Assembly: GCF_004138325.1 (NCBI RefSeq)
Contig: NZ_SBLB01000003.1
Span: forward strand, 1-64,000
Reading direction: 5' to 3'
Length of the DNA stretch: 64,000 nt
Source: Spirosoma sordidisoli
GTDB lineage: Bacteria; Bacteroidota; Bacteroidia; Cytophagales; Spirosomataceae
The notes beneath the pieces were generated by a model. That model was not told where the DNA came from. It saw only the letters and a program-made list of their open reading frames with translations, and searched no databases. The translations under genes were made by a program, and so were the position numbers. Of this stretch, positions 1 to 64,000 are shown one piece after another (position 1 is the first letter of the stretch; each line of letters starts with the position of its first letter).

Positions 1-17
1 TTTTTTGTGAGCATGTC

Positions 18-98
18 GTTGACATAAAAAGACCTCCTTTCTGGCTTTGGCGTTGTGGTGATGCTCAAAGCTAAGAAAGGAGGTTCCTTTTTGTCAAC
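18..98. terminator. Long hairpin after the fucose operon, probable bidirectional terminator
   Basis: Two arms of about 25 bases (18-42 and 74-98) are nearly perfect reverse complements, both containing the core ACCTCCTTTCT, around a 31-base loop that itself has a GGCTTTG/CAAAGC pairing. A run of five T follows the core stem on both strands. It sits about 40 bases beyond the stop of the last gene of the minus-strand fucose operon, so termination is the simplest role. The size is large for a plain terminator, and the left neighbour lies outside the window. Confidence 0.6.
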
Positions 99-138
99 TC
101 CCTAAAATTCGGGATGACTCATGTTTGACGGTATGCAG

Positions 139-1560
139 TTAGTTCACGGCGCCGGTTAGCTTATACACCCAGGCGTACTGGCAGGGTGTGGTAGTCGGTG
201 TGAGGGTAGGGGCTGTCAGGGTAAGTTTCCCATTTTTTACGCTGGTTTTGATGGGACCTTTGTAACCCAGCAGCGACACCGAAGCGGGACTTTTGACCCC
301 GTCGATCGTCAGGTTATCGGCCCATTTGGTGGTAATTACGTACAAGTCCCTGCCCTTTGTGGTAAAAAAGGTAGTCGTATTCTTGTCTACTTTCGGGGCG
401 TTTTTCCAGGCGCGGGTACTATAGATTCCCTCGCCGTTTACGGACAGCCACTTGCCCATATCATCGAGCCGTTGCTGCATGATGACCGGAATACGACCGT
501 CGGCGGTGGGGCCTATGTTGAGCAGCAGGTTTCCACCGCGCGCTACTTTGTCAATCAGGATTTTTATGAGCTCTTCGGAGGTCGAGTAGTCTTCCAGCAC
601 CTCGTTGCGGTTATAACCGAACGAGCCCGCCATACCCCGGCATTCTTCCCAGGGGCGCTCAAAGGTGACGCCCTTCGAATCGTCATCATGAATCAGGTCG
701 TACTCAGTCGTGAAAAAGCCACCGTGTTTGCTACGGGTTTCCTTGCCCCAGCGGTCATTCACGACGACCCGGTCTTTAACCGGCGAATCGTTGTAGAGCC
801 ACGACAGGAACTGGGTGCTTTTCAGCGTTTCGGAGGGATAGTCCCACTCGCCATCGGTCCAGAACACGTCGGGTTTATACCGGGTGACCAGCTCCTTCAT
901 CTGCGGAATCATGTGCTCATCGACGTACTGGTTGATGGTCTCCTTCTTATAGAGCGGATGATACCACTCCAGCAGTGAATAATAGTAGCCCATCTTCAGC
1001 CCTTTTGCCTGCACCGCTTTGGTCAGATCGCCCAGTACGTCGCGGTGCGGGCCCACGTCAACGGCGTTCCAGTTCCAGGAGAGCGACGAAGGCCATAGCG
1101 CAAACCCCTCGTGATGTTTGGAAGTCAGCACCACATACTGCGCCCCCGACCCTTTGAAGCGGTCGGCCCACTGTTCGGGTTCGAAGAGTTCAGCCTTGAA
1201 ATCGCGGGCAAAGTCCTGGTACTTGACATTGGGGCCGTACACGCGGTTGTGGAAATCGTCGAAAAACTTCTGCGAGGGCGATTTGGTGAGCCATCGGCGC
1301 CAGTAATGTTCGGCATAGCGTTCATAGGTACCGACTTTATCCCGACCGGTTGGACTGTAGGCCGGAACAGAGTAAACACCCCAGTGGATGAAGATGCCGA
1401 ATTTGGCGTCTTCGAACCAGGTCGGTACCGGGCGTGAGTCGATCGAAGACCAGGTGGGCTGGTAGGGGCCGGCGGCCGACTGAGCCAGCGACGCCGATGC
1501 GGTCAGCAGCTGAGCCGCGAGGCCGAGGGCAATCAGGGTTGGTTTAGAAAAACGGTTCAT
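139..1560 (-). CDS. Alpha-L-fucosidase, GH29 (first copy)
   Basis: Secreted glycoside hydrolase that releases L-fucose from glycans by a retaining mechanism. The 473-residue protein starts with a signal peptide (about residues 1-27, ending ASLAQ). The GH29 barrel follows, with FGIFIHWG near residue 54, SKHHEGFALW at 147-156 and the nucleophile motif FWTDG, whose Asp is residue 236. It ends in a short beta-rich tail. The length is normal for GH29. It is the last gene of a minus-strand operon, 48 bases after the SDR gene, and would supply the free fucose that the upstream genes consume. The family call is firm; the exact linkage preference cannot be read from sequence alone. Confidence 0.95.
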   Translation of the reverse strand: MNRFSKPTLIALGLAAQLLTASASLAQSAAGPYQPTWSSIDSRPVPTWFEDAKFGIFIHWGVYSVPAYSPTGRDKVGTYERYAEHYWRRWLTKSPSQKFFDDFHNRVYGPNVKYQDFARDFKAELFEPEQWADRFKGSGAQYVVLTSKHHEGFALWPSSLSWNWNAVDVGPHRDVLGDLTKAVQAKGLKMGYYYSLLEWYHPLYKKETINQYVDEHMIPQMKELVTRYKPDVFWTDGEWDYPSETLKSTQFLSWLYNDSPVKDRVVVNDRWGKETRSKHGGFFTTEYDLIHDDDSKGVTFERPWEECRGMAGSFGYNRNEVLEDYSTSEELIKILIDKVARGGNLLLNIGPTADGRIPVIMQQRLDDMGKWLSVNGEGIYSTRAWKNAPKVDKNTTTFFTTKGRDLYVITTKWADNLTIDGVKSPASVSLLGYKGPIKTSVKNGKLTLTAPTLTPTTTPCQYAWVYKLTGAVN

Positions 1561-1608
1561 ATAGGTAGGCAGGAATAAAAAGGAAAACGATTAATGAAAG
1601 AGCATTGG

Positions 1609-2388
1609 CTAGAGAGCCCGGTCGAGGTGCACATACCCGCCGTCAACATGAATGAGTTGGCCGGTTGTATGGCTCGACCGCTCCGAGAGCAGAAAGGCAA
1701 CCATGGAGGCAATCTCTTCGGCCGTTGTCATGCGCTGGCCGAGGGGTATTTTCGATTCAATCTTGTTAAGCATCTCCTCTGGATTGTCGAATGTCCTGAT
1801 CCAGGTATCGTACAGCGGGGTATAGCACTCCGCTACAATGACGGCGTTGACCCGGATGCCGTACGGCAGCAGTTCAACCGCCCACTCGCGGGTGAGGGCG
1901 TTTCGGCCCCCATTGGCAGCGGCATAGGCGGAGGTATTGCCCTGACCCGTTTCTGCCGTTTTGGAGCCGATGTTGACAATAGCGCCTTTGCTTTGTTTCA
2001 GGAACGGCAGCGCATACTGGGCCATGAGGTAGTAGTGAACGAGGTTCTTGTGCAGCGAAGCCATGAACCGCTCGTAGCTGCCGGTTTCCAGCCCGACGCC
2101 ATCGTTTACGCCCGCATTGTTGACCAGGCCGTCGATCCGGCCGAAGGCGGCAACGGCTTGCTCAACGGCCTGCGCACAGGCGTCGGGCTGGGTCAGCTCG
2201 GCAGTGATGGCTAAGGCATGACCGCCCGTGGCCTCGATAGCGTCGACGGTCCGCTGGTTATCAGCTGTGTTGCGACCGATAATAACCGGAATAGCCCCTT
2301 CTGCAGCCAGTAGCCGGCTGATGCCTTCGCCAATGCCTTTGGCACCGCCCGTAACCAGTATGACTTTTGATGAAAGTTTTAGATGCAT
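1609..2388 (-). CDS. SDR oxidoreductase, probable L-fucose dehydrogenase
   Basis: Short-chain dehydrogenase of 259 residues. The Rossmann motif TGGAKGIG is at 13-20, NNAG at 90-93, the catalytic Ser about 142 and the Tyr at 155. The context (alpha-L-fucosidases on both sides, FAH hydrolase, UxaA dehydratase, lactate-oxidation genes) suggests NAD(P)-dependent oxidation of L-fucose to the lactone, or oxidation of a later fuconate intermediate. Oddity: the usual YxxxK motif reads YAAAN, so the catalytic Lys is Asn159. The DNA codon is AAT, so this is not a translation artefact. Either the subfamily has moved its lysine or the activity differs. Family certain, substrate inferred. Confidence 0.85.
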   Translation of the reverse strand: MHLKLSSKVILVTGGAKGIGEGISRLLAAEGAIPVIIGRNTADNQRTVDAIEATGGHALAITAELTQPDACAQAVEQAVAAFGRIDGLVNNAGVNDGVGLETGSYERFMASLHKNLVHYYLMAQYALPFLKQSKGAIVNIGSKTAETGQGNTSAYAAANGGRNALTREWAVELLPYGIRVNAVIVAECYTPLYDTWIRTFDNPEEMLNKIESKIPLGQRMTTAEEIASMVAFLLSERSSHTTGQLIHVDGGYVHLDRAL

Positions 2389-2469
2389 GGAACGAATGAG
2401 TTTACGAAAAAAAGAAAGCCCACACCCAGGCGAGCGGGGCTTTACTGGTAACTTAACCTATGATGGAAC

Positions 2470-3342
2470 TTAGTCACTGGCGGGGGCATACGCGCGGACA
2501 CGCTGTCGTGAGGTGCCGAGGCCGTCGATGCCCAATTCTACTACATCACCCGGCTGCAGGTAAACGGGTGGCTTCATGCCCAGCCCCACCCCGGGCGGGG
2601 TGCCGGTCGAGATAATGTCGCCGGGTAAGAGGGTCATAAACTGACTGACATAGGCGATGAGCGTGGGTATCTTGAAAATCAGACTGCTGGTATGGCCGGA
2701 TTGCATGGGTTCGCCGTTCACGGTGAGCCAGAGCCGAAGGTCGTTGACATCGGCAATCTCGTCGGGAGTAGCCAGAAAAGGGCCTATCGGGGCGAACGTA
2801 TCGCACCCTTTGCCTTTGTCCCAGGTGCCGCCCCGTTCCAGCTGAAACTCGCGTTCCGACACGTCGTTGTGCAGACAATAACCGGCCACGTACTGCAGGG
2901 CACTGGCTTCGTCTACGTAGCTGGCTTTCCGACCAATGACCACGGCCAGCTCTACCTCCCAGTCGGTTTTGCTCGAGTTTTTCGGGATGATGATGTCGTC
3001 GAAGGGACCACAGTACGCGGTGGTCGCTTTCATAAACAGCACGGGTTCGGCGGGGATGGGCGCTCCCGTTTCGCGGGCGTGGTCTTCGTAGTTGAGGCCA
3101 ATACAAACCAGCTTCGACGGGCGGGCAACGGGCGGGCCCAGCCGGACCGCGGGGTCGACGACGGGCAGAATACCCGCCGACAAACCAGGACTGTTGAGGT
3201 GGTTTCGTAGTCGTTCGAGCCCATTGTCGGCAAAAAAATCTTCATTATAGTCCATGACAATGGCCGACACATCGAGCCATTGATCAGTTAGAATGACTCC
3301 CGGTTTTTCGAGGCCGGGTTCCCCAAATCGAATCAACTTCAT
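2470..3342 (-). CDS. FAH-family hydrolase, probable 2,4-diketo-3-deoxy-L-fuconate hydrolase
   Basis: Fumarylacetoacetase-fold C-C hydrolase of 290 residues. After an N-terminal domain of about 70 residues, the catalytic core has CIGLNYEDHA at 80-89, metal ligands Glu129 and Glu131 in WEVEL, and Asp160 in HNDVSERE. In oxidative fucose or rhamnose catabolism, this family cleaves the 2,4-diketo-3-deoxy acid to pyruvate and L-lactate. That fits exactly the presence of LutABC in the same operon. It lies 81 bases before the SDR gene and 107 after the second fucosidase. The alternative name ureidoglycolate lyase, often given by automatic annotation, does not fit the neighbours. Confidence 0.88.
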   Translation of the reverse strand: MKLIRFGEPGLEKPGVILTDQWLDVSAIVMDYNEDFFADNGLERLRNHLNSPGLSAGILPVVDPAVRLGPPVARPSKLVCIGLNYEDHARETGAPIPAEPVLFMKATTAYCGPFDDIIIPKNSSKTDWEVELAVVIGRKASYVDEASALQYVAGYCLHNDVSEREFQLERGGTWDKGKGCDTFAPIGPFLATPDEIADVNDLRLWLTVNGEPMQSGHTSSLIFKIPTLIAYVSQFMTLLPGDIISTGTPPGVGLGMKPPVYLQPGDVVELGIDGLGTSRQRVRAYAPASD

Positions 3343-3449
3343 GCCTGTCAGGTATTGAGTGTAACAAAACCGCCCTGGAGCGGGTAAGCGCAGCCGGCCC
3401 GAAAACCGGCTTTATCGAAACATGGATGGGGTACGTCTCTGACCACCCA

Positions 3450-4793
3450 TCAGTTGGCCCCGTCTATTTTGCTGCGTTTCTGCTTCGTAGCTTCGGGGGC
3501 TTTGAACCGAACATTTTCGATCTTCAGCACCACCGGGTTTGGCCATTTATTGTTGGTGTAAAGCCGATGACCATTTACGGCGCTGATGACCAGGCCGATG
3601 GGGCTGGGCGTGCTGTAGAGCTGGGCGTCGAATCCTTCGCGGTACTCGACCAGCTGGCTGCCGTAACCGAGAATGCTCACTTTGGTCTGGGCATTGCCTT
3701 CCAGCGTTTTCAGCACAAATTCTTTGCGGGTGCCGTAACTCCAGTCGGTACCGCCCTGGCAAAAGGCGTAAACCGTATTTCCCTGTCTGGCTTTGACGAA
3801 CCAGACGTTTCCTTCGCGGATGATCTCCCAGGGGCGAACCTGATGCACGCTCTCCTGATTGACCAGGTGCCAGAGGGCTACTTCCCGCAGGAGTGCTTCC
3901 TGCTCGATCTGAATGGTGCCGTTGGGTTTGGGGCCTACGTTGAGTAGCAGGTTCCCCCCTTTGGCCCGGGTTTCGATCAGCATGTTGATGATGTCGGTGC
4001 CCGACTTGTGGGGGTCGTTCGTGGGTTTATACTGCCAGTCGGTTCCCATCGTGAAGCAGGACTCCCAGGGGCCGGGCAGGGGTTTGTCGGGAATAGTCTG
4101 TTCGGGGGTTTCCATCTGTCCGCGCGTTACGACCAGATCGGGCTGGAGTTGCCAGGCGTACTGCTTCAGCCCCTCGGCGGGCCCATCGAAGAACAATAGA
4201 TCTATCTTACCGTAGTTGGTCAGTAGCTCCCTGAGCTGGGCTTTGTCGTGCGCCATCAGGCCCGGGTTTTTCTCCGGGTAGTGCATCGGGTGCTGGAGCC
4301 GGCCAATCGGCAGGTTATTCTGGTAGAGGTAGTTGAAGTCTTCGGGCGAGAAGTACAGGCCAATGGCAATATTTTGCCGGCGAAAGGCGTCCAGAATGTC
4401 GCGGGTCAGGTCCCGTTTGCAGGGGGTATTGCTGATGTTAAAGGGCGTTGTCTGGGTTGGCCACATGCAGAAACCGGAGTGGTGCTTGGCCGTAAAGACG
4501 ACGTATTTCATACCAGCCAGCCGGGCCAGGGTAGCCCACTCGTCAGGATCGAACTGTTTGGGGTTAAAGGTGGCCGGCAGCTCGGTTGTGAATCGCTTCA
4601 GGTAATCGGGCGAGGCTCCGGCCATGGAGTGGCTGATCACAGCCCCCACCTGCGAGTCCAGGCTCCAGTGGATGAACATGCCGAAGCCCAGGTCCATGTA
4701 CCACTGTTCACGCTCGGGTTTATTGGCTGACTGCTGCGCCTGGAGGGGCGAAGTCGCTAACCAGAAAAGGAAGAGAAAAAGGATTCGTTTCAT
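3450..4793 (-). CDS. Alpha-L-fucosidase, GH29 (second copy)
   Basis: Second GH29 enzyme of the operon, 447 residues, with a signal peptide (1-19, ending PLQAQ). It shows FGMFIHWS at 37-44, TAKHHSGFCMW at 101-111 and the nucleophile motif FFDG with Asp203. GPWESCFTMG lies further on, in the region that usually holds the acid/base Glu. It is clearly diverged from the copy at 139-1560: it has FFDG instead of WTDG and a different tail. The two therefore probably act on different fucosyl linkages and are not a recent duplication. The gene starts 17 bases after the UxaA-family gene. Confidence 0.94.
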   Translation of the reverse strand: MKRILFLFLFWLATSPLQAQQSANKPEREQWYMDLGFGMFIHWSLDSQVGAVISHSMAGASPDYLKRFTTELPATFNPKQFDPDEWATLARLAGMKYVVFTAKHHSGFCMWPTQTTPFNISNTPCKRDLTRDILDAFRRQNIAIGLYFSPEDFNYLYQNNLPIGRLQHPMHYPEKNPGLMAHDKAQLRELLTNYGKIDLLFFDGPAEGLKQYAWQLQPDLVVTRGQMETPEQTIPDKPLPGPWESCFTMGTDWQYKPTNDPHKSGTDIINMLIETRAKGGNLLLNVGPKPNGTIQIEQEALLREVALWHLVNQESVHQVRPWEIIREGNVWFVKARQGNTVYAFCQGGTDWSYGTRKEFVLKTLEGNAQTKVSILGYGSQLVEYREGFDAQLYSTPSPIGLVISAVNGHRLYTNNKWPNPVVLKIENVRFKAPEATKQKRSKIDGAN

Positions 4794-4810
4794 ACGACAG
4801 GAATAGTTTA

Positions 4811-6463
4811 CTACAGGTTCACTCCCCGCTGCCAGGGAATAAAATCGTTCTGGCCAAGGTCTTCCGCTTTGGTTCGAATATGCCCCGACGCCAGATCGAT
4901 GAGCCAGCGCAGTAGCCTTTCGCCCGTTTGCTCGATCGTTTCCTGCCCGGATATGACCAGGCCGGCGTCGAAGTCAATGATATCGGGCATGCGGTCGGCC
5001 AGGCGGGTATTGGTCGCTATTTTTACCGTCGGCGCAATCGGGTTGCCGGTAGGGGTGCCCAGCCCGGTTGTAAACAGGATCAGCGTGGCTCCCGAAGCAG
5101 CCATACCCGTCGTGGCGAGTACATCGTTGCCGGGCGTACAGAGCAGATGAAGCCCCGGCCGGGTGGGCAGATCGGTATAGTCGAGGACTCCTGCAATGGG
5201 GGCGTACCCACCTTTACGAGCGGCCCCGGCCGACTTGATGGCGTCGGTAATAAGGCCGTCCCTGATGTTGCCGACGGACGGGTTCATGTCGAAACCTGCC
5301 CCCACGGCTGCCGCCTGGGCCGCGTACTGCTGCATGAGCCCCACAAACCGATCGGCGTCGGTTGGGTTGGCGCAGCGATCGATCAGTTCCTGCTCAACCC
5401 CGCAAAGTTCCGGAAATTCGGCCAGGAGGGTGGTGCCGCCCAGAGTGACCAGCAGATCGGAGAGATGCCCGAGGGCCGGGTTGGCCGAAATGCCCGAGAA
5501 GCCGTCTGACCCGCCACATTTGAGGCCTACGCTTAACCGGCTAAGCGGGGCGGGCTGGCGGGTCTGGGCGTTGGCGGCTACCAGTCCGTTGAACGTGTCG
5601 CGGATGGCGTCGGTAAGCATGGCGGACTCGGTGCCGTAGGTCTGCTGATCGAAGTAGAGCAGCGGCCGGTCGAACCCCGGCTGCCGCTTCCTGATTTCGG
5701 CCCGCAACTGATCGATCTGGGATTTCTGGCACCCCAGGCTCAGCACGGTAACGCCCGCTACATTGGGATTGACGATACAGCCCGCCAGCAGCTGACAGAG
5801 GCTATCGGCATCGGCGTTGGTGCCCCCGCATCCCTGCTCATGGGTCAGAAACTGGATGCCATCGATATTTGGAAACAACCGCGGGCGGGCCGCTTCCGGT
5901 ATAGCTGCGGCTGGTGCCGGGCCAGTCTGCCCCGTCCGATAGGCCTGTACCAGCTGGCGCACCTGATCGACGTAGGTATCCGGCTGGGCATAGCCAAGTT
6001 CCCGCTCGAAAGCGGCCTTCATCATCTCTACGTTCCTGTTCTCGCAGAAGACCAGCGGCACTACCAGCCAGAAGTTACGGGTGCCTACGCTCCCATCGCT
6101 GCGGTGGTAGCCCGCAAAGGTCAGCGTCTCCCAGTCCGACACATCCGGGGCATGCCAGCTGTATGGCCTGCGCCTGGTGAGGCCATACGGTTCGGCCTCG
6201 TGCCTGAGGTTGAAGGTGGTGATGGTGTCGCCAGCGGCAATAGGCTGGGTGGCCTTACCGACCAGCACGCCGTACATCCGTACCGGATCGCCTATGGTCA
6301 GGGCTTCGAGGGCTACCTTATGCTTGGCGGCTACCGACTGCGTTACCCGTACGGATAGTCCATCCGTGGTAATGCAGTCGCCTTTGGGGATATCCTGCAG
6401 GGCTACCACGACATTATCGGTCGGGTGAATACGGAGGCAGGAACGGGAGGTCTGGATCGTCAT
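4811..6463 (-). CDS. UxaA-family sugar-acid dehydratase, probable L-fuconate dehydratase
   Basis: Altronate dehydratase (UxaA) family, 550 residues. An N-terminal SAF domain spans about residues 1-95. The central domain has the cysteine-bearing motifs HEQGCGGTNADAD and LSLGCQKSQ, and the C-terminal domain has TPGNDVLATTGM and GLGTPTGNPIAPT. The family dehydrates aldonic acids. In the fucose gene cluster of Campylobacter jejuni a UxaA-like protein is thought to take the place of an enolase-superfamily fuconate dehydratase, and the same reading fits here. The start ATG overlaps the lutC stop (ATGA), so the two genes are translationally coupled. Altronate itself is a less likely substrate because no uronate genes are near. 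Confidence 0.85.
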   Translation of the reverse strand: MTIQTSRSCLRIHPTDNVVVALQDIPKGDCITTDGLSVRVTQSVAAKHKVALEALTIGDPVRMYGVLVGKATQPIAAGDTITTFNLRHEAEPYGLTRRRPYSWHAPDVSDWETLTFAGYHRSDGSVGTRNFWLVVPLVFCENRNVEMMKAAFERELGYAQPDTYVDQVRQLVQAYRTGQTGPAPAAAIPEAARPRLFPNIDGIQFLTHEQGCGGTNADADSLCQLLAGCIVNPNVAGVTVLSLGCQKSQIDQLRAEIRKRQPGFDRPLLYFDQQTYGTESAMLTDAIRDTFNGLVAANAQTRQPAPLSRLSVGLKCGGSDGFSGISANPALGHLSDLLVTLGGTTLLAEFPELCGVEQELIDRCANPTDADRFVGLMQQYAAQAAAVGAGFDMNPSVGNIRDGLITDAIKSAGAARKGGYAPIAGVLDYTDLPTRPGLHLLCTPGNDVLATTGMAASGATLILFTTGLGTPTGNPIAPTVKIATNTRLADRMPDIIDFDAGLVISGQETIEQTGERLLRWLIDLASGHIRTKAEDLGQNDFIPWQRGVNL

Positions 6464-7056
6464 CGGGATGGGTCGGTTGTCAACAGAAAAACGGTCAGGC
6501 TGCGCGGTCCATGCGCTCCGATTACCAGCGACTGTTCGATATCGGCGGTTTTGGAAGGCCCGGCTATGAATACGCCATAATCGAAGGTGTCGGGGCTTAG
6601 CCGGCGATAGGCATCGTGCAGGGTGGGAACCAGCGCCCGCGATGATACGACCAGCGCCAGATGCTGGCAGATGAAGGGCAGGGCCCGGTGGGGTAAGTGT
6701 CGGCTGTCGAGCCAGATAGCGCCGTTCTCTAGTACTCCGAAAGAACCCATGAGCAGGGCCAGGTCAACCGTTTCGAGGGTGTGGCCAGGCACCAGCGGGT
6801 CGGACAGACGTTCGCCCAGGGGCAGATCGGGCAGGGTACTGACCAGTCGGGCCGGGGGCGGAAAACGGGTTTGTACATAGCTGACTATGTCGGTCAGGGC
6901 GCTGATCGGAACGACCGTACCGCCAATAGCTTCGACCCGCTGGGCAAACCCGTCGGCTGATGCCCGTTCTATCGACGGCTCGGGCAGGGTAGGCATTGGG
7001 CGGGTAGCGGGCTGGTTGCGGGCTACCGCGGTCAGGATGACTTGCCGGTTGTTCAT
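6460..7056 (-). CDS. lutC: LutC, L-lactate utilisation protein C
   Basis: LUD-domain protein (LutC/YkgG family) of about 198 residues, the third subunit of the LutABC L-lactate-oxidising iron-sulfur complex. The typical core is DLALLMGSFGVLENGAIW, followed by the region GPSKTADIEQSLVIGAHGP, the family signature near the C-terminus. I chose the start MNNRQVI at 7056 because its ATG overlaps the lutB stop by four bases (ATGA). A start nine codons upstream is open but would overlap lutB by 31 bases. Its own stop overlaps the start of the UxaA-family gene in the same way. Confidence 0.93.
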   Translation of the reverse strand: MNNRQVILTAVARNQPATRPMPTLPEPSIERASADGFAQRVEAIGGTVVPISALTDIVSYVQTRFPPPARLVSTLPDLPLGERLSDPLVPGHTLETVDLALLMGSFGVLENGAIWLDSRHLPHRALPFICQHLALVVSSRALVPTLHDAYRRLSPDTFDYGVFIAGPSKTADIEQSLVIGAHGPRSLTVFLLTTDPSR

Positions 7057-8441
7057 ACGCGCGATCGGTTTTTGTCGTACCACTCACCAAAACTTTGCGT
7101 GGGCGGGCTGGGCATGTCGCGCCCTTTATACCACGGATTCAACCGATTATTGACCAGCGCCGGAACGTGTTGCATCACCCACCGCCCGATACGGCCCGAC
7201 AGCCGGTAAACCGTAGGATGGCCCAGTACCCAGGCCATTCCTTTCATAGCTACCGTTTTAGCCGGGGGCGCCAGGCCTTCGGCTGTCAGCGTCTGCCGCC
7301 AGTGCCAGAGCTGTTCGTGAATGTTGATCTTGACAGGGCATACGTTGGTACAGCTGCCGCAAAGCGTACTGGCGAAGGGCAGATCGGCGTTTTTGCGCAT
7401 GTCGAGGTTGGGAGCCAGGATAGAGCCAATAGGCCCGGCCACGGCGTTGTGGTAGCTATGCCCGCCACTCCGGCGGTAAACCGGGCAGGTGTTGAAGCAG
7501 GCCCCGCAACGGATGCATTTGAGCGAGTTCCGAAACTCGGGCCGGCCCAGCTGGGTGCTGCGGCCGTTATCGACCAGGATAATATGCATGACCTGCCCGG
7601 CCCGGGGTCTGACGAAATGGCTCGAGTAGGTGGTGATCGGCTGGCCGGTTGCCGAGCGGGCCAGCAACCGCAGAAACACGCCCAGATGTTCCTGCCGGGG
7701 AATTACTTTTTCGATACCGAGACAGGCGATATGGACGTCGGCCAGATGCACCCCCAGGTCGGCATTTCCTTCGTTGGTACATACCACAAATCCGCCCGTT
7801 TCGGCAATGGCGAAGTTGACCCCCGTTATGGCGACAGATGCCGATACGAACTTTTCGCGGAGGTGGTGCCGGGCGGCTTCGGTCAGGTACTGCGGATCTT
7901 CGTTGCCGGCTTCGGTGCCCAGGTGTTGCTGGAAGGTGGCGCTGACGTCGGCCTTTTTCAAATGAATGGCCGGTAAGACAATGTGGCTGGGCGCTTCCTG
8001 GCGGAGCTGGACAATCCGTTCGCCCAGGTCAGTGTCGACTACCTCGACCCCATGTTTGATCAGAAACTCGTTCAGGTGACACTCTTCGGTCAGCATCGAC
8101 TTGCTCTTCACCACCCGGGGGGCTGCGGGGCCGGTCTGTTGCCGGATAATGTCCAGTACGATCTGGTTGTGTTCCGCAGCCGTGGCCGCCCAGTGTACCT
8201 GAATGCCGTTTGCCAGGGCGTTCTGCTCGAACTGGGTCAGGTACGTACTCAGCTCCGACAGCGCATGGTCTTTGATACCCGACGCCAGTTCGCGCAGGGC
8301 CTCCCATTCGGGAAGGGCGTGGGCCGATTTGTCGCGTTTCTGCCGGATAAACCACAACGTTTCATCGTGCCAGTCCGTACGGGCTTCGTCGGTCAGAAAC
8401 TGGCTGGCGGCCTGGGCGTGGGATACAAATCGCTGACTCAT
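7053..8441 (-). CDS. lutB: LutB, L-lactate utilisation iron-sulfur protein
   Basis: LutB/YkgF family, 462 residues. The first two thirds form a LUD domain, ending in a ferredoxin-like region with two [4Fe-4S] ligand sets, KCIRCGACFNTCPVYRR and LCGSCTNVCPVKINIHE. Together with LutA and LutC it would oxidise L-lactate to pyruvate in the cytoplasm and pass electrons to the respiratory chain. It starts 29 bases after lutA and overlaps lutC. Its place in a fucose operon is explained by the L-lactate released by the FAH hydrolase. Confidence 0.95.
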   Translation of the reverse strand: MSQRFVSHAQAASQFLTDEARTDWHDETLWFIRQKRDKSAHALPEWEALRELASGIKDHALSELSTYLTQFEQNALANGIQVHWAATAAEHNQIVLDIIRQQTGPAAPRVVKSKSMLTEECHLNEFLIKHGVEVVDTDLGERIVQLRQEAPSHIVLPAIHLKKADVSATFQQHLGTEAGNEDPQYLTEAARHHLREKFVSASVAITGVNFAIAETGGFVVCTNEGNADLGVHLADVHIACLGIEKVIPRQEHLGVFLRLLARSATGQPITTYSSHFVRPRAGQVMHIILVDNGRSTQLGRPEFRNSLKCIRCGACFNTCPVYRRSGGHSYHNAVAGPIGSILAPNLDMRKNADLPFASTLCGSCTNVCPVKINIHEQLWHWRQTLTAEGLAPPAKTVAMKGMAWVLGHPTVYRLSGRIGRWVMQHVPALVNNRLNPWYKGRDMPSPPTQSFGEWYDKNRSRV

Positions 8442-8470
8442 AACGTAGACGGATAGTAGCAGGCTTTGGT

Positions 8471-9190
8471 TTACAATGCATGATCAACCAGCAACTGAGC
8501 AACATGCCGGACCTGTATGGGCGATTGCTGCCGACGAAGAATCCCTTCCAGGTGCATCAGGCAGGACATATCGCCCCCCACGATATAGTCGACCTGGTTG
8601 GCCTGGTGCTGGGCCAGGCGGTCTTTCCCCATTTTCACCGAAAGAGCTTCCTGAGTCACGCAGAAGGTGCCGCCAAAGCCACAGCATTCGTCCGGGCGGG
8701 CGGGGGTCGTGATGTCGATGCCGTCGACGAGTTTCAGCAGGGCTTCCATCTTCGAGAAATACGGTTCGTTGCGTTCCGACATGGACGACAGACGCAGCCC
8801 GCGCTGCCCATGACAACTCTGGTGAATACCGATCCGCAGGGGCCGGCCCGACCGGTGGGGCAGAGCCCGTACCTGCAGGACATCGGTCAGAAATTCGCAC
8901 AACTCCCAGACCTGGCCGGTCAGAAGCGGATTGTGTTCCCGGACGTGCAGGACACACGAGCCCGATGGACAGACAATATGGTCGAATTCGCCAAAGTTCT
9001 GCCTGAAGTTCTGGTCACAGCCGGCGGCCTCGCGAGCAAAGCCCGAGTTGGCCATGGGCTGACCGCAGCAGGTCTGATTACGTGGCACAACGACCTGGCA
9101 ACCCAGTTGTTCGAGCAACTCGAGGGTCGCGATGGCAACAGCCGGATAGAACTGATCAACGTAGCAGGGAACAAACAAAGCAACGCGCAT
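8471..9190 (-). CDS. lutA: LutA, L-lactate utilisation protein A
   Basis: CCG-domain iron-sulfur protein (LutA/YkgE family), about 239 residues. It has two cysteine-rich motifs, NQTCCGQP near residue 49 and DECCGFGG in the C-terminal half, plus CPSGSC. The start at 9190 (MRVALFVPCYVDQF) matches the family's usual first strand; a Met directly before it (9193) is equally possible. An open frame runs 30 codons further upstream, but that stretch is unlike the family and lies in the promoter gap. It is the first gene of the minus-strand operon, facing the divergent AraC gene. Confidence 0.93.
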   Translation of the reverse strand: MRVALFVPCYVDQFYPAVAIATLELLEQLGCQVVVPRNQTCCGQPMANSGFAREAAGCDQNFRQNFGEFDHIVCPSGSCVLHVREHNPLLTGQVWELCEFLTDVLQVRALPHRSGRPLRIGIHQSCHGQRGLRLSSMSERNEPYFSKMEALLKLVDGIDITTPARPDECCGFGGTFCVTQEALSVKMGKDRLAQHQANQVDYIVGGDMSCLMHLEGILRRQQSPIQVRHVAQLLVDHAL

Positions 9191-9193
9191 CAT

Positions 9194-9380
9194 GCATCTG
9201 AATCGTTTCAGGATCCGGCCAGTACCAGAATTTTCTGGAAACCAGACGAATACAGAGCGTATGATTATGTTGCAAATCAATAGTATATTTCAAAGGGGTA
9301 GTTTTATAGGATTAACTTGTTTTACCACTATGTTAGCAATTTTGTAAGCTGTTTAAATCCATTGACGCTAATTGATAGGT
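9194..9380. promoter_or_regulatory. Divergent promoter region between the fucose operon and araC-type gene
   Basis: This stretch of about 187 bases separates the lutA start (minus strand) from the AraC-family start (plus strand). It is AT-rich from about 9270 to 9375, unlike the flanking genes, as expected for back-to-back promoters. A one-mismatch -7 element (CAATTTTG against TAnnTTTG) lies near 9338-9345 on the plus strand. No convincing -33 element or inverted operator repeat stands out, so the exact start points are not assigned. Confidence 0.5.
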
Positions 9381-10256
9381 ATGAAGCCGCAGCTACTTTT
9401 GGTGCCCGTTTCGTCCGAATGTTCGTTTAGTGTGCGGCAGGATGTCGTTCTTCATTTCTACAACCGCTGGCATTATCACCCCGAAATAGAACTACTGCAC
9501 ATTGAGCAGGGCAGCGGCACGCAGTTCGTGGGCGATAGTATTCAGAATTTTCAGTCGGGGGATGTGTTGCTGATCGGTGCTAACCTGCCCCACTACTGGC
9601 GCTGCGACAAAGAGTATTTTGAGAACCGGGAGGGTTTGTTTGCCAAGGCTACCGTGGTTCATTTTCGGGATAACTTCTGGGGCGATACGTTTTTGCAACT
9701 GCCCGAAAATCGGTACATCGTCCGTTTCCTCGATAAGGCCCGGCAGGGTGTACGGCTCCTCGGCACCACCCGTTCAGCCGTTAAACCGCTGCTGGCGCAG
9801 ATGCTCGCTGAGCACGGAACCGCCCGAATTGTTTCCCTGATCCAGATCCTCTCGCTGGTGGCCCAGTCAGACGAGCTGGAGTATCTGTCGACCAAAGACT
9901 ACCCCAGTTATTTCGATGAAGCCGACACCGACCGACTCAACCAGATATACGCCTACTCGCTGACTCACTTCACCAGGAAAATTTCGCTGGAAGAAATAGC
10001 CACGGTGGCAAACATGAGTCCGAACTCATTCTGTCGGTATTTCAAGTCGCGAAGTCGTAAGCCGTATTCGCAGTTTCTGCTCGAACTACGGGTCAGTCAC
10101 GCCTGTAAGCTGCTCATTGAAGGGAAGCTCAGTGTGGCGCAGGTGTGTTACGAAAGCGGGTTCAACCAGTTTTCGGGCTTCAACAAGTACTTCAGGCAGA
10201 TCACGGGAAAAAGCCCCCTCCAGTATCAGAAGTCATTCGGGAAGCCAGTTCGGTAA
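9381..10256 (+). CDS. AraC-family transcriptional regulator, probable fucose operon activator
   Basis: Protein of about 291 residues with an N-terminal cupin-like sensing domain (HYHPEIELLHIEQG, GDVLLIG, LPHYWRC) and a C-terminal double helix-turn-helix. The helix-turn-helix includes EEIATVANMSPNSFCRYFK and CYESGFNQFSGFNKYFRQITG, both typical of the AraC/XylS family. I chose the ATG at 9381; a TTG start three codons upstream is open but unlikely. It is transcribed divergently from the fucose/lactate operon, which is the usual arrangement for a pathway-specific regulator. The ligand is probably a fucose intermediate, but this is inference. Confidence 0.92.
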   Translation: MKPQLLLVPVSSECSFSVRQDVVLHFYNRWHYHPEIELLHIEQGSGTQFVGDSIQNFQSGDVLLIGANLPHYWRCDKEYFENREGLFAKATVVHFRDNFWGDTFLQLPENRYIVRFLDKARQGVRLLGTTRSAVKPLLAQMLAEHGTARIVSLIQILSLVAQSDELEYLSTKDYPSYFDEADTDRLNQIYAYSLTHFTRKISLEEIATVANMSPNSFCRYFKSRSRKPYSQFLLELRVSHACKLLIEGKLSVAQVCYESGFNQFSGFNKYFRQITGKSPLQYQKSFGKPVR

Positions 10257-10281
10257 AAGCTACATGTAGGTGTGACCTCCC

Positions 10282-10317
10282 CATAAAACAAAAGCCCGGC
10301 TCATTGCTGAACCGGGC
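10282..10317 (-). terminator. Rho-independent terminator of the esterase gene
   Basis: GCCCGG (10294-10299) pairs with CCGGGC (10312-10317) around a 12-base loop. Read on the minus strand it is followed by TTTTGTTTT, so it ends transcription of the esterase lipoprotein gene whose stop is at 10347. No T-run follows on the plus strand, so it should not terminate the AraC gene efficiently. Confidence 0.75.
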
Positions 10318-10346
10318 CCTGCGTACGTTACGTCTGTGGGTGATGA

Positions 10347-11504
10347 TTAGTTAAAGGCATTGCGTAGCTGAGTAGCCGCCAGTGCCTGCGCCTGCTGGGC
10401 CTCGGGCACGATGGCGTACATGCCGAAAAACTCGTGGGTAACCCCCGTGTAGAGCTGGTACGTTACCGAAACGCCCTGCGACTGAAGTTTGTCGCGCAGT
10501 TGCTGACCTTCGGTTTGCAGTGGGTCGATCTCGGCGGCAATGATGGTGGTGGGGGGCAGTCCACTCAGGTCAGTACCGGCATCGATCAGCGAAATCAGGG
10601 GCGTTTCGCCGTCGGCGGGTGAGTTGAAGTAGTTGGCAACGAAGTACTCAACCAGCGGCCGACTCAGCGGTTTGGCGTTGGCGTACTGATTATACGAGGG
10701 GGTGAACAGGTCGTTGTTAGCCACCGGATAAACCGACAGAATATGAGCGGGTAGCGGCAGCTTCCGGGTGCGGGCCATCATGCTGACCCAGACCGCCATA
10801 TTACCCCCGGCGCTCTCGCCGGCAATGGCTACCTTGTCCGGATTTCCGTTCAGCGACGCCGTATTGTTGCGTACCCATTCGTAGGCAGCATAGGCATCGT
10901 AATGGGCCGTGGGGAACTTGTTCTCGGGCGACAGCCGGTAATCGACCGACACCACGATAGCTCCCGTTTCTTCGGCCAGGGCCAGCGTCGAGTTCTCGTA
11001 CACTTCCGGACTGCCAATGACCCAGCCGCCACCGTGGTAGTACACAATCACCGGCAGGGGGCCAGTGGGGACGTTGGGCGTATACACCACAACCCGGATC
11101 GGTACGTTGTTGTAGCCCGGAATGGTACGCTGGCTACTAGTGACGTTGGCCGTGGGCCGGGGAATCTTGTTCTTATCGAGCAGCGAGTTTACCGCATCTT
11201 TGAAGGTTGGCTGTTTGCGGGCTTCGGCAGGGGGCAGCTGTTCCAGCGGAGTAGGCGCCAGGCGGCCCAGCTCTTCGATAACGGCCAGCATCTGCGGCTG
11301 AATGGTAGGCGCATAATCTGGTTTGGGTCCCGTTGCCTGAATCTGCTGACCCTGAAAGGGTTCGCGGTGATCTTCGCAGGCGAGCAGGGTGCCCGCCAGC
11401 AGCAGACTGTAAAAAGAGGCCGATCGAACGCGACCCGGCATAGAGCGGTACGCAGCCACTGAACCCGCTGCGATTCGGCGGACAAGCATGTTGAGATGAT
11501 TCAT
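10347..11504 (-). CDS. Alpha/beta-hydrolase esterase of the HSL family, lipoprotein
   Basis: Esterase/lipase of the hormone-sensitive-lipase type, 385 residues. It shows the oxyanion motif YYHGGGW, the nucleophile elbow AGESAGGN, the acid in EIDPLQTEG and the His in GVTHEFFG. A hydrophobic segment ending LLAGTLLAC near residue 43 looks like a lipoprotein signal, so the enzyme is probably anchored on the cell envelope. The first 20 or so residues are long for such a signal, and a start at MPGRVRSAS is possible. It stands alone with its own terminator. The substrate is unknown; short acyl esters are the family norm. Confidence 0.9.
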   Translation of the reverse strand: MNHLNMLVRRIAAGSVAAYRSMPGRVRSASFYSLLLAGTLLACEDHREPFQGQQIQATGPKPDYAPTIQPQMLAVIEELGRLAPTPLEQLPPAEARKQPTFKDAVNSLLDKNKIPRPTANVTSSQRTIPGYNNVPIRVVVYTPNVPTGPLPVIVYYHGGGWVIGSPEVYENSTLALAEETGAIVVSVDYRLSPENKFPTAHYDAYAAYEWVRNNTASLNGNPDKVAIAGESAGGNMAVWVSMMARTRKLPLPAHILSVYPVANNDLFTPSYNQYANAKPLSRPLVEYFVANYFNSPADGETPLISLIDAGTDLSGLPPTTIIAAEIDPLQTEGQQLRDKLQSQGVSVTYQLYTGVTHEFFGMYAIVPEAQQAQALAATQLRNAFN

Positions 11505-11674
11505 AACGTTTGTTTTAATTACTGTAGACTAACTAGGATACTATTTTTAGAGTTATGCAGACTTATTGAACGGTCTTGCATAAACGTCAGCTGCTTCGGC
11601 TACAGAACCGTTCGGGCTCAGCGCTTTTTGCAGGTGAAATAAAAGACCTGTGGGCAGACAACTAGCCGAATCCA

Positions 11675-11682
11675 TAGTTTTG
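11675..11682 (+). promoter_or_regulatory. Bacteroidota -7 element before kynU
   Basis: TAGTTTTG matches the Bacteroidota sigma-factor -7 consensus TAnnTTTG exactly. The kynureninase ATG begins only six bases after it, so transcription would start at or just before the start codon and the message would be almost leaderless. No good -33 TTTG box is seen 19-21 bases upstream, which lowers confidence. Confidence 0.45.
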
Positions 11683-11687
11683 CAGGT

Positions 11688-13019
11688 ATGACATACGAAA
11701 ACACGCTGGATTTTGCGCGTCAGCTCGACGCCGATGATTCGCTACGATCCTTTCGGAATCGGTTTTACATCCCGCAGCGAAACGGAACCGATCTGGTTTA
11801 CCTGTGCGGCAACTCGCTGGGCCTGCAGCCAAAGTCTGCCCGGGCCGCCCTGGATCAGGAGTTGACAACCTGGCAGCAGCTGGGGGTAGAGGGCTGGTTC
11901 GATAAACCCGAAGGCGCCGAACAGAACTGGCTTGGGTATCATAACACCTGCAAGGGAGCGCTGGGCCAGGTGGTAGGAGCCGACCCCGCCGAAGTTTGCC
12001 CCATGAACGCCCTGACCGTCAACCTGCATTTGCTGCTGGCCTCGTTTTACCGACCCGGCCAAAACGGCACCTCGGCATCCGGCAAGCCGAAATACAAGAT
12101 TCTGACGATCAAAGGCGACTTTCCGTCCGATCAGTATGCGCTGGAGACCCACCTGCAGCATCACGGGCTGACAACGGCCAACGCGCTGGTAGAAGTGGCT
12201 CCGCGGCCCGCCGATGGGCTGATACACACCACCGACATACAGGCTGCCATAGCCGAACATGCTGACGAGCTGGCCCTGGTCTGGATGAGCGGGCTGAACT
12301 ACTACACGGGGCAGGTCTACAACATGGCCGCGCTGGCCGAAGCCGCCCGCCGACATAATGTACCCATCGGTCTGGACCTGGCCCACGCCCTCGGGAATGT
12401 GCCGCTGCGGTTGCACGACTGGGGTGTCGATTTTGCCACCTGGTGTTCATACAAATACCTGAATGGGGGGCCTGGCGCCGTGTCGGGCATCTTTATCCAT
12501 GAAAAGCACCACGACCAGAACCGGGCAGGTGGTGCGCTGCCCCGACTGGCGGGCTGGTGGGGTTACCGGGAAGACCGGCGGTTTGAGATGAGCCCCGGAT
12601 TCCTGCCGGCCGCGGGAGCCGATGGCTGGCAGCTGAGCACGCCCAACATTATGGCACTCGCGCTACACCGGACCGCGCTGGCTATCACTGCCGAAGCCGG
12701 CATGACCGCGCTCCGCCAGAAAAGCGAGCGGTTAACGGGCTTTCTGGAACACATACTCGCCCCCTTTGATGACATACAGAGGCTGACGCCCGACGACCCT
12801 AACCAGCGGGGATGCCAGTTGTCGCTGCTCGTCCGTCGAAACGGAAAAGCCCTCTTCAGCTACCTAACCGAACAGGGCATCATTGGCGACTGGCGTGAAC
12901 CTGACTGTATCCGGCTGGCCCCGGTGCCGCTCTATAACACATTTGAGGATGTTTGGCGGGTAGGTGAAGCGCTACGCGGATTTTTTAGCACTGGCCGCCA
13001 GGCGTTCCTTGGTGAATAG
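11688..13019 (+). CDS. kynU: Kynureninase
   Basis: PLP-dependent fold-type I enzyme of 443 residues that cleaves kynurenine or 3-hydroxykynurenine to anthranilate or 3-hydroxyanthranilate plus alanine. The characteristic features are LCGNSLGLQPK near residue 40, the PLP-lysine motif WCSYKYLNGGPG, and the C-terminal stretch GDWREPDCIRLAPVPLYNTFED. No other tryptophan-catabolism gene is in the window, so it either takes part in a scattered pathway (catabolism or quinolinate-NAD synthesis) or salvages kynurenine. Its 3' end overlaps the convergent TetR gene by 48 bases. Confidence 0.97.
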   Translation: MTYENTLDFARQLDADDSLRSFRNRFYIPQRNGTDLVYLCGNSLGLQPKSARAALDQELTTWQQLGVEGWFDKPEGAEQNWLGYHNTCKGALGQVVGADPAEVCPMNALTVNLHLLLASFYRPGQNGTSASGKPKYKILTIKGDFPSDQYALETHLQHHGLTTANALVEVAPRPADGLIHTTDIQAAIAEHADELALVWMSGLNYYTGQVYNMAALAEAARRHNVPIGLDLAHALGNVPLRLHDWGVDFATWCSYKYLNGGPGAVSGIFIHEKHHDQNRAGGALPRLAGWWGYREDRRFEMSPGFLPAAGADGWQLSTPNIMALALHRTALAITAEAGMTALRQKSERLTGFLEHILAPFDDIQRLTPDDPNQRGCQLSLLVRRNGKALFSYLTEQGIIGDWREPDCIRLAPVPLYNTFEDVWRVGEALRGFFSTGRQAFLGE

Positions 13020-13610
13020 ATAGATGCCCTGGAAAATGTTTTTCAGGGCCTGTTCTATTTCCGCCCAGCCTTCGTCGGTGCTGGGGTCTATGCCCATGAC
13101 CTGCCGTTTTTGCTGACCGGTAAAGAGCAGAAGAGTCAGGGAGCTGACCAGAATGGCTGCGAAAGGGCGGGCATGGCTACTATGAACGATAGCCGACAGG
13201 TCATCGACCATTTTCACCAGCCGTTTCTCTTTCTCGGCGGTTATGGCGTGAACGATACCGTCGTTGCTTAGCAGCTTGGCCTTCAGAAGTTCCTGCGCTT
13301 CGATATCATGACGCAGCAACCTGAACTCTTCAATGACGTAGGTATAACAGGTATTGAAAAAGACCTCCAGCGAAGCGCCCTTTAGCTGGTCAATGTCGAT
13401 AGGCGGTACCGATGATGTTGGACGGGTTCGCTCGAAGTAGGCTTTGAGTAACCCGCCTAATCCCCCAAAGTATCGGTAAATCAGTATTTTATTGACGCCA
13501 GCCTGGCTCGCAACCCGGTTGATACCAATATGATCGAAGCCACTTTCCTTGACGAGTTGGCCAACAGCTTCAATAAGTCGGTTCTCCGTTTCCAGACGGC
13601 TACGTTGCAT
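12972..13610 (-). CDS. TetR-family transcriptional regulator
   Basis: About 212 residues with an N-terminal TetR helix-turn-helix (IGINRVASQAGVNKILIYRYFGG, roughly residues 28-50) and an unclassified helical ligand domain. The start at 13610 (MQRSRLETENRL) places the helix-turn-helix at the usual distance; a start 12 codons upstream is open. It runs convergently into kynU and the coding regions share 48 bases, so the two messages are antisense at their ends. Whether it regulates kynU is not shown by sequence, because its own promoter lies on the far side from kynU. Confidence 0.9.
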   Translation of the reverse strand: MQRSRLETENRLIEAVGQLVKESGFDHIGINRVASQAGVNKILIYRYFGGLGGLLKAYFERTRPTSSVPPIDIDQLKGASLEVFFNTCYTYVIEEFRLLRHDIEAQELLKAKLLSNDGIVHAITAEKEKRLVKMVDDLSAIVHSSHARPFAAILVSSLTLLLFTGQQKRQVMGIDPSTDEGWAEIEQALKNIFQGIYLFTKERLAASAKKSA

Positions 13611-13740
13611 AATCTGACAGTTGGTCGTGTAGATAGAACGCAGCAATGTAACCTGTCCGTATCATACCAACAAATCAAAATACGCTGGTTTTGAGGCAAC
13701 GGCTAACAAATTGACAGGCAGGTCAAAACTGACAAACTGG

Positions 13741-14682
13741 TTAGTAAGTCGAATTTTTAGCGAACGTAACGTTGCGTTTTAGTCCGTCAAGTTTGGTTCG
13801 CTTGACGGCCGACCGCCGGAACACCTCCCGAAAAACCTCTTCCGTGATTTCTTCCCAGTCGGTTCGGCTGAATTCGGCCAGGTCGGGGTGGGGGTCGAAA
13901 GCGGGCGTCTGGTGCGGTCGGGCAAAGCGGTTCCAGGGACATACGTTCTGGCAGATGTCGCAGCCAAAGACCCAGTTGTCGAACTTGCCCCGCACCTCGT
14001 CCGGAATGGCTTCTTTCAACTCGATGGTGAAGTAAGAGATGCACTTGCTACCGTCAACGACGTAGGGGCTCACGATAGCTTCCGTAGGACAGGCATCCAG
14101 ACAACGGGTGCAGGTGCCGCAGTAATCGGTGATCGGGCCGTCGGGTTCGAGTTCCAGATCGAGGATCAACTCGCCGATGAAGAAAAACGACCCCATCTGC
14201 CGATTGATCAGGTTGCTGTGTTTACCTACCCAGCCCACACCAGACCGTTTGGCCCAGGCTTTGTCCATAACCGGGGCCGAATCGACGAAGGCGCGCCCGC
14301 CCACTTCGCCAATTTCTTCGTGGATAAAGGCCATCAGGTCTTTCAGCTTGTCTTTAATGACAAAGTGGTAATCTTCCCCGTAGGCATATTTCGACAGTTT
14401 GTAGTCATCCTCGGCTTCGGGCAACGGCTGGCTGGGGTAATAGTTGAGCAGCACCGTAACCACCGACTTGGCCCCCTCAACGAGCAGTCGCGGGTCGAGC
14501 CGTTTGTCGAAATGGTTGGCCATGTAATTCATCTGGCCGTGCATCCCGTTTTTTAGCCAGGTTTCGAGCCGGGGTGCTTCCTCATCCAGGAAGTCGGCCC
14601 GGGCAATACCGCACACGTCGAACCCCAGTTCAAGGGCTTTGGCTTTCAGGCGGGTCGAATAATAGCTGGCTGGCGCGTGCAT
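13741..14682 (-). CDS. queG: Epoxyqueuosine reductase QueG
   Basis: Iron-sulfur and cobalamin enzyme of 313 residues that performs the last step of queuosine synthesis, reducing epoxyqueuosine in the wobble position of tRNA. The diagnostic stretches are [19 protein letters not shown] and [19 protein letters not shown], followed by two [4Fe-4S] motifs, [13 protein letters not shown] and [11 protein letters not shown]. The length matches the shorter form of the family, without the C-terminal HEAT-repeat extension. It stands alone on the minus strand, divergent from grpE. Confidence 0.96.
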
Positions 14683-14825
14683 GGCAGGAGGTAAATAAAA
14701 CCGTACAGGTAATGAACAGCGGGCGACGCGTAAAAAATCCGGTTTTTATGACCGAATTCAGCAAAAGCTGACGGAATACTATGTGTCAAGTTGTCAGAAA
14801 TGACCAGATTGGCCGGTCTTTTGCC

Positions 14826-14833
14826 CATCTTTG
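14826..14833 (+). promoter_or_regulatory. Probable -7 element of the grpE-dnaJ operon
   Basis: CATCTTTG, followed by CAC, differs at one base from the Bacteroidota consensus TAnnTTTG. It sits 36 bases before the preferred grpE start (14870) and only a few bases before an alternative ATG at 14837. That favours the downstream start. No classical heat-shock operator (CIRCE) is seen nearby. Confidence 0.4.
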
Positions 14834-14869
14834 CACATGAATTTCTGGAAGCGAACACGAAGCTCATCA

Positions 14870-15508
14870 ATGGAAAATAAAGACATTCTGGACGAACAAT
14901 CGTCTACCGATACCACACAGCCTGACAACCTGACAACTGAGACGCCCACTGAAGAGGAAGCCGTAACGATCAACGGCGGTGAGCCCGCCGACGAACCCGT
15001 TGCCGAAGCAGCGGCTCCCGTTGAGGCCGAAGCAACCGAAACCGCTGAACCGACCGGGTCGGCCACCGATGCGGCTTACCGGGAGGTTGCAGAACTGAAG
15101 GATAAATACCTGCGGCTGTATGCTGATTTCGAAAACTTCCGTCGGCGTACGGCCAAGGAAAAGCTGGAACTGATCGGCCAGGCCAACGAGGGCCTGCTGC
15201 AAAGCCTGATTCCGGTCGTAGATGATTTTGAGCGGGCCATGCTGTCGATGGAAAAAACCGAGGACGTGGCGGCTTTGAAAGAAGGCGTTTCGCTGATCTA
15301 TACCAAGCTGTTCAAGACGCTGGAAGGCAAAGGTCTGAAGCCCATGGTGGCCAAAGGAGAGCCGTTCAACGCCGACCTGCACGAATCGATAACCCAGTTT
15401 CCCGCCCCCAGCGATGACCTGAAAGGGAAGGTGATCGATGAGGTGGAAAAAGGGTACTATCTGAACGATAAGGTTATCCGGTTTGCTAAAGTAATTGTAG
15501 GAAGCTAA
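14870..15508 (+). CDS. grpE: Nucleotide exchange factor GrpE
   Basis: Cochaperone that releases ADP from DnaK. From the preferred start MENKDILDEQ it has 212 residues. An acidic, low-complexity N-terminus (about 70 residues) is followed by the long helix with KDKYLRLYADFENFRRRT and the beta domain ending KGYYLNDKVIRFAKVIVGS, all classic GrpE features. An in-frame ATG at 14837 would add 11 residues but lies on the likely transcription start. It forms an operon with dnaJ, 85 bases downstream; dnaK is not in the window. Confidence 0.96.
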   Translation: MENKDILDEQSSTDTTQPDNLTTETPTEEEAVTINGGEPADEPVAEAAAPVEAEATETAEPTGSATDAAYREVAELKDKYLRLYADFENFRRRTAKEKLELIGQANEGLLQSLIPVVDDFERAMLSMEKTEDVAALKEGVSLIYTKLFKTLEGKGLKPMVAKGEPFNADLHESITQFPAPSDDLKGKVIDEVEKGYYLNDKVIRFAKVIVGS

Positions 15509-15512
15509 TGGT

Positions 15513-15571
15513 GAAAGAGCGAAAGACTGAAAGAGCGACCCCTGTTGTGCCCGCCACTCTTTCGCTCTTTC
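15513..15571. repeat. Purine-rich intergenic hairpin between grpE and dnaJ
   Basis: GAAAGAGCGAAAGA (15513-15526) is the exact reverse complement of 15558-15571, with a 31-base loop that holds a further GAAAGAGCGA copy. It lies inside an operon and lacks a T-run, so it is more likely an RNA stability or processing element than a terminator. Three similar elements occur at 31823, 37335 and 38521. Confidence 0.6.
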
Positions 15572-15593
15572 TCTCATTCACTCTTTGATAGAC

Positions 15594-16760
15594 ATGGCAA
15601 CGAAGCGCGACTATTACGAAATACTGGGCGTTGACAAGAACGTCTCGGCCGAGGATCTCAAAAAGGCTTATCGAAAGATGGCCATCAAATATCACCCGGA
15701 TAAAAACCCGGATGATCCGACCGCCGAAGAAAAATTCAAAGAAGCCGCCGAGGCTTACGATGTCCTGAACGACCCTCAGAAAAAAGCCCGCTACGATCAG
15801 TTTGGTCATGCTGGTCTGGGTGGTGCGGCCAGTGGCGGTGGCTACGGACCGGGTGGACCGTCGATGGAGGACATATTCAGCCAGTTTGGCGATGTGTTCG
15901 GCGACGATTCGCCCTTTGGTAGTTTTTTCCGGGGCGCCAACGGCGGTGGACAGCGGCAACGCGTCCGGCGCGGGTCCGACCTGCGGATCAAACTGAAGCT
16001 GAACCTGCAGGAGGTAGCCAACGGTGTTGAGAAGAAAATCAAGGTAAAACGACACGTTACCTGTACCACCTGCGCAGGCAATGGCTCGAAAAACGGGACG
16101 GCCGTTCAGACCTGTACCACCTGTAACGGCTCGGGCCAGACCCGCAAGGTAGTCAATACCATGCTGGGTCAGATGGTCTCGACCAGCACCTGTCCGACCT
16201 GTAATGGCGAAGGTAAAATCGTTACCGACCGGTGCGACGTTTGTTTTGGCGAGGGTCGGGTACTGCAGGAAGATGTTATCCCCATCAAGATTCCGGCCGG
16301 TGTAGCCGAAGGCATTCAGCTGTCGGTAGGGGGCAAAGGCAACGTTCCGCCCCGTGGCGGTGTGGCCGGCGACCTGCTGATCGTCGTTGAGGAAGAAGAG
16401 GATGCCGACCTGAAGCGCGATGGCAGTAACGTCGTGTTCGATCTGTATGTCAACTTCGTCGATGCGGCCATCGGTACCAGCGTTGAAGTGCCGACCATTG
16501 ATGGTAAAGCACGCATCACCCTCGAACCCGGCACCCAGAGCGGTAAAATTCTGCGGCTGAAAGGCAAAGGAATCAAGGAGCTTAACGGATACGGCCGGGG
16601 CGATCAGCTTGTACATGTAAATGTGTGGACGCCCAAGGTGCTGTCGGCCGAAGAGCGCGGCCTGCTGGAGCGGCTGCGTAACTCGCCCAACTTCCAGCCC
16701 AAGCCCAACAAGAACGAAAAAGGATTCTTCGATAAAATGAAGGATTTCTTTCACGGATAA
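15594..16760 (+). CDS. dnaJ: Molecular chaperone DnaJ
   Basis: Hsp40 cochaperone of 388 residues. The J domain carries the HPD motif (YHPDKNPDD) near residue 34, then a Gly/Phe-rich region (about 72-125). Four zinc-binding CxxCxGxG repeats follow (CTTCAGNG, CTTCNGSG, CPTCNGEG, CDVCFGEG), then the two beta-sandwich client domains. The ATG at 15594 (MATKRDYYEILG) is the family start; an upstream TTG in frame is unlikely. It is the second gene of the grpE-dnaJ operon and is followed by a strong terminator. Confidence 0.98.
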   Translation: MATKRDYYEILGVDKNVSAEDLKKAYRKMAIKYHPDKNPDDPTAEEKFKEAAEAYDVLNDPQKKARYDQFGHAGLGGAASGGGYGPGGPSMEDIFSQFGDVFGDDSPFGSFFRGANGGGQRQRVRRGSDLRIKLKLNLQEVANGVEKKIKVKRHVTCTTCAGNGSKNGTAVQTCTTCNGSGQTRKVVNTMLGQMVSTSTCPTCNGEGKIVTDRCDVCFGEGRVLQEDVIPIKIPAGVAEGIQLSVGGKGNVPPRGGVAGDLLIVVEEEEDADLKRDGSNVVFDLYVNFVDAAIGTSVEVPTIDGKARITLEPGTQSGKILRLKGKGIKELNGYGRGDQLVHVNVWTPKVLSAEERGLLERLRNSPNFQPKPNKNEKGFFDKMKDFFHG

Positions 16761-16820
16761 ACACCGGTGAGGCCGTTTCAGGCTTCATCCGCGATACGAT
16801 CTGCCAGTTAGTACTGCTGG

Positions 16821-16855
16821 AAAAGCCCCGAACCTAAACGTCGGGGCTTTTTTTG
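16821..16855 (+). terminator. Rho-independent terminator after dnaJ
   Basis: AAAAGCCCCGA (16821-16831) pairs perfectly with TCGGGGCTTTT (16841-16851) around a nine-base loop and is followed by more T. The A-tract on the left arm means it could also act on the minus strand. Confidence 0.9.
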
Positions 16856-16905
16856 CGTTGCCAATATGTATTTTAGCATCAGCTACTCAACTTATTCTGC
16901 CCTCT

Positions 16906-18504
16906 ATGCACCAAACTGTACTGCTCTGCGTATCCCTCTTGCTGGCTGTTTCCCTGTTCGTGGTAGTAGGACAGCGATTACGGGTGCCGTCGCCTATTTT
17001 TTTGGTGATCAGCGGTCTGGTCATCAGCCTCATACCGGGCATGCCACAGATTGCGGTCGATCCGGATCTGATCTTTCTGATTTTCCTGCCGCCTTTACTG
17101 TACGAAGCTGCCTGGTTCACCTCCTGGAAGGAGTTCTGGCGCTGGCGACGGATCATCATCACCTTTGCCTTCGGACTGGTTATTGTTACGGCCCTGGCGG
17201 TAGCCTATGCCTCCAGCGCCCTGATTCCCGGCTTTACGCTGGCGCTGGGTTTTCTGCTGGGTGGAATCATCTCGCCACCAGACGCCGTGGCGGCAACCTC
17301 GGTCCTGCGGGGCATCAACGTGCCGAAGCGCGTGATCAGCATTCTGGAGGGAGAAAGCCTGATCAATGACGCGTCGAGTCTGATCATTTTCCGGTTTGCG
17401 ATGTCGGCCGTGTTGTCGGGTACGTTTGTGTGGCAGCAGGCCGCCACCGACTTCGTCCTCGTAACGCTGATGGGTATTGCGGTTGGCCTGCTGGTCGGCT
17501 GCGTTTTTTACGCCATCCACCGGTGGCTGCCCATCACGACGCGGGTCAGTATTCTGCTGACATTCATTACGCCCTACATCATGTATCTGACGGCCGAAGA
17601 GTTTCATTATTCCGGCGTGATGGCGGTCGTGACCGGTGGGCTGTTTTTGTCCAATCGAAGCCACAAAATGCTGAACCATAGCGCCCGGATTCAGGGAACG
17701 GGCATGTGGTCTACCGTTGTCTTTGCCCTGAATGGGCTGGTGTTCATCCTGATCGGCCTGGAGCTGCCCCTGATCGTAGCCGGTCTCGGTGATTATTCGC
17801 GAACGGAAGCAGTGGTCTATAGCCTCGTCATTACCGCCCTGCTGATTCTGATTCGGCTCGGCTCGGCCCTGGGAAGTGCTGTTTTTACCCGGGTGGTTGG
17901 GCGGTTCATTCCGGTAGCGGATCGTAACCCCGGCTGGCGCGGACCGATTATTGTTGGCTGGGCAGGTATGCGGGGTGTCGTGTCGCTGGCAGCTGCCCTG
18001 TCTATTCCGCTCACCCTGCCTTCCGGCGCGCCGTTCCCGCACCGGAATCTGATCTTGTTCATCACCTTCGTCGTTATTCTGATTACCCTTATCTTTCAGG
18101 GAATGACCCTGCCCCTCGTTATTCGCTGGGTGAAGTTCAGAGACCCCGATAACCGACCACCCGAAGAAGAGCAGGAGTCGACGGTTCGTCTGAAACTGCT
18201 GGCCGTAGCCCTCCGGAAACTAAATGATACCTATGCCCGCGAGGTAGAGACCAACGAACTGGTGGCTAACCTGAAGCAGCGTATTGAAACCGACACCCGG
18301 CTGACCCGACAGCATTTAAGTTCGCTCGATTGCGATACCGAAGATTTCGATGAATACAATCGAATCCTGTCTGATATTATCACGACGAAGCGCAACGAGC
18401 TGATCCGGCTCCGGACCCGCAATGAGTTCGACGATGAAGTGATCCGTAAAGAAGAGGCCCACATCGATCTGGAGGAGGAAAAGCTGGATCATCCGATCCA
18501 TTGA
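16906..18504 (+). CDS. Na+/H+ antiporter, CPA1/NhaP family
   Basis: Integral membrane cation/proton exchanger of about 532 residues with some twelve hydrophobic segments in the first 420 residues. The signature GGIISPPDAVAATSVLRG and the following ILEGESLINDASSL carry the paired Asn-Asp of electroneutral CPA1 exchangers, and GMRGVVSLAAALSIPL matches the late conserved helix. A cytoplasmic tail of about 110 charged residues follows. The start MHQTVLLCVS at 16906 gives a normal first helix; the longer frame would start at a TTG inside the preceding terminator region. It is probably a single-gene unit. Confidence 0.93.
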   Translation: MHQTVLLCVSLLLAVSLFVVVGQRLRVPSPIFLVISGLVISLIPGMPQIAVDPDLIFLIFLPPLLYEAAWFTSWKEFWRWRRIIITFAFGLVIVTALAVAYASSALIPGFTLALGFLLGGIISPPDAVAATSVLRGINVPKRVISILEGESLINDASSLIIFRFAMSAVLSGTFVWQQAATDFVLVTLMGIAVGLLVGCVFYAIHRWLPITTRVSILLTFITPYIMYLTAEEFHYSGVMAVVTGGLFLSNRSHKMLNHSARIQGTGMWSTVVFALNGLVFILIGLELPLIVAGLGDYSRTEAVVYSLVITALLILIRLGSALGSAVFTRVVGRFIPVADRNPGWRGPIIVGWAGMRGVVSLAAALSIPLTLPSGAPFPHRNLILFITFVVILITLIFQGMTLPLVIRWVKFRDPDNRPPEEEQESTVRLKLLAVALRKLNDTYAREVETNELVANLKQRIETDTRLTRQHLSSLDCDTEDFDEYNRILSDIITTKRNELIRLRTRNEFDDEVIRKEEAHIDLEEEKLDHPIH

Positions 18505-18615
18505 AAAAGCCTACCTATTGGTTAGTTAGCTAAAATAGGACGGAAATAAAATCAAATCGCAGTCAAAACCGTTGCTTCAAGCAAGTACACGGAGGTGTGA
18601 GTTAATGTATCGGGT

Positions 18616-19143
18616 ATGGTTCTTTTTTTAACAGCTTTCGACAAACAGGCAGATGTGCGCGAGTTCTGTTGCCAACTCAACAGTATGGAGGCAACGTTCG
18701 ATTTTTTGAGTAGTCTGGTAGCCAGGGGCGATACGTTGCTGATGGCTTACATGGTAGAGGATAACAAGCGCATCGATCTGCCGCTGGATGCGTTCGACGG
18801 GAGCCCATTCCTGGAAGCGATGCAGGATCTTCAGCAGGAATGGCAATCCATACTGGCTCCGGCCACGGATGTAGATGCCGTTCATTACAAAGACATGTTG
18901 GTGCTGCTGCAGAAGCGTATTCGTCAGTACGAGACCAGCATCAGCATGCACGAGCGCATGATCAACCAGTTTTCCCATTGGCTTAGGCAGATGCAGAACA
19001 GCTCCCTGACCAGTCCAGGGCGCGAACTGTTTATCCGTACTTATCAGCGCATGATTGACCTGCATCGTACACATCTGGCTCGGGATCGATTCAACAGCTA
19101 CCTGGTTCGTAACCGACTGAACCAGCTGTCGTCTGCCGTTTAA
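18616..19143 (+). CDS. Conserved-looking protein of unknown function
   Basis: A 175-residue protein I do not recognise. It has no signal peptide or membrane segment, is predicted to be mostly helical, and holds many Met and Gln residues. The stretch QKRIRQYETSISMHERMINQFSHWL looks amphipathic. A start at MEATFDFL, 23 codons in, is possible. It stands between the antiporter gene and a bidirectional terminator, with its own 111-base upstream gap. The opposite strand also has an open frame of similar length, but it crosses into the gap beyond and lacks an upstream region. Confidence 0.6.
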   Translation: MVLFLTAFDKQADVREFCCQLNSMEATFDFLSSLVARGDTLLMAYMVEDNKRIDLPLDAFDGSPFLEAMQDLQQEWQSILAPATDVDAVHYKDMLVLLQKRIRQYETSISMHERMINQFSHWLRQMQNSSLTSPGRELFIRTYQRMIDLHRTHLARDRFNSYLVRNRLNQLSSAV

Positions 19144-19262
19144 CCCGAAACGCGCCAGCCCTTGTACCATAAAGCCCTGATCGGGTGCCGTCCGGTGTTG
19201 ATTTGCGCGGGCTCGCTCCGGTGATCAAAAACCGCCCAGCCGACACGAACCTGATCCTGGCT

Positions 19263-19303
19263 AAACTAAAAAGAGGACCCCGACGAGGTCCTCTTTTTAG
19301 TTT
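19263..19303. terminator. Bidirectional rho-independent terminator
   Basis: AAACTAAAAAGAGGACC (19263-19279) and its exact reverse complement (19287-19303) flank a seven-base loop. The stem ends in A- and T-tracts on both sides. It lies between the plus-strand gene ending at 19143 and the minus-strand DUF2723 gene ending at 19320, so it serves both. Confidence 0.92.
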
Positions 19304-19319
19304 ATGGGCTGGTTGTTGA

Positions 19320-22274
19320 TCAGCCAAAGGCATTGATATGCTTCTGGAAGATGGCGTCGTACTTGGAAGCCGCGGCCGTCTGTTTGGCTTCCTTGCAGGC
19401 CTCTACAATCGTTTGCAGAATGTACAGATCGGCATCGGGGCTACCGAACCGGCCGCGTCCCGATTTGTCGTAGGTCAGGTTCTGGTCGGCGCGGGTGGCC
19501 ATCACGTCGGCAATTTCCAGCGCTTTTTTGGCATCACCCACGGCAAACAGGAACCGTACGTAGTTCGACGAAATCTGGTCGTACGGAATGCTCTTGTCCG
19601 GAATGACCTTCAGCGAGTAGTTCAGAACCTCCCGGGCTTTGGCTTCGTTGCCTTCGCGGATGAGCTGATCGGCCAGCCGGAAAAAGGCGATACGGGCCGA
19701 AATAACCGGCGGTCCCTTGTACGTTTCGTCATAGTAAACGTCCGGGTTGTCGAACTGGCGCCAGAACGTTTTCTTCGTCATGTTGGTGTACATGATGTCG
19801 GAGTTGACATAGCCGTCCGACGCGCCTGGCACGGCTACCGGCATCAGCCGATACGCGTAGCCTTCCAGCTGCATGTAGTTTTTCAGATTCAGGTAGTTGT
19901 CGCTGGCCAGGGTGCTCGAGAAGTAGATAGGCCGCTGCCAGTTGTTGGTAGCAATCATATCGAGCATGATCAGGTCAGGCTTGTACAGATCCTTCTTCCC
20001 GATGGTCCACTGCAGCGTATCTTTCATGAATGGCTTCAGGGGTGCCGGTACAAAATTCGCTTTGTCGATAGCGGCCTTGTCGATGGGCAGGAAGAGCACC
20101 GACGAGGGCAGCACACTGGTCATATCGCCGTTTGTGAGCGGCACCTGTACCGCCGGACTGTTATTTTTGATCAGGCTGATGTACTGCTTGAGGTCAATAC
20201 CGCCTTTAACACCCGGCACCTCGTAGAAGGGGACGATGTCGTTTTTACCCTTGTTAAAGTTATCGTATTCCAGCGAAATGGGCAGGGCTTCTGACTCGTA
20301 GGTCTTCCGCTTCATTTGCTGAATATACCATTCCGTACCGAGCAGGCTCAGGTTACACACCCGAACGTCGCGCCGGAACCCTTCAACTTCCTGTACGTAC
20401 CAGAGCGGGAACGTGTCGTTATCGCCACCCGTAAACAGGACGGCATTGGGCGCGCAGGAGTTCAGCAGGTTCTTGGCAAAATCGACCGACTGGTAGCGGT
20501 TGTCGCGGTTGTGGTTATCCCAGCTCTTGGCACCCATCATGACCGGAACCAGCAGGCTCAGCCCGACAATCAGCCCGTTGCGGGTCACGTCGGCTTTGAG
20601 CGTATTCCGTAATCCTTCGGCCAGGGCCATTACACCCAGGCCCAGCCAGATAGCGAAGAAATAGAACGACCCTACGTAGATGTAGTCCCGTTCACGCGGC
20701 TCGGACGGGGGCGAGTTCAGGAATATCTGCAGGGCGATACCGGTGAACAGGAACAGCAGACCCACAATCAGGAAATCGCGCCGACGCCGGAAATACTGGA
20801 ATACAATCCCGAACAGCCCCAGTATGAAGGGCAGCATGTAAAAATTATCGCGGGCTTTATTGGTCTTCAGCAGATCCGGCACCCCTTCGTCCGACGACCA
20901 GGGCAGCAGGTAGCCTGCCCCTTCTTCATCGGATTCGCGACCGGCGAAGTTCCACATCAGGTAGCGCCACCACATGTGTCCGAGCTGGTAGCTGAACATA
21001 TACTCGAGGTTATCGCCCATGGTCGGTTTCTGCCCTTCGGCGAGGCCGAGCATCTGCCGGTATAGCTGGGGGTGGTTCTGCTGGCTGCTGTACACGCGCG
21101 GGAACAGCATCTCGTCGCCGGGCTGGTAGATATACTCCGGCTGGTAATCGAAGATAACGTACTTGTTGCCTTCTTTCTTCCACATCGGTGCACCCCGTTT
21201 CTGGTCGATAGGCCGGGCGGTGAAAACGGGTCCGTACAGCAGCGACCGGCTGCCATACTGCTCCCGACGCAGGTACGACAGGAAGTTCAGCGCATCGTCG
21301 GGGTTGTTTTCGTTGATGGGCGGGTTGAAGTCGGCCCGAACCAGCACCTGGATGTACGAAGCATAGCCGATCAGCACGAAGGCCAGGGCCAGCAGCGAGG
21401 TGTTCAGCACCGGCCGGCTACGACGGGCCGACCAGATAATGCCGTAGGCAACCGCACCCAGAAAGATGATCACGAAGAAGATCATGCCTGAGTTGAACGG
21501 CAGCCCCAGGGTGTTCACGAAGAAGCGCTCTACGAAGAAAGCCATACCGGGCAGGCCCGGAATAATGCCCGAGTTGATGATGCCCAGAATAACCAGCCCC
21601 ACACCGAAGGCAGCCGCTCCGCCCCAGAAGGTAGGTTTCGGGTATTTTTTGAAGTAATAGATCAGGGCCAGCGCAGGCAGGGTAACCAGGTTCAGCAAGT
21701 GAACCCCGATCGACAGACCCGTCAGGTAAGCAATGAAGATCAGCCAGCGGTTAGCAGCCGCGTCATCCTCGATGCGCTCCCACTTGAAGGCGGCCCAGAC
21801 CACAATGGCCGTGAAGAACGACGACATGCCGTATACTTCGGCTTCGACCGCCGAGAACCAGAAGGTATCGGAGAAGGTATAGGCCAGGGCCCCAACGGCC
21901 CCCGTACCGATGACCAGCAGGGTATCGGCGGTGGTATAATCGCTCTCCTGTTTGCCCAGCAGTTTCTGCGCCAATATGGTAATGGTCCAGAAGAGGAAGG
22001 CAATCGTAAAGGCACTGGCCAGTACCGACGCCATATTCACCCAGTAGGCTACGCTCAGCACATCCCCAAACGACAGCATGGAGAAAATCCGGCCCAGCAG
22101 CAGGAAGAAGGGCGCGCCGGGGGGGTGGGGCACCTGAAGTTTAAAGGAACACGCAATGAACTCACCGCAGTCCCAGAAACTGGCCGTACGTTCGACGGTG
22201 CTCGCGTAGGTAAACAGCGCTACGGCGAACAGCAACCAGCCCGTGAGGGTGTTCAGGCGTTTGAATGACTGCAT
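19320..22274 (-). CDS. DUF2723 membrane protein, putative GT-C type glycosyltransferase
   Basis: Large polytopic membrane protein of 984 residues. The N-terminal 150 residues hold the DUF2723 core: TASFWDCGEFIACSFKLQVPH (carrying a WDCGE acidic motif) and HPPGAPFFLLLGR. These resemble lipid-linked GT-C glycosyltransferases of the protein O-mannosyltransferase type. About a dozen hydrophobic segments run to residue 600. A soluble C-terminal region follows, with GGDNDTFPLWYVQEVEGFR and a helical end that may form TPR-like repeats. This family is typical of Bacteroidota, and a role in protein or envelope glycosylation is inferred. It stands alone. Confidence 0.88.
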   Translation of the reverse strand: MQSFKRLNTLTGWLLFAVALFTYASTVERTASFWDCGEFIACSFKLQVPHPPGAPFFLLLGRIFSMLSFGDVLSVAYWVNMASVLASAFTIAFLFWTITILAQKLLGKQESDYTTADTLLVIGTGAVGALAYTFSDTFWFSAVEAEVYGMSSFFTAIVVWAAFKWERIEDDAAANRWLIFIAYLTGLSIGVHLLNLVTLPALALIYYFKKYPKPTFWGGAAAFGVGLVILGIINSGIIPGLPGMAFFVERFFVNTLGLPFNSGMIFFVIIFLGAVAYGIIWSARRSRPVLNTSLLALAFVLIGYASYIQVLVRADFNPPINENNPDDALNFLSYLRREQYGSRSLLYGPVFTARPIDQKRGAPMWKKEGNKYVIFDYQPEYIYQPGDEMLFPRVYSSQQNHPQLYRQMLGLAEGQKPTMGDNLEYMFSYQLGHMWWRYLMWNFAGRESDEEGAGYLLPWSSDEGVPDLLKTNKARDNFYMLPFILGLFGIVFQYFRRRRDFLIVGLLFLFTGIALQIFLNSPPSEPRERDYIYVGSFYFFAIWLGLGVMALAEGLRNTLKADVTRNGLIVGLSLLVPVMMGAKSWDNHNRDNRYQSVDFAKNLLNSCAPNAVLFTGGDNDTFPLWYVQEVEGFRRDVRVCNLSLLGTEWYIQQMKRKTYESEALPISLEYDNFNKGKNDIVPFYEVPGVKGGIDLKQYISLIKNNSPAVQVPLTNGDMTSVLPSSVLFLPIDKAAIDKANFVPAPLKPFMKDTLQWTIGKKDLYKPDLIMLDMIATNNWQRPIYFSSTLASDNYLNLKNYMQLEGYAYRLMPVAVPGASDGYVNSDIMYTNMTKKTFWRQFDNPDVYYDETYKGPPVISARIAFFRLADQLIREGNEAKAREVLNYSLKVIPDKSIPYDQISSNYVRFLFAVGDAKKALEIADVMATRADQNLTYDKSGRGRFGSPDADLYILQTIVEACKEAKQTAAASKYDAIFQKHINAFG

Positions 22275-22325
22275 ACAGGTAAAATTTACGGAACTGTTTT
22301 TAGGTAAAATGTGGTCAAAAATACG

Positions 22326-22359
22326 TAAAAAAGCAGCCCGGCCGGGTCAGCGCGGGCTG
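22326..22359 (-). terminator. Terminator of the nuclease islet
   Basis: CAGCCCG (22334-22340) pairs with CGGGCTG (22353-22359). On the minus strand the stem is followed by CTTTTTTACG, directly beyond the stop of the nuclease-like gene at 22383. It closes the two-gene minus-strand islet. Confidence 0.8.
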
Positions 22360-22382
22360 TTAAAGTTTGTTAAGGCCAGTGA

Positions 22383-23024
22383 TTAACCCAGACGTTCGGA
22401 GGTGTCAAAATCAAGTTTGAGCATGGATGAAACAGTCAACTGTTTATCTTCACTGTAGGTAAGGATTGCGGTAAAGCTGAAGGGGAAGACATCGCCAATG
22501 GCAACACTGTCCTTGGTTGGTAATTCAAAAAAAGTGCCATGCCTCAGTTCAATATCAAGAATACCATTTCCCTCCACGTGTATATTTCCCCGTTCGGATA
22601 CAGTCACTTTATCCAGTACAATATTGTTTACAGACGTAATCTGGACATCAGCATGAAACTGTCTGCCTAAGTCCTCCTGGTAGTTGGATCGCAAATAGTT
22701 GACGAGTAGCTGATCTAGATTGGGTATGTCGATCTTTTTGGCTTTGGGTGGGTTAGCTACCACTACCAGGAACTTGTAGTTTTTGTGTTCTTTTACATAA
22801 TCACCTATGGCGGCAACCTGTTGCCGCTTTTGCGGTGTCATTTTACCCGCTTTAACCTCCACTATTATAACTTCATCGCCCTTTTTTGCTACAAGATCAG
22901 CGCGAAAGGGACCAACCTTCTCTTCTTTGGCTACCTCATACCCCTTAGCCAGGTAGTCGGCACTCAATTGATCAACAGCTATGTTGTGCAAATACTGTTG
23001 CAAATACTGCGGCCTAATTTCCAT
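22383..23024 (-). CDS. PD-(D/E)XK nuclease-like protein of unknown role
   Basis: A 213-residue protein. Residues 1-110 show a restriction-endonuclease-like core: the N-terminal helix pattern HNIAVDQLSADYLAKGYEV, then FRADLVAKKGDEVIIVEVKAG with Asp43, Glu56 and Lys58 as the PD-(D/E)XK triad, resembling archaeal Holliday-junction-resolvase-like (AHJR-like) REase domains. Residues 120-213 are beta-rich and not recognised. The sequence is visibly richer in A and T than its neighbours, a sign of transfer. It overlaps the RusA-like gene upstream by 11 bases, so the pair is co-transcribed. DNA processing or defence is inferred from the two nuclease folds only. Confidence 0.75.
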   Translation of the reverse strand: MEIRPQYLQQYLHNIAVDQLSADYLAKGYEVAKEEKVGPFRADLVAKKGDEVIIVEVKAGKMTPQKRQQVAAIGDYVKEHKNYKFLVVVANPPKAKKIDIPNLDQLLVNYLRSNYQEDLGRQFHADVQITSVNNIVLDKVTVSERGNIHVEGNGILDIELRHGTFFELPTKDSVAIGDVFPFSFTAILTYSEDKQLTVSSMLKLDFDTSERLG

Positions 23025-23465
23025 CTCGCTCTAAATTAAGCTGAATCATATCAGCAGTGAATGTACCACACTCAACATAAAGTATGTGTTCCTCAGTGTC
23101 TAAAGCATCGAGCAGTGACGCAGTAAGCTCACCAGACAAACCCGAAGAGTTTATTACGGTTAAGTCGCTACCGCCTACATTAAGGCTCCCGGCTATGCGC
23201 ATTTTGACGCGTTTATCGTCATCAAAAAGAATGCCTCGCAGACAGTCCCAGATTGGTTTACTCAGGTTATCTGCATCAATCCCAATATCCGTCTGATAGA
23301 AGTGATAAACTAACCCGTACAAATCAACGTCCATCAGGACATGACTAGGATATGCAAGTCTAAATGCATCCTCAATCAACTGCTTATAGCTGTTTTTCTT
23401 TATGGAACTGCACTTCCCCAGCTATTATAGGATTTGGGTTTAGCTTTAACGATAAAACAAAACAC
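23014..23465 (-). pseudogene. RusA-like Holliday junction resolvase, apparently frameshifted
   Basis: The main frame (23014-23379 with a TTG start, open back to about 23420) carries the RusA signature: IDADNLSKPIWDCLRG followed by FDDDKRV, with the Asp residues that bind metal. It lacks the family's first strand. That strand is found one frame away: from GTG at 23465 the codons read MFCFIVKAKPKSYNSWGSAVP and then hit TAA at 23400-23402. Joining the two frames by a one-base change in the A-rich stretch near 23395-23405 gives KPKSYNS...KKNSYKQLIEDAF, a proper RusA N-terminus. So this is a disrupted gene, a sequencing slip, or less likely a programmed frameshift. The gene is AT-richer than its neighbours and overlaps the nuclease gene downstream. 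Confidence 0.7.
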
Positions 23466-23494
23466 ACACAGTAAGTTTGACGTGACTATCTACA

Positions 23495-24382
23495 TTATGG
23501 CCTTTCATACACCTCCCGCCGGGCGGCTTTGAGGGTATTCTGCATCAGGGAACAGATCGTCATCAGGCCAACCCCGCCCGGAACGGGGGTAATGAAGCTG
23601 GTTTTTGGAGCTACCTCGTCGAATTTGACGTCGCCTTTGAGGGCAAAGCCGCTTTTCTTGCTGGCATCGGGTACGCGTTCCAGACCGACGTCGATCACCA
23701 CGGCCCCTTCTTTCACCATATCGGCCGTGATGAACTCCGGTCGGCCCAGGGCCGCTACCAGGATATCGGCCGACCGACAGATCTCGGCCAGGTTTTGGGT
23801 ACGGCTATGGGTAAGCGTTACGGTGCAGTTGCCGGGGTAGGTGTTTCGCTGCATGAGGATCGACATGGGCAGACCTACAATCTGGCTGCGACCCACGACC
23901 ACGCAGTGCTTGCCGGCGGTCTCGATGTTGTAGCGTTTGAGCATCTCAAGCACCCCCTGGGGCGTAGCGGACACGTAGGCTGGCAGGCCTTTGGCCATGC
24001 GCCCGATGTTAATGGGGTGGAAGCCGTCAACGTCCTTGGCCGGGTTGATGGTTTCCATAACGCGGTCGGGATTGATGTGATCGGGGAGAGGAAGCTGTAC
24101 GATCAGCCCGTCCATATCGGGGTTGTCGTTTACCTGCTGTACGGCGTCGAGCAGTTCGGCTTCGGTAACGGTGGGCTCAAACCGGATCAGGGTTGAGTGC
24201 ATGCCTACCTCTTCGCAGTTTTTCATTTTCGAGGCCACATACGTCTCGCTGGCGCCTTTGTTGCCGACCAGTATGGCTACCAGGTGCGGAATTTTACCCC
24301 CTTGCTGGCGAATCTGGGCAACCTCTGCCGCAATTTCCTGTTTGATCTGAGCCGAAAGAAATTTACCGTCTAATAGCTGCAT
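23495..24382 (-). CDS. folD: Bifunctional methylenetetrahydrofolate dehydrogenase / cyclohydrolase FolD
   Basis: One-carbon metabolism enzyme of 295 residues that interconverts 5,10-methylene- and 10-formyl-tetrahydrofolate with NADP. It shows [20 protein letters not shown] with the catalytic Tyr and Lys, [11 protein letters not shown], the nucleotide-binding [13 protein letters not shown], and the C-terminal signature [15 protein letters not shown]. Length and motifs are typical. It is a single gene on the minus strand with a 95-base gap to DUF4385 upstream. Confidence 0.98.
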
Positions 24383-24477
24383 TGTCTCTGTGAATAATTG
24401 AATGTCATCCGCGGCTTCTGACTGCAGACCCCTGCTGGATCAGCGCGTGTGAAGACCCCACAAAGATACGCGGAGAA

Positions 24478-24990
24478 TTATCCGTAGGTCTGCTGCCACT
24501 CCTTTTTCAATCGTTTGTACGTCTCGTCTTCGCGGGCCCGGAGGTAAACCGCGTAAAAAATACGCGCCGATTCGGCCTTGACGGGGTCTTCTTCACGGGG
24601 GAGCTGCGGCCGACCGTGGGCCCCCGACCGACCTTTCTGATCATCGGGAACGGGACCGTCATATTTCTGGCCGGAGCGGTGGTTGGCGTACCGGCGGGAA
24701 CGGGTGTAGCCCATCTGCAGGAATTTTCGGGCCATGTCCATCCCCACAAAATCACCCTGGGCCTTGTAGTCGAGGAAGAGCTGAAAGATCTTCTCCGACG
24801 ATTCGCGGGCTATATCGGGGGTTTTGAACCGCCAGTGCGGCAGTATTTCCGATTTGTAGGGTTGAACGAGCAGGACGCCCATCTCGCCTTTACCTACCCG
24901 GTACAGTTCGGGCTGTTCGCGCAGGTTCAGCGTTCGGTAGTCGAGGTCGTAGTTGAAGGCGCGGGTTGGGTCGGGTTTAGACTTGGCCAT
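24478..24990 (-). CDS. DUF4385 family protein
   Basis: Soluble protein of about 170 residues that matches the DUF4385 family by my recognition of FNYDLDYRTLNLREQPELYRVG and LPHWRFKTPDIA. The stretch from about residue 95 is rich in charged residues (GYTRSRRYANHRSGQKYD). The start MAKSKPDPTRAF at 24990 is preferred; nine more codons are open upstream. No function is known for the family. It is divergent from the outer-membrane protein gene at 25078. Confidence 0.8.
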   Translation of the reverse strand: MAKSKPDPTRAFNYDLDYRTLNLREQPELYRVGKGEMGVLLVQPYKSEILPHWRFKTPDIARESSEKIFQLFLDYKAQGDFVGMDMARKFLQMGYTRSRRYANHRSGQKYDGPVPDDQKGRSGAHGRPQLPREEDPVKAESARIFYAVYLRAREDETYKRLKKEWQQTYG

Positions 24991-25077
24991 ATCGGGTTCT
25001 GTAAGACGTATAGCCATAACACGGCTGCGGGTTTCGCGGTTTATTGGCTATACGTATGATTTCCCATTCGCGCGCTG

Positions 25078-25797
25078 ATGATGATGGCCCGGTTTTGCCT
25101 GTATGTGTTTTTCCTGTTGGTAGGGGTACCGGTAGCCGGGCTTTGGGCGCAAACTGACGCGGCCGATACGCTGCGACCCGGTCAGAACGAACGACCCGAC
25201 AAGCCGAAGCTGATCGTAGAAACGGATCAACGGTTTTTCTACCTCAAAAATGCCGATCAGCCCCTGCTGCGTAACCCCGTCAACGTGTGGGGTGCCCGCG
25301 CGGGTCTGCTGCTGCCCGTCAACATAAAAGTGGGTGTGGGCTATTATTTTACGAACCAGTCGATCAACGAACCCTGGGACGAGTTTGACGTCAGCCGCCG
25401 ACGGCTGCAGTATGCTACGGTTTATGTAGAACCCTACTTTTTCCGACGCCGTTTCTGGGAGTTGAGTACGCTGGTGGAAGTAGGGCTGGGGTCTGCCCGC
25501 TATGAGATGCTGAACCGCGACACCCAGCAACCCGTTCATCGGCGAACGGTAGCCGTGCCACTGAGTGTCGGGCTGTCGGCTTCGGTTAAACTACCCGTCG
25601 TATTCGGCATAAAGCCACTACGCTGGTTTGGCGTCAACTTCATGGCCGGGTACCGCTACACCCTGCACGAACCCGTACCGCTCAGCGAATCAACGCTGAA
25701 CGGGTTGTTCTACTCGATCAGCCCGGCTATTTTTCTGGACCGTATCTACCAGGATATAGGCGGCTGGCGGAAAGGGCGAAACCGCCGGAAAGGCTAA
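25078..25797 (+). CDS. Putative outer-membrane beta-barrel protein
   Basis: A 239-residue exported protein. A signal peptide of about 24 residues ends at GLWAQ. The rest alternates hydrophobic and polar residues in short strands (GARAGLLLPVNIKVGVGYYF, ATVYVEPYFFRRRFWELSTLVEVGLG, FGVNFMAGYRYTL), as expected for a small outer-membrane barrel. No specific family is recognised. The C-terminus is strongly basic (GRNRRKG). Its stop overlaps the stop of the convergent PNPOx-like gene by four bases, leaving no room for a terminator. Confidence 0.75.
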   Translation: MMMARFCLYVFFLLVGVPVAGLWAQTDAADTLRPGQNERPDKPKLIVETDQRFFYLKNADQPLLRNPVNVWGARAGLLLPVNIKVGVGYYFTNQSINEPWDEFDVSRRRLQYATVYVEPYFFRRRFWELSTLVEVGLGSARYEMLNRDTQQPVHRRTVAVPLSVGLSASVKLPVVFGIKPLRWFGVNFMAGYRYTLHEPVPLSESTLNGLFYSISPAIFLDRIYQDIGGWRKGRNRRKG

Positions 25798-26438
25798 GGC
25801 GCTAACCAGTTGAATCGTTCATTCGGCTCGTACTCGAACCGCGCCCGGGTCTGACCCGCCCGGCTTAACCGCAGATAATCGACCGCCAGTACCCGACATT
25901 CGATAACGGCGAAGTTAGGCCGGCCGGCTTCGCTCTCTTCGGGGCTCGGCAGGTTCTCGCCCAGCTCGGGCGGGAAACCAGGGTAGGGGGCCGGTTGAAC
26001 CGAGCCGGGCGTATGGGCCGAGAGATACTGCTTGCGGCCGCCTACCCACAGCTTTTGCCAGTGGTCATCGGCAACATGATCGTCGGTGTGGAGCCGGGGT
26101 TCGATGGTCAGCCGGAGCTGTATCTGCTGGGCCGGGTCCCAGAGCAGCAGGACGGCATTCGGGAACGCTTCGAGCTGAATAACTTTTTCGGCACGGGCGT
26201 CAGTATGAAACCAGACATATTTGCGGTCGGCGTCTACCTGGCGGAGCACCACCGTTCGGGCGTCGGCGCCGAGGTGGGTGCAGGTAGCTACGGTCATCGT
26301 CTGAAAACCATGGCTTTCAGTACGGTTTTGTTTTTGCTCGAGAGCCGTGGCAAGCTGCTGCCAGCAGTCGGCCTCCAGTTCGGCCAGAGATGGTGCGGGT
26401 GTCAAAGTCCGTTCAGTGGATTTAGTGTCTGTATGCAA
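25794..26438 (-). CDS. Pyridoxamine 5'-phosphate oxidase-family flavoprotein
   Basis: FMN-binding split-barrel protein of 214 residues. The core has HLGADARTVVLRQVDADRKYVWFHTDARAEKV, which matches the PNPOx FMN site, then LLWDPAQQIQLRLTIEPRL and a C-terminal region ending RARFEYEPNERFNWLAP. It is closer to the broad PNPOx-like group than to canonical PdxH, whose C-terminal dimerisation signature is not clear, so vitamin B6 oxidation is possible but unproven. It converges on the outer-membrane protein gene with a four-base overlap. Confidence 0.85.
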   Translation of the reverse strand: MHTDTKSTERTLTPAPSLAELEADCWQQLATALEQKQNRTESHGFQTMTVATCTHLGADARTVVLRQVDADRKYVWFHTDARAEKVIQLEAFPNAVLLLWDPAQQIQLRLTIEPRLHTDDHVADDHWQKLWVGGRKQYLSAHTPGSVQPAPYPGFPPELGENLPSPEESEAGRPNFAVIECRVLAVDYLRLSRAGQTRARFEYEPNERFNWLAP

Positions 26439-26588
26439 TGAACCGCAGCCGACGTGGGTTGTTTAGTATAGACCATCAGGTGGTCCGGGATTGCTCCGAA
26501 CGTCTGGCTGGTTCAGCCGCTGTTGTGTAGCGGTCGGCCCTGAGTACCCCGTCAACTGTGTCAAACCGCTTAACTGTCTGTTCTAACT

Positions 26589-27332
26589 ATGTGTTATCAT
26601 AAATCGCTGGCTGTCTCGGCACCCGAACTCGAAGAGCGATACGGGGCCACGCTCGCATCTGCCTCTGCAAACCTGCCCATCTACCACGCCAGCGGGTATC
26701 AGTTTCCCGACTGGCCGATCATTACCCGGCAGGAACCCGGCAAGCTACAGCTGATCCAATGGGGCCTGGTGCCGCGCTGGGTTAAGTCGCCCAGCGATGC
26801 CGCCGAGATCCGAACGCGCACGCTGAACGCTCGCTCTGAAACGATATACGAGAAGCCATCGTACCGAACCGCAGCCCAGAAAGGTCAGCGCTGCCTGATT
26901 CCGGTCACTGGCTTCTATGAGTGGCATACGATGGGGAGCCGGAAGTTTCCGTTTTATATCACATCCGCCGATCAGCCAGTGGCATCGATTGCGGGTCTGT
27001 GGGACGAGTGGCCCGATCCCGAAACGGGTGAACTCCACACGACCTATACCCTGCTGACCACCGATGCCAACCCACTGCTGGCGGCTATTCACAACACCAA
27101 GAAGCGGATGCCATGTGTGCTGACGCCCGAAGCCGAGCAGACCTGGCTGCACGAAGACCTGAGCAGCCGGGAAGTGCTGGCGCTGCTGGCCGATGCGTAT
27201 CCGGCCTCCAGGATGCATAGTCATAGCATCAGTAAGCGGATCACATCCCGAACCGATCCGAGCGATGTGCCGGAGGTGATGAAACCGGCCAGTTACCCGG
27301 AGTTGGCGCCCTACCCTGAGCTTTTTTCTTAG
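26589..27332 (+). CDS. SRAP domain protein (YedK/HMCES family)
   Basis: DNA-protein crosslink forming protein of 247 residues that shields abasic sites in single-stranded DNA. The catalytic Cys2 follows the initiator Met (MCYHKSL). Further SRAP hallmarks are RTLNARSETI, PVTGFYEWH with the conserved Glu, and the late His in IHNTKKRMPCVLTP. All key residues are present. It is preceded by a 150-base gap and appears to be monocistronic. No LexA-type operator was identified. Confidence 0.95.
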   Translation: MCYHKSLAVSAPELEERYGATLASASANLPIYHASGYQFPDWPIITRQEPGKLQLIQWGLVPRWVKSPSDAAEIRTRTLNARSETIYEKPSYRTAAQKGQRCLIPVTGFYEWHTMGSRKFPFYITSADQPVASIAGLWDEWPDPETGELHTTYTLLTTDANPLLAAIHNTKKRMPCVLTPEAEQTWLHEDLSSREVLALLADAYPASRMHSHSISKRITSRTDPSDVPEVMKPASYPELAPYPELFS

Positions 27333-27494
27333 GTAGTTCGTCCCGTCTGTCCCCGTTCAGGGCCGCTTATGTAGTAAATCGGAGGGTGCGGAAGGTCAGG
27401 TACGAAATTCGGTCAACTAAGTTGTCTTATTTCGGGAACAAAACCCTTCTCAGTTGTTACTTCCAGTAAGTAACTATTTCGTATTCTTCAATTT

Positions 27495-30155
27495 ATGAAA
27501 AACTCTTTACTCTCCGTTCTGATCGGCATGGCAGCGTTTACCTCACCGGGTATAGCCGTGGCCCAATTTCCGGGTATGCCGGGCGGAGGCTCCCAGCGAC
27601 CTGCCGGCGCGATTCCGGGTACGTCGACCGACGATACGCCCCGGGGGAATGCTAAACTGACGGGCGTGATTGTTGACTCAACGACCAGCAAACCCGTCGA
27701 ATTTGCCAGTATTGCGCTCGTTAGCGTACAAACCGGTAAACCCATCGATGGCACCGTTGCCGATGACCAGGGGCGGTTCACGCTCAACAAACTGCCACAG
27801 GGCGATTTCCGGCTGCTGATCTCGTTCGTTGGGTACCAGAACAAAATCGTGTCGAGCGTTAAGCTCGATCGCCGGGGCGACGTGAACCTGGGTACTGTTA
27901 AGCTGTCGCCCGATGTTCGTACACTGAAGGAAGTAGAGGTGGTGGGCCAGGCTGCGCTGGTTGAGGAAAAAGTGGACCGGCTGGTGTACAATGCCGAAAA
28001 AGACGTGACCGCCAAAGGGGGCGATGCTACCGACGTGATGCGGAAAGTGCCGCTGCTCTCGGTCGACCTCGACGGGAACGTGAGCCTGCGGGGCAGCAGT
28101 AACGTACGGGTGCTGATCAACAACAAGCCCAGCACCATCGTGGCGAGCAGCGTAGCCGATGCCCTCAAGCAGATTCCGGCCGATATGATCAAGACCGTAG
28201 AGGTGATTACCAGCCCTTCGGCCAAATACGACGCGGAAGGGTCGGCCGGTATCATCAACATCATCACCAAGAAGAACAACCTGCAGGGCTTCACGCTCAA
28301 CCTCGATTCGGGCGTAGGAAACCGGGGAAGCAACCTGGGCCTGAACGGCAACCTGCGTACCGGCAAGATGGGTTTCTCCCTGAGCGGTTTCGGACGGGCC
28401 AACTACAACGTACGGGGACGATTTGCCAACACCCAGCAGGTATTCGGCGGAGCCGGTCAGACGACCACCACCGAACAGACCGCCGACACCCGCAGCAGCG
28501 GTATTTTCGGGCAGTATACGCTCGGCTGGGATTATGACATTTCCAAGAACAGCGCTATCACGGCCAGCCTGCGGTATGGTGCGCGCAATAACGTGCAGTA
28601 TCAGGATAATTTTCTGACCAAAACCAGCCGCGCGTTCTTCCCGACTTATAACCTCAGAAACGTTAAGACGGAAGATCTGTCGGGAACCGTCGATGCCAAC
28701 ATCGACTACACCAAGACCTATAAGCCGCAACAGGAGCTGAGCGTATCGGCCCAGTTCAGCCGCAACAATCGCAATAACAACTTCGTGGCTGACATCCTCA
28801 GCTCGGCTGATTTCACCACACTGGCGTCCCGTCAGCAGAACCTGAACGACAGTTACAACCAGGAGACCACCATTCAGGCCGACTACCAAACGCCCCTTGC
28901 CAAAAACCAGCAACTTGAGTTTGGCGGCAAGGGAATCTACCGGCAGGTACAGAGCAACTTTGGCTACAACTTCGCTATCGGGAACGGTCCGTTTCAGGAA
29001 GACCTCACGAGGCTGTCCAATACGCTGAATTACGACCAGAGCATCGCGGCTGGCTACGTCTCGTACACGATTACTACCAGGAACAAGTACACGATCAAAG
29101 CCGGTACCCGGTTCGAACATACCGAGATCAACGCTTTCTTCAGCCAGGCCCAGCCGGGTGAGCAGGGAGCCGCTGCCGGCGAAGATCTGGGTATCCCGAG
29201 CTACAATAACCTGGTGCCGAGCCTGAACATCTCCAAAGCGTTAAAAGGCGGCAGAACCATAAAGCTGGCGTATAACCGTCGACTGCAACGGCCGGGTATC
29301 CAGTTCCTGAACCCCAACACCAACAACTCGAACCCAACGAACATTACGGTGGGTAACCCGCGACTGGCGCCGGAACTGACCGATAACTTCGAGTTTAGCA
29401 GCAGCGCCTACATCAAAAACGTGTACGTAAACGCATCGCTGTTTTACCGGCGTACCAACAATTCGATCACCAGCGTGCGTGATACGGTCACGTCCGGCGA
29501 TGTAGTGAACCCCACCCAGGCACGCCCGATCCGGACAACGTACTTCAACATTGGTCGCGAAGAGTCATACGGGGTTAACGTGTTTGGCAACGCTACCCTC
29601 TTTTCGAAATGGCAGATTGGCGGGGGCTTCGATGCGTTCTACGCCTATCTGACCAACAACAGCACCACGTCGATCTACCGGGCCACGAACTCGGGCTGGG
29701 TAGTAACCGGGCGCTTCTTCACCAGCCTGAACATCAAAAACGGCTGGGGTCTTCAGGGCTTCGGCTTTATTCGCGGCCGCGAAATTCAGTTGCAGGGATA
29801 CCGGGGCGGGTTTGCCTTCTACAGCCTGGGGGTGAAGAAAGACTTTAAAGACAAGCGTGGGAGCTTCGGCCTTGCGGGCGAGAACTTCTTCAACCACCCC
29901 TTCCAGGTACGGTCGGAGTCGTCGTCGCCGATCTTTACCCAGAACACCCTCACGAGCCTGTACAACGCGGGTGTCCGGGCTAACTTCAGTTATAAGTTTG
30001 GTAAACTCTCGTTCGATGCGCCCCAGCGTCGTCGGGGCCGGTCGGTCGAAAACGACGATATCAAATCGGGCGAAGGGGGCGACAACGGTGGGGGGCAGCC
30101 GCAGCAGCCCGCCGGTGGTGCGCCGGCCGGCGGTGGCGGTCGCCGACCCCGTTAA
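27495..30155 (+). CDS. TonB-dependent receptor-like outer-membrane protein
   Basis: Outer-membrane beta-barrel protein of 886 residues. A signal peptide (1-24, ending AVAQ) leads to a CarboxypepD_reg-like domain (KLTGVIVDSTTSKPVEFAS...GRFTLNKLPQGDFRLLISFVGYQ, about 52-115). A plug follows with DVMRKVPLLSVDLDGNVSLRGS and SPSAKYDAEGSAGIINIITKK, then a long barrel and a Gly/Pro/Arg-rich tail (about residues 855-886). The pattern is that of the outer-membrane beta-barrel family common in Bacteroidota, separate from SusC. The ligand is not apparent and no SusD partner is adjacent. It is a single gene followed by a large hairpin. Confidence 0.92.
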   Translation: MKNSLLSVLIGMAAFTSPGIAVAQFPGMPGGGSQRPAGAIPGTSTDDTPRGNAKLTGVIVDSTTSKPVEFASIALVSVQTGKPIDGTVADDQGRFTLNKLPQGDFRLLISFVGYQNKIVSSVKLDRRGDVNLGTVKLSPDVRTLKEVEVVGQAALVEEKVDRLVYNAEKDVTAKGGDATDVMRKVPLLSVDLDGNVSLRGSSNVRVLINNKPSTIVASSVADALKQIPADMIKTVEVITSPSAKYDAEGSAGIINIITKKNNLQGFTLNLDSGVGNRGSNLGLNGNLRTGKMGFSLSGFGRANYNVRGRFANTQQVFGGAGQTTTTEQTADTRSSGIFGQYTLGWDYDISKNSAITASLRYGARNNVQYQDNFLTKTSRAFFPTYNLRNVKTEDLSGTVDANIDYTKTYKPQQELSVSAQFSRNNRNNNFVADILSSADFTTLASRQQNLNDSYNQETTIQADYQTPLAKNQQLEFGGKGIYRQVQSNFGYNFAIGNGPFQEDLTRLSNTLNYDQSIAAGYVSYTITTRNKYTIKAGTRFEHTEINAFFSQAQPGEQGAAAGEDLGIPSYNNLVPSLNISKALKGGRTIKLAYNRRLQRPGIQFLNPNTNNSNPTNITVGNPRLAPELTDNFEFSSSAYIKNVYVNASLFYRRTNNSITSVRDTVTSGDVVNPTQARPIRTTYFNIGREESYGVNVFGNATLFSKWQIGGGFDAFYAYLTNNSTTSIYRATNSGWVVTGRFFTSLNIKNGWGLQGFGFIRGREIQLQGYRGGFAFYSLGVKKDFKDKRGSFGLAGENFFNHPFQVRSESSSPIFTQNTLTSLYNAGVRANFSYKFGKLSFDAPQRRRGRSVENDDIKSGEGGDNGGGQPQQPAGGAPAGGGGRRPR

Positions 30156-30170
30156 TCGTAGTGCTCTGGT

Positions 30171-30220
30171 AACGCAATGGGCCGGCAACGAAATGATGTT
30201 CGTTGCCGCCCCATTGCGTT
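30171..30220. terminator. Large hairpin between convergent genes
   Basis: Arms of 22 bases (30171-30192 and 30199-30220) are complementary with one mismatch and enclose the six-base loop ATGATG. It lies between the receptor gene (stop 30155) and the convergent ROK gene (stop 30234), the place of a bidirectional terminator. However, neither side has a T-run, so it may instead protect 3' ends. Confidence 0.6.
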
Positions 30221-30233
30221 TGGGAGTCTAAGT

Positions 30234-31169
30234 TTACAGCATAGCCGCACCGAATACACCGGCGCTGTCGCCGAGTTTAGGTTTGAGAAACGCTGTCCGG
30301 ATCTCGCCCGAGTTAAAAACGTACTTCTTGGCACGCTCAACGCCCTCGGTATACAGCAGATCAACGTTCCCGACGCCCCCGCCCAGCACGATAGCGTCGG
30401 GGTCGAGTACATTGATAAGGGTGGAAACAGCCCGGCCGAAGTACTCCAGCATCCGGTTTACGGTCTGGCTGGCGGCCAGGTCGTTGCCCGCGTGATAGCG
30501 CTCCATAATCTCTTTCATGGTTCGCTGTTCATTACTCAGCTGCTGATAATAGCGCTGAAGAGCCGGACCCGAGATCACCTGTTCGGTGCAGCCGCGTTTG
30601 CCGCAGTAGCACGAATGACCGTTTTCTTCGAGGATGTTATGACCCCATTCGCCACCGATACCCTGTAAGCCGTTCAGGACAAATGGAGCGCCGTCGCGGC
30701 CCCGAACCACCACCCCTCCGCCAACTCCCGTTCCCATGATGACGCCAAAAACGGTCTGGAAATCAGGTACGACATCGGGTACGATGCCGAGGGTGGCTTC
30801 GGCCAGGGCAAAACAGTTTGCATCGTTGGCCAGCTCGACCGGAACCCCCAGCAACTGGGCCAAATCCTGCTTCATGGGTTTGCCATTCAGCGAGGTGGTG
30901 TTGCAGTTTTTCATGGTCTGCCGGGCCGGGTCGAAGGTGCCGGGGGTAGCAAAGCCGATGCGTTCGGGTGTGAGACCGGTTTCGGCTTTCAGCAAATCGA
31001 TGAGCCTGACAACCTGGTTCAGAATATGGTCGTAGCCATTATGGGCTTCGGTATCAATGCGTTTGCGGATGATGACAGCGTCGGGCGTTGGTGCGGTACC
31101 TCGTTCGACTTGCAGAATAACGCCTTCTATCTTGGTGCCGCCCAGGTCAATACCCCAGTAGGTTTGCAT
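30234..31169 (-). CDS. ROK-family sugar kinase
   Basis: Cytoplasmic kinase of the ROK family, 311 residues. The phosphate motif IDLGGTKIEGV is at the N-terminus, GTGVGGGVV lies in the middle, and GGEWGHNIL precedes the zinc motif CYCGKRGCTEQVISG. Glucokinase or fructokinase activity is the usual role, and the lack of an N-terminal helix-turn-helix excludes a ROK repressor. It is a single gene, divergent from the peroxiredoxin gene. Confidence 0.92.
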   Translation of the reverse strand: MQTYWGIDLGGTKIEGVILQVERGTAPTPDAVIIRKRIDTEAHNGYDHILNQVVRLIDLLKAETGLTPERIGFATPGTFDPARQTMKNCNTTSLNGKPMKQDLAQLLGVPVELANDANCFALAEATLGIVPDVVPDFQTVFGVIMGTGVGGGVVVRGRDGAPFVLNGLQGIGGEWGHNILEENGHSCYCGKRGCTEQVISGPALQRYYQQLSNEQRTMKEIMERYHAGNDLAASQTVNRMLEYFGRAVSTLINVLDPDAIVLGGGVGNVDLLYTEGVERAKKYVFNSGEIRTAFLKPKLGDSAGVFGAAML

Positions 31170-31359
31170 TCAGGGAATAGTTTATGTGCAGAGGTTTTGT
31201 TGAATACAGCTTGTTTCGGCCAGCCAGCCTATGGAAACACAGGGGCCGATGAACCCTGAAAATTACCCAATTTTCAGACTTGCTTTTGATTCCGCACCGA
31301 AAAATGAACAATTTTGGCCGGGTTTGTTATACACTTAACCAACTGCACTACCTGACAAA

Positions 31360-31827
31360 ATGCTCTCCCCCGGACAAAAAGCCCCCGCATTCACGCTCTT
31401 CAGCAGCGACAAAAAAGAAGTATCACTGGCTGGTTTTGAGAATAAAAACCTGATTATCCTGTTTTTTCCGATGGCGTTTACCAGCGTCTGCACGGCCGAA
31501 CTCTGCGAGGTTCGTGACAACATCAGCACCTACGCGGGGCTGAATGCCGACGTGGTGGGTATTTCGGTCGACTCGCCCTTTACGCTGGCCCGATTCAAAG
31601 AAGAGCAGAACCTGCCATTCGATCTCTTATCCGATTTCAACAAAGACGTATCACAGGCTTACGGTGCCTACTACGACACCTTCGTGATGAACATGAAAGG
31701 CGTAAGCAAACGCGCGGCCTTTGTGGTAGATCAGCAGGGGATCATCCAGTACGCCGAAGTCCTCGATAACGCCGGCGAAGTGCCCAGCTTCCAGGCCATC
31801 CAGGAAACGCTTTCAACTTTAAAGTGA
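31360..31827 (+). CDS. Peroxiredoxin, AhpE/Bcp-like
   Basis: Thiol peroxidase of 155 residues. The peroxidatic Cys lies in FPMAFTSVCTAELCEVRD, where Thr and Cys occupy the PxxxTxxC pattern of peroxiredoxins. A second Cys five residues later could serve as resolving Cys. The protein is close to the AhpE/Prx group in length. No signal peptide is seen, so it acts in the cytoplasm. It is probably co-transcribed with the methyltransferase 78 bases downstream, although a hairpin lies between. Confidence 0.9.
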   Translation: MLSPGQKAPAFTLFSSDKKEVSLAGFENKNLIILFFPMAFTSVCTAELCEVRDNISTYAGLNADVVGISVDSPFTLARFKEEQNLPFDLLSDFNKDVSQAYGAYYDTFVMNMKGVSKRAAFVVDQQGIIQYAEVLDNAGEVPSFQAIQETLSTLK

Positions 31828-31899
31828 TGAGTTAAGTTAGGCGTGATGAGCGATGTATGTTGAAAGTGACTCATCGCTCATCGCTCCTAACTCATCACT
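31823..31899. repeat. Purine-rich intergenic hairpin before the methyltransferase
   Basis: AGTGATGAGTTA (31823-31834) pairs exactly with 31888-31899, and an inner pair GATGAGCGATG (31845-31855) matches 31872-31882. Together they make a long two-part stem that begins inside the peroxiredoxin stop codon. No T-run follows. It resembles the elements at 15513 and 38521 in composition and placement. Confidence 0.6.
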
Positions 31900-31905
31900 A
31901 CCACC

Positions 31906-32676
31906 ATGGCCTGGTATCATACTTTTTTTACGGGTTTGCCGCAGCTTGCTTGGAAGGCGGCACAGACCGACGAACAAACCCATCTGGAGCTGGAACTGCT
32001 GGTCGAGACCCTCGAGTTCGGCCCCGGCGATCGGGTGCTGGATGTGTTCTGCGGCTACGGTCGACATGCGTTGCCGCTGGCGCGCATGGGGGCCCGGCTT
32101 ACTGGAGTCGATATTTCGGAGGAGTATATCGATGAACTGGAGCAGGCTGCCCGCGCCGAAAAACTAAGCCTCAACCCGGTTCAGGGTGATTTTCTGGCCG
32201 TAGGCCCAACCCTCGAGGCAGAAGCCCCCTTTGACGCCGGCTATTGTCTGGGAAACAGCTTTAGCTTTTTCTCCCAGGCCGACATGCTGGCATTTCTGCG
32301 CCAGATTGCTGGCTTGCTGAAGCCGGGTGGCCGATTTCTGGCTCATACCGAAATGATTGCCGAATCGGTACTGCCCGACTATCAGGCCCGTAACTGGCAA
32401 CCCGTGGGCGACCCGGATCAGCCCATTCTGTTTCTGGTCGAAAACGAGTACGACCCCCTCGAAAGCCGGATCGACTCGCACCTGACGTACGTACACGACG
32501 GCAAAACGGAGACGCGGGTCGCCCGGCATTACGTCTATACCCTGGGGCACCTGTGTCAGCTTTTTGCCCAGGCTGGTCTCACGGTAGTGGCCTGCTACGG
32601 CACTACCGATGGCGAAACCTATGCCTTGGGCGACGAAGCTGTCTGGATACTGGCTGAACGGAATACGGACGTCTGA
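31906..32676 (+). CDS. Class I SAM-dependent methyltransferase
   Basis: A 256-residue protein with the SAM-binding motif I VLDVFCGYGRHALPLA near residue 44, then ARLTGVDISEEYID (motif II) and GYCLGNSFSFFSQADMLAFLRQIAGLLKPGGRFLA. The fold is clear, the substrate is not. Its stop at 32676 is directly followed by the stop of the convergent DUF2807 gene, with no base between them. Confidence 0.9.
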   Translation: MAWYHTFFTGLPQLAWKAAQTDEQTHLELELLVETLEFGPGDRVLDVFCGYGRHALPLARMGARLTGVDISEEYIDELEQAARAEKLSLNPVQGDFLAVGPTLEAEAPFDAGYCLGNSFSFFSQADMLAFLRQIAGLLKPGGRFLAHTEMIAESVLPDYQARNWQPVGDPDQPILFLVENEYDPLESRIDSHLTYVHDGKTETRVARHYVYTLGHLCQLFAQAGLTVVACYGTTDGETYALGDEAVWILAERNTDV

Positions 32677-33396
32677 CTACAGCTGGCTGACCGACGAGCC
32701 ACCCGACAGGTTCTGCGAAATGCGGGGCGTACCCCGGTACCGAACCCGGCTCCCGCCCGACGCCCGAACGGTCAGCTCCTGACTGACATTAACTTCGGCC
32801 ACGCTACCTCCCGACGCGTCTACCGTGCAGGCGTTGGCCGGCAGGTTAGCTAGTTTGGCCGTACTACCACCGCTCAGATCGTCGATCGTTACCGTACGGG
32901 CCGTACCCGACAGCTCAATTTCTGAACCGCCACTGCCGCTGATGGTCAGGATATCCGTTGTGAGGGGGAGGCCTACGAAGCCACCGCCACTGACCTTTAT
33001 CGACAAACTCCCCGGCGCGAAATTGTCGCTGCTCGTAACGCGCGCACCGCCCGAGGTGTTCAGGCTCGTCAGGGCTTTCATGGTCACAACGGCCCGGCGC
33101 TCGCTCAGGTTACGGGTGTTCAGCCGATTGTCGATGTAAATGCGCAGCACACCGTTGACAACCTCCGTTTTGAAGTACGACTGGTACCCTTCACGGGTTT
33201 CGATCGTAACGCTCTCCGTCGTCCCCTTCACGATGGTCGTCTGGATGCCATCTTCGATCCGCAGGCCCGAAAAGCCGGAAACGGGCCGCGTGGTTGTCGT
33301 GAGGTTGCCTGCCTCCGGGTTTACTTTAGTAAAATGGCAGGCTGTGAATGAAAGAAGTGTCAGGCAGAAAATGCCAGATTTGATAAGCAGTTGCAT
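32677..33396 (-). CDS. DUF2807 (GIN domain) lipoprotein
   Basis: A 239-residue envelope protein. The signal peptide ends in a lipobox, LLSFTAC, at about residue 20. The rest is a beta-solenoid-like domain with repeated Gly/Ser turns (NTSGGARV, KVSGGGFVG, GSGGSEIELSG, DLSGGSTAKL, ASGGSVAEV, ASGGSRV, NLSGGSSV), typical of the DUF2807 putative auto-transporter-head family in Bacteroidota. The function is unknown; adhesion or envelope sensing has been proposed for related proteins. Confidence 0.9.
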   Translation of the reverse strand: MQLLIKSGIFCLTLLSFTACHFTKVNPEAGNLTTTTRPVSGFSGLRIEDGIQTTIVKGTTESVTIETREGYQSYFKTEVVNGVLRIYIDNRLNTRNLSERRAVVTMKALTSLNTSGGARVTSSDNFAPGSLSIKVSGGGFVGLPLTTDILTISGSGGSEIELSGTARTVTIDDLSGGSTAKLANLPANACTVDASGGSVAEVNVSQELTVRASGGSRVRYRGTPRISQNLSGGSSVSQL

Positions 33397-33468
33397 AAGA
33401 GATTCGCATGTTTCCGGATAGACCAGCCAACACGTTCGTACCCCTACGCGCGCTCGAAAAAAAGTAGC

Positions 33469-33984
33469 TCAACCCAGCCCCTGCGTTAAAAGGTCGGTGT
33501 ACAACTCGTAGTTGTCGCTGTCAAAGCAAACGAAGATAACCTGCCCGACCGAGGTCTGAGCCTGCAAAAACGATTGAACCGTACGGATGGCTACACGGGC
33601 GGCCTCGGCTTTGGGGTAGCCGTAAATACCCGTGCTGATGTTAGGAAAGGCAATACTGGTCAGGCCGTGATCCGTTGCCAGTTCGAGCGACCGTTTATAA
33701 CAGCTGGCCAGTAAGTCCGATTCGCCGTGTCGACCGCCCCGCCACACGGGTCCAACGGCGTGGATGACGTGTTTGGCGGGCAGCCGGAAGCCGCTGGTAA
33801 TTTTTGCATCGCCCGTTGCGCAGCCATTCAGCTGCCGGCACGCCATGACCAGTTCGGGCCCTGCCGCCCGGTGAATGGCGCCGTCTACACCACCGCCCCC
33901 CAGCAGACTCGTGTTAGCCGCGTTGACGATGGCATCAACGACCTGGCTGGTTATATCGCCCCGAACGACCTCTACCTGTGCCAT
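33469..33984 (-). CDS. Macrodomain protein, probable O-acetyl-ADP-ribose deacetylase
   Basis: Single macrodomain of 171 residues. [38 protein letters not shown] carries the Asn and Gly residues of the MacroD/YmdB ADP-ribose pocket, followed by [20 protein letters not shown]. The family removes ADP-ribose or hydrolyses O-acetyl-ADP-ribose. The start lies three bases after the stop of the upstream protease gene, so they are probably co-transcribed, though a functional link with a secreted protease is not obvious. Confidence 0.94.
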
Positions 33985-33987
33985 ACA

Positions 33988-35664
33988 TTATTGTTTTATG
34001 ACTTTAATGGACCTCTTCTGATCACCGGCCACCAAAGTCATAACGTATAAGCCTGCCGATAGGTTAAGAGGAGGGAGTACAAAGGCCGCTAAGCCCGCCG
34101 GTGTATAGCGATTACTCCAGACTACGCGTCCGGCCAGATCGGTCAGGGTGGCGTCGATAGTCGTGTTGGCCTGGACGTCGCCCCACTGCACGGCCAGGGG
34201 CTGGCTATCGCTGAAGGGATTGGGGTAAATCAGGAACTGGCTGTACGTCCGGGCCACTTCCATGGCCCGTTCAAAATTGGGTATTCCATACCCGACTTGA
34301 TCATCGGGTGAAGTATACTGGCTTCCCGATCGGCGCAGGGCATCGGTAACCTGGGCGGCTGTCAGGCGGGGGTTGGCCTGCCAGAAGCCGGCAGCCAGTC
34401 CGGCCACCAGGGGCGTAGCAAACGAGGTGCCGTTTCCGGAGACGATCTGCCCCCCGGGACTGCCGACCAGTGTTCCCTGCCCGCGGGCTGCAAGGTCCGG
34501 TTTCACCCGTCCATCGGCCGAGGGGCCAAACGAGCTGAAAGCGGCCCGCTGGCCCGTTTGCGTCACGGCGCCTATGGCCAGCACGGCGGCCGCATCGGAA
34601 GGAGCCGACAGATACCGCCAGCTGCCCGACCCTTCGTTACCAGCCGCTACCACGACTACCATGCCCGTTTCGGCCGCGATCTGAGCGGCCCGGCTCGAGA
34701 GCGCCGTTTTGCCATTCATATCCCGGTAGGTATAGCCCGAAGCAGGATCGTCGAAGGTCGTATAGCCCAGCGACGAACTGATCACATCGACGCCGGCGCT
34801 GTCGGCGTATTCGGCGCCAAACAGCCAGTTGGCTTCTTCAATACGCTGCTCGCTACCGGCGTCTTCGGTACGTAAGAGAATGAACTGGGCTTTAAAAGCC
34901 GTGCCGTATAGCTGGTTATCGGCCGTAGCGGCAATGGCCGACAAACACGACAGGCCGTGGGAATCATCTTCGTAGACGCTGGTCTCCTTCCGAACAAAAT
35001 CGTAAGTCGCCAGAATCCGTTTTTCGTCGAAGAGGGGTTTGAGAAAGCTGAGCTGGTTAGCCCGCAGGAAACCCGAGTCCAGCACCCCAATCAGCATACC
35101 TTCGCCCCGGTACCCCGCCTGGTGCATTTTGTCGGCTCCGATCTGGGTTACCTGATTCAGGGAGTTACCGTAGTTCAGCGGCTCAACGGCGCCAAACTTT
35201 CCCGCACTCCCGGCCTGGGCCAGGCTGGCGACCCGCCCGGTTTCGCCCAGGCGGGCGTTGGCCAGTGATTTGTTGAATTCCACCCCGGCCACGAACGGGA
35301 GTCGCTGGATTGTGGCCAGGGTGGTTTCGTTGGTTTCGACGAGTACGGCGTTGAACCAGCGGGACGTATACCAGATCCGGGCACCCGTCTGCTGAATCTG
35401 GGCGACGTAGGCGGGCGTTACGGGCAGATCCCGCTCCAGCACGGCGATGTTCTGTTTCTGCCGACGCTGGATCGCGCGCTGGGACAGGAACTGCCCGGGC
35501 CGATCGATGCTGTAGGGCGAGCTGGCTTTGTCGCGCAGCAACACTAGGTACTTGCGATTTGTCTGGCCGGCAACGGAGAACGATACCAGAACAAACAGGG
35601 TAACCAGCCAGCCTGCTTTAGTCAATACCAAAGGAACGAATGGAGTAGACTTGTTGAATGCCAT
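33988..35664 (-). CDS. Subtilisin-like serine protease (S8) with T9SS sorting domain
   Basis: Secreted protease of about 558 residues from MAFNKSTPFVP. The signal peptide ends at VAGQ. An inhibitor-like prodomain precedes the S8 domain, whose triad residues lie in IGVLDSGF (Asp), DDSHGLSCL (His) and GTSFATPLVAGLA (Ser). The last 80 residues (FLIYPNPFSD to SIKVIKQ) form a type A C-terminal sorting domain for the type IX secretion system. The start at 35664 overlaps the end of the upstream lipoprotein gene by 47 bases; a longer frame of 23 codons is open. Extracellular protein degradation is the likely role. Confidence 0.93.
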   Translation of the reverse strand: MAFNKSTPFVPLVLTKAGWLVTLFVLVSFSVAGQTNRKYLVLLRDKASSPYSIDRPGQFLSQRAIQRRQKQNIAVLERDLPVTPAYVAQIQQTGARIWYTSRWFNAVLVETNETTLATIQRLPFVAGVEFNKSLANARLGETGRVASLAQAGSAGKFGAVEPLNYGNSLNQVTQIGADKMHQAGYRGEGMLIGVLDSGFLRANQLSFLKPLFDEKRILATYDFVRKETSVYEDDSHGLSCLSAIAATADNQLYGTAFKAQFILLRTEDAGSEQRIEEANWLFGAEYADSAGVDVISSSLGYTTFDDPASGYTYRDMNGKTALSSRAAQIAAETGMVVVVAAGNEGSGSWRYLSAPSDAAAVLAIGAVTQTGQRAAFSSFGPSADGRVKPDLAARGQGTLVGSPGGQIVSGNGTSFATPLVAGLAAGFWQANPRLTAAQVTDALRRSGSQYTSPDDQVGYGIPNFERAMEVARTYSQFLIYPNPFSDSQPLAVQWGDVQANTTIDATLTDLAGRVVWSNRYTPAGLAAFVLPPLNLSAGLYVMTLVAGDQKRSIKVIKQ

Positions 35665-36322
35665 AATCAATCTGGTTTTTCCCGATACAGTCGGGCGATG
35701 AAGTGCAGAAATAAAGCCGGGTCTGTTCGGCATAGACGAGTCCTACCTGACGGGCATACACCTCGATCCGTTTTTTCTTCGATATAAGGGTCGAGTCAGT
35801 CTGGGCCAGCACGGTTACGGTTTCGCCGAACTCTTTATCCTGAACGCGGTAGGGCTGCCCACTATTGCGTAGCATCAACTCATCTGGTTCCGAGCCGTTT
35901 CGGCGGTTGCCGTTCCAGGTGAGCAGGTCGCCGGGTGGAAACATCAGCTTGATAAAATCGCGTCCATTTTCGGTGCGTATGGCTTCATTGTTGACCAGTC
36001 TGGCACTCCAGATCGAATCGGGTTGCCAGGGGGCAGTTTCGCTGTCTCGCCGGTACCTGTGCAACTGGTAAGCAACCTGTCCGGCTGCGTCCGTATAGGC
36101 AAGGCCTGTCACCTCCCGGAGCTGATACGTTCGGGTAACAGGCGCGCTGGTTAGTGCGTAGCGATGCTCGGTTACGTCATAAATCCGGTACTGGCCCGGT
36201 TGCAGCGGGAAGTAATCGTACCCGGCCGAAAACGGGGCGCCGGTCGGCGGCTGGCAACCGACTATCAGCCAACCAGCGAAGGATGTTATCCAGTAAAAAG
36301 CGGGGGTAAAGCGTACCGGCAT
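35618..36322 (-). CDS. Lipoprotein of unknown function
   Basis: From MPVRFTPAFYWI the protein has about 234 residues, with a lipobox LIVGC at residue 23. A longer frame of 32 codons is open upstream but lacks a signal. The mature part begins FPLQPGQYRIYDVTEH, a pattern I have seen in Bacteroidota lipoproteins without assigned function, and contains two C-terminal Cys residues (FCTSSPDC). It overlaps the protease gene by 47 bases, which points to coupled expression. Confidence 0.72.
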   Translation of the reverse strand: MPVRFTPAFYWITSFAGWLIVGCQPPTGAPFSAGYDYFPLQPGQYRIYDVTEHRYALTSAPVTRTYQLREVTGLAYTDAAGQVAYQLHRYRRDSETAPWQPDSIWSARLVNNEAIRTENGRDFIKLMFPPGDLLTWNGNRRNGSEPDELMLRNSGQPYRVQDKEFGETVTVLAQTDSTLISKKKRIEVYARQVGLVYAEQTRLYFCTSSPDCIGKNQIDYGIQQVYSIRSFGID

Positions 36323-36430
36323 AAGACGTAAGTAACGGGCAGAGATGTGAAAATCGGACGACCGGGAGCCCGCCGGGTAACCATATCGCTCAACAGCATG
36401 TCTGTAGAGAGACAACATGGATCAAGCAAC

Positions 36431-36802
36431 ATGACCGAACGAACCACCCCGTCGCGCCCCACGATCGATACTGAGCCAGGAGCTGTCAGTACCGCCGAGC
36501 AATTTCAGAACCAGACCCTCCGGCCCATACTCAAGATGCTGGATAACAGCCTGCTGACTTGCTGGAGCCACCACTGGCCCAAACGAAAAATCCGGTTCGA
36601 CCGCTTGTCGAAGCCCGATAAGCTGGCTCAGCTCGAACGGGCTGTTCGGGAAGATACCAAACTGCGGCTCACCCTCGTCGGTATGGTGCTGGGACATTTT
36701 ACGCCCGAAGAATGGAGCACGTTTATGGCCGAGGAGCCTGAAATTACCCGCCGAATGCTGGCCCTGCTGATTCAGCGGCTACAGAGCCACGTACACGAGT
36801 AG
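36431..36802 (+). CDS. Conserved hypothetical protein
   Basis: About 123 residues from MTERTTPSRP; 28 further codons are open upstream. The N-terminal third is disordered (Thr/Pro/Ser). The rest is helical, with LRPILKMLDNSLLTCWSHHWPKRK and LTLVGMVLGHFTPEEWSTFMAEEPEITRRMLALLIQRLQ. This layout recurs in small Bacteroidota proteins, but I know no function. The stop lies two bases before the convergent stop of the next gene. Confidence 0.65.
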   Translation: MTERTTPSRPTIDTEPGAVSTAEQFQNQTLRPILKMLDNSLLTCWSHHWPKRKIRFDRLSKPDKLAQLERAVREDTKLRLTLVGMVLGHFTPEEWSTFMAEEPEITRRMLALLIQRLQSHVHE

Positions 36803-36804
36803 CC

Positions 36805-37308
36805 CTAGAACAAACGGCTCCAGGCAAAGCGGATCAGGAGTAACAGGCCAATGAATCCGACCAGTATGTAGACGAACGGGATGTAGGTAACCGCGTAGAT
36901 GCGGGTCCGGTCAACGAACCAGAGGATACCCATAATAGCGGCAATGAGCGTCAGAAAGCCAGATAATTTGCCGAATCCGGGTATGTAGCTGAACGGAATC
37001 TTTCGCCGAATCATCATCAGCGTGGCCACCATGGTCAGGATGGGCAGCAGCTGAACGGCGAGGTTCATGTCCCAGATGCTTTGGCGCTCAAACAGAAATA
37101 GATAGACGTTCAGGGTCAGTGCAAACACGCCCGGCAGGCACGCCAGATAGACCAGCGCTGCGTACACATAACGCCATTGCCAGATCGATTCGGCCGTGTG
37201 GCCCGACCAGAGGTTAACTAAAAATGCTCCTGTGGGTACGGCCGACAGGAGCAGAAAAAGCAGGGTGGGTTGCCCGGAGAGGAGGTCAAATAAGGCGCGT
37301 AGTGTCAT
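36805..37308 (-). CDS. Membrane protein of unknown function
   Basis: About 167 residues from MTLRALFDLL, with four or five hydrophobic segments (FLLLSAVPTGAFLV, YVYAALVYLACLPGVFALTL, LLPILTMVATLMMI, FLTLIAAIMGILWFV, YILVGFIGLLLLIRF). No family is recognised. It lies downstream of the actin-fold gene on the same strand, 114 bases away with a hairpin between, so it may be the distal gene of that operon. Confidence 0.7.
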   Translation of the reverse strand: MTLRALFDLLSGQPTLLFLLLSAVPTGAFLVNLWSGHTAESIWQWRYVYAALVYLACLPGVFALTLNVYLFLFERQSIWDMNLAVQLLPILTMVATLMMIRRKIPFSYIPGFGKLSGFLTLIAAIMGILWFVDRTRIYAVTYIPFVYILVGFIGLLLLIRFAWSRLF

Positions 37309-37334
37309 AGGGTGGGGGTAGGGGATAAACGAAA

Positions 37335-37405
37335 GGGGAGTTGTGGAACAGGAGCCGGAAACATACGCCACCGCAGGTCTCTCCTCTCGCTTCTCACAAC
37401 TCCCC
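37335..37405. repeat. Intergenic hairpin downstream of the actin-fold gene
   Basis: GGGGAGTTGTG (37335-37345) is the exact reverse complement of 37395-37405, with a 49-base loop whose right side is pyrimidine-rich (CTCTCCTCTCGCTTCT). On the minus strand it follows the stop of the gene at 37423. It has no T-run and resembles the other purine-rich intergenic hairpins of this window. Confidence 0.5.
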
Positions 37406-37422
37406 CTGTATGGTCTTTTTAC

Positions 37423-38478
37423 TTACTTCAGCGTCAGCAGGTAGCCAATGGTAAAGTTGGCATCCCAGTCGAAGACAAACTGCTCGGCGCCGGTAGCATC
37501 GGCAATGGCCCGGTAGATGTTGACCCCTGCTTTCGACTTGGCGTTTTCTACCTTGTAGGCCGAGGGAGCATTCAGCACCGTATAGCGCTCCTTGCCGCTT
37601 CGTACCTCTTTGGCCAGTTCAAACGGCACGCCACCGATGATGAAGCATATTTTGCGGTGATCGGCCGGGATCTGTTTGGCCTTGGCCTTCACTTCATTAT
37701 AAACGGCATCGTCGCTCGTGCCATTCTGGAAGTATTTGGAGCCGTAGGTTTCGATCGCTTTCGTTTGCCCGCCCTCTTTCCAGGATAGCTTGGTATTCCC
37801 CGAGCCAATGTCGACAACAAACGCATTGTCGTAGAAGTCGGCGGGTAATACCGCCCGCAGGGCCAGGGAGCCCTCCTGCTCGGGGCTTACGGTATTGACT
37901 ACGTAATTCAGCGATTTGAGCGCCCGGATAATTTTCTGGGTCCCCTCGGCCTTGACCGCGCCGGAACTGACAACGAACTGGATATCGCGACCACCTACGC
38001 CGAAATCGAGCATTTTGCCGATGTAGCTTTTCAAGCCCCCGCGCACATCGTCGTCGGTCGCCATGTTCTCCATGACCAGGCTATTGCCAAATTCAGCTTT
38101 TTCGAGTTTCCAGTTTTTCTGATCATCAATCCGCACAATGAACGAGTTGAAGCCGCTGGCGCCCAGCTCAACGACCCCTTTCAGCTTACCATTTTGCGGG
38201 GCCGGGGGCGTAAAGGTAAACGGTTGACGCGTGCTGCTGCTGGCCGTCGTTTCGGTAGATGAACTCGACGAACCCGATCCATTATCCGACGCCACCGACT
38301 CGTCGGTCGAGGCTGTCGACTCCTCGTCGGCGCGGGGCATGGTAGCTGATTCAGACTCCTGTTTGGGAGCCAGTTTCCGAAGCGCATCGTTTCCGCCAAA
38401 ATAACGGAACCCGAAGAAGATAGCGGCCAGGATCAGGGCCGTGATGAGCAGCCGACCGGCCACGGTTAAACGTTGCAT
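37423..38478 (-). CDS. Membrane-anchored actin-fold (Ppx/GppA-like) protein
   Basis: A 351-residue protein with one N-terminal membrane helix (about 10-27), a Ser/Thr/Glu-rich linker (about 40-90) and a C-terminal domain with ASKHA nucleotide-binding features. Phosphate-1-like GVVELGASGFNSFIVRID is at 101-117, phosphate-2-like VVDIGSGNTKLSW at 221-233, and an adenosine-site-like FIIGGVPFEL at 279-288. The layout recalls exopolyphosphatase/GppA, but Glu104 replaces the usual Asp in the first motif and the domain is short. It is the last of three co-oriented genes with two coiled-coil proteins. Function unknown; a nucleotide-dependent membrane or cell-surface role is inferred. Confidence 0.75.
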   Translation of the reverse strand: MQRLTVAGRLLITALILAAIFFGFRYFGGNDALRKLAPKQESESATMPRADEESTASTDESVASDNGSGSSSSSTETTASSSTRQPFTFTPPAPQNGKLKGVVELGASGFNSFIVRIDDQKNWKLEKAEFGNSLVMENMATDDDVRGGLKSYIGKMLDFGVGGRDIQFVVSSGAVKAEGTQKIIRALKSLNYVVNTVSPEQEGSLALRAVLPADFYDNAFVVDIGSGNTKLSWKEGGQTKAIETYGSKYFQNGTSDDAVYNEVKAKAKQIPADHRKICFIIGGVPFELAKEVRSGKERYTVLNAPSAYKVENAKSKAGVNIYRAIADATGAEQFVFDWDANFTIGYLLTLK

Positions 38479-38520
38479 AGGGTATAGCGTAAAAGGTGAT
38501 TTGTTTATTGGTTTTTATTA

Positions 38521-38575
38521 AGTGGATGAGTGAATTCGTGATTGACTAGGTAGCTGAAACAATCACTCATCCACT
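38521..38575. repeat. Purine-rich hairpin inside the coiled-coil operon
   Basis: AGTGGATGAGTGA (38521-38533) pairs perfectly with TCACTCATCCACT (38563-38575) around a 29-base loop. It lies in the 103-base gap between the second and third genes of the operon, without a T-run. A short direct repeat ATTGACTA occurs in the loop (38541) and just after the stem (38577). Confidence 0.6.
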
Positions 38576-38581
38576 AATTGA

Positions 38582-39613
38582 CTAATCCAGCAGGTTGCGG
38601 TAGCCAGCGTCTTTGGGTGGGGTGATCTGGCCGGGCTGGGGCGCGGTAATGGGGTTAGGGGCGCCGGGCGTGTCTAACTGAACCATCCTGAATTCGCCTT
38701 TATTATAAGCCTCGAGCAGCGCCTGACCCTTGTCAGACAGAATACCGTTCTGAATATCGACGCCATTGATGAAGTCCATGGATAGGTCCATAGCCCGCTT
38801 CATCTCGCCCAGTTTCTGGCTCATGTCGTCCTGGATGTATTCCATCGACTGGTCGAAATAGAACTTCTTGTCCGGATCGCCTTTGAAGATGCTGACCGCG
38901 GTTTTGAGCGCGTTTGAGCTTTCTTTGACAATCTGGTACTCGGTTTCCTTGAGCCGGACTTTAATCTCGGTTTCCTTGATAATGTAGTCGGCGCTCTGGT
39001 TGACCTTTTCCATAAAGGCCAGCACCATCGTAATATTCCGCTGGAGGGGCAGCAGCTTCTCATTCATTTCCTGCAAGCCCGCTCCCTCGATGGTGGCCAG
39101 CTGTGCCTGCTCGCGCATACCGGGTCGGTCGGTCATACCGTTGGCTTTGTTAGCCTCCGCGAATTTCTGCTTGATGGTTTCGTTGTTCTGGCTGATGCGT
39201 TTGTTCAGCTTGACCAGCTGGCCGGCCAGCGTATCGATCTGCCCCTGCATCTCCTGCCGCTTCTTACGCAGATCGTCGATGTAGATCTTCATGATTGCGA
39301 TCGGGTTAAGCTGGATAACGGTGCCGGTTATACTGCGCATGAGCGATTTGAACAGGAAGAAAACGGCCGTTCGCACGTCGCGGCTGGTAACCAGAAAGAT
39401 CACCACGCCCAGCACGCCCAGCAACAGCGCCAGTTCGAGTACGTTTGAGGTGGCCCGGATCAGAAACTCAATGATCCGGTTGAAGTAAACCAGGCCGAAG
39501 CCCGCCACCCCGGCCAGCACGATCATGCCCAGTATGCCTTCGGGACGGCTCCAGAACGAACGTTTCTCTACGTCCGTCTTGCCGCCCAGTTGTGAAAAAT
39601 CAGGAGTTGCCAT
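38582..39613 (-). CDS. Coiled-coil membrane protein of unknown function
   Basis: A 343-residue protein with two adjacent membrane segments (about 27-47 and 57-77) and a long helical region (about 105-290) rich in Lys, Glu and Gln that should form coiled coils (DDLRKKRQEMQGQIDTLAGQ and beyond). The last 45 residues are Pro/Gly-rich. The long helical hairpin is reminiscent of PspA-type membrane-stress proteins, but no diagnostic PspA motif is seen. It is the middle gene of the operon with 39720-40433 and 37423-38478. Confidence 0.72.
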   Translation of the reverse strand: MATPDFSQLGGKTDVEKRSFWSRPEGILGMIVLAGVAGFGLVYFNRIIEFLIRATSNVLELALLLGVLGVVIFLVTSRDVRTAVFFLFKSLMRSITGTVIQLNPIAIMKIYIDDLRKKRQEMQGQIDTLAGQLVKLNKRISQNNETIKQKFAEANKANGMTDRPGMREQAQLATIEGAGLQEMNEKLLPLQRNITMVLAFMEKVNQSADYIIKETEIKVRLKETEYQIVKESSNALKTAVSIFKGDPDKKFYFDQSMEYIQDDMSQKLGEMKRAMDLSMDFINGVDIQNGILSDKGQALLEAYNKGEFRMVQLDTPGAPNPITAPQPGQITPPKDAGYRNLLD

Positions 39614-39719
39614 GTATTTTGTTTTCGTTTGACAGTGTAATCGGTTCGGTTGCGGATGGCTGCGGGTACGACCAGGCAGTAGGCCACCAGTGGTACCCGG
39701 AGAACCGCAAACCGTCTTC

Positions 39720-40433
39720 CTAGTTCAAATAGCTTTTGATCTTGTCGATATCCGCCTTGATCTGATCCGTAAAGTGAGCAAACGTGGCGTCGTAGCTGGC
39801 CCGGTTCTGGGTAATCTTCGTACTCTGCTCCGTTATTTCGCCCCCGATAGCGTTCAGCCGCTGGGTGTTGGCATCGATCTGTTTCTGAATCTCCAGCAGC
39901 TGTTTGGCCAGTGCTTCGCTTTCAGCCTGTAATCGCTTCTGTTCGTTCTGCAGCCCCCCAACCCGTTCGGCCAGGGCAGCTTCCACGCTTTTGCTGAAAC
40001 CATCGCGATCCTTGTTCAGGGCCGCTATGTACTGGCTGGCCGTATTGGTCAGTAGACTCACGTCGGCTTTGCCGCTTAGCGCCTTGAAGCTGGCCCAGGC
40101 GGCCTGGTACTGCTTCTCTTCCGTCAGGCCCAGGTTGTTCAGGCTACGCAGGGTTTCCCGAAACTCGAAATAGTCCGGTCCGGGCGGATTGTTCTGGGCC
40201 AGCACATCGGCAAAATGCTGCGCAAATTTGGGGTCTACCGTACCGGGGGGCACGGCCGGGGTCGGCGCCGGGCCGACTGGCGATGCGGGCACAGGCTGAG
40301 CCGGCGCGGCTGGCCGGGGTTGGGCGTTCGTACTGGCCGGGGCGGTTCCGGCAGCGGTTCCGGGCGCGGCTTCCTCCTCTTTGACGAAGAAACTCAGGAT
40401 TTTGCGGCCAATCGATTGGTCTGGTTCGGGCAT
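39720..40433 (-). CDS. Coiled-coil protein with Pro/Ala-rich linker, unknown function
   Basis: A 237-residue soluble protein. A short charged N-terminus (KILSFFVKEEE) is followed by a Pro/Ala/Thr-rich linker (about 22-68). A helical domain (FAQHFADVLAQNNPPGPDYFEF and the region after) leads into a C-terminal coiled coil (about 150-235, heptads through NEQKRLQAESEALAKQLLEI). There is no signal peptide. It is the first gene of the three-gene operon; the next gene starts 106 bases further on. The domain is not recognised. Confidence 0.72.
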   Translation of the reverse strand: MPEPDQSIGRKILSFFVKEEEAAPGTAAGTAPASTNAQPRPAAPAQPVPASPVGPAPTPAVPPGTVDPKFAQHFADVLAQNNPPGPDYFEFRETLRSLNNLGLTEEKQYQAAWASFKALSGKADVSLLTNTASQYIAALNKDRDGFSKSVEAALAERVGGLQNEQKRLQAESEALAKQLLEIQKQIDANTQRLNAIGGEITEQSTKITQNRASYDATFAHFTDQIKADIDKIKSYLN

Positions 40434-40655
40434 GGGCGTCAGTCGTTGGTTGAAAGACTGAGCAATGTTACAAGGTTCCCGTCAATCGCGCAATATACGT
40501 TTAAGCCGAACGGTTCCGGGGCTGTGGAAATGGCCGCAGGACTTGATGATGTACAGCTCGAACGGTTGCAGACTACCCGGTCAGGGGCGGTCCGGACTAG
40601 TTGGGAGTAAGCTGGTAAACCAGCCACTGTTCCAGACCGCCCTCGATCGGGGTGT

Positions 40656-41333
40656 TTAGTTGGGCTTCTTCAGCCAGCTGGCCATGCGTTCGCGGAACTT
40701 CTCTACTTTAGGCGTAGACACCGAGCTGACATAAAGCTCGTCGGGGTGGGTATAATAGTAGCCCTGGTGATAGACTTCGGCCGGGTAAAAAGCCCGGAAC
40801 GGTACGACCTGCGTCACAACAGGTCGGCTGTATCGACCCGATTCATTTTCGCGACGGATGGCGGTTTCGATACTGGCTTTCTCGGCGGGGGTCCGGTAAA
40901 AGGCAATGGACCGGTATTGCGTGCCTACGTCGGGTCCCTGCCGATTCAGCGAGGTGGCGTCGTGGCCGATGAAGAAAGCTTTGACCAGCGTATCGAACGG
41001 AATGACGCGCGGGTCATAATAGACCTGAATCGATTCGGCATGGCCGGTCTGATCGGTGCCGACCTGTTCGTAGGTGGGGTTCTCCAGCTCGCCACCGGCA
41101 TAGCCCGAAACGACCTCGCGCACCCCGCGCAGCGATTCAAACTGGGCTTCGGTACACCAGAAGCAACCGGCTGCGAACGTGGCTACGGCTTCGCCGGATT
41201 GCAGCTCAGGGAGTTTGGCCGGGCTGGTATCTTTGGGTGAGTTGTTGGTAGATGACTGCTGCTGGCAGCCTGTCATCAGCAAGGCCGCTACCAGCAGGGA
41301 AGCAGTGGTCAGAAAAGCACGGGTTGTTGTCAT
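40656..41333 (-). CDS. msrA: Peptide methionine sulfoxide reductase MsrA, lipoprotein form
   Basis: Repairs Met-S-sulfoxide in proteins. Of its 225 residues, the first 22 form a lipoprotein signal (LLMTGC), then a Gln/Ser linker, so this copy works at the envelope rather than in the cytoplasm. The catalytic motif GCFWCTEAQFE carries the active Cys, and GTQYRSIAFY and the Tyr-rich PAEVYHQGYY match MsrA. No MsrB domain is fused or adjacent. It is divergent from miaE. Confidence 0.95.
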   Translation of the reverse strand: MTTTRAFLTTASLLVAALLMTGCQQQSSTNNSPKDTSPAKLPELQSGEAVATFAAGCFWCTEAQFESLRGVREVVSGYAGGELENPTYEQVGTDQTGHAESIQVYYDPRVIPFDTLVKAFFIGHDATSLNRQGPDVGTQYRSIAFYRTPAEKASIETAIRRENESGRYSRPVVTQVVPFRAFYPAEVYHQGYYYTHPDELYVSSVSTPKVEKFRERMASWLKKPN

Positions 41334-41440
41334 ACCTGATTAACACCAATCCGCAGCCGCAGGTTGCAGTGGAATTGATCGAACCATACGAAGCCGAAAG
41401 GGGCCGTCGACTGACTGGTAAATAGTCGGCCCGGACCTGT

Positions 41441-41448
41441 TACCTTTG
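41441..41448 (+). promoter_or_regulatory. Bacteroidota -7 element before miaE
   Basis: TACCTTTG fits TAnnTTTG exactly and lies 40 bases before the miaE start, a normal leader length. No clear -33 element accompanies it. Confidence 0.5.
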
Positions 41449-41488
41449 CTTTTTATTGATGGTCACAGTCTGAACTGGCCGGTTGATT

Positions 41489-42085
41489 ATGAGCTTAACG
41501 ACGCTTGGTCTCGAACTACCTACTGACCCCCGCTGGGTAAACATCGCCGGGATGAACATCGGCGACATCCTGATCGATCACGCTTACTGCGAGCAGAAAG
41601 CGGCTTCATCCTGTATCTCCCTCATCGTCAGTTATTCCGATAAGGAAGAGCTGGTTGAGGTGCTGACTCCCGTTGTAGCCGAAGAGTGGGGGCATTTTCA
41701 GCGGGTGCTGAAAGAACTCCGGAAGCGTAATATTCCCCTGGGACGCCAGCGCAAAGACGAGTATGTAAACCAGCTCCGCAGCCGACTGCGCCGGTCAACG
41801 GGCGATCAGAACGAACAGCTGATGGACAACCTGCTCATCAACGCCCTGATCGAAGCCCGCAGCTGCGAACGCTTCAAACTCCTCTCCGAGCATATTGCCG
41901 ACGAGAGCCTGCGGAAGTTCTACCGCGAGCTGATGATCTCCGAGGCAGGCCACTACCGCAATTTTATCGAACTGGCCGAAACCTACCTGCCCGCCGACCG
42001 GGTCCGCGAACGCTGGAAAGAGTTTCTGGCCGTGGAAGCCGATATCATGGCGAACATGGCCGTGCGGGGCGATCGTATGCATTGA
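41489..42085 (+). CDS. miaE: tRNA 2-methylthio-cis-ribozeatin / ms2i6A37 hydroxylase MiaE
   Basis: Non-haem diiron monooxygenase that hydroxylates the modified adenosine 37 of tRNAs. The protein has 198 residues from the ATG at 41489. Diiron ligand patterns typical of ferritin-like MiaE are visible: DHAYCEQKAASSC, EEWGHFQRVLKELRKR, LINALIEARSCERFKLL and SEAGHYRNFIELAE. It is a single gene on the plus strand, divergent from msrA. Confidence 0.94.
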   Translation: MSLTTLGLELPTDPRWVNIAGMNIGDILIDHAYCEQKAASSCISLIVSYSDKEELVEVLTPVVAEEWGHFQRVLKELRKRNIPLGRQRKDEYVNQLRSRLRRSTGDQNEQLMDNLLINALIEARSCERFKLLSEHIADESLRKFYRELMISEAGHYRNFIELAETYLPADRVRERWKEFLAVEADIMANMAVRGDRMH

Positions 42086-42241
42086 GACTCCTGCTCAGCC
42101 GGTTAGCCCGCATAGGGGCCTGAACAACGTTGCCGACGGGGGCAGGGATACCGAATTTATACGGGTCATAGGCCAGATGTCGGGGGTGGGGGCGTTATCT
42201 TTACTGATTCACTCACCGACTGTCTATCCGACAAGTACTGA

Positions 42242-45241
42242 ATGACGTTTCTTCAACAAACGGCTCGACGCATTTTTGACACCCACGGTCCCAGTCTCCG
42301 CGATGTGTGGGTCATATTGCCTACCCGGCGGGCTGTTTCGGTATTTCTGGATGAGCTGGCCGCTTTGTCAGACCGTCCATTCCTGGCTCCGCACGCTCTC
42401 GCCGTCGACGATTTTATCACCCAGGCCGCCGGGGTGCAGCTGATCGACTCGGTCAGTCTGGTGTTCGAGCTCTACGAGGTCTTCAAAGAAATCGATCCGC
42501 TGGTAGAGTTCGAGCAGTTTATCGGCTGGGCCAATGTCTTGCTGACGGATTTTGACCGGATGGATCAGTACCTGGTCAATCCCCACGAACTGTTTAGCTA
42601 CCTGACGGCGGCCAAAGCCCTCGAGCGCTGGCAGGTCGACATGCCTTCGTCGGCCCAGCCCCTGGTCGAGACGCCCGGTACAGCCCGGTATTTTAAACTT
42701 TTCGAAAACCTGCAGGCTGCGTACCACGCCCTCCACCAGCGGCTCAATGAGCAGGGGCTGGCTTATCGGGGTATGGCCTACCGGCTGCTGGCTGAACAGG
42801 TCGAGCCGTTGGTTCGCGACAACCTGGCCTACGAACAACTCTATTTTGTGGGGTTCAATGCCCTCAGCCGGGCCGAAGAGCAAATGATTCGGGTGTTGGT
42901 CGACGCCAGCAAAGCCGAACTGATCTGGGATGCCGACCTCTATTATATGGACGACCGGCGGCAGGAGGCCGGGGAGTTTCTGCGCCGGTACCGCGACAAT
43001 GGATGGTTCTTCTCCCGGCAAAACCACGCCGACCTGCGCAACGACTCGAACAACCTGCTCGGTACCGACAAAAACATCCGTGTTATTGGGGTTCCCAACG
43101 CCAGTATGCAGGCCAAAGTAGCCGGCAAACTATATCGGGACTGGAGCGATAACGCCAAGAGGGATACCGGAGAGGAGCAAACTCGGTCAACGCACCCGCG
43201 GACGGCGATCGTGCTGGCCGACGAAACCCTGCTGGTGCCGGTGCTGTATGCCCTCGACGAAGGGGTTACCGACCTCAACGTAACCATGGGTCTGTCGCTA
43301 CGATCGTCGCTGCTGTTTACCCTGGTTGATACCCTGTTTGAGATGCAGCGGACTGTACACGAGTTCCGCACCCGCGACGGGCGGGATTTGCGGATTCCGA
43401 AGTTTCACCACCGCCACGTGGTGAAGGTACTCAACCACCCCTTTGTTAAGCAGTACGAACGGATTCAGCAGCTGGAGTGGCCCGGCGGAACGGATGAAAA
43501 AGGCGTGGTCGAGCCTCCCGAACCGCTGTTTCAGTGGATTGCCAGAACCATCGTAAAAGACCAGCGCGTTTACCTGACCGAAAAAGAACTTCACGAGCTG
43601 GGGCTGAACGATCCGCTGGTTCGGGTGCTGTTTACCCGCTGGCCCAGCGACAACCCCGCTCGCGCCATTCAGACCTTCTACGAGCTGATCGATCTGCTGC
43701 GCGATGTGTATCGGGTTAGTCAGGACGCTATCGAAATCGAATACCTCTATCTGTTCTATACGCTGCTGCAACAGCTCGAAACCACCCTCGACCGGCAGCG
43801 ATCCGACGGGCGAACGACCATCACGCTGAAAAGCTTCCGTCAGTTTTTGTATGAGCTGATTCGACAAACCAGTATTCCGTTCACCAGCGAAGGCCGTAGC
43901 TCGCTGCAGATTATGGGGATGCTGGAAACGCGCGCCCTTGACTTTGACCGGGTTATCGTGCTGTCGGTCAACGAGGGCGTGCTGCCACAATCGCGCCGGC
44001 TGAACTCGCTGATCCCGTTCGATATTGCCCAGGAGCTGCAGCTGCCTACCTATCGGGAGCAGGAAGCCGTTATGGCCTATCACTTCTACCGGCTGCTCCA
44101 GCGGGCCAGCGAAATCGTCCTGATTCATACAACCTCGACGGATGCCTACGGGAACAGCAAAGGGGAGCCCAGCCGGTTTGTACGGCAAATTGAACACGAG
44201 CTGGTGCCCCGCTCTCAGGGACGCATCCGGCTTACCAAACCTTCGGTGCGGTTTGGTCCCGTTGGAGCCGATAAGTTACCCGGCCTGACCGACCTCCAGG
44301 TGCCTAAAACCGATTCGATCCGGGCCGACCTGATTACGTTGCTGACGACCCGGGGGCTGTACCCGTCGTACCTGAACCAGTTTGTGAGCTGCTCCATGCG
44401 CTTCTATTTCAGCCGGCTCGTGAAGATCAGTGAGGAAGAGGATATCGAAGAAAAAATGGGCGTTACGGACTTCGGAAACTGGATGCACCTGGTTCTGGAG
44501 CGGCTCGACAAGGAATACCGCCTGCTCAACAAACCCATCGACGAACTCTTGATCGTGCAGTTGCTCGAAGAGGAATTTGCCCGGACTATGAAAGGGCGGG
44601 TGATGGAATCGGGCATCAATTTGCTGCTCTACGACCTGGCCAAAAAGCTGATGCTCGATTTTCAGCGGCAGCAAAGTGAGCTGAGCGGGCTTACGGTCAT
44701 TGGCTCCGAACAGACCCTCGATACCTACATCGATGTGCCCCTGAACGGGCGGCAGCTACACGTTCGGATTGCCGGCAAGATCGACCGGATCGAGCAGTAC
44801 GGCGGGCAAATCCGGATTGTCGATTATAAGACGGGCAAAGTCGATCTGCCCGACAAAACCCCGAAAGACCTGGCCGACAAACTGCTTAACGATGGGTCGG
44901 CCGATAAGATGCGGCAGCTGTGGATGTATCGCTATCTAACCCTCAAAAACATCCGCGACTACGGCGGACTGCCCCGCAATAAAGACATTGCCGACGTGTT
45001 TCCTGCCCAGGGGATGACGGTTGAGGCTGGCTTCTATTCATTTCGGGATGTACAGGGCGGTTTCAAGTCAAACCCGGTGCGCTTCGATGAAAACGATGAT
45101 CCTGAGCAGTACATTCAGGATTCAGAGAATTTACTACGCCAGCTGATCCAGCGCATGTTTGACCCCAGCGAGCCCTTCCGCAAAACCGATCAGCTCGAAA
45201 CCTGTCAGTACTGCGATTACAAAGGTATCTGCGGCCGATAA
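42242..45241 (+). CDS. AddB-like PD-(D/E)XK exonuclease with iron-sulfur cysteines
   Basis: DNA repair nuclease of 999 residues. The first 600 residues resemble the inactivated helicase half of AddB (PTRRAVSVFLDEL in place of a Walker A loop). The C-terminal RecB-type nuclease domain shows GNWMHLVLERLD, IAGKIDRIEQYGGQIRIVDYKTGK with the Asp and Lys of the PD-(D/E)XK site, and four cysteines, one in VSCSMRFYF and three in ETCQYCDYKGICG, that should hold a [4Fe-4S] cluster. Double-strand break end processing for recombination is the expected role. Its partner AddA is not in the window. A strong terminator follows. Confidence 0.9.
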   Translation: MTFLQQTARRIFDTHGPSLRDVWVILPTRRAVSVFLDELAALSDRPFLAPHALAVDDFITQAAGVQLIDSVSLVFELYEVFKEIDPLVEFEQFIGWANVLLTDFDRMDQYLVNPHELFSYLTAAKALERWQVDMPSSAQPLVETPGTARYFKLFENLQAAYHALHQRLNEQGLAYRGMAYRLLAEQVEPLVRDNLAYEQLYFVGFNALSRAEEQMIRVLVDASKAELIWDADLYYMDDRRQEAGEFLRRYRDNGWFFSRQNHADLRNDSNNLLGTDKNIRVIGVPNASMQAKVAGKLYRDWSDNAKRDTGEEQTRSTHPRTAIVLADETLLVPVLYALDEGVTDLNVTMGLSLRSSLLFTLVDTLFEMQRTVHEFRTRDGRDLRIPKFHHRHVVKVLNHPFVKQYERIQQLEWPGGTDEKGVVEPPEPLFQWIARTIVKDQRVYLTEKELHELGLNDPLVRVLFTRWPSDNPARAIQTFYELIDLLRDVYRVSQDAIEIEYLYLFYTLLQQLETTLDRQRSDGRTTITLKSFRQFLYELIRQTSIPFTSEGRSSLQIMGMLETRALDFDRVIVLSVNEGVLPQSRRLNSLIPFDIAQELQLPTYREQEAVMAYHFYRLLQRASEIVLIHTTSTDAYGNSKGEPSRFVRQIEHELVPRSQGRIRLTKPSVRFGPVGADKLPGLTDLQVPKTDSIRADLITLLTTRGLYPSYLNQFVSCSMRFYFSRLVKISEEEDIEEKMGVTDFGNWMHLVLERLDKEYRLLNKPIDELLIVQLLEEEFARTMKGRVMESGINLLLYDLAKKLMLDFQRQQSELSGLTVIGSEQTLDTYIDVPLNGRQLHVRIAGKIDRIEQYGGQIRIVDYKTGKVDLPDKTPKDLADKLLNDGSADKMRQLWMYRYLTLKNIRDYGGLPRNKDIADVFPAQGMTVEAGFYSFRDVQGGFKSNPVRFDENDDPEQYIQDSENLLRQLIQRMFDPSEPFRKTDQLETCQYCDYKGICGR

Positions 45242-45263
45242 GCTTGTCATACTATTTCTTTCC

Positions 45264-45296
45264 AGGGAGTCGCCGTTAGGTGACTCCCTTTTTATT
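45264..45296 (+). terminator. Rho-independent terminator after the AddB-like gene
   Basis: AGGGAGTC (45264-45271) pairs with GACTCCCT (45282-45289), and an inner CC/GG pair tightens the loop. TTTTTATTT follows. Confidence 0.92.
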
Positions 45297-45384
45297 TCCT
45301 GAGGACTGTTTACCTGATCCATATCTATGACATAATGTGGATATAAGTATAAATACTTACTAAATTAATTCATTAGAATTTTTG

Positions 45385-45427
45385 ATACTCTAATAAGTAT
45401 AATAAGTGATTATACTTATTAGAGTAT
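45385..45427. repeat. Perfect 43-base palindrome upstream of susC
   Basis: The 19-base arm 45385-45403 (starting ATACTCTAATAAG) is the exact reverse complement of 45409-45427, with a five-base centre AAGTG. It shares the half-site AAGTAT with the smaller palindrome at 45344-45359. It is too AT-rich and lacks the T-tail expected of a terminator, and the AddB-like gene already has its own. A binding site for a dimeric regulator is a reasonable guess. Confidence 0.7.
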
Positions 45428-45558
45428 TTATGTTAAAACTTCTATATGTCAAAGAGTAGTCGAAGAGAGAATTAAAATTGGTATTATTAAATTATTTATT
45501 AAAATAACGCTAAATAAATTTAAAAATTTATTTTAAATAAAACAATATAATTAAGGAG

Positions 45559-45600
45559 TTGACTTTTTCTGTTTTAAGATTAATCTACTTTCTTTGCAAC
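45559..45600 (+). promoter_or_regulatory. Candidate promoter of the susC operon
   Basis: TTGACTTTTT at 45559 and TTTCTTTGC at 45589-45597 resemble Bacteroidota -33 and -7 boxes (one mismatch to TAnnTTTG), with spacing a little longer than ideal. If used, the message has a leader of about 210 bases before the susC ATG. A second weaker candidate (TATAGTGCTTTTTGC) lies closer, near 45762-45780. Confidence 0.4.
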
Positions 45601-45691
45601 AGGGCCATGCAATCGGTATAAAATAGTATTAATTAATGTATAAATATAATATATAGGTGTTATTATGTGCTATTTTAACTGTTATCAGCTG

Positions 45692-45729
45692 CAAAATTAT
45701 GTATTTAACTCATTTCAAAATTATGTATT
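45692..45729. repeat. 14-base direct repeat in the susC leader
   Basis: CAAAATTATGTATT occurs at 45692-45705 and again at 45716-45729, a 24-base period, so both copies face the same side of the helix to a rough approximation. It is likely a pair of protein-binding half-sites or a chance AT repeat. Confidence 0.5.
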
Positions 45730-45816
45730 AAGACTTAAGTAAAGCGTGATTTATTTGATCTTTCTATAGTGCTTTTTGCTTACCAATGTGCTTTTACTAA
45801 AACCTAATCCCTATTT

Positions 45817-48800
45817 ATGCAACAACACGTTACTTCAACAGCGGGCGGTGGTTGTGGATGGCTGAGATCAGTCCGTACCACACTACTGATCGGGCTTGTA
45901 ATTCTGGCAGGCTCAGCCTTTGCCCAGCAATTGACTGGTACGGTGACTACCGAATCGGGTGACCCTCTACCGGGGGTAAACGTAGTCGAGAAGGGTACCT
46001 CGCGCGGGGCTACTACCGACAAAAGCGGAAAGTACAGCCTGTCCGTTAGCCGTCAGGCCACACTGGTGTTCAGTTTCATTGGCTATACCCGTCAGGAAGT
46101 CGTCGTAGGTAATCGCTCCGTGATCGATATCAAAATGGTGGTTGACCCGCTGGCGCTGAACGAGGTGATTGTAGTTGGCTACGGTACCCAGAAGAAGTCA
46201 TCGCTCACGGGAGCCGTATCTTCGGTGACGCCCAAGGACCTGCGCGCACTTCCGGTAATCAGTCCGGTACAGGCGCTGCAGGGGCGGGTGCCGGGTGTTT
46301 CGGTCACCAACAACAGTAGCCCGGGTAGCGAACCGGTGGTTCGGATCCGCGGGGTCGGCTCGATCAGTCTGAACCCTAACCCGCTCTATGTGATCGACGG
46401 TATTCCTTCGGGTGGCCTGAATAACATCGACCCCAAAGACATCGAGTCGCTGGAGGTTTTAAAAGATGCCAGCGCGGCTGCTATTTACGGGTCGCGGGCG
46501 GCTAACGGGGTTATTCTGATTACGACCAAAAAAGGCGCTACCAACGGCAAGCTGACCATTAATGTCGATTCGTACTACGGCTCGCAGTCGGCCTGGCGCA
46601 AGCTGGACCTGCTCAACAGCCAGGAGTATATCAAGTACGGTACCGCCCTGCTGACAGCCGCCGGCCAGCCGGTTCCGGGCCGTTTCTCGAACCTGAACGT
46701 TCCGATTTATGACGGGGCGTCTACCACCTTTGCGCAGACCGAGACCGACTGGCAGGACGTCATGTTCCGGGCGGCTCCTATCCAGGACCATCAGATTTCT
46801 CTGTCGGGCGGCAATGCTACGTCTCGTTTTTATACCTCCCTGGGCTATTTCAGCCAGGACGGTATTCTGCCGTTCACCAATTACAATCGGCAAAGCTTCC
46901 GGATCAACTCCGATCATAAGGTCAACAAATTTCTGACCATTGGTCAGACGATGCTGGCGTCGACCGATTTCCGGCGGCTCGAGCGTGATGGCGGTGGCCG
47001 CAGTCTGCTGATGAACATCATGCGGATGACCCCGTACTGGCCCGTGCGGGACCCAACAAAAATTGGCGGATTCAGCACAACGGCGCAGGGACTCGACGCT
47101 ACCGACCCCGAGAACCCGCTGCGCGTGGCTGAGCAGGAGCAGCAGTTCCAGACCGACCGGGGCTTCAAACTGCTGGGTTCGATCTTCGCCGACGTTAAGT
47201 TCACCGATTTCCTGCGGTACCGGTTCACGTTCGGAGCCGACTATGCCAATGCACGCTTTAACGGGTTTCTGCCGATCTACAACGACGGTAACCGGAGCCG
47301 GGTCATTGCGAACGTGAATGAAAACCGGAGCGAATTTTTCTCGTCGGTGATGACCAACCAGCTCACCTTCGAGAAAACCTACGGCAAGCACTTTATCAAC
47401 CTGACGGGCGTGGCTGAACGGCAGCGCAGCCAGTCGCGGTCCATCAGCGCCAGCGGTCAGCGGCCCGACAATAACATTCAGGTTATTCAGGGCGTGTCGA
47501 ACCCGAACGGTAACAGCAGCTTGTCCGAAAACCTGCTGATCTCGTACGTAGGCCGACTCAACTATGAGTTTGCCAGCAAGTACCTGATCGGAGCCTCGAT
47601 TCGTCGCGACGGGTCGTCGAAGTTTGCGCCGGGACGCAAGTGGGGTACGTTCCCGGCGGTTTCGGCAGGCTGGCGGCTGAGTGAAGAATCATTCATGAAG
47701 AATATCCCGGCCATCTCCGAACTGAAACTGCGCGGTAGCTACGGCCAGACCGGCTACAACGCCATTGGTGACTACGACTGGCAGCCGCTCATCCAGGCGA
47801 ACAATACGATCTATCCGTTCGGGAACCAGACTCAGCTGGGCTCCTACTTCAACCAGCTGGGCAACAGTGATCTGAGCTGGGAGGTTACCACCATGAGCAA
47901 CATTGGTGTGGACGCATCCCTGTTCAATAACAAAATCAGCCTGAGCGCCGAGGTTTACAGCCGGCAAACCGACGGACTGCTGCTGCGCGTGCCGCTACCC
48001 GAATCGCAGGGTTACTCTGTGAACCCGCTGGCTAACGTCGGCAGCATGCGCAACCGGGGTTTTGAACTGACGGCGGGCTATAACTACTCCAGCCGGAACT
48101 TTAACTGGAACCTGACCGGAACCTTCGATGTAACGCGGAATAACGTGCTGAGCCTGGCGACGCCAAACGCCAACATCAACTCCGGCTCGAACGCTGACTT
48201 CGGCGGGTTCGACATTACCCGTACGGAAGTAGGGCAGCCGATTCAGTCGTTCTATGGCTGGGTGGTCGATGGTATTTTCCAGAGCAAAGAAGAGGTTGAC
48301 CGCTACAACGGCATCGATGGCGACAACAAAAGTTTCTATCAGAATGACAAGACGGCGGCAGGGGATATCCGGTTCCGCGATCTGGACGGTAATGGCAAGA
48401 TCGATGCCAACGACCGCCGGTACCTGGGCAGCTTCATTCCCAAGTTCAGCTACGGCCTGAACTGGTCGGGTAACTACAAGAACTTCGATTTTACGGTGTT
48501 CTTCCAGGGCGTACAGGGAAACAAGATCTACAACGGAACCAAAGTCATCGGCCAGGGACAACTCCGGCTGTTTAACGCCACGACCGATGTCCTTAATGCC
48601 TGGACACCCCAGAATACCAACACCGACGTACCGCGCTCGATCAGTGGCGACCCGAACCAGAACTCACGCACCTCAGACCGCTTCCTTGAAGATGGATCGT
48701 ATCTGCGCCTGAAGAACCTGAGCATCGGCTATACCATTCCAGCCGCCGTCATTGGCAAGCTGACCGGCAATGTGCTGAGCAAGACCCGCGTGTACGTGTC

Positions 48801-48948
48801 GAGCCAGAACCTGCTGACATTCACCCGGTATACGGGCTACGATCCGGAAGTGTCGTCGAGGAACTACAACCTGCTCAACAACGGTATCGACTATGTACAG
48901 TACCCGCAAGCCCGTACCGTTATGGTCGGTATCAACCTGGCCTTTTAA
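45817..48948 (+). CDS. SusC/RagA-family TonB-linked outer-membrane receptor
   Basis: Outer-membrane importer of 1043 residues. A signal segment ending SAFAQQ (about 39) is followed by a CarboxypepD_reg-like domain (LTGTVTTESGDPLPGVNVVEKGT to FIGYTRQEVVVG). The SusC signature is VIVVGYGTQKKSSLTGAVSSV, and the plug has DGIPSGGLNNIDPKDIESLEVLKDASAAAIYGSRAANGVILITTKKG in order. The C-terminal barrel ends in Phe (VGINLAF). It imports substrate captured by the SusD lipoprotein encoded 38 bases downstream. No polysaccharide-degrading enzyme is adjacent, so the substrate is unknown. Confidence 0.96.
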   Translation: MQQHVTSTAGGGCGWLRSVRTTLLIGLVILAGSAFAQQLTGTVTTESGDPLPGVNVVEKGTSRGATTDKSGKYSLSVSRQATLVFSFIGYTRQEVVVGNRSVIDIKMVVDPLALNEVIVVGYGTQKKSSLTGAVSSVTPKDLRALPVISPVQALQGRVPGVSVTNNSSPGSEPVVRIRGVGSISLNPNPLYVIDGIPSGGLNNIDPKDIESLEVLKDASAAAIYGSRAANGVILITTKKGATNGKLTINVDSYYGSQSAWRKLDLLNSQEYIKYGTALLTAAGQPVPGRFSNLNVPIYDGASTTFAQTETDWQDVMFRAAPIQDHQISLSGGNATSRFYTSLGYFSQDGILPFTNYNRQSFRINSDHKVNKFLTIGQTMLASTDFRRLERDGGGRSLLMNIMRMTPYWPVRDPTKIGGFSTTAQGLDATDPENPLRVAEQEQQFQTDRGFKLLGSIFADVKFTDFLRYRFTFGADYANARFNGFLPIYNDGNRSRVIANVNENRSEFFSSVMTNQLTFEKTYGKHFINLTGVAERQRSQSRSISASGQRPDNNIQVIQGVSNPNGNSSLSENLLISYVGRLNYEFASKYLIGASIRRDGSSKFAPGRKWGTFPAVSAGWRLSEESFMKNIPAISELKLRGSYGQTGYNAIGDYDWQPLIQANNTIYPFGNQTQLGSYFNQLGNSDLSWEVTTMSNIGVDASLFNNKISLSAEVYSRQTDGLLLRVPLPESQGYSVNPLANVGSMRNRGFELTAGYNYSSRNFNWNLTGTFDVTRNNVLSLATPNANINSGSNADFGGFDITRTEVGQPIQSFYGWVVDGIFQSKEEVDRYNGIDGDNKSFYQNDKTAAGDIRFRDLDGNGKIDANDRRYLGSFIPKFSYGLNWSGNYKNFDFTVFFQGVQGNKIYNGTKVIGQGQLRLFNATTDVLNAWTPQNTNTDVPRSISGDPNQNSRTSDRFLEDGSYLRLKNLSIGYTIPAAVIGKLTGNVLSKTRVYVSSQNLLTFTRYTGYDPEVSSRNYNLLNNGIDYVQYPQARTVMVGINLAF

Positions 48949-48986
48949 TGAACCATTCACCTGCATTTTTGATCTGAAAAGTCATC

Positions 48987-50525
48987 ATGAAAAAGACAAT
49001 CCTCTGCGCTGCCCTGCTGCTCGGCATTGGCATCAGCTGTAGCGACGACGAACTGAACAAGGTGAACCCGAATGGCGTAACCTTCGATACGTACTTTAAC
49101 AACGCGGACGAGCTGACGGCCGGTGTCAACTCGATCTACGCGCTGGTTCAATCCAACAGTCTGGTTTCGCGGGAGTGGTTTTTTACCCACGACCTGCGGG
49201 GCGACGAAATGGCATCGGGGGGCGGTCAGCTCGAAACGCCCCGTAACCAGCTGCTCATTGGCGTGCACGACACGGGTAACTCGGTGTCGGGTAGTGTGTG
49301 GCGGGGCTGGTACCGGACCATTCACCGGGCCAACGTGGTCATTGAAAAAGGCGGCTCCCTGACGAGCGTTACCCCCGCCGTACGCGACCGGCTCCTGGGT
49401 GAGGCCCGGTTCCTGCGAGCCTGGGCATATTATGAACTGGCTACGCTGTACGGGGGAGTGCCGCTGTACAAAGAATTTGCCAAGTCAGTCGACGGGGCAT
49501 TGGGGCGTTCTTCGCAGAAGGAAGTGTATGATTTCGTCATTGCCGACCTGAAGACGGCTGAAGCTGGTTTGCCCACTACCTACGACGCCAGAAACCTGGG
49601 CCGGGCCACCAAAGCCGCAGCCCAGACGCTGCTGGCCCGCACCTACCTCCAGCTGGGCGATTACACCAACGCCAAAGCTGAACTGCAGAAAGTAGTCAAC
49701 TCGGGTCTGTACAAGCTGGTCGATGAATATACGGATCTGACCAACGAAGAGGGCGAGTTCAACACAGAGTCGATCTTCGAGGTCGTCTACGCCCCTTCGG
49801 GCGGAGCGTACAACTGGGGTGGCGACAGCGATGGGTCGGCCGTACAGGAAGAAACCGTACGGACGCAGGAATACTCGGCCATTGGCTGGCGTAACGTTAT
49901 CCCGTCCAACAAAATCCTGAACGCCTACGAGCGGGTGTCGGCCGGCGACGCCAAAAATGATCCGCGCTATACCTTCTCCTATTGGGTAGAAGGGGATAAA
50001 TTTAACAACGGCACCAGTGTATTAACCCCCGACCGGGTGCAGGGAAATGCCTCGGTTGTCGACGGCAAAACGATAAAGGTCAGCTGGCGTAAATATTCGG
50101 TCCTCTACAAGATTGATAACGGCTATGCCCAGAGCGGTATCAACATGCGGATCATGCGCTATGCCGACGTGCTGCTGATGCTGGCCGAATGCGAAAACGA
50201 GACCGGTAACCAGGCGGCTGCCATCAGTCTGATGAACCAGGTTCGGGCCCGGAAGTCGGTCAGCATGCCCCCGTACCCGACCAAAAACTATCCCTGTGCC
50301 AACCAGAGCCAGGTGTTTGATGCCATTGTCCACGAGCGGATGGTTGAACTGGCAGCCGAACAGGTCCGCAACTTCGACATCATCCGCTGGCGCAAGAACA
50401 AGAAGCAGAAGTCGGAGCCGCTGTCGTATTTCATTGCCAACAAGCACGAGTTGCTGCCGATTCCACAGGTTGAACTCGACAACAGCCCGGCTCTCGATCA
50501 GAAAGACCAGAACCCCGGGTACTAA
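48987..50525 (+). CDS. SusD/RagB-family nutrient-binding lipoprotein
   Basis: Surface lipoprotein of 512 residues, partner of the SusC receptor upstream. The lipobox is IGISCSDDEL (Cys at about 18). The SusD pattern continues with VNSIYALVQ, WRGWYRTIHRANVVIEKG, LLGEARFLRAWAYYELATLYGGVPLY, the TPR-like helices, and the late RYADVLLMLAECENETGNQAAA and IVHERMVELAAEQVRNFDIIRW. Length is normal. A hairpin follows before the next gene, which may lower transcription onward. Confidence 0.96.
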   Translation: MKKTILCAALLLGIGISCSDDELNKVNPNGVTFDTYFNNADELTAGVNSIYALVQSNSLVSREWFFTHDLRGDEMASGGGQLETPRNQLLIGVHDTGNSVSGSVWRGWYRTIHRANVVIEKGGSLTSVTPAVRDRLLGEARFLRAWAYYELATLYGGVPLYKEFAKSVDGALGRSSQKEVYDFVIADLKTAEAGLPTTYDARNLGRATKAAAQTLLARTYLQLGDYTNAKAELQKVVNSGLYKLVDEYTDLTNEEGEFNTESIFEVVYAPSGGAYNWGGDSDGSAVQEETVRTQEYSAIGWRNVIPSNKILNAYERVSAGDAKNDPRYTFSYWVEGDKFNNGTSVLTPDRVQGNASVVDGKTIKVSWRKYSVLYKIDNGYAQSGINMRIMRYADVLLMLAECENETGNQAAAISLMNQVRARKSVSMPPYPTKNYPCANQSQVFDAIVHERMVELAAEQVRNFDIIRWRKNKKQKSEPLSYFIANKHELLPIPQVELDNSPALDQKDQNPGY

Positions 50526-50558
50526 GCCCGTCTGATCGTTGGTCCTTAACCCGAGTAG

Positions 50559-50593
50559 ACTCCCTTCCCGAACTGATTTGGGAAGGGAGTTTA
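50559..50593 (+). terminator. Hairpin between susD and the FG-GAP lipoprotein gene
   Basis: ACTCCCTTCCC (50559-50569) pairs exactly with GGGAAGGGAGT (50580-50590) around a 10-base loop. Only a short TTAT follows, so it may attenuate rather than stop transcription into the next gene, which begins 25 bases later. Confidence 0.7.
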
Positions 50594-50614
50594 TGTTAGT
50601 AACCTTGCTGGATA

Positions 50615-53600
50615 ATGTATTCCATGCCGAAAGCGCTTGTTCTTTTTAGTATCCTGATGGCCGGTGGTTTCGTCGGGTGCCAGCCCAAACCGGAGACCCT
50701 GTTCGATACAATCGAAGCCAGCGAGTCGGGAATCGACTTTGCCAACACCCTGACGCCGTCGGACTCGCTGAATGCGTTTACGTTTACCAATTTCTACAAT
50801 GGCGGAGGAGTGGGCGTGGGCGATTTTAACCACGACGGCAAGCCCGATCTGTTTTTCACCGGTAATCAGGAGTCGTGCCGACTGTACATCAACCAGACAC
50901 CGGCCGGGTCGTCTGATTTTCGCTTCGCCGACGCTACCGATGCGGCCGGACTCAGAACCCGGCGCTGGTGTACGGGCGTATCGGTCGTCGATATCAACCA
51001 GGACGGCTGGGACGATCTGTACGTGAGCGTAGCTGCGCATCCGGCCCTGCGCGAGACTCGCAACCTGCTGTTCATCAACCAGAAAACAGCTTCTCCTACC
51101 TTCCGCGAAGAAGCGGCTGCCTACGGGCTGGACTTTGCAGGATACACGACCCAGGCTGCTTTTTTCGATTGTGATCTCGATGGTGACCTCGATGTGTTCC
51201 TGCTCAACACGGCCCCCGATCTGCAGAACCCGAACTACCTGCGCCCGGCCATCAACAACGGAACCTATCCGTCTACGGGTCGACTGTATCGTAACGAAGG
51301 CGTCGGACCAGCCGGGCACCCGGTCTTTCGCGACGTGTCGACGGCTGCCGGCATCCGGTACGAAGGGCTGGGACTGGGCGTGGTGGTATCGGACCTGAAT
51401 CAGGACGGCTACCCTGATCTGTACTGCTCCAACGACTTCATCAGCAGCGATATTCTGTACCTCAACAAAGGAGCCAAACCCGACAGTCAGGGAACGTTTC
51501 AAAACAGCATCCGGGCCTCGATGGCTCACACCAGCCTGTACGGTATGGGCATCGACGCGGCCGATATCAACAACGACGGGCGCATCGATCTGATGCAGCT
51601 GGATATGCTGCCCCGCGACAATGCCCGGCAGAAGATGATGCTGGGCGCGCCCGATTATGACAAGAAAGAGCTGAGCCTGTCGCCCCAGTATGGCTACCAG
51701 CTCCAGTACATGCGCAACACCGTTCAGATAAACCGCGGACAGGCCAGTGGCGTCCCCACCTTCGGCGAACTGGGTTTGCTGGCTGGCCTGGCCCAGACCG
51801 ACTGGAGCTGGACAACCCTGCTGGCCGACCTCGACCTGGACGGTTACAAGGACGTATTTGTGACGAACGGCTATCGGAAAAACGTAACCGACCGCGATTT
51901 TATCAGCTTTACGGAAGAGTTTGGCACCTTCGGAACCGACCAGGCCCGCCAGGAACAACGGAATAAGCTGCTTCAGAAAATCCCCGAAATCCGGCTGCGC
52001 AATTACGCGTATCGCAATCGAAGCAACCTGTCGTTCGAGGATGTATCGGCCAACTGGGGACTCGACGAACTGTCGTACGCGAACGGAGCCGCCTACGCTG
52101 ACCTCGATAGCGATGGCGACCTTGACCTGATCGTGAACAACATCGATCAGGAAGCGTCGCTCTTTCGTAACAACAGCCGTCAGCGGCTGAAAAACGGGTA
52201 TCTGTCGCTCGCATTCGAGGGCACCGCTGCGAACCGGGCCGGTATCGGCGCAACCGTAACGGTCTGGGCAGGGGGCAAAAAGCCGGTGCAGCAGGTGCTG
52301 GAGCAGTTTCCGGTACGCGGGTATCTATCGTCGGTCGGTAGGGGGCTGGTAATCGGGTTGGGTACGGCGTCTCAGGCAGATTCGATACGGGTCGTATGGC
52401 CAGGTGGGCTGACCGAGATGCGGTACCAGGTAGGGGCTAACCAGCGGCTGGTGTTTCGGGCTGCCGATGCCCGATTGCGGCCCGAACGAGTACAACCGTC
52501 GGCGGCTCCGCTGTTCGAACGGCTACCTGCCGGCACCGACTTTGTTCATCAGGAGTCAGACTTCGTTGATTTCAAAACCTACCCGGCCCTGCACAAAATG
52601 CTCTCGCGGACGGGAGCGGCAGTGGCGGTGGGTGACCTCAATGGCGATGCGTACGATGACATAGCCGTTGGGGCGTCGTACCGGGGCAGTGGGGGAGGCC
52701 TACTCTTCGGGCAGGCCGATGGGCGGTTCAGACGAGTCGACTGGATGCCCAATACGCCCATGGAAGTGGGCGCTGTACTGCTGTTTGACGCCGATAACGA
52801 TCATGATAACGACTTACTGGTTGTCGGGGGGGGCAACGAACGCCCACTGTCGGTAGCGGAAGCATTCCAGCCAGTACTGTATCGAAATGATGGGGCTGGT
52901 CGCTTCCAGGCAGTATCTGCGCTGCCCTCACTGGCCGTCAGCAGCCAGACCGTACGGGCCGTTGACTTTGATCGAGACGGCGACCAGGACGTGCTGATTG
53001 CGGGTCGGCAGGTGCCCGGCAAATACCCCTTGCCAGCGTCTGGCTACCTCCTTCGTAACGACCGGCAAGCGGGTGGGCCGCTGCGGTTCACCGACGTAAC
53101 GGCTCAGCTGGCCCCCGACCTGGCCAACCTGGGTATGGTCTGTGATGCGCTGCCGATGGATGTCGACGCTGACGGCGACGAGGATCTGGTACTGGTCGGT
53201 GAGTGGATGCCCCTGACGGTGCTGGAGAATCGGAACGGCCGGTTCAGCAGAAAAGCCACGACGCCGTCGGAAACCCCTGACACGTCGGCCGGTTGGTGGA
53301 ACTGCCTGGCCAGTGGCGATTTTGACAAGGATGGAGATCTGGATCTGATGCTGGGCAACGAGGGGCTAAACACCCTGTACCGGGCGTCGAAAAACGAACC
53401 GATCCTGATTTACGGCAAAGACTTCAACCAGGACGGTCTCTTCGATCCTATCATGGGGTATTTCATCAACGGAACCCGATACCCGGCGCTGCCCCGCGAT
53501 GCCCTGAACCAGCAGGTCATCCAGTTTCGGCGGAAGTTTCTGCGCTATGCCGACTATGCCGAGGCCCAGTTCAGTGACCTTTTTTCGGATCAGGAACTCC

Positions 53601-53998
53601 AGGATGCTTTTCAGGGGCAGGCCACCGAGCTTCGAAGCTGCTATGCCGAAAACAAAGGGGGTGGGCGATTTACGCTGCATCCGCTCCCCGGTCTGGCGCA
53701 GCAGTCACCTATCTTTGGCTTTGTCGTCGCTGACTTCAACCGGGACGGCCATCTGGATGCCCTGGCTACCGGTAATTGCTATACGAACGAAGCAAACATG
53801 GGGCGTCAGGATGCGTCGCGGGGGGTATTATTGAGCGGGAATGGCCGGGGGCAGTTTGCAGCGATGGAGGCTGGCGAAACCGGCTTCAGCGTAACGGGCG
53901 ATGCACGCCGTACGTACTGGCTCCGTAATCCGGACCGGCTGGTGACGGCGCTGAGCAACGGCCCGCTCGTCATGCACACCTGGCGCCGGCCCCGCTGA
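50615..53998 (+). CDS. FG-GAP/VCBS repeat and ASPIC/UnbV domain lipoprotein
   Basis: Large surface protein of 1127 residues. The signal peptide ends in lipobox GGFVGC (about 23). Multiple FG-GAP/VCBS beta-propeller repeats carry calcium-type Asp loops (GDFNHDGKPDLFF, DINQDGWDDLYV, DCDLDGDLDVFL, DLNQDGYPDLYC and others). An ASPIC/UnbV-type segment (GIGATVTVWAGGKKPVQQV to DSIRVVWPGGLTE, about 545-605) separates two propellers. This CRTAC1-like family often follows SusCD pairs in Bacteroidota and probably sits on the surface with them, binding or processing the substrate. The exact activity is not established. Confidence 0.9.
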   Translation: MYSMPKALVLFSILMAGGFVGCQPKPETLFDTIEASESGIDFANTLTPSDSLNAFTFTNFYNGGGVGVGDFNHDGKPDLFFTGNQESCRLYINQTPAGSSDFRFADATDAAGLRTRRWCTGVSVVDINQDGWDDLYVSVAAHPALRETRNLLFINQKTASPTFREEAAAYGLDFAGYTTQAAFFDCDLDGDLDVFLLNTAPDLQNPNYLRPAINNGTYPSTGRLYRNEGVGPAGHPVFRDVSTAAGIRYEGLGLGVVVSDLNQDGYPDLYCSNDFISSDILYLNKGAKPDSQGTFQNSIRASMAHTSLYGMGIDAADINNDGRIDLMQLDMLPRDNARQKMMLGAPDYDKKELSLSPQYGYQLQYMRNTVQINRGQASGVPTFGELGLLAGLAQTDWSWTTLLADLDLDGYKDVFVTNGYRKNVTDRDFISFTEEFGTFGTDQARQEQRNKLLQKIPEIRLRNYAYRNRSNLSFEDVSANWGLDELSYANGAAYADLDSDGDLDLIVNNIDQEASLFRNNSRQRLKNGYLSLAFEGTAANRAGIGATVTVWAGGKKPVQQVLEQFPVRGYLSSVGRGLVIGLGTASQADSIRVVWPGGLTEMRYQVGANQRLVFRAADARLRPERVQPSAAPLFERLPAGTDFVHQESDFVDFKTYPALHKMLSRTGAAVAVGDLNGDAYDDIAVGASYRGSGGGLLFGQADGRFRRVDWMPNTPMEVGAVLLFDADNDHDNDLLVVGGGNERPLSVAEAFQPVLYRNDGAGRFQAVSALPSLAVSSQTVRAVDFDRDGDQDVLIAGRQVPGKYPLPASGYLLRNDRQAGGPLRFTDVTAQLAPDLANLGMVCDALPMDVDADGDEDLVLVGEWMPLTVLENRNGRFSRKATTPSETPDTSAGWWNCLASGDFDKDGDLDLMLGNEGLNTLYRASKNEPILIYGKDFNQDGLFDPIMGYFINGTRYPALPRDALNQQVIQFRRKFLRYADYAEAQFSDLFSDQELQDAFQGQATELRSCYAENKGGGRFTLHPLPGLAQQSPIFGFVVADFNRDGHLDALATGNCYTNEANMGRQDASRGVLLSGNGRGQFAAMEAGETGFSVTGDARRTYWLRNPDRLVTALSNGPLVMHTWRRPR

Positions 53999-54015
53999 AT
54001 ACAGGCTGCCATACG

Positions 54016-54039
54016 AACCCGGTCGAGGCCGGGTTTTGG
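54016..54039 (+). terminator. First hairpin after the FG-GAP gene
   Basis: AACCCGG (54016-54022) pairs with CCGGGTT (54029-54035) and is followed by TTGG, a short stem close to the stop codon at 53998. Confidence 0.65.
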
Positions 54040-54077
54040 CCAGAATACCCTTGTAGTCTACTAGTTACATAAAAAAA

Positions 54078-54105
54078 GCTGGTCGTAGTGCGGCCAGCCT
54101 TTTTG
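54078..54105 (+). terminator. Second terminator after the FG-GAP gene
   Basis: GCTGG (54078-54082) pairs with CCAGC (54094-54098), with an A-tract before and CTTTTTGG after. It is a weak-stemmed but classic layout, and together with the preceding hairpin it closes the SusCD operon. The rest of the gap up to 54280 shows no gene. Confidence 0.65.
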
Positions 54106-54280
54106 GTTTGAATACAACCTGAATTGAAAAAAGCAATGAGTGTGGGAGCCTGTCAGGACATCCGATGAATCAAAATTGGTAAATAGTAAGATTAAATACA
54201 ACAATTCGGATAGATATAGTTTTCATGGTCCCTGAACAAGAAATTGCAGGTTCCGGTTGGTAGTACTAAACAGCAACGGT

Positions 54281-54958
54281 ATGAAAATTCTGGTGGTCGA
54301 AGACGAGCCCAAAACCCTGCAGGCGATTCAGCAGGGCCTGGAAGAAAGTCAGTTTGAGGTAGATGTCGCGTATGACGGGCTGATTGCCAAACGGCTGGCA
54401 ATGAAAACGACTTATGCCCTGATTATTAGCGACGTAATACTGCCTGGCCTGAATGGCTTCGAACTGGTTAACGAACTGCGCCAGCATGGACTAACTACAC
54501 CGGTTTTACTCCTGACGGCCCTGGGAGAGACAGAAGACAAGATAAAAGGATTTGACGCCGGGGCCGATCAGTACCTGACCAAACCCTTTCAGTTTGCCGA
54601 GCTGCTGGCCCGGGTGCGGTCGCTGACCAAACGCAGCACCCTGGTGACCATGACGGCCCAGACACTCCGCTACGCCGGTATCGAAATGAACCTCGATGCC
54701 AAGACCGTTAGTCGCGACGGACGGCTAATCGACCTGACCGCCCGCGAATTCGCTCTTCTGGAATACCTGATGCGAAACCAGGGTCGGGTCCTATCGAAAC
54801 CCGATATTGCCGAACGGGTGTGGGATATTAATTTCGATACGGGTACGAACGTGGTTGAGGTGTATATCAACTACCTGCGTAAAAAAATTGACCGCGACTT
54901 TCCCACCAAACTCATTCATACCCAGTTCGGAATGGGTTATGTCCTGAAAGAAGAATGA
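54281..54958 (+). CDS. Response regulator, OmpR/PhoB family
   Basis: A 225-residue two-component regulator. The receiver domain starts KILVVEDEPKTL, with the phospho-acceptor Asp in IISDVILPGLNGFE and the conserved Lys in YLTKPFQFAELLARV. The C-terminal winged helix shows REFALLEYLMRNQGRVLSK and VVEVYINYLRKKID. The ATG at 54281 is preferred over a frame open eight codons upstream. Its stop overlaps the kinase start (ATGA), so the pair is translationally coupled. Confidence 0.96.
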   Translation: MKILVVEDEPKTLQAIQQGLEESQFEVDVAYDGLIAKRLAMKTTYALIISDVILPGLNGFELVNELRQHGLTTPVLLLTALGETEDKIKGFDAGADQYLTKPFQFAELLARVRSLTKRSTLVTMTAQTLRYAGIEMNLDAKTVSRDGRLIDLTAREFALLEYLMRNQGRVLSKPDIAERVWDINFDTGTNVVEVYINYLRKKIDRDFPTKLIHTQFGMGYVLKEE

Positions 54959-56331
54959 CCATTCGTACACGCCTGACGCTTCGCTTTACGGGCTTGGTTT
55001 CGGCCATCCTGGCGCTGACGTTTGCGAGTATTTACGGGTTCTGCTGGTATTATATCTCGTCCGACTTCTACCATCGGCTCGATCGGAAGGCGAGTACATA
55101 CGGCGAGTTGCTCCTGCGGCAGAAGATGGAACCCCGGTTGCTCCGACGGGTGAGCCAGTTGCGCAAAGATCAGCTGCCCGACCAGAAGATTACCGTTTAT
55201 AACGTGCGGGATGTGCCGGTCTTCATGACCAATGACGACCTGCGGCTGGGTATGCCGGCGCGCGAGCTACAGGCTATCCGCAAACAGGGTAAACGGGATT
55301 TTCGCTGGCAGCGATACTATGTGTCGGGTATCCGGTATCAGGTGCCGGACGGTGATTTTGTGGTGCTGGCTTCGGCCCGAAACGTGTACGGCGACCGGTT
55401 TCTGCGTACAATGCTCTGGACCTTTGGCGGGCTTTTTCTGGCGATAGTAGGCATCGTTGCCTTTGCTGGCCGGCTGTATGCGGGCGATGCGCTCGAACCG
55501 ATGCAGCAGATCGAGGAGCAACTGACCGATATCTTTCCAAGAACCATGCACGAGCGGCTCCGGATCAGCCGGGAAGACGATGAGATTAGCCGGCTTTCGG
55601 CCACCATCAACCGGCTGCTCGACCGGATCGAAGAGTCGTTTCGCCTGCAGCGCATGTTTGTGGCCAACGTCTCGCACGAGTTGAAGAACCCGCTTACCCA
55701 GATCAGTTCGCAGCTGGAAGTCAGCCTGCTGAACCGGCGCGAACCCGAGGCCTATCAGCGCACCATCCGGTCGGTGCTGGAAGATGTTGGTCACCTGTCG
55801 GCGCTGACCCTGGAGTTGCTGAAACTGTCGCAGGTGAACGACGCCGATCCGGCCCGTCTGCTGACCGATACGATGCGGCTCGACGAGGTAGTCTGGGATG
55901 TGCGGGATCATGTCAACAATCTTAACCCGGCGTACAGGGTGACGGTCGACCTGGGCGAACTACCCGATGATTTTGACCGGCTGACCGTGGCTGGCAGTAC
56001 TACCCTGATCCGAACGGCGCTGATCAACCTCACCGAAAACGCCTGTAAGTTTGCCTCCGATGGCCAGGCTGCGCTCCGGGTCGAGTTCGAAGGCGACTGG
56101 GTCTGCGTCAGCGTGAGCAACCAGGGGCAGCCCATCCCGGCCGATGACCTGCCGTATATTTTTCAGCCTTTTTACCGGGCCAACCCCACCGCCGACGTAC
56201 GCGGTTACGGGATCGGCCTGCCCCTGGTCGAACAGATCGTTCGTCTTCACCAGGGTCGGCTGTTTGTGCGGTCAGCCGATGGCGAGCCCACCGTGTTTCG
56301 GATCGAGCTGCCCCGCCAGCCTGATCTCTAA
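54955..56331 (+). CDS. Two-component sensor histidine kinase
   Basis: Partner of the OmpR-type regulator, 458 residues. Two membrane helices (about 8-30 and 143-165) enclose a periplasmic sensor region of some 110 residues. HAMP-like linker, then the H-box VSHELKNPLTQISSQLEV, the N-box in LINLTENACKFA, and G-boxes in RGYGIGLPLVEQIVRLH. The sensor domain matches no family I know. The layout resembles metal- or envelope-stress kinases of the CusS type, but the signal cannot be inferred. Confidence 0.95.
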   Translation: MTIRTRLTLRFTGLVSAILALTFASIYGFCWYYISSDFYHRLDRKASTYGELLLRQKMEPRLLRRVSQLRKDQLPDQKITVYNVRDVPVFMTNDDLRLGMPARELQAIRKQGKRDFRWQRYYVSGIRYQVPDGDFVVLASARNVYGDRFLRTMLWTFGGLFLAIVGIVAFAGRLYAGDALEPMQQIEEQLTDIFPRTMHERLRISREDDEISRLSATINRLLDRIEESFRLQRMFVANVSHELKNPLTQISSQLEVSLLNRREPEAYQRTIRSVLEDVGHLSALTLELLKLSQVNDADPARLLTDTMRLDEVVWDVRDHVNNLNPAYRVTVDLGELPDDFDRLTVAGSTTLIRTALINLTENACKFASDGQAALRVEFEGDWVCVSVSNQGQPIPADDLPYIFQPFYRANPTADVRGYGIGLPLVEQIVRLHQGRLFVRSADGEPTVFRIELPRQPDL

Positions 56332-56387
56332 TGAAATTCTAAGGTACAACTTAGCCCATTTTAAGAAGTAGGGGTGAATTTTGGGGT

Positions 56388-56621
56388 ATGTTACGACTCA
56401 CCGAAAAAGCCCGCCCATCGAACAGGCCAACCGGAAAGGCAGACGCTGATCCGATTCGCTTCGACGATCATCAGCCGCGGCAACAACCGCCCGTTAACCC
56501 GCCCGCGCCCGTCCCGGTGAAAAGCCGACGACCCGACTGGCTGTTAATACTGATGATTGGTTTGTTTTTGCTGGCTTTGCTGATCGTGTGGCTCGTTGAC
56601 ATACCGGCGTTGCTGGACTAG
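56388..56621 (+). CDS. Small single-span membrane protein
   Basis: A 77-residue protein with a basic, Pro-rich N-terminal half (QPRQQPPVNPPAPVPVKSRR) and one C-terminal membrane helix (WLLILMIGLFLLALLIVWLV). It has its own terminator downstream and follows the kinase gene by 56 bases, so it may belong to that regulon. No family is recognised. Coding is supported by the composition and clear helix, not by homology. Confidence 0.6.
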   Translation: MLRLTEKARPSNRPTGKADADPIRFDDHQPRQQPPVNPPAPVPVKSRRPDWLLILMIGLFLLALLIVWLVDIPALLD

Positions 56622-56652
56622 TTACTTTTCATAGTTGTTTTAGGTGATATGA

Positions 56653-56690
56653 ATCCTGTCGGTGCTAGAACAACCGGCAGGATCTTTTTA
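56653..56690 (+). terminator. Rho-independent terminator
   Basis: ATCCTGTCGGT (56653-56663) pairs with ACCGGCAGGAT (56673-56683) with one G-T pair and a nine-base loop, then CTTTTTAT. It separates the kinase unit from the HemJ-like gene. Confidence 0.88.
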
Positions 56691-56749
56691 TATCGGTTCG
56701 TCGAGTTGCCGTATATTCGTCCTGCACCCGTGCTCGACCGAGCTGATTT

Positions 56750-57277
56750 ATGGCATTTCTGTACAGCAAATCCCTCCACATCATTTTTGTCGTGACCTGG
56801 TTCGCAGGTCTGTTTTACATACCGCGTTTGTTCATTTACGTTACCGAGGCCGAGTCGCTGGCCGAGCCGGGCCGGCGCGTTTTGCAGGACCAGCTTCGAC
56901 TGATGCAGCGCCGGCTGTGGTATGGCATTACCTGGCCATCGGCGGTGGTTACCCTGGCGCTGGGCCTCAACACCTGGTACCAGTACGGCGCTACCCCCGA
57001 CTGGCTTATTTACAAACTAGGTCTGGTGCTGGGCTTGTACCTCTACCACGGCTCATGCCACGTTCTGTTCCGGCAGCAGCAGCGCGGAGAGTTGCGCTAT
57101 ACGTCCAACCAGCTCCGGATCTGGAACGAAGTAGCTACCCTGTTCTTATTCGCCATTGTATTTCTGGTCATTCTAAAAGATGCGCTGAACATGCTCTGGG
57201 GCATGCTGGGCCTGTTTGCGCTGCTGATCGTGCTGCTGCTGGCGATCCGACTATACCGGCGGATTCGAAAAGCATGA
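56750..57277 (+). CDS. hemJ: HemJ/CopD-like membrane protein, putative protoporphyrinogen oxidase
   Basis: A 175-residue protein with four to five membrane helices. The N-terminus KSLHIIFVVTWFAGLFYIPRLFIY has the conserved His and the Trp-Phe-x-Gly-Leu pattern of HemJ, the oxygen-independent-type enzyme that makes protoporphyrin IX. WYGITWPSAVVTLALG and the Lys in YKLGLVLGLYLYH also fit. It is convergent with the rubredoxin gene, whose stop is 12 bases away. Assignment to HemJ rather than to another CopD-like protein is likely but not certain. Confidence 0.82.
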   Translation: MAFLYSKSLHIIFVVTWFAGLFYIPRLFIYVTEAESLAEPGRRVLQDQLRLMQRRLWYGITWPSAVVTLALGLNTWYQYGATPDWLIYKLGLVLGLYLYHGSCHVLFRQQQRGELRYTSNQLRIWNEVATLFLFAIVFLVILKDALNMLWGMLGLFALLIVLLLAIRLYRRIRKA

Positions 57278-57288
57278 TCCAGTCGCCG

Positions 57289-57474
57289 TTAGAGCACCGC
57301 CGGGTCCGGTAAGGCTACCGCCACAAAATCGGTTTTGGGGGCGTCGCAGGTCGGACAGGTGTAGCCATCCGGCAGGTTATCGAAGGAAACACCAGCCGGT
57401 ATGTCGCTGAGTACATCGCCATACCGATCATCGTAAAGGGTGAAGCAGTGGGGACACTGATGGCATGGTGACAC
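57289..57474 (-). CDS. Rubredoxin
   Basis: Small electron-transfer protein of 61 residues. The two iron ligand pairs lie in CPHCFTLYDDRYGD and GYTCPTCDAPKTDF, separated by the typical AGVSFDNLP. The only start that keeps this frame is GTG at 57474, directly after a TGA. A neighbouring frame with ATG at 57500 reads ...YYECHHA, so a small frameshift or duplication may have disturbed the N-terminus. It faces decayed genes upstream. Confidence 0.85.
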   Translation of the reverse strand: MSPCHQCPHCFTLYDDRYGDVLSDIPAGVSFDNLPDGYTCPTCDAPKTDFVAVALPDPAVL

Positions 57475-57496
57475 TCATAGTATGGTTTCGCGGAAT

Positions 57497-57720
57497 TCAC
57501 CAGTGCGGATGGACAAGCGTGCAGCCATTGAGCCGAAAGGCCACCGTAAAATGATTGTCGCGCCGGTACAGGTCCAGTCGAGGCCGGTGTCCGTATCGGT
57601 TGAATCCTCCGTAATTCGGCAGCGAAAATTTGGGTAAATCAACAACCCGCGTATCGGGCTGGGTAATGATCGATTAAGTATCGGCAACGACACTGTACAG
57701 GGTATCCTCAACCTGATGCG
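57497..57720 (-). pseudogene. Unidentified decayed coding fragment
   Basis: One minus-strand frame reads HQVEDTLYSVVADT, a stop, then protein-like sequence through DLPKFSLPNYGGFNRY and RRDNHFTVAFRLNGCTLVH, ending at TGA (57497-57499). The amino-acid pattern looks like real protein, unlike the other frames, but the start is lost and I do not recognise the family. It may be the 3' remnant of a gene that once ran on from about 57950. Confidence 0.4.
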
Positions 57721-58175
57721 CATGTCAGGGATCGATGTAATCTGAGTAGTATCCCAGCACTTTCAACAGATTCGCATCCTGAACTTCAGCATATAGCCTA
57801 ATACCGATTTCATACTTAGTACAGTTTAGAATGGGGCCGCCGGCTCTCTGCAGGAAGACAGCAACGAAGAAGAGATCCTGCGCGCCGTCCGGATGGTAGC
57901 CACCGGTGATATCTATTACCCATCGGCTGCATCGTCGGTCATTATCCGGCATCCGGTCCCGCCCAGCGTACCCGGCCGCCCGGTTCGATCTGGACTAAGC
58001 TGACCCCTGCGAAGAATAGATTCTGACCTGCCTGACCGAGGGGATGAGCAGCCGGGAAATAGCCGACCGATTCGACATCCGCGCCAATACGGTCGCCAAC
58101 CAGCGGGCCAGCATCATCCGGAAAGCCGGGGTGAAAAATACGGTTGAGCTGATTCGGCTGGCGCTGAAGAAATAG
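57702..58175 (+). pseudogene. Decayed LuxR/NarL-type response regulator
   Basis: Not an open frame, but translation of the plus strand gives a clear regulator. GILNLMRMSGIDVI matches the receiver strand with the phospho-Asp region (Asp lost). Then follow QQIRILNFS, NGAAGSLQEDSNEEEILRAV and ATGDIYYPSAAS, interrupted by three in-frame stops. Near 57990 the reading shifts twice (LTP, then EE and a TAG). The last frame gives an intact helix-turn-helix: LTEGMSSREIADRF, NTVANQRASIIRKAGV and ELIRLALKK, ending at TAG 58173-58175. The first 50 or so receiver residues are missing. The gene is non-functional as a whole. Confidence 0.85.
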
Positions 58176-58204
58176 CTCAACCGCAGCCGCGATGCCTGCC
58201 GGGG

Positions 58205-59155
58205 TTACCGGTCCAGCTGCGTACGCATGCCATGGAGAGCAAACAGATGGGGCAGGGTGATGACCGAGAGAAAAATAAACAGCAGCGGCAGCGGATCCCA
58301 CAGGCGGGTGCTGAGGTGCCACCAGCCGAAAAAGAGCAGTAAACCAGCCAGCGAGAGGGCCGTAAAGGGGACGGCCCGAAGCCAGATCCGCTGGCTGGTC
58401 GATCGAGCTGGCCCCGCAGGTTTCAGGTAGTCGCCAATGGCCTGGAACGAACTGAGTGCATGCCAGCCTCCGAAATACAGACCGAACGAAAGCAGCAGGG
58501 GTAAGCAGGATCCTACGGCCAGTATGATGACCAGCTGAGTCAGTCGCAACCAGTCAACAGCCACCGGGTTGACCCAGATCGATAGCCCCAGTAAACCGCT
58601 TACAAGCAGCACGGTGCCTATCAGGAGTAGGTGCGTATGACTGACTGCCGTCTGCCATATCGATGCCGTTAGCGTATCGTAACGGGTTATGCGCGCCAGA
58701 ATGGGCGTTACTTCCTCGGCATGGGCCAGCAGAATAAACGAGATGACGAGAACGCCGGCCACCAGCCGTGTCAGGGTCCAGAGAATCGAAGCCGGAACCC
58801 GCTCAATGTCGGTTTCGCCAAAATGCCAGGCTGAGCCAACCAGAAATAAAGCCAGGCTAAACGAAGGAAACAGGGCCCATAGTAAGCCGTAGGCCGTCAT
58901 CATCAGTACATAGCCAGCTATAAAGCGGACCCAGGAAAACGGCTTGCCTAGGCGTTGCGCGGTCTGACGACTCACCAGATGGTCGAGAGCCCCGTGCGGA
59001 ATACCCGCCCCAAACAGCAAACCCGTGAAGATGAGCCACTGGGCGGGCAGGGGAATACCACCGGACATCAGTTGCCAGCCTGTCAGGCCAAGGCTCAGCC
59101 CAATCAGGAGATTGGCTGGCCGATAGGCAGCACCGGTCAGGGGGTAGGTCAGCAT
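58205..59155 (-). CDS. blh: Beta-carotene 15,15'-dioxygenase, Brp/Blh family
   Basis: Integral membrane enzyme of about 316 residues that cleaves beta-carotene into two molecules of retinal, the chromophore of the rhodopsin encoded upstream. Conserved His-bearing motifs are GIPHGALDHLV, SAWHFGETDIE, FGGWHALSSF and LFALHGMR, spread over about eight hydrophobic segments. The start MLTYPLTGAAYRP at 59155 is preferred; 25 more codons are open upstream. It lies 111 bases after the rhodopsin gene in the same direction. Beta-carotene synthesis genes are not in the window. Confidence 0.94.
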   Translation of the reverse strand: MLTYPLTGAAYRPANLLIGLSLGLTGWQLMSGGIPLPAQWLIFTGLLFGAGIPHGALDHLVSRQTAQRLGKPFSWVRFIAGYVLMMTAYGLLWALFPSFSLALFLVGSAWHFGETDIERVPASILWTLTRLVAGVLVISFILLAHAEEVTPILARITRYDTLTASIWQTAVSHTHLLLIGTVLLVSGLLGLSIWVNPVAVDWLRLTQLVIILAVGSCLPLLLSFGLYFGGWHALSSFQAIGDYLKPAGPARSTSQRIWLRAVPFTALSLAGLLLFFGWWHLSTRLWDPLPLLFIFLSVITLPHLFALHGMRTQLDR

Positions 59156-59266
59156 AGGTACGGTGGTATGGTATGGGTTCTGGTTTGGGGAAGCTGGCCA
59201 GGCCAATTGTACAGCCACGAGCGCTCCCACTGGTAGAAAGCGCTCGTGAAACTGCCAGAAAGCGGC

Positions 59267-60040
59267 TTACAGCTGTCCTACCGGACTCTGAGACTGCTGA
59301 ACGGGTGCCTCATGGTGAGCCTGCGAATTGGCTACTGCCGCCGAATAAACGACCAGCCCAAAGCCAATTTTGTTGATGGCATCGCCAATGTTGTACACCA
59401 GGTCAATGTTCAGGGACAATCCACTGAGCAGGCCACCCGGAATCAACATATACCCAATTGGATAGATAGCCCAGCCAACCAGTACGAACCAACGGAGCAG
59501 CGATACCGCTTTCAACGTAGACGCATCGTTTGAGGCCACGGCAATTTTCTTGACATCGCCCAGGTAGATTTCGTACAGAATACCCACGTAGCCAAGGGTA
59601 GAAACAGCCCCCCAGAGTGCACTGCTCGGCCGGTCGAGCGACTCACCGACGTAACCGAAGACCAGCATCCAGACCGAATACGCTATCAGTTTCCACATGG
59701 TACTCACCTTACCGCCAAAGGGCTTGATGATCATGTAAAACTCGACACACATAAGCGGGACCGTGAGTGTCCAGTCGATGTAGCGAAACTCCGTTGGCGA
59801 CTGGCCGCTGGCCAGATACTGATCACGCATGTAGAAGTAGTGCACAGCAGCAATCATGGTAATAAGTCCCGAAATGGTCAGGGAAGTTTTCCAGTGGCCT
59901 TCTACCTGAGATCGCTCCAGGAAGAAAAATATTGAAGCTGCGAACATGGCCATGTAGCCCGTAAAGAAGGTGAACCCAATTACGTCACCTGGTCTTAGTT
60001 CGCCCACCAGCAGGAGGGTAGAGAAGGGTAATGTTTCCAT
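59267..60040 (-). CDS. Proteorhodopsin, light-driven proton pump
   Basis: Seven-helix retinal protein of 257 residues. Helix C reads RYIDWTLTVPLMCVEFY, giving Asp89, Thr93 and Glu100, the DTE set of outward proton pumps (acceptor and donor). His67 matches the His that partners the acceptor. The retinal Schiff-base Lys is Lys224 in GDAINKIG. The residue equal to the proteorhodopsin tuning position 105 is Met97, which in marine Bacteroidota goes with green absorption. Trp-Gly in helix E (ALWGAVST) may leave room for a carotenoid antenna. It is the first gene of the rhodopsin-blh unit. Confidence 0.96.
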   Translation of the reverse strand: METLPFSTLLLVGELRPGDVIGFTFFTGYMAMFAASIFFFLERSQVEGHWKTSLTISGLITMIAAVHYFYMRDQYLASGQSPTEFRYIDWTLTVPLMCVEFYMIIKPFGGKVSTMWKLIAYSVWMLVFGYVGESLDRPSSALWGAVSTLGYVGILYEIYLGDVKKIAVASNDASTLKAVSLLRWFVLVGWAIYPIGYMLIPGGLLSGLSLNIDLVYNIGDAINKIGFGLVVYSAAVANSQAHHEAPVQQSQSPVGQL

Positions 60041-60127
60041 TGGCTTGTGTAGTAAAAGTTAAGAAAATAGTGAGTACTCAATCAGTGATTCTGATTTACA
60101 GACACTAATGAAGTGTGAACGACAATT

Positions 60128-60155
60128 GTTTAATTTTTTTTCAAAAAAATTAAAC
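60128..60155. repeat. A/T palindrome upstream of rhodopsin
   Basis: GTTTAATTTTTTT (60128-60140) is the exact reverse complement of 60143-60155 with only TC between. It lies 88 bases before the rhodopsin start. A close relative, GTTTATTTTTTT with its mirror, forms the core of the palindrome at 60931-60972. Confidence 0.65.
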
Positions 60156-60258
60156 AGAATCAATAGTATATCCCGATAGGAAAAAAGGGGTTGATGACTC
60201 GCTAAGCAGGGTAAGCATGCCAAAAGGGCGATTTCCTGATGTGGAGAGCCTAAAACGC

Positions 60259-60301
60259 CCTCGGGACCAACCCTGACATGCTGTCCTGATTGGTCCCGAG
60301 G
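60259..60301 (-). terminator. GC-rich hairpin after the small gene at 60438
   Basis: CCTCGGGACCAA (60259-60270) pairs perfectly with 60290-60301 around a 19-base loop. On the minus strand it is followed by GCGTTTTAG, and on the plus strand by GATGGAAAAAA. It is probably the terminator of the minus-strand gene ending at 60438, though the T-run is short. Confidence 0.6.
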
Positions 60302-60437
60302 ATGGAAAAAATACGGAAAAATCGGTTGGCTGTCGCTAGCAGTAAAAAAAAGTGATCAGCTTATAAAATGCTGAAAGTAAGAAAGTTGTTTCCTTGAATT
60401 TATACGACATATATCCCTGCATCAGGGTATCTAACCG

Positions 60438-60644
60438 CTAGTAAGCTGAAATGTCTCCCGGTGCCCGAATCGTCAGTTCGTCCTCAAAAGGAACCGTAAC
60501 CGACGTGACGCTCCTCAGGTTTGGATACTCACGCATGAAACGCTGATGCGCTGCGTCTGGATTGACATTTAGATAAGCTTTCCGGGTGGGCTTTGGTGAG
60601 ACGGACCCATAGCCAGTAATGATGATCAAGGTGTTGGTACTCAT
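60438..60644 (-). CDS. Small protein of unknown function
   Basis: About 68 residues from MSTNTLIIITGYGSVSP; 12 more codons are open upstream. A hydrophobic first strand (TLIIITGYGSV) is followed by a charged helix (NPDAAHQRFMREYPNL) and a strand ending VTVPFEDELTI, a plausible small alpha/beta protein. No signal peptide, no known family. It is flanked by non-coding DNA on both sides and has a hairpin after it. Confidence 0.5.
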   Translation of the reverse strand: MSTNTLIIITGYGSVSPKPTRKAYLNVNPDAAHQRFMREYPNLRSVTSVTVPFEDELTIRAPGDISAY

Positions 60645-60930
60645 AATTTTAGATCTGGTTTGATTGGGTAGACTTGACAAATAGGATCAGTTCGGAATGG
60701 GGGTAATCAGGCACTTGACGGGTGCGGAAACGGGGGCAGTTGAGGTAAGATGAAGTAGCTTCGTAGAGCAGAAAAGCGGTGTAGCCGGATCGGACTCGAC
60801 AGATGAAAGAGCAGTTAGACTGGTATGTGGATAACGCTCTGAAAATGAATAAGTTTTTTTAGCGGTCACAAAGAAAAGTTATTTCTGTAGCGTTTATGCC
60901 GACCAGGCTCTGATAGTATGGGTCAATTCG
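60645..60930. other. Intergenic stretch without visible gene
   Basis: About 285 bases between the small gene and the A/T palindrome. A minus-strand frame of 60 codons (60687-60869) has a GTG start and Ser/Thr-rich low-complexity sequence and is not convincing. No RNA gene or repeat was recognised. Confidence 0.5.
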
Positions 60931-60972
60931 GCAGTCTGTTTATTTTTTTTGAGAAAAAAATAAACAGACTGC
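60931..60972. terminator. Perfect A/T-rich palindrome after the TonB receptor gene
   Basis: The 19-base arm GCAGTCTGTTTATTTTTTT (60931-60949) and its exact reverse complement (60954-60972) enclose a four-base loop. It starts at the base next to the receptor stop (60973, minus strand). The GC-containing base of the stem is at the outside and the A/T tract at the tip, the reverse of a normal terminator, so its mode of action is unclear. Confidence 0.65.
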
Positions 60973-63447
60973 TTAACGGAACGTGAAGTTATACGTCAGG
61001 GTTGGGATGGGTGTCGCGAAGATTTGCAGCTGGTAAGCCTGCGTCTTGCCGTTCTCGGTCCGGAAGAAGGCCGAGTAGGTGTTCCGGCGCGCGTAGAGGT
61101 TATACACGGTAAACACCCAGCTACCCTGCCAGCGCCGGTTCTTCAGGCTGGGGTTGGTAATGTTCCAGGAGAAATCGAGCCGGTGATAGTCGGGTAAGCG
61201 GGCCTGATTACGCTCGCTGTAATAGGGGAACTGGCTGGGTTCAATCGATCCAAAATCGGTAACCCCATTGATCAGTTCGGAGAGGGAGCCCCCGTTGGCC
61301 GGCGACTCATTGCTTTGTAAGGAGACAAAACCGTTAGGGGCAGTATAGGGCCGTCCGCTACTGTAGGCAAAGGTGAAACCAAAACTGTTGTTCCGGTTCA
61401 CGGTGATCGTCATCGATGCGTTGAGCGTGTGAGGTCGGTCGTAATTGGCGGCATACCAGTTGCCATTATTAACCCGCTCCTGAAATGTGGGCCCCTGATC
61501 GACCTTATTCAGCGTTCGGGCATAGGTATAATTGACCCAGCCGGTCAGTTCGCCTTTTTTGCGGGCCAGCATGACCTCCAGGCCATACGCCTGGCTACGC
61601 CCCTGAAGCAGCTGGGTTTCCGGGTAGGCCTGCAACAGGAAGTTCGCGCCCGGTTTGTAATCGAGGGCCTGCCGGGTGGTGCGATAGTAGGCTTCGAGCA
61701 GCAGGTCGTAGACGTTATCCTTGAAATTTCGGAAGTAGCCGGCCGTAACCAGCTGGCTAACCTGGGGCCTGATGTGGGTGTCGCTGGTTTTCCAGCGGGC
61801 AGTGGGGAGCGGGGTCGTCGTATTGGTGACGACCTGCAGGTACTGCCGCATCAGATTGTAGCCGAACTTCATCGACGAGCTGGCCGATAGTTCGTAGCGT
61901 ATGCCGAGCCGGGGTTCCAGGCCACCGTAGCGCTGGCTTACCTGACCCGCTCCGTACCGCGTGGAGTCGACAACCGAAAAATCGTCGACGGGCTGCCCCG
62001 GTGCATAACGCCGTACCACACCCGGGCCCATAGCGCCGAACAGCGAATAGCGCAGGCCGGCCGACACGGCCATTTTGGTCGAGAGGCTCCATTCGTCATC
62101 GGCATACACGGCCAGTTCGAGCCCTCGTTCGGTTGGGGTGCTAACGGGGTTGACCCGGTCGCTCGTACCCGGTAGCAGCGACCCCGGCTCTACCCGGTAG
62201 TGGGTAGCGTTAAGTCCGATCTCGAGTTTCTGGTCCTCCTGCTGAACGTTGAGGCTGGTCTTGAGCTGACGCTGCCTTATGCCGGACCGAATGGTTACGA
62301 CGTTGGTCGAGTTGAGTTCGGGTAGCTGGATTTTCGGTACGTAATAAGTCGACGAAAGGGTAGTCTGCAGGTTCAGCCGGGGCGACAGCACCCGCAGCCA
62401 GCGGGCCATGCTGTTCACCGTCTGATGGTCGTACTGGGTGGCGGTGGCGTTGATGTTCGGGATACTCCCCAAAAGCTGGGTCTGAAAAAAATCCTTGCTC
62501 ATGTACGTCATGGCCGTCAGCGTGTTGCGGTCGTTGATCCGCCAGAATCCTTTCACGACCAGGTCGCCGAACTGCGCTTTGATGCCCGCCAGCCGGTCCG
62601 ATACCAGGGGCAGCAGGAAATCGTTGAAGGCCCCCCGGCCCGACACCAGGATGCCCAGCCGGTCTTTTATAATGGGTATATCGGCCGTTAGCCGGTTCGA
62701 GACTACGCTTACCCCGCCCGTAAGCCGGAACTGGTCGAGGCTGGGGTTGCGCAGGGAGATGTCCATGACGGAGGCTGTCCGGCCCCCGTAACGGGCGGGC
62801 ACGTTGCCTTTGTACAGATCGAGTCCGTTTACCGCATCGGCCGGGAAGATGGAGAACAGACCGAACATGTGCGACGGGTTGAAGATGGGTGTATCGTCGA
62901 GGAGGATAAGCGTCTGGTCGGTGGTGCCACCCCGGATGTTGACCCCGTTGGCAGCCTCACCCACGCTGGTAACCCCGGGCAGCATCTGCAGGCCGCGCAG
63001 GAGATCGACTTCACCCAGCGCAGCCGGTAGTTTTCGGAGGGTTTCGACGCTGATCTGACTGACGCCCAGCAGGGGCTGCCGAACGTTGCGGTCGAACCCT
63101 TTGCTCGTCACTACAACTTCTTCGAGCTGACTGGCCACCAGTACCAGTTTAACCGGCAGCTGGTAGTCGCTTTTCAACTGGAGGCCTATCCGAAACGGTT
63201 TGTAGCCAACATAACGCACCACAACATGGTGGTTCCCTTCAAACACATCGACCGAAAACCGGCCGGCTGCATCGGTATTGATGCCACGCACGGACTTGTT
63301 GAAATCGACCACCACCGATGCGCCGGCCAGGGGCTGGTTGGTCGCCGAATCGCGGACGGTTCCGCTGATGGTGACGAGCGAGGCCTGCCCGCGGGCTGCC
63401 GTGGCGAAGAGGAACCCGATTAACAGAAGGCGAAGGCCGGTGAGCAT
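60973..63447 (-). CDS. TonB-dependent receptor with CarboxypepD_reg-like domain
   Basis: Outer-membrane receptor of 824 residues. A signal peptide (ending ATAARGQ, about 21) leads to a CarboxypepD_reg-like domain (TISGTVRDSATNQPLAGASVVV to VRYVGYKPF). The plug has LEEVVVTSKGF, GLQMLPGVTSVGEAANGVNIRGG and TLILLDDTPIFNPSHMFGLFS, followed by the barrel, ending LTYNFTFR. It pairs with the DUF4249 lipoprotein gene 20 bases upstream, a common two-gene unit in Bacteroidota thought to import siderophores or other small ligands. No regulator (FecI/FecR) is within the window. Confidence 0.94.
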   Translation of the reverse strand: MLTGLRLLLIGFLFATAARGQASLVTISGTVRDSATNQPLAGASVVVDFNKSVRGINTDAAGRFSVDVFEGNHHVVVRYVGYKPFRIGLQLKSDYQLPVKLVLVASQLEEVVVTSKGFDRNVRQPLLGVSQISVETLRKLPAALGEVDLLRGLQMLPGVTSVGEAANGVNIRGGTTDQTLILLDDTPIFNPSHMFGLFSIFPADAVNGLDLYKGNVPARYGGRTASVMDISLRNPSLDQFRLTGGVSVVSNRLTADIPIIKDRLGILVSGRGAFNDFLLPLVSDRLAGIKAQFGDLVVKGFWRINDRNTLTAMTYMSKDFFQTQLLGSIPNINATATQYDHQTVNSMARWLRVLSPRLNLQTTLSSTYYVPKIQLPELNSTNVVTIRSGIRQRQLKTSLNVQQEDQKLEIGLNATHYRVEPGSLLPGTSDRVNPVSTPTERGLELAVYADDEWSLSTKMAVSAGLRYSLFGAMGPGVVRRYAPGQPVDDFSVVDSTRYGAGQVSQRYGGLEPRLGIRYELSASSSMKFGYNLMRQYLQVVTNTTTPLPTARWKTSDTHIRPQVSQLVTAGYFRNFKDNVYDLLLEAYYRTTRQALDYKPGANFLLQAYPETQLLQGRSQAYGLEVMLARKKGELTGWVNYTYARTLNKVDQGPTFQERVNNGNWYAANYDRPHTLNASMTITVNRNNSFGFTFAYSSGRPYTAPNGFVSLQSNESPANGGSLSELINGVTDFGSIEPSQFPYYSERNQARLPDYHRLDFSWNITNPSLKNRRWQGSWVFTVYNLYARRNTYSAFFRTENGKTQAYQLQIFATPIPTLTYNFTFR

Positions 63448-63467
63448 ACAGGTGGCTGGTCAGCGTC

Positions 63468-64000
63468 TTATTGCCAGCCTTCCGGCTGTACGTTGGTACG
63501 GGTAGGACTGGGAATACAAACCGCCGAGGGAACCCCAACCCCATAAACGGGTGGGTTGCCGCGCGACGTTTCAATATTCGGATAACGGCGGTTCTGGGCG
63601 TAGAACAGGCCCCGGTAGTTGCCCAGCGGCACATTCCGGCGACTAAGCCAGTAATGGTTGATGGCTACCGACGAAGCTGAAAAATACCCAACCACATTCT
63701 CAGACGGGTCGGTCAGGTTGCGAACGTTGCCGACGGTGGGGGCGGGGGGCGTATCGACGAGGGTGCCGGTGTTCTGGGTTTGTTCTTCGAAGAGCCGGTA
63801 ATATCGATAGGCACCAACCGTCAGGGATAACTGCTCGACATCGACAACGGCTGGTTCGCGCTGATAGACGGGGACCTGGGCTACGAGCCGGCCTACCTGT
63901 GGCCGCCCGTTGGCGTACACATCGGCAAAGACGTTGACGCGGGTGCTGTAGAAGATATCCCAGCAGGAGCCGCGACAGATGTAGTCGTAAAAATTATACA
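63468..64000 (-). CDS. DUF4249 family lipoprotein (5' end beyond window)
   Basis: C-terminal part of a minus-strand gene that stays open to the window edge (about 177 codons). Residues near the edge read YDYICRGSCWDIFYSTRVNVFADVYANGR. The rest has YYRLFEEQTQNTGTLVDTPPAPTVGNVRN and PSENVVGYFSASSV, the pattern of DUF4249 C-terminal regions. The internal GTG at 63920 is not the true start. It precedes the TonB receptor gene by 20 bases, so the two are co-transcribed; the protein is probably a surface partner of that receptor. Confidence 0.85.
   Translation of the reverse strand, partial: YNFYDYICRGSCWDIFYSTRVNVFADVYANGRPQVGRLVAQVPVYQREPAVVDVEQLSLTVGAYRYYRLFEEQTQNTGTLVDTPPAPTVGNVRNLTDPSENVVGYFSASSVAINHYWLSRRNVPLGNYRGLFYAQNRRYPNIETSRGNPPVYGVGVPSAVCIPSPTRTNVQPEGWQ

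Follow-up and report, generated by a model that had tools for sequence, protein, structure and literature searches.

An A-B-C gene unit conserved in Spirosoma and related bacteria, an apparent variant of the envelope-stress operons of bacteria, encodes a membrane-anchored protein with a predicted Ppx/GppA fold

The window, the whole stretch of 64,000 nucleotides of Spirosoma sordidisoli that was analyzed (contig NZ_SBLB01000003.1, positions 1 to 64,000), holds three open reading frames on the minus strand, named A, B, and C here, at the coordinates where a sequence-only reading had placed three co-oriented genes. Gene A (39720 to 40433, minus strand) encodes 237 residues, with a short N-terminal segment, a Pro-rich linker, a conserved helical domain with a motif around GPDYFEF, and a C-terminal coiled coil. 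Gene B (38582 to 39613, minus strand; 343 residues) starts with two transmembrane helices, which are followed by a long predicted helical part, and gene C (37423 to 38478, minus strand; 351 residues) combines a membrane anchor, a Ser/Thr-rich linker, and a Ppx/GppA-fold domain. The transmembrane windows and the composition agree with the earlier description of A as soluble with a Pro-rich part, of B as having two membrane helices, and of C as having one membrane helix and a Ser/Thr linker. Protein A has no transmembrane window, its N-terminal part is Pro-rich, and it would be a cytoplasmic, soluble coiled-coil partner of B.

Gene D (36805 to 37308, minus strand), which encodes 167 residues with about five transmembrane windows and gave no match in a Pfam search, had been considered a possible fourth member. 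It is a facultative neighbor, present downstream of C at just 4 of the 14 same-genus loci, and therefore not a regular part of the unit. On the other side lies a peptide methionine sulfoxide reductase gene (40656 to 41333, minus strand; Pfam PMSR, E value 1.2e-56) with a lipoprotein-like N-terminus, which is the upstream neighbor in many, not all, loci of the genus and probably stands outside the A-B-C unit.

Counting the genome of the window itself, 36 same-genus genomes were covered; B and C are present in all 36 and A in 35, and the three genes adjoin one another in all 14 same-genus loci examined. In 78 loci selected by similarity to B, A lies directly upstream of B in 71, and B and C are neighbors in 51, or in 53 if two loci (L144 and L192) are counted where a full C is present in an overlapping frame. 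Weak C matches in G071, G092, G187, G147, G196, G114, and G258 (E values 4e-10 to 5e-5) were left out of the C counts, yet two of them (L101 and L102) are included in alignment A4; a B match in G325, which is PspA by Pfam, and a G191 match of uncertain identity were not counted as B. The adjacency that the sequence-only reading expected in other genomes holds in the majority of the 64 loci that lie outside the Saprospiraceae-type group, but in G036 and in the two C-bearing f26 genomes (G121 and G214) C is separate from A-B. In G040 and G246, C has an A-type gene beside it but no B, and A-B loci with neither C nor the OmpA-domain protein described below are not rare. The A-B-C unit of three genes is real and is conserved across Spirosoma and related bacteria.

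The structure predicted for C, with a model built from close C sequences only, shows the Ppx/GppA fold over residues 98 to 351 (Z score 22.3, 3.1 Å over 246 residues), which supports the Ppx/GppA-like ASKHA domain proposed from the sequence. The domain (residues 95 to 351; 37426 to 38196, minus strand) ends with the Ppx core. All 50 matches listed for the model are Ppx/GppA proteins or NTPDases, the NTPDases coming next after Ppx/GppA with Z scores of about 18. NTPDases, the CD39 family, show the ASKHA fold at work outside the cytoplasm, and we know of no coil partners for them; they form a separate family, and C is closer to Ppx/GppA. The Pfam Ppx-GppA family (PF02541) matches the C protein of the window with an E value of 9.6e-4 (19.1 bits, below the gathering score of 27), and eight C relatives scanned singly give 2.8e-6 to 8e-3, where L042 alone (27.5 bits) lies just above the cut-off; outside these eight, the remote L101 and L102 exceed it too. 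Against Ppx structures, a profile made from 23 close C sequences reaches an E value of 0.069, and the stronger profile values of 4.3e-9 and 2e-15 are owed to the two distant members of alignment A4, which carry signal peptides. For close C proteins the sequence match to Ppx alone is weak, and the fold is clear from the predicted model.

The active site is only partly kept. E121, D143, and E150 are given as the catalytic residues of Escherichia coli Ppx in the text of PMC5417653. In C, E202 and D223 stand at the places of E121 and D143 and are kept in 15 of 15 members, but the full catalytic set is not, because the place of E150, the Glu of the GGGSTE motif, is taken by Lys230 in the same 15. 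The replacement of the first catalytic Asp by Glu104, already pointed out from the sequence, recurs in every member of alignments A4 (15/15) and A8 (23/23). In all, E104, E202, D223, G225, G227, N228, T229, K230, G282, and G283 are invariant in 15 of 15. The Lys in place of a catalytic Glu points to a sensing role more than to fast hydrolysis. In yeast, Rtg2p signals from mitochondria to the nucleus, with partners unrelated to those of C. It is likewise a Ppx-fold protein in signaling with the E150 place substituted, by Gln according to the text of PMC5417653, where C has Lys. C shares with the exopolyphosphatases and pppGpp phosphatases of the Ppx/GppA family (for example, PDB IDs 6pc2, 1t6c, and 3mdq) the predicted fold and the two acidic residues at catalytic places, but it differs from them in both substitutions and in being anchored and probably periplasmic.

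The position of C in the unit is taken in some other families by a different protein, named P here, which joins a binding-protein part to an OmpA domain. P follows A-B in the operon place of C in f12 (G047 and G222), in G308, and in Flavilitoribacter. The locus of G140 (L238) has the order A, a B-type gene (B'), P, permease, ABC ATPase, and AAA+ as assigned by Pfam, and G344 and G258 (L237 and L239) show the same order by profile and size, the AAA+ gene of G258 also being typed. L205 matches the other P proteins almost solely in the OmpA domain and was kept as a separate subtype of P because of its NMT1 and OmpA parts, its operon place, and its anchor; L195 and L200, which match P only in the OmpA domain, were rejected. 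A phylum-wide search with P matched 291 of 296 genomes, nearly all through the OmpA domain alone, with a full-length P in 6 genomes. A strong C and a full-length P occur together in none of the 296 genomes, a result that chance alone would be expected to give when each is present in 6 genomes.

These fuller loci correspond to the PSP/Snf7-TM operons of Ravi et al. 2024, in the text of which homologues of PspA and TM-Snf7 are described alongside AAA+, ABC ATPase, permease, and PBPB-OmpA proteins (PMC11237479). Compared with that published text, the gene set of L238 matches, L237 and L239 have the same layout, and a membrane-anchored coil protein with a coiled-coil partner is common to both. The full set of transmembrane coil protein, PBPB-OmpA protein, permease, ABC ATPase, and AAA+ is absent as such in the window; of these parts, A-B-C retains the coil pair alone, and P is replaced by a Ppx-fold protein with a similar anchor. 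The words Ppx and ASKHA are absent from the main text of PMC11237479, and literature searches limited to open-access papers brought up none that we recognized as describing a periplasmic Ppx-fold protein in such an operon. The earlier statement that none of the three proteins belongs to a known family goes too far: C has the fold of Ppx/GppA proteins, and the A-B pair occurs in an operon type already described in that article. A stress operon of the TelA/XpaC (toxic anion) type was considered and rejected, with no match to PF05816 or PF10112 in genome G000.

The likeness of C and P extends to the membrane anchor. C has one transmembrane window, at about residues 4 to 22, followed by a linker with 30% Ser/Thr, and the conserved anchor helix (residues 1 to 26; 38401 to 38478, minus strand) resembles the anchor of four P proteins. 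Its mean identity to the window residue is 0.76, close to the 0.77 of the Ppx domain, with 0.31 for the linker. When a profile of the C anchor was run on 2447 ORF N-termini, the only proteins beyond C with an E value below 0.01 were P proteins (L205, 1.9e-10; L043, 9.6e-6; L098, 2.8e-3), with L086 reaching 1.4e-5 in a separate run; the first unrelated match has an E value of 0.17. The profile is weak (0.25 to 1.6) on three of the seven P proteins examined (L237, L238, and L239) and on the C of G040. Some C homologues have lipobox- or lipoprotein-like or signal-peptide-like N-termini, and positive-inside charges give no clear side for C. Because the anchor is common to C and to OmpA-domain proteins in the same operon place, and because homologues with such N-termini exist, the Ppx domain probably lies in the periplasm, separated from the coils, which would be cytoplasmic.

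This placement bears on two other explanations of C. The sequence-only reading had proposed a filament-like or membrane-stress system, and in its actin-like form C would be tethered to the membrane and polymerize in the cytoplasm beside the coiled coils, as a cytoskeletal system. The ASKHA fold of the model, the long coiled coils, and the presence of MreB among the weak profile matches of C (E value 0.075 at best) are in line with this, but the best structural matches are Ppx/GppA and then NTPDases, and C is not closer to the actin-like filament proteins MreB and ParM than to other ASKHA proteins. Since the Ppx/GppA fold and the probable periplasmic side both go against it, we rank this explanation last and consider it highly improbable; the membrane-stress half of the proposal is the better one. 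Alternatively, C might be a working periplasmic phosphatase, hydrolyzing polyphosphate or nucleotides as a phosphate scavenger in the manner of a bacterial ecto-NTPDase, and be merely tethered, with A-B as a scaffold. The invariant E202 and D223 at catalytic places and the NTPDases as next structural neighbors would fit such an enzyme, which is nevertheless unlikely given the Lys and Glu substitutions in 15 of 15 members and a P protein at the same operon place with binding-protein and OmpA parts and no phosphatase.

In protein B, the transmembrane windows cover residues 26 to 44 and 58 to 76, giving two helices with a short loop (residues 26 to 76; 39386 to 39538, minus strand). The following part is predicted as a hairpin of helices 104 to 159 and 166 to 240, a helix from 248 to 284, a short helix from 294 to 304, and a tail. 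The model is weak (pLDDT 60.5). Its hairpin (residues 104 to 240; 38894 to 39304, minus strand) superposes on VIPP1 and PspA, and equally on BAR domains. The match to VIPP1 (PDB ID 7o3w) has a Z score of 10.4 and 1.9 Å over 142 residues (VIPP1 residues 16 to 157), chemoreceptor coils match as highly, and BAR domains reach Z scores of up to 11.6 with fits at 3.0 Å or more over more residues than VIPP1. In a Foldseek search with the model, no match had an E value below 0.001; VIPP1 is the top row (E value 0.019), and residues 1 to 144 of PspA fit at 2.0 Å at rank 50 (E value 0.36). A placement of Pro104 of B on VIPP1 residue 25 was dropped, being supported only by the ends of the aligned ranges, whose start offset is 79 in 7o3w, 8qhx, and 6zvs and 82 in 4whe.

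Sequence comparisons leave the relation to PspA non-significant in the tests run. The B protein of the window has no Pfam match to PspA_IM30 (PF04012) at an E value of up to 1 and does not reach the gathering score. PspA_IM30 is the Pfam family matched by the largest number of B members (9/19 and 14/29 at E values of up to 1, best 3.5e-7), and the highest-scoring B of one Pfam scan (G047) reaches 33.1 bits against a cut-off of 33.9; the unrelated coiled-coil family TACC_C gives E values down to 7.6e-6 on B members. With a PspA profile built on 15 sequences from relatives in the same order, true B members did not rise above the coiled-coil background, the sole E value below 0.01 in the B-labeled set coming from the G325 protein. 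In hhalign comparisons with PspA, 2 among 150 block-shuffled decoys equaled or beat the score of B, and which region was aligned varied with the alignment used. No PspA above the cut-off was found in the 36 genus genomes.

The profile and decoy results, together with the BAR domains and chemoreceptor coils that match the model as well as VIPP1, would suit A-B as a structural or cell-shape scaffold, with a BAR-like or chemoreceptor-like coil that is not ESCRT-III-like, on which C and P are alternative sensors; the periplasmic-sensor part of our interpretation would then stand and the membrane-remodeling part would fall. We regard such a scaffold as rather unlikely, because the operon context equals that of the PSP/Snf7-TM operons in the published text (PMC11237479) and the best VIPP1 row is closer than those of the BAR domains, though shorter. 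In the weak model B resembles PspA/Vipp1, the bacterial ESCRT-III, from which it differs in its two transmembrane helices; a PspA identity of B is at most probable, and the coils of B would lie at the cytoplasmic face.

Taken together, A-B-C has the appearance of an envelope-stress operon variant and not of a new actin filament system. Our best explanation, to which we give about even chances, is a reduced envelope module of the PSP/Snf7 type in which the periplasmic head has been swapped for a Ppx-like sensor of phosphate ligands. B would sit in the inner membrane by its two helices and hold a PspA/ESCRT-III-like hairpin on the cytoplasmic face, where the soluble A would assemble with it. C would cross the membrane by its one conserved helix, which may dock against the transmembrane helices of B, and would place its Ppx/GppA-fold domain in the periplasm. 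There, the domain might bind or slowly turn over a phosphorylated ligand such as polyphosphate, a nucleotide, or another polyphosphorylated compound, and this event would shift the assembly of A-B coils at the membrane into another state; we infer the ligand, the signaling step, and the output alike. In the fuller operons, P would play the same role for its solute and for peptidoglycan.

Somewhat more tentatively, we propose that bacteria regulate a membrane-anchored, ESCRT-III-like coil from outside by exchanging whole periplasmic sensor domains carried on a single conserved docking helix, with a solute-binding/OmpA head or a Ppx/ASKHA head depending on the lineage. In that case C might be a first Ppx-fold sensor that works in the periplasm and couples a phosphorylated ligand to an ESCRT-III-like machine of bacteria. 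If this is true, a Ppx-fold domain works outside the cytoplasm, out of reach of the cytoplasmic pool that usually supplies its substrate. The text of PMC11237479 leaves open how assembly is regulated by PspA homologues that have no AAA+ ATPase associated with them, a question for which A-B-C offers a testable route. If the swapped periplasmic domain sets the state of the coil, the two natural heads on similar anchors would allow the signal path to be tested by exchange.

The unit comprises three co-oriented genes on the minus strand of the window: A (39720-40433), encoding a soluble protein that contains a Pro-rich stretch and, C-terminally, a coil; B (38582-39613), with two transmembrane (TM) windows and long helices after them; and C (37423-38478), in which a single TM window is followed by a linker rich in Ser/Thr and then by a Ppx-like domain. 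The intergenic gaps are 106 and 103 bases. The sequence-only reading had proposed these genes as an undescribed operon, and the unit proved to be real and conserved: A-B-C is contiguous in 14/14 same-genus loci examined, where the genes on either side differ and gene D (36805-37308) lies 3' of C in four of the 14. Among the best 78 loci of the matches listed, which were ranked by similarity to B and give counts biased to close relatives, A neighbours B on the same strand in 71 and B neighbours C in 51, plus a full C after B in L144 and L192. In a set of 59 relatives that counts the window's own genome, C, B, and A were matched in 39, 39, and 38, and within the genus in 36, 36, and 35 of 36 genomes. 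A small plus-strand ORF (36347-36802) showed no match in Pfam and has a 65% identical homologue close to the unit in a same-genus genome (L058). An ARAGORN tRNA call at 42781-42874, which has no proper anticodon and lies within a long ORF (42242-45241), is probably spurious.

All three genes are labelled in 50 of the 64 loci L129-L192, and the 14 loci L193-L206, most of them titled as Saprospiraceae, lack C; both sets belong to the best 78 of the matches listed. Of 296 genomes of the phylum, 12 gave a match to B and 13 a match to C, weak matches counted. C lies about 6 kb from A-B on the other strand in G036, is separate from A-B in G121 and G214, and adjoins an A-type gene in two genomes without a B match (G040, G246). 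Pairs of A and B without C are found in three other families (f12, f26, f23) and in Arcicella-type loci, and some f26 loci have B without A. In the G246 locus (L099:8529-12223), genes for a sigma-70 factor and FecR come after the A-type gene and C, and in two Saprospiraceae loci (L194:9011-10111, L196:4286-5359) an ApbE-family protein gene directly follows B. One same-genus C gene was matched as two overlapping pieces (G015:C1:1674184-1675226), the copy being either broken or misassembled. In L177 and L186, whose records name Flavobacterium sp. SUN052 and Cellulophaga sp. BC115SP, B is 70-75% identical to window B; the record titles may be misassigned.

The match of window C to the Pfam Ppx/GppA family is weak (19.1 bits, cut-off 27). 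Eight relatives scanned singly gave 2.8e-6 to 8e-3, with one above the cut-off, and with a profile from 23 close C proteins, 1t6d was reached at only 0.069. Stronger values, 4.3e-9 with the profile of a 15-member alignment and 2e-15 with Pfam, were obtained because this alignment included two remote, signal-peptide-bearing members (L101, L102). The structure model, built from close C proteins only (pLDDT 78.9, pTM 0.69), superposes over residues 98-351 on Ppx/GppA (Z 22.3, 3.1 Å, 246 residues), followed by NTPDases with Z of about 18. The predicted Ppx/GppA fold is carried by structural evidence, and the sequence evidence for the family is weakened. A new cytoskeleton, in line with the filament-like option of the sequence-only reading, was not borne out, the best match of the model being Ppx/GppA, and an actin-like system is the least likely reading. 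The remote genes (L101:9379-10437, L102:8790-9866) represent a second family of signal-peptide-like Ppx-fold proteins above the Pfam cut-off; they adjoin a related 419-residue gene, which Pfam types in L101 as an MFS transporter. In G144, a pair of lipoprotein-like C homologues is spaced by about 5 kb (L100:7535-8476 and 13204-14166), and the 20 kb covered at this locus contained neither A nor B.

Residues E104, E202, D223, K230, G282, and G283 are invariant in 15/15 C proteins. E104 sits where other members have the first Asp, E202 and D223 take the places of E121 and D143 in E. coli Ppx, and K230 that of E150. PMC5417653 describes residual activity after changes of E121, D143, and E150, and a Gln at the E150 place in yeast Rtg2p, a signalling protein of the Ppx family. 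These data and the site changes favour binding or sensing over fast hydrolysis, catalysis also being possible; C as a tethered periplasmic phosphatase, to which the retained E202 and D223 would lend weight and the changed residues at E104 and K230 would not, is unlikely.

Elsewhere, C's place in the operon is taken by P, an OmpA-domain protein. In G047, G222, and G308, the genes after A-B encode a P of 592-613 residues with a C-terminal OmpA domain and a permease-like protein; NMT1-type matches in G047 and G222 are sub-threshold. Flavilitoribacter (L205) carries A-B with a P (NMT1 5.5e-15, OmpA 1.4e-22) of a separate subtype, because its match to other P proteins is almost confined to the OmpA domain. 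A fuller operon in G140 (L238) encodes A, a two-TM coil protein, P, a permease-like protein, an ABC ATPase, and an AAA+ ATPase with AAA_lid_6; by profile and size, G344 and G258 have the same layout, the AAA+ ATPase of G258 also being typed. The B profile matches the coil gene in two of these three loci (8.7e-7, 2.6e-7) and leaves the third unmatched. The P profile spans positions 76 to 590 of the L238 P, for which Pfam finds nothing but OmpA. Strong C (six genomes, E < 1e-50) and full-length P (six genomes, E < 1e-100) occur together in 0/296 genomes, as expected by chance.

We searched 2447 ORF N-termini from 102 loci with a 32-column profile built from the C anchor. Beyond C, the profile found at E < 0.01 the P proteins of L205 (1.9e-10), L043 (9.6e-6), and L098 (2.8e-3), and it matched that of L086 at 1.4e-5, the best unrelated N-terminus scoring 0.17. 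It also recovered C of L144 and L192, and scored weakly P of G258, G140, and G344 (0.25 to 1.6) and C of G040 (1.3). OmpA and solute-binding domains function on the periplasmic side, and C has this anchor in common with four P proteins; therefore, the Ppx domain of C is very probably periplasmic too. Charge rules on their own leave the side undecided. By eye, the N-termini of the G144 homologues are lipobox-like, and those of remote C homologues in G258 and G114 signal-peptide-like. Conservation of C is 0.76 in the anchor, 0.77 in the Ppx domain, and 0.31 in the linker. Such specific conservation of a single TM helix suggests docking on a partner, for which the TM pair of B is the simplest candidate.

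The B model is weak (pLDDT 60.5), with helices at 104-159, 166-240, 248-284, and 294-304 after the TMs, in an order like that of PspA/Vipp1. Foldseek with this model ranked VIPP1 first (E 0.019) and PspA, over 1-144 at 2.0 Å, at rank 50 (E 0.36), with nothing at E < 0.001. VIA-align gave Z 10.4 to VIPP1 (1.9 Å, 142 residues) and up to 11.6 to BAR domains; the tool cautions that with long helices a Z < 13 can be unspecific. PspA_IM30 is the Pfam family matching most B members (9/19 and 14/29 at E up to 1; best 3.5e-7); the top-scoring B of the cut-off scan reached 33.1 bits against a PspA cut-off of 33.9, and window B has no PspA_IM30 match at E up to 1. Neither a local profile of PspA nor hhalign run with decoys set B apart from the coiled-coil background; this would also suit A-B as a non-ESCRT scaffold bearing C or P as sensors, a rather improbable reading beside the operon context and the VIPP1 fit. 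Canonical PspA is above the cut-off in 11/59 relatives and in 0/36 genus genomes, with one sub-threshold match there. One PspA (Pfam 1e-20) lies in a co-oriented gene run in G325 (L105:8148-11525), where one gene has a relative in G191. PMC11237479 (section 18) describes AAA+, ABC ATPase, permease, and PBPB-OmpA partners, the set seen in the fuller operon of G140, for PspA and TM-Snf7 homologues. We lean towards B being PspA/ESCRT-III-like.

The A-B-C unit appears to be a variant of an already described envelope operon, best read as a reduced PSP/Snf7-type one. In this operon, the anchor helix of C would dock on B, a ligand would control the state of the A-B assembly, and the output may be envelope protection. 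What is most novel, and goes beyond the earlier finding, is the proposed exchange of putatively periplasmic heads on one anchor.
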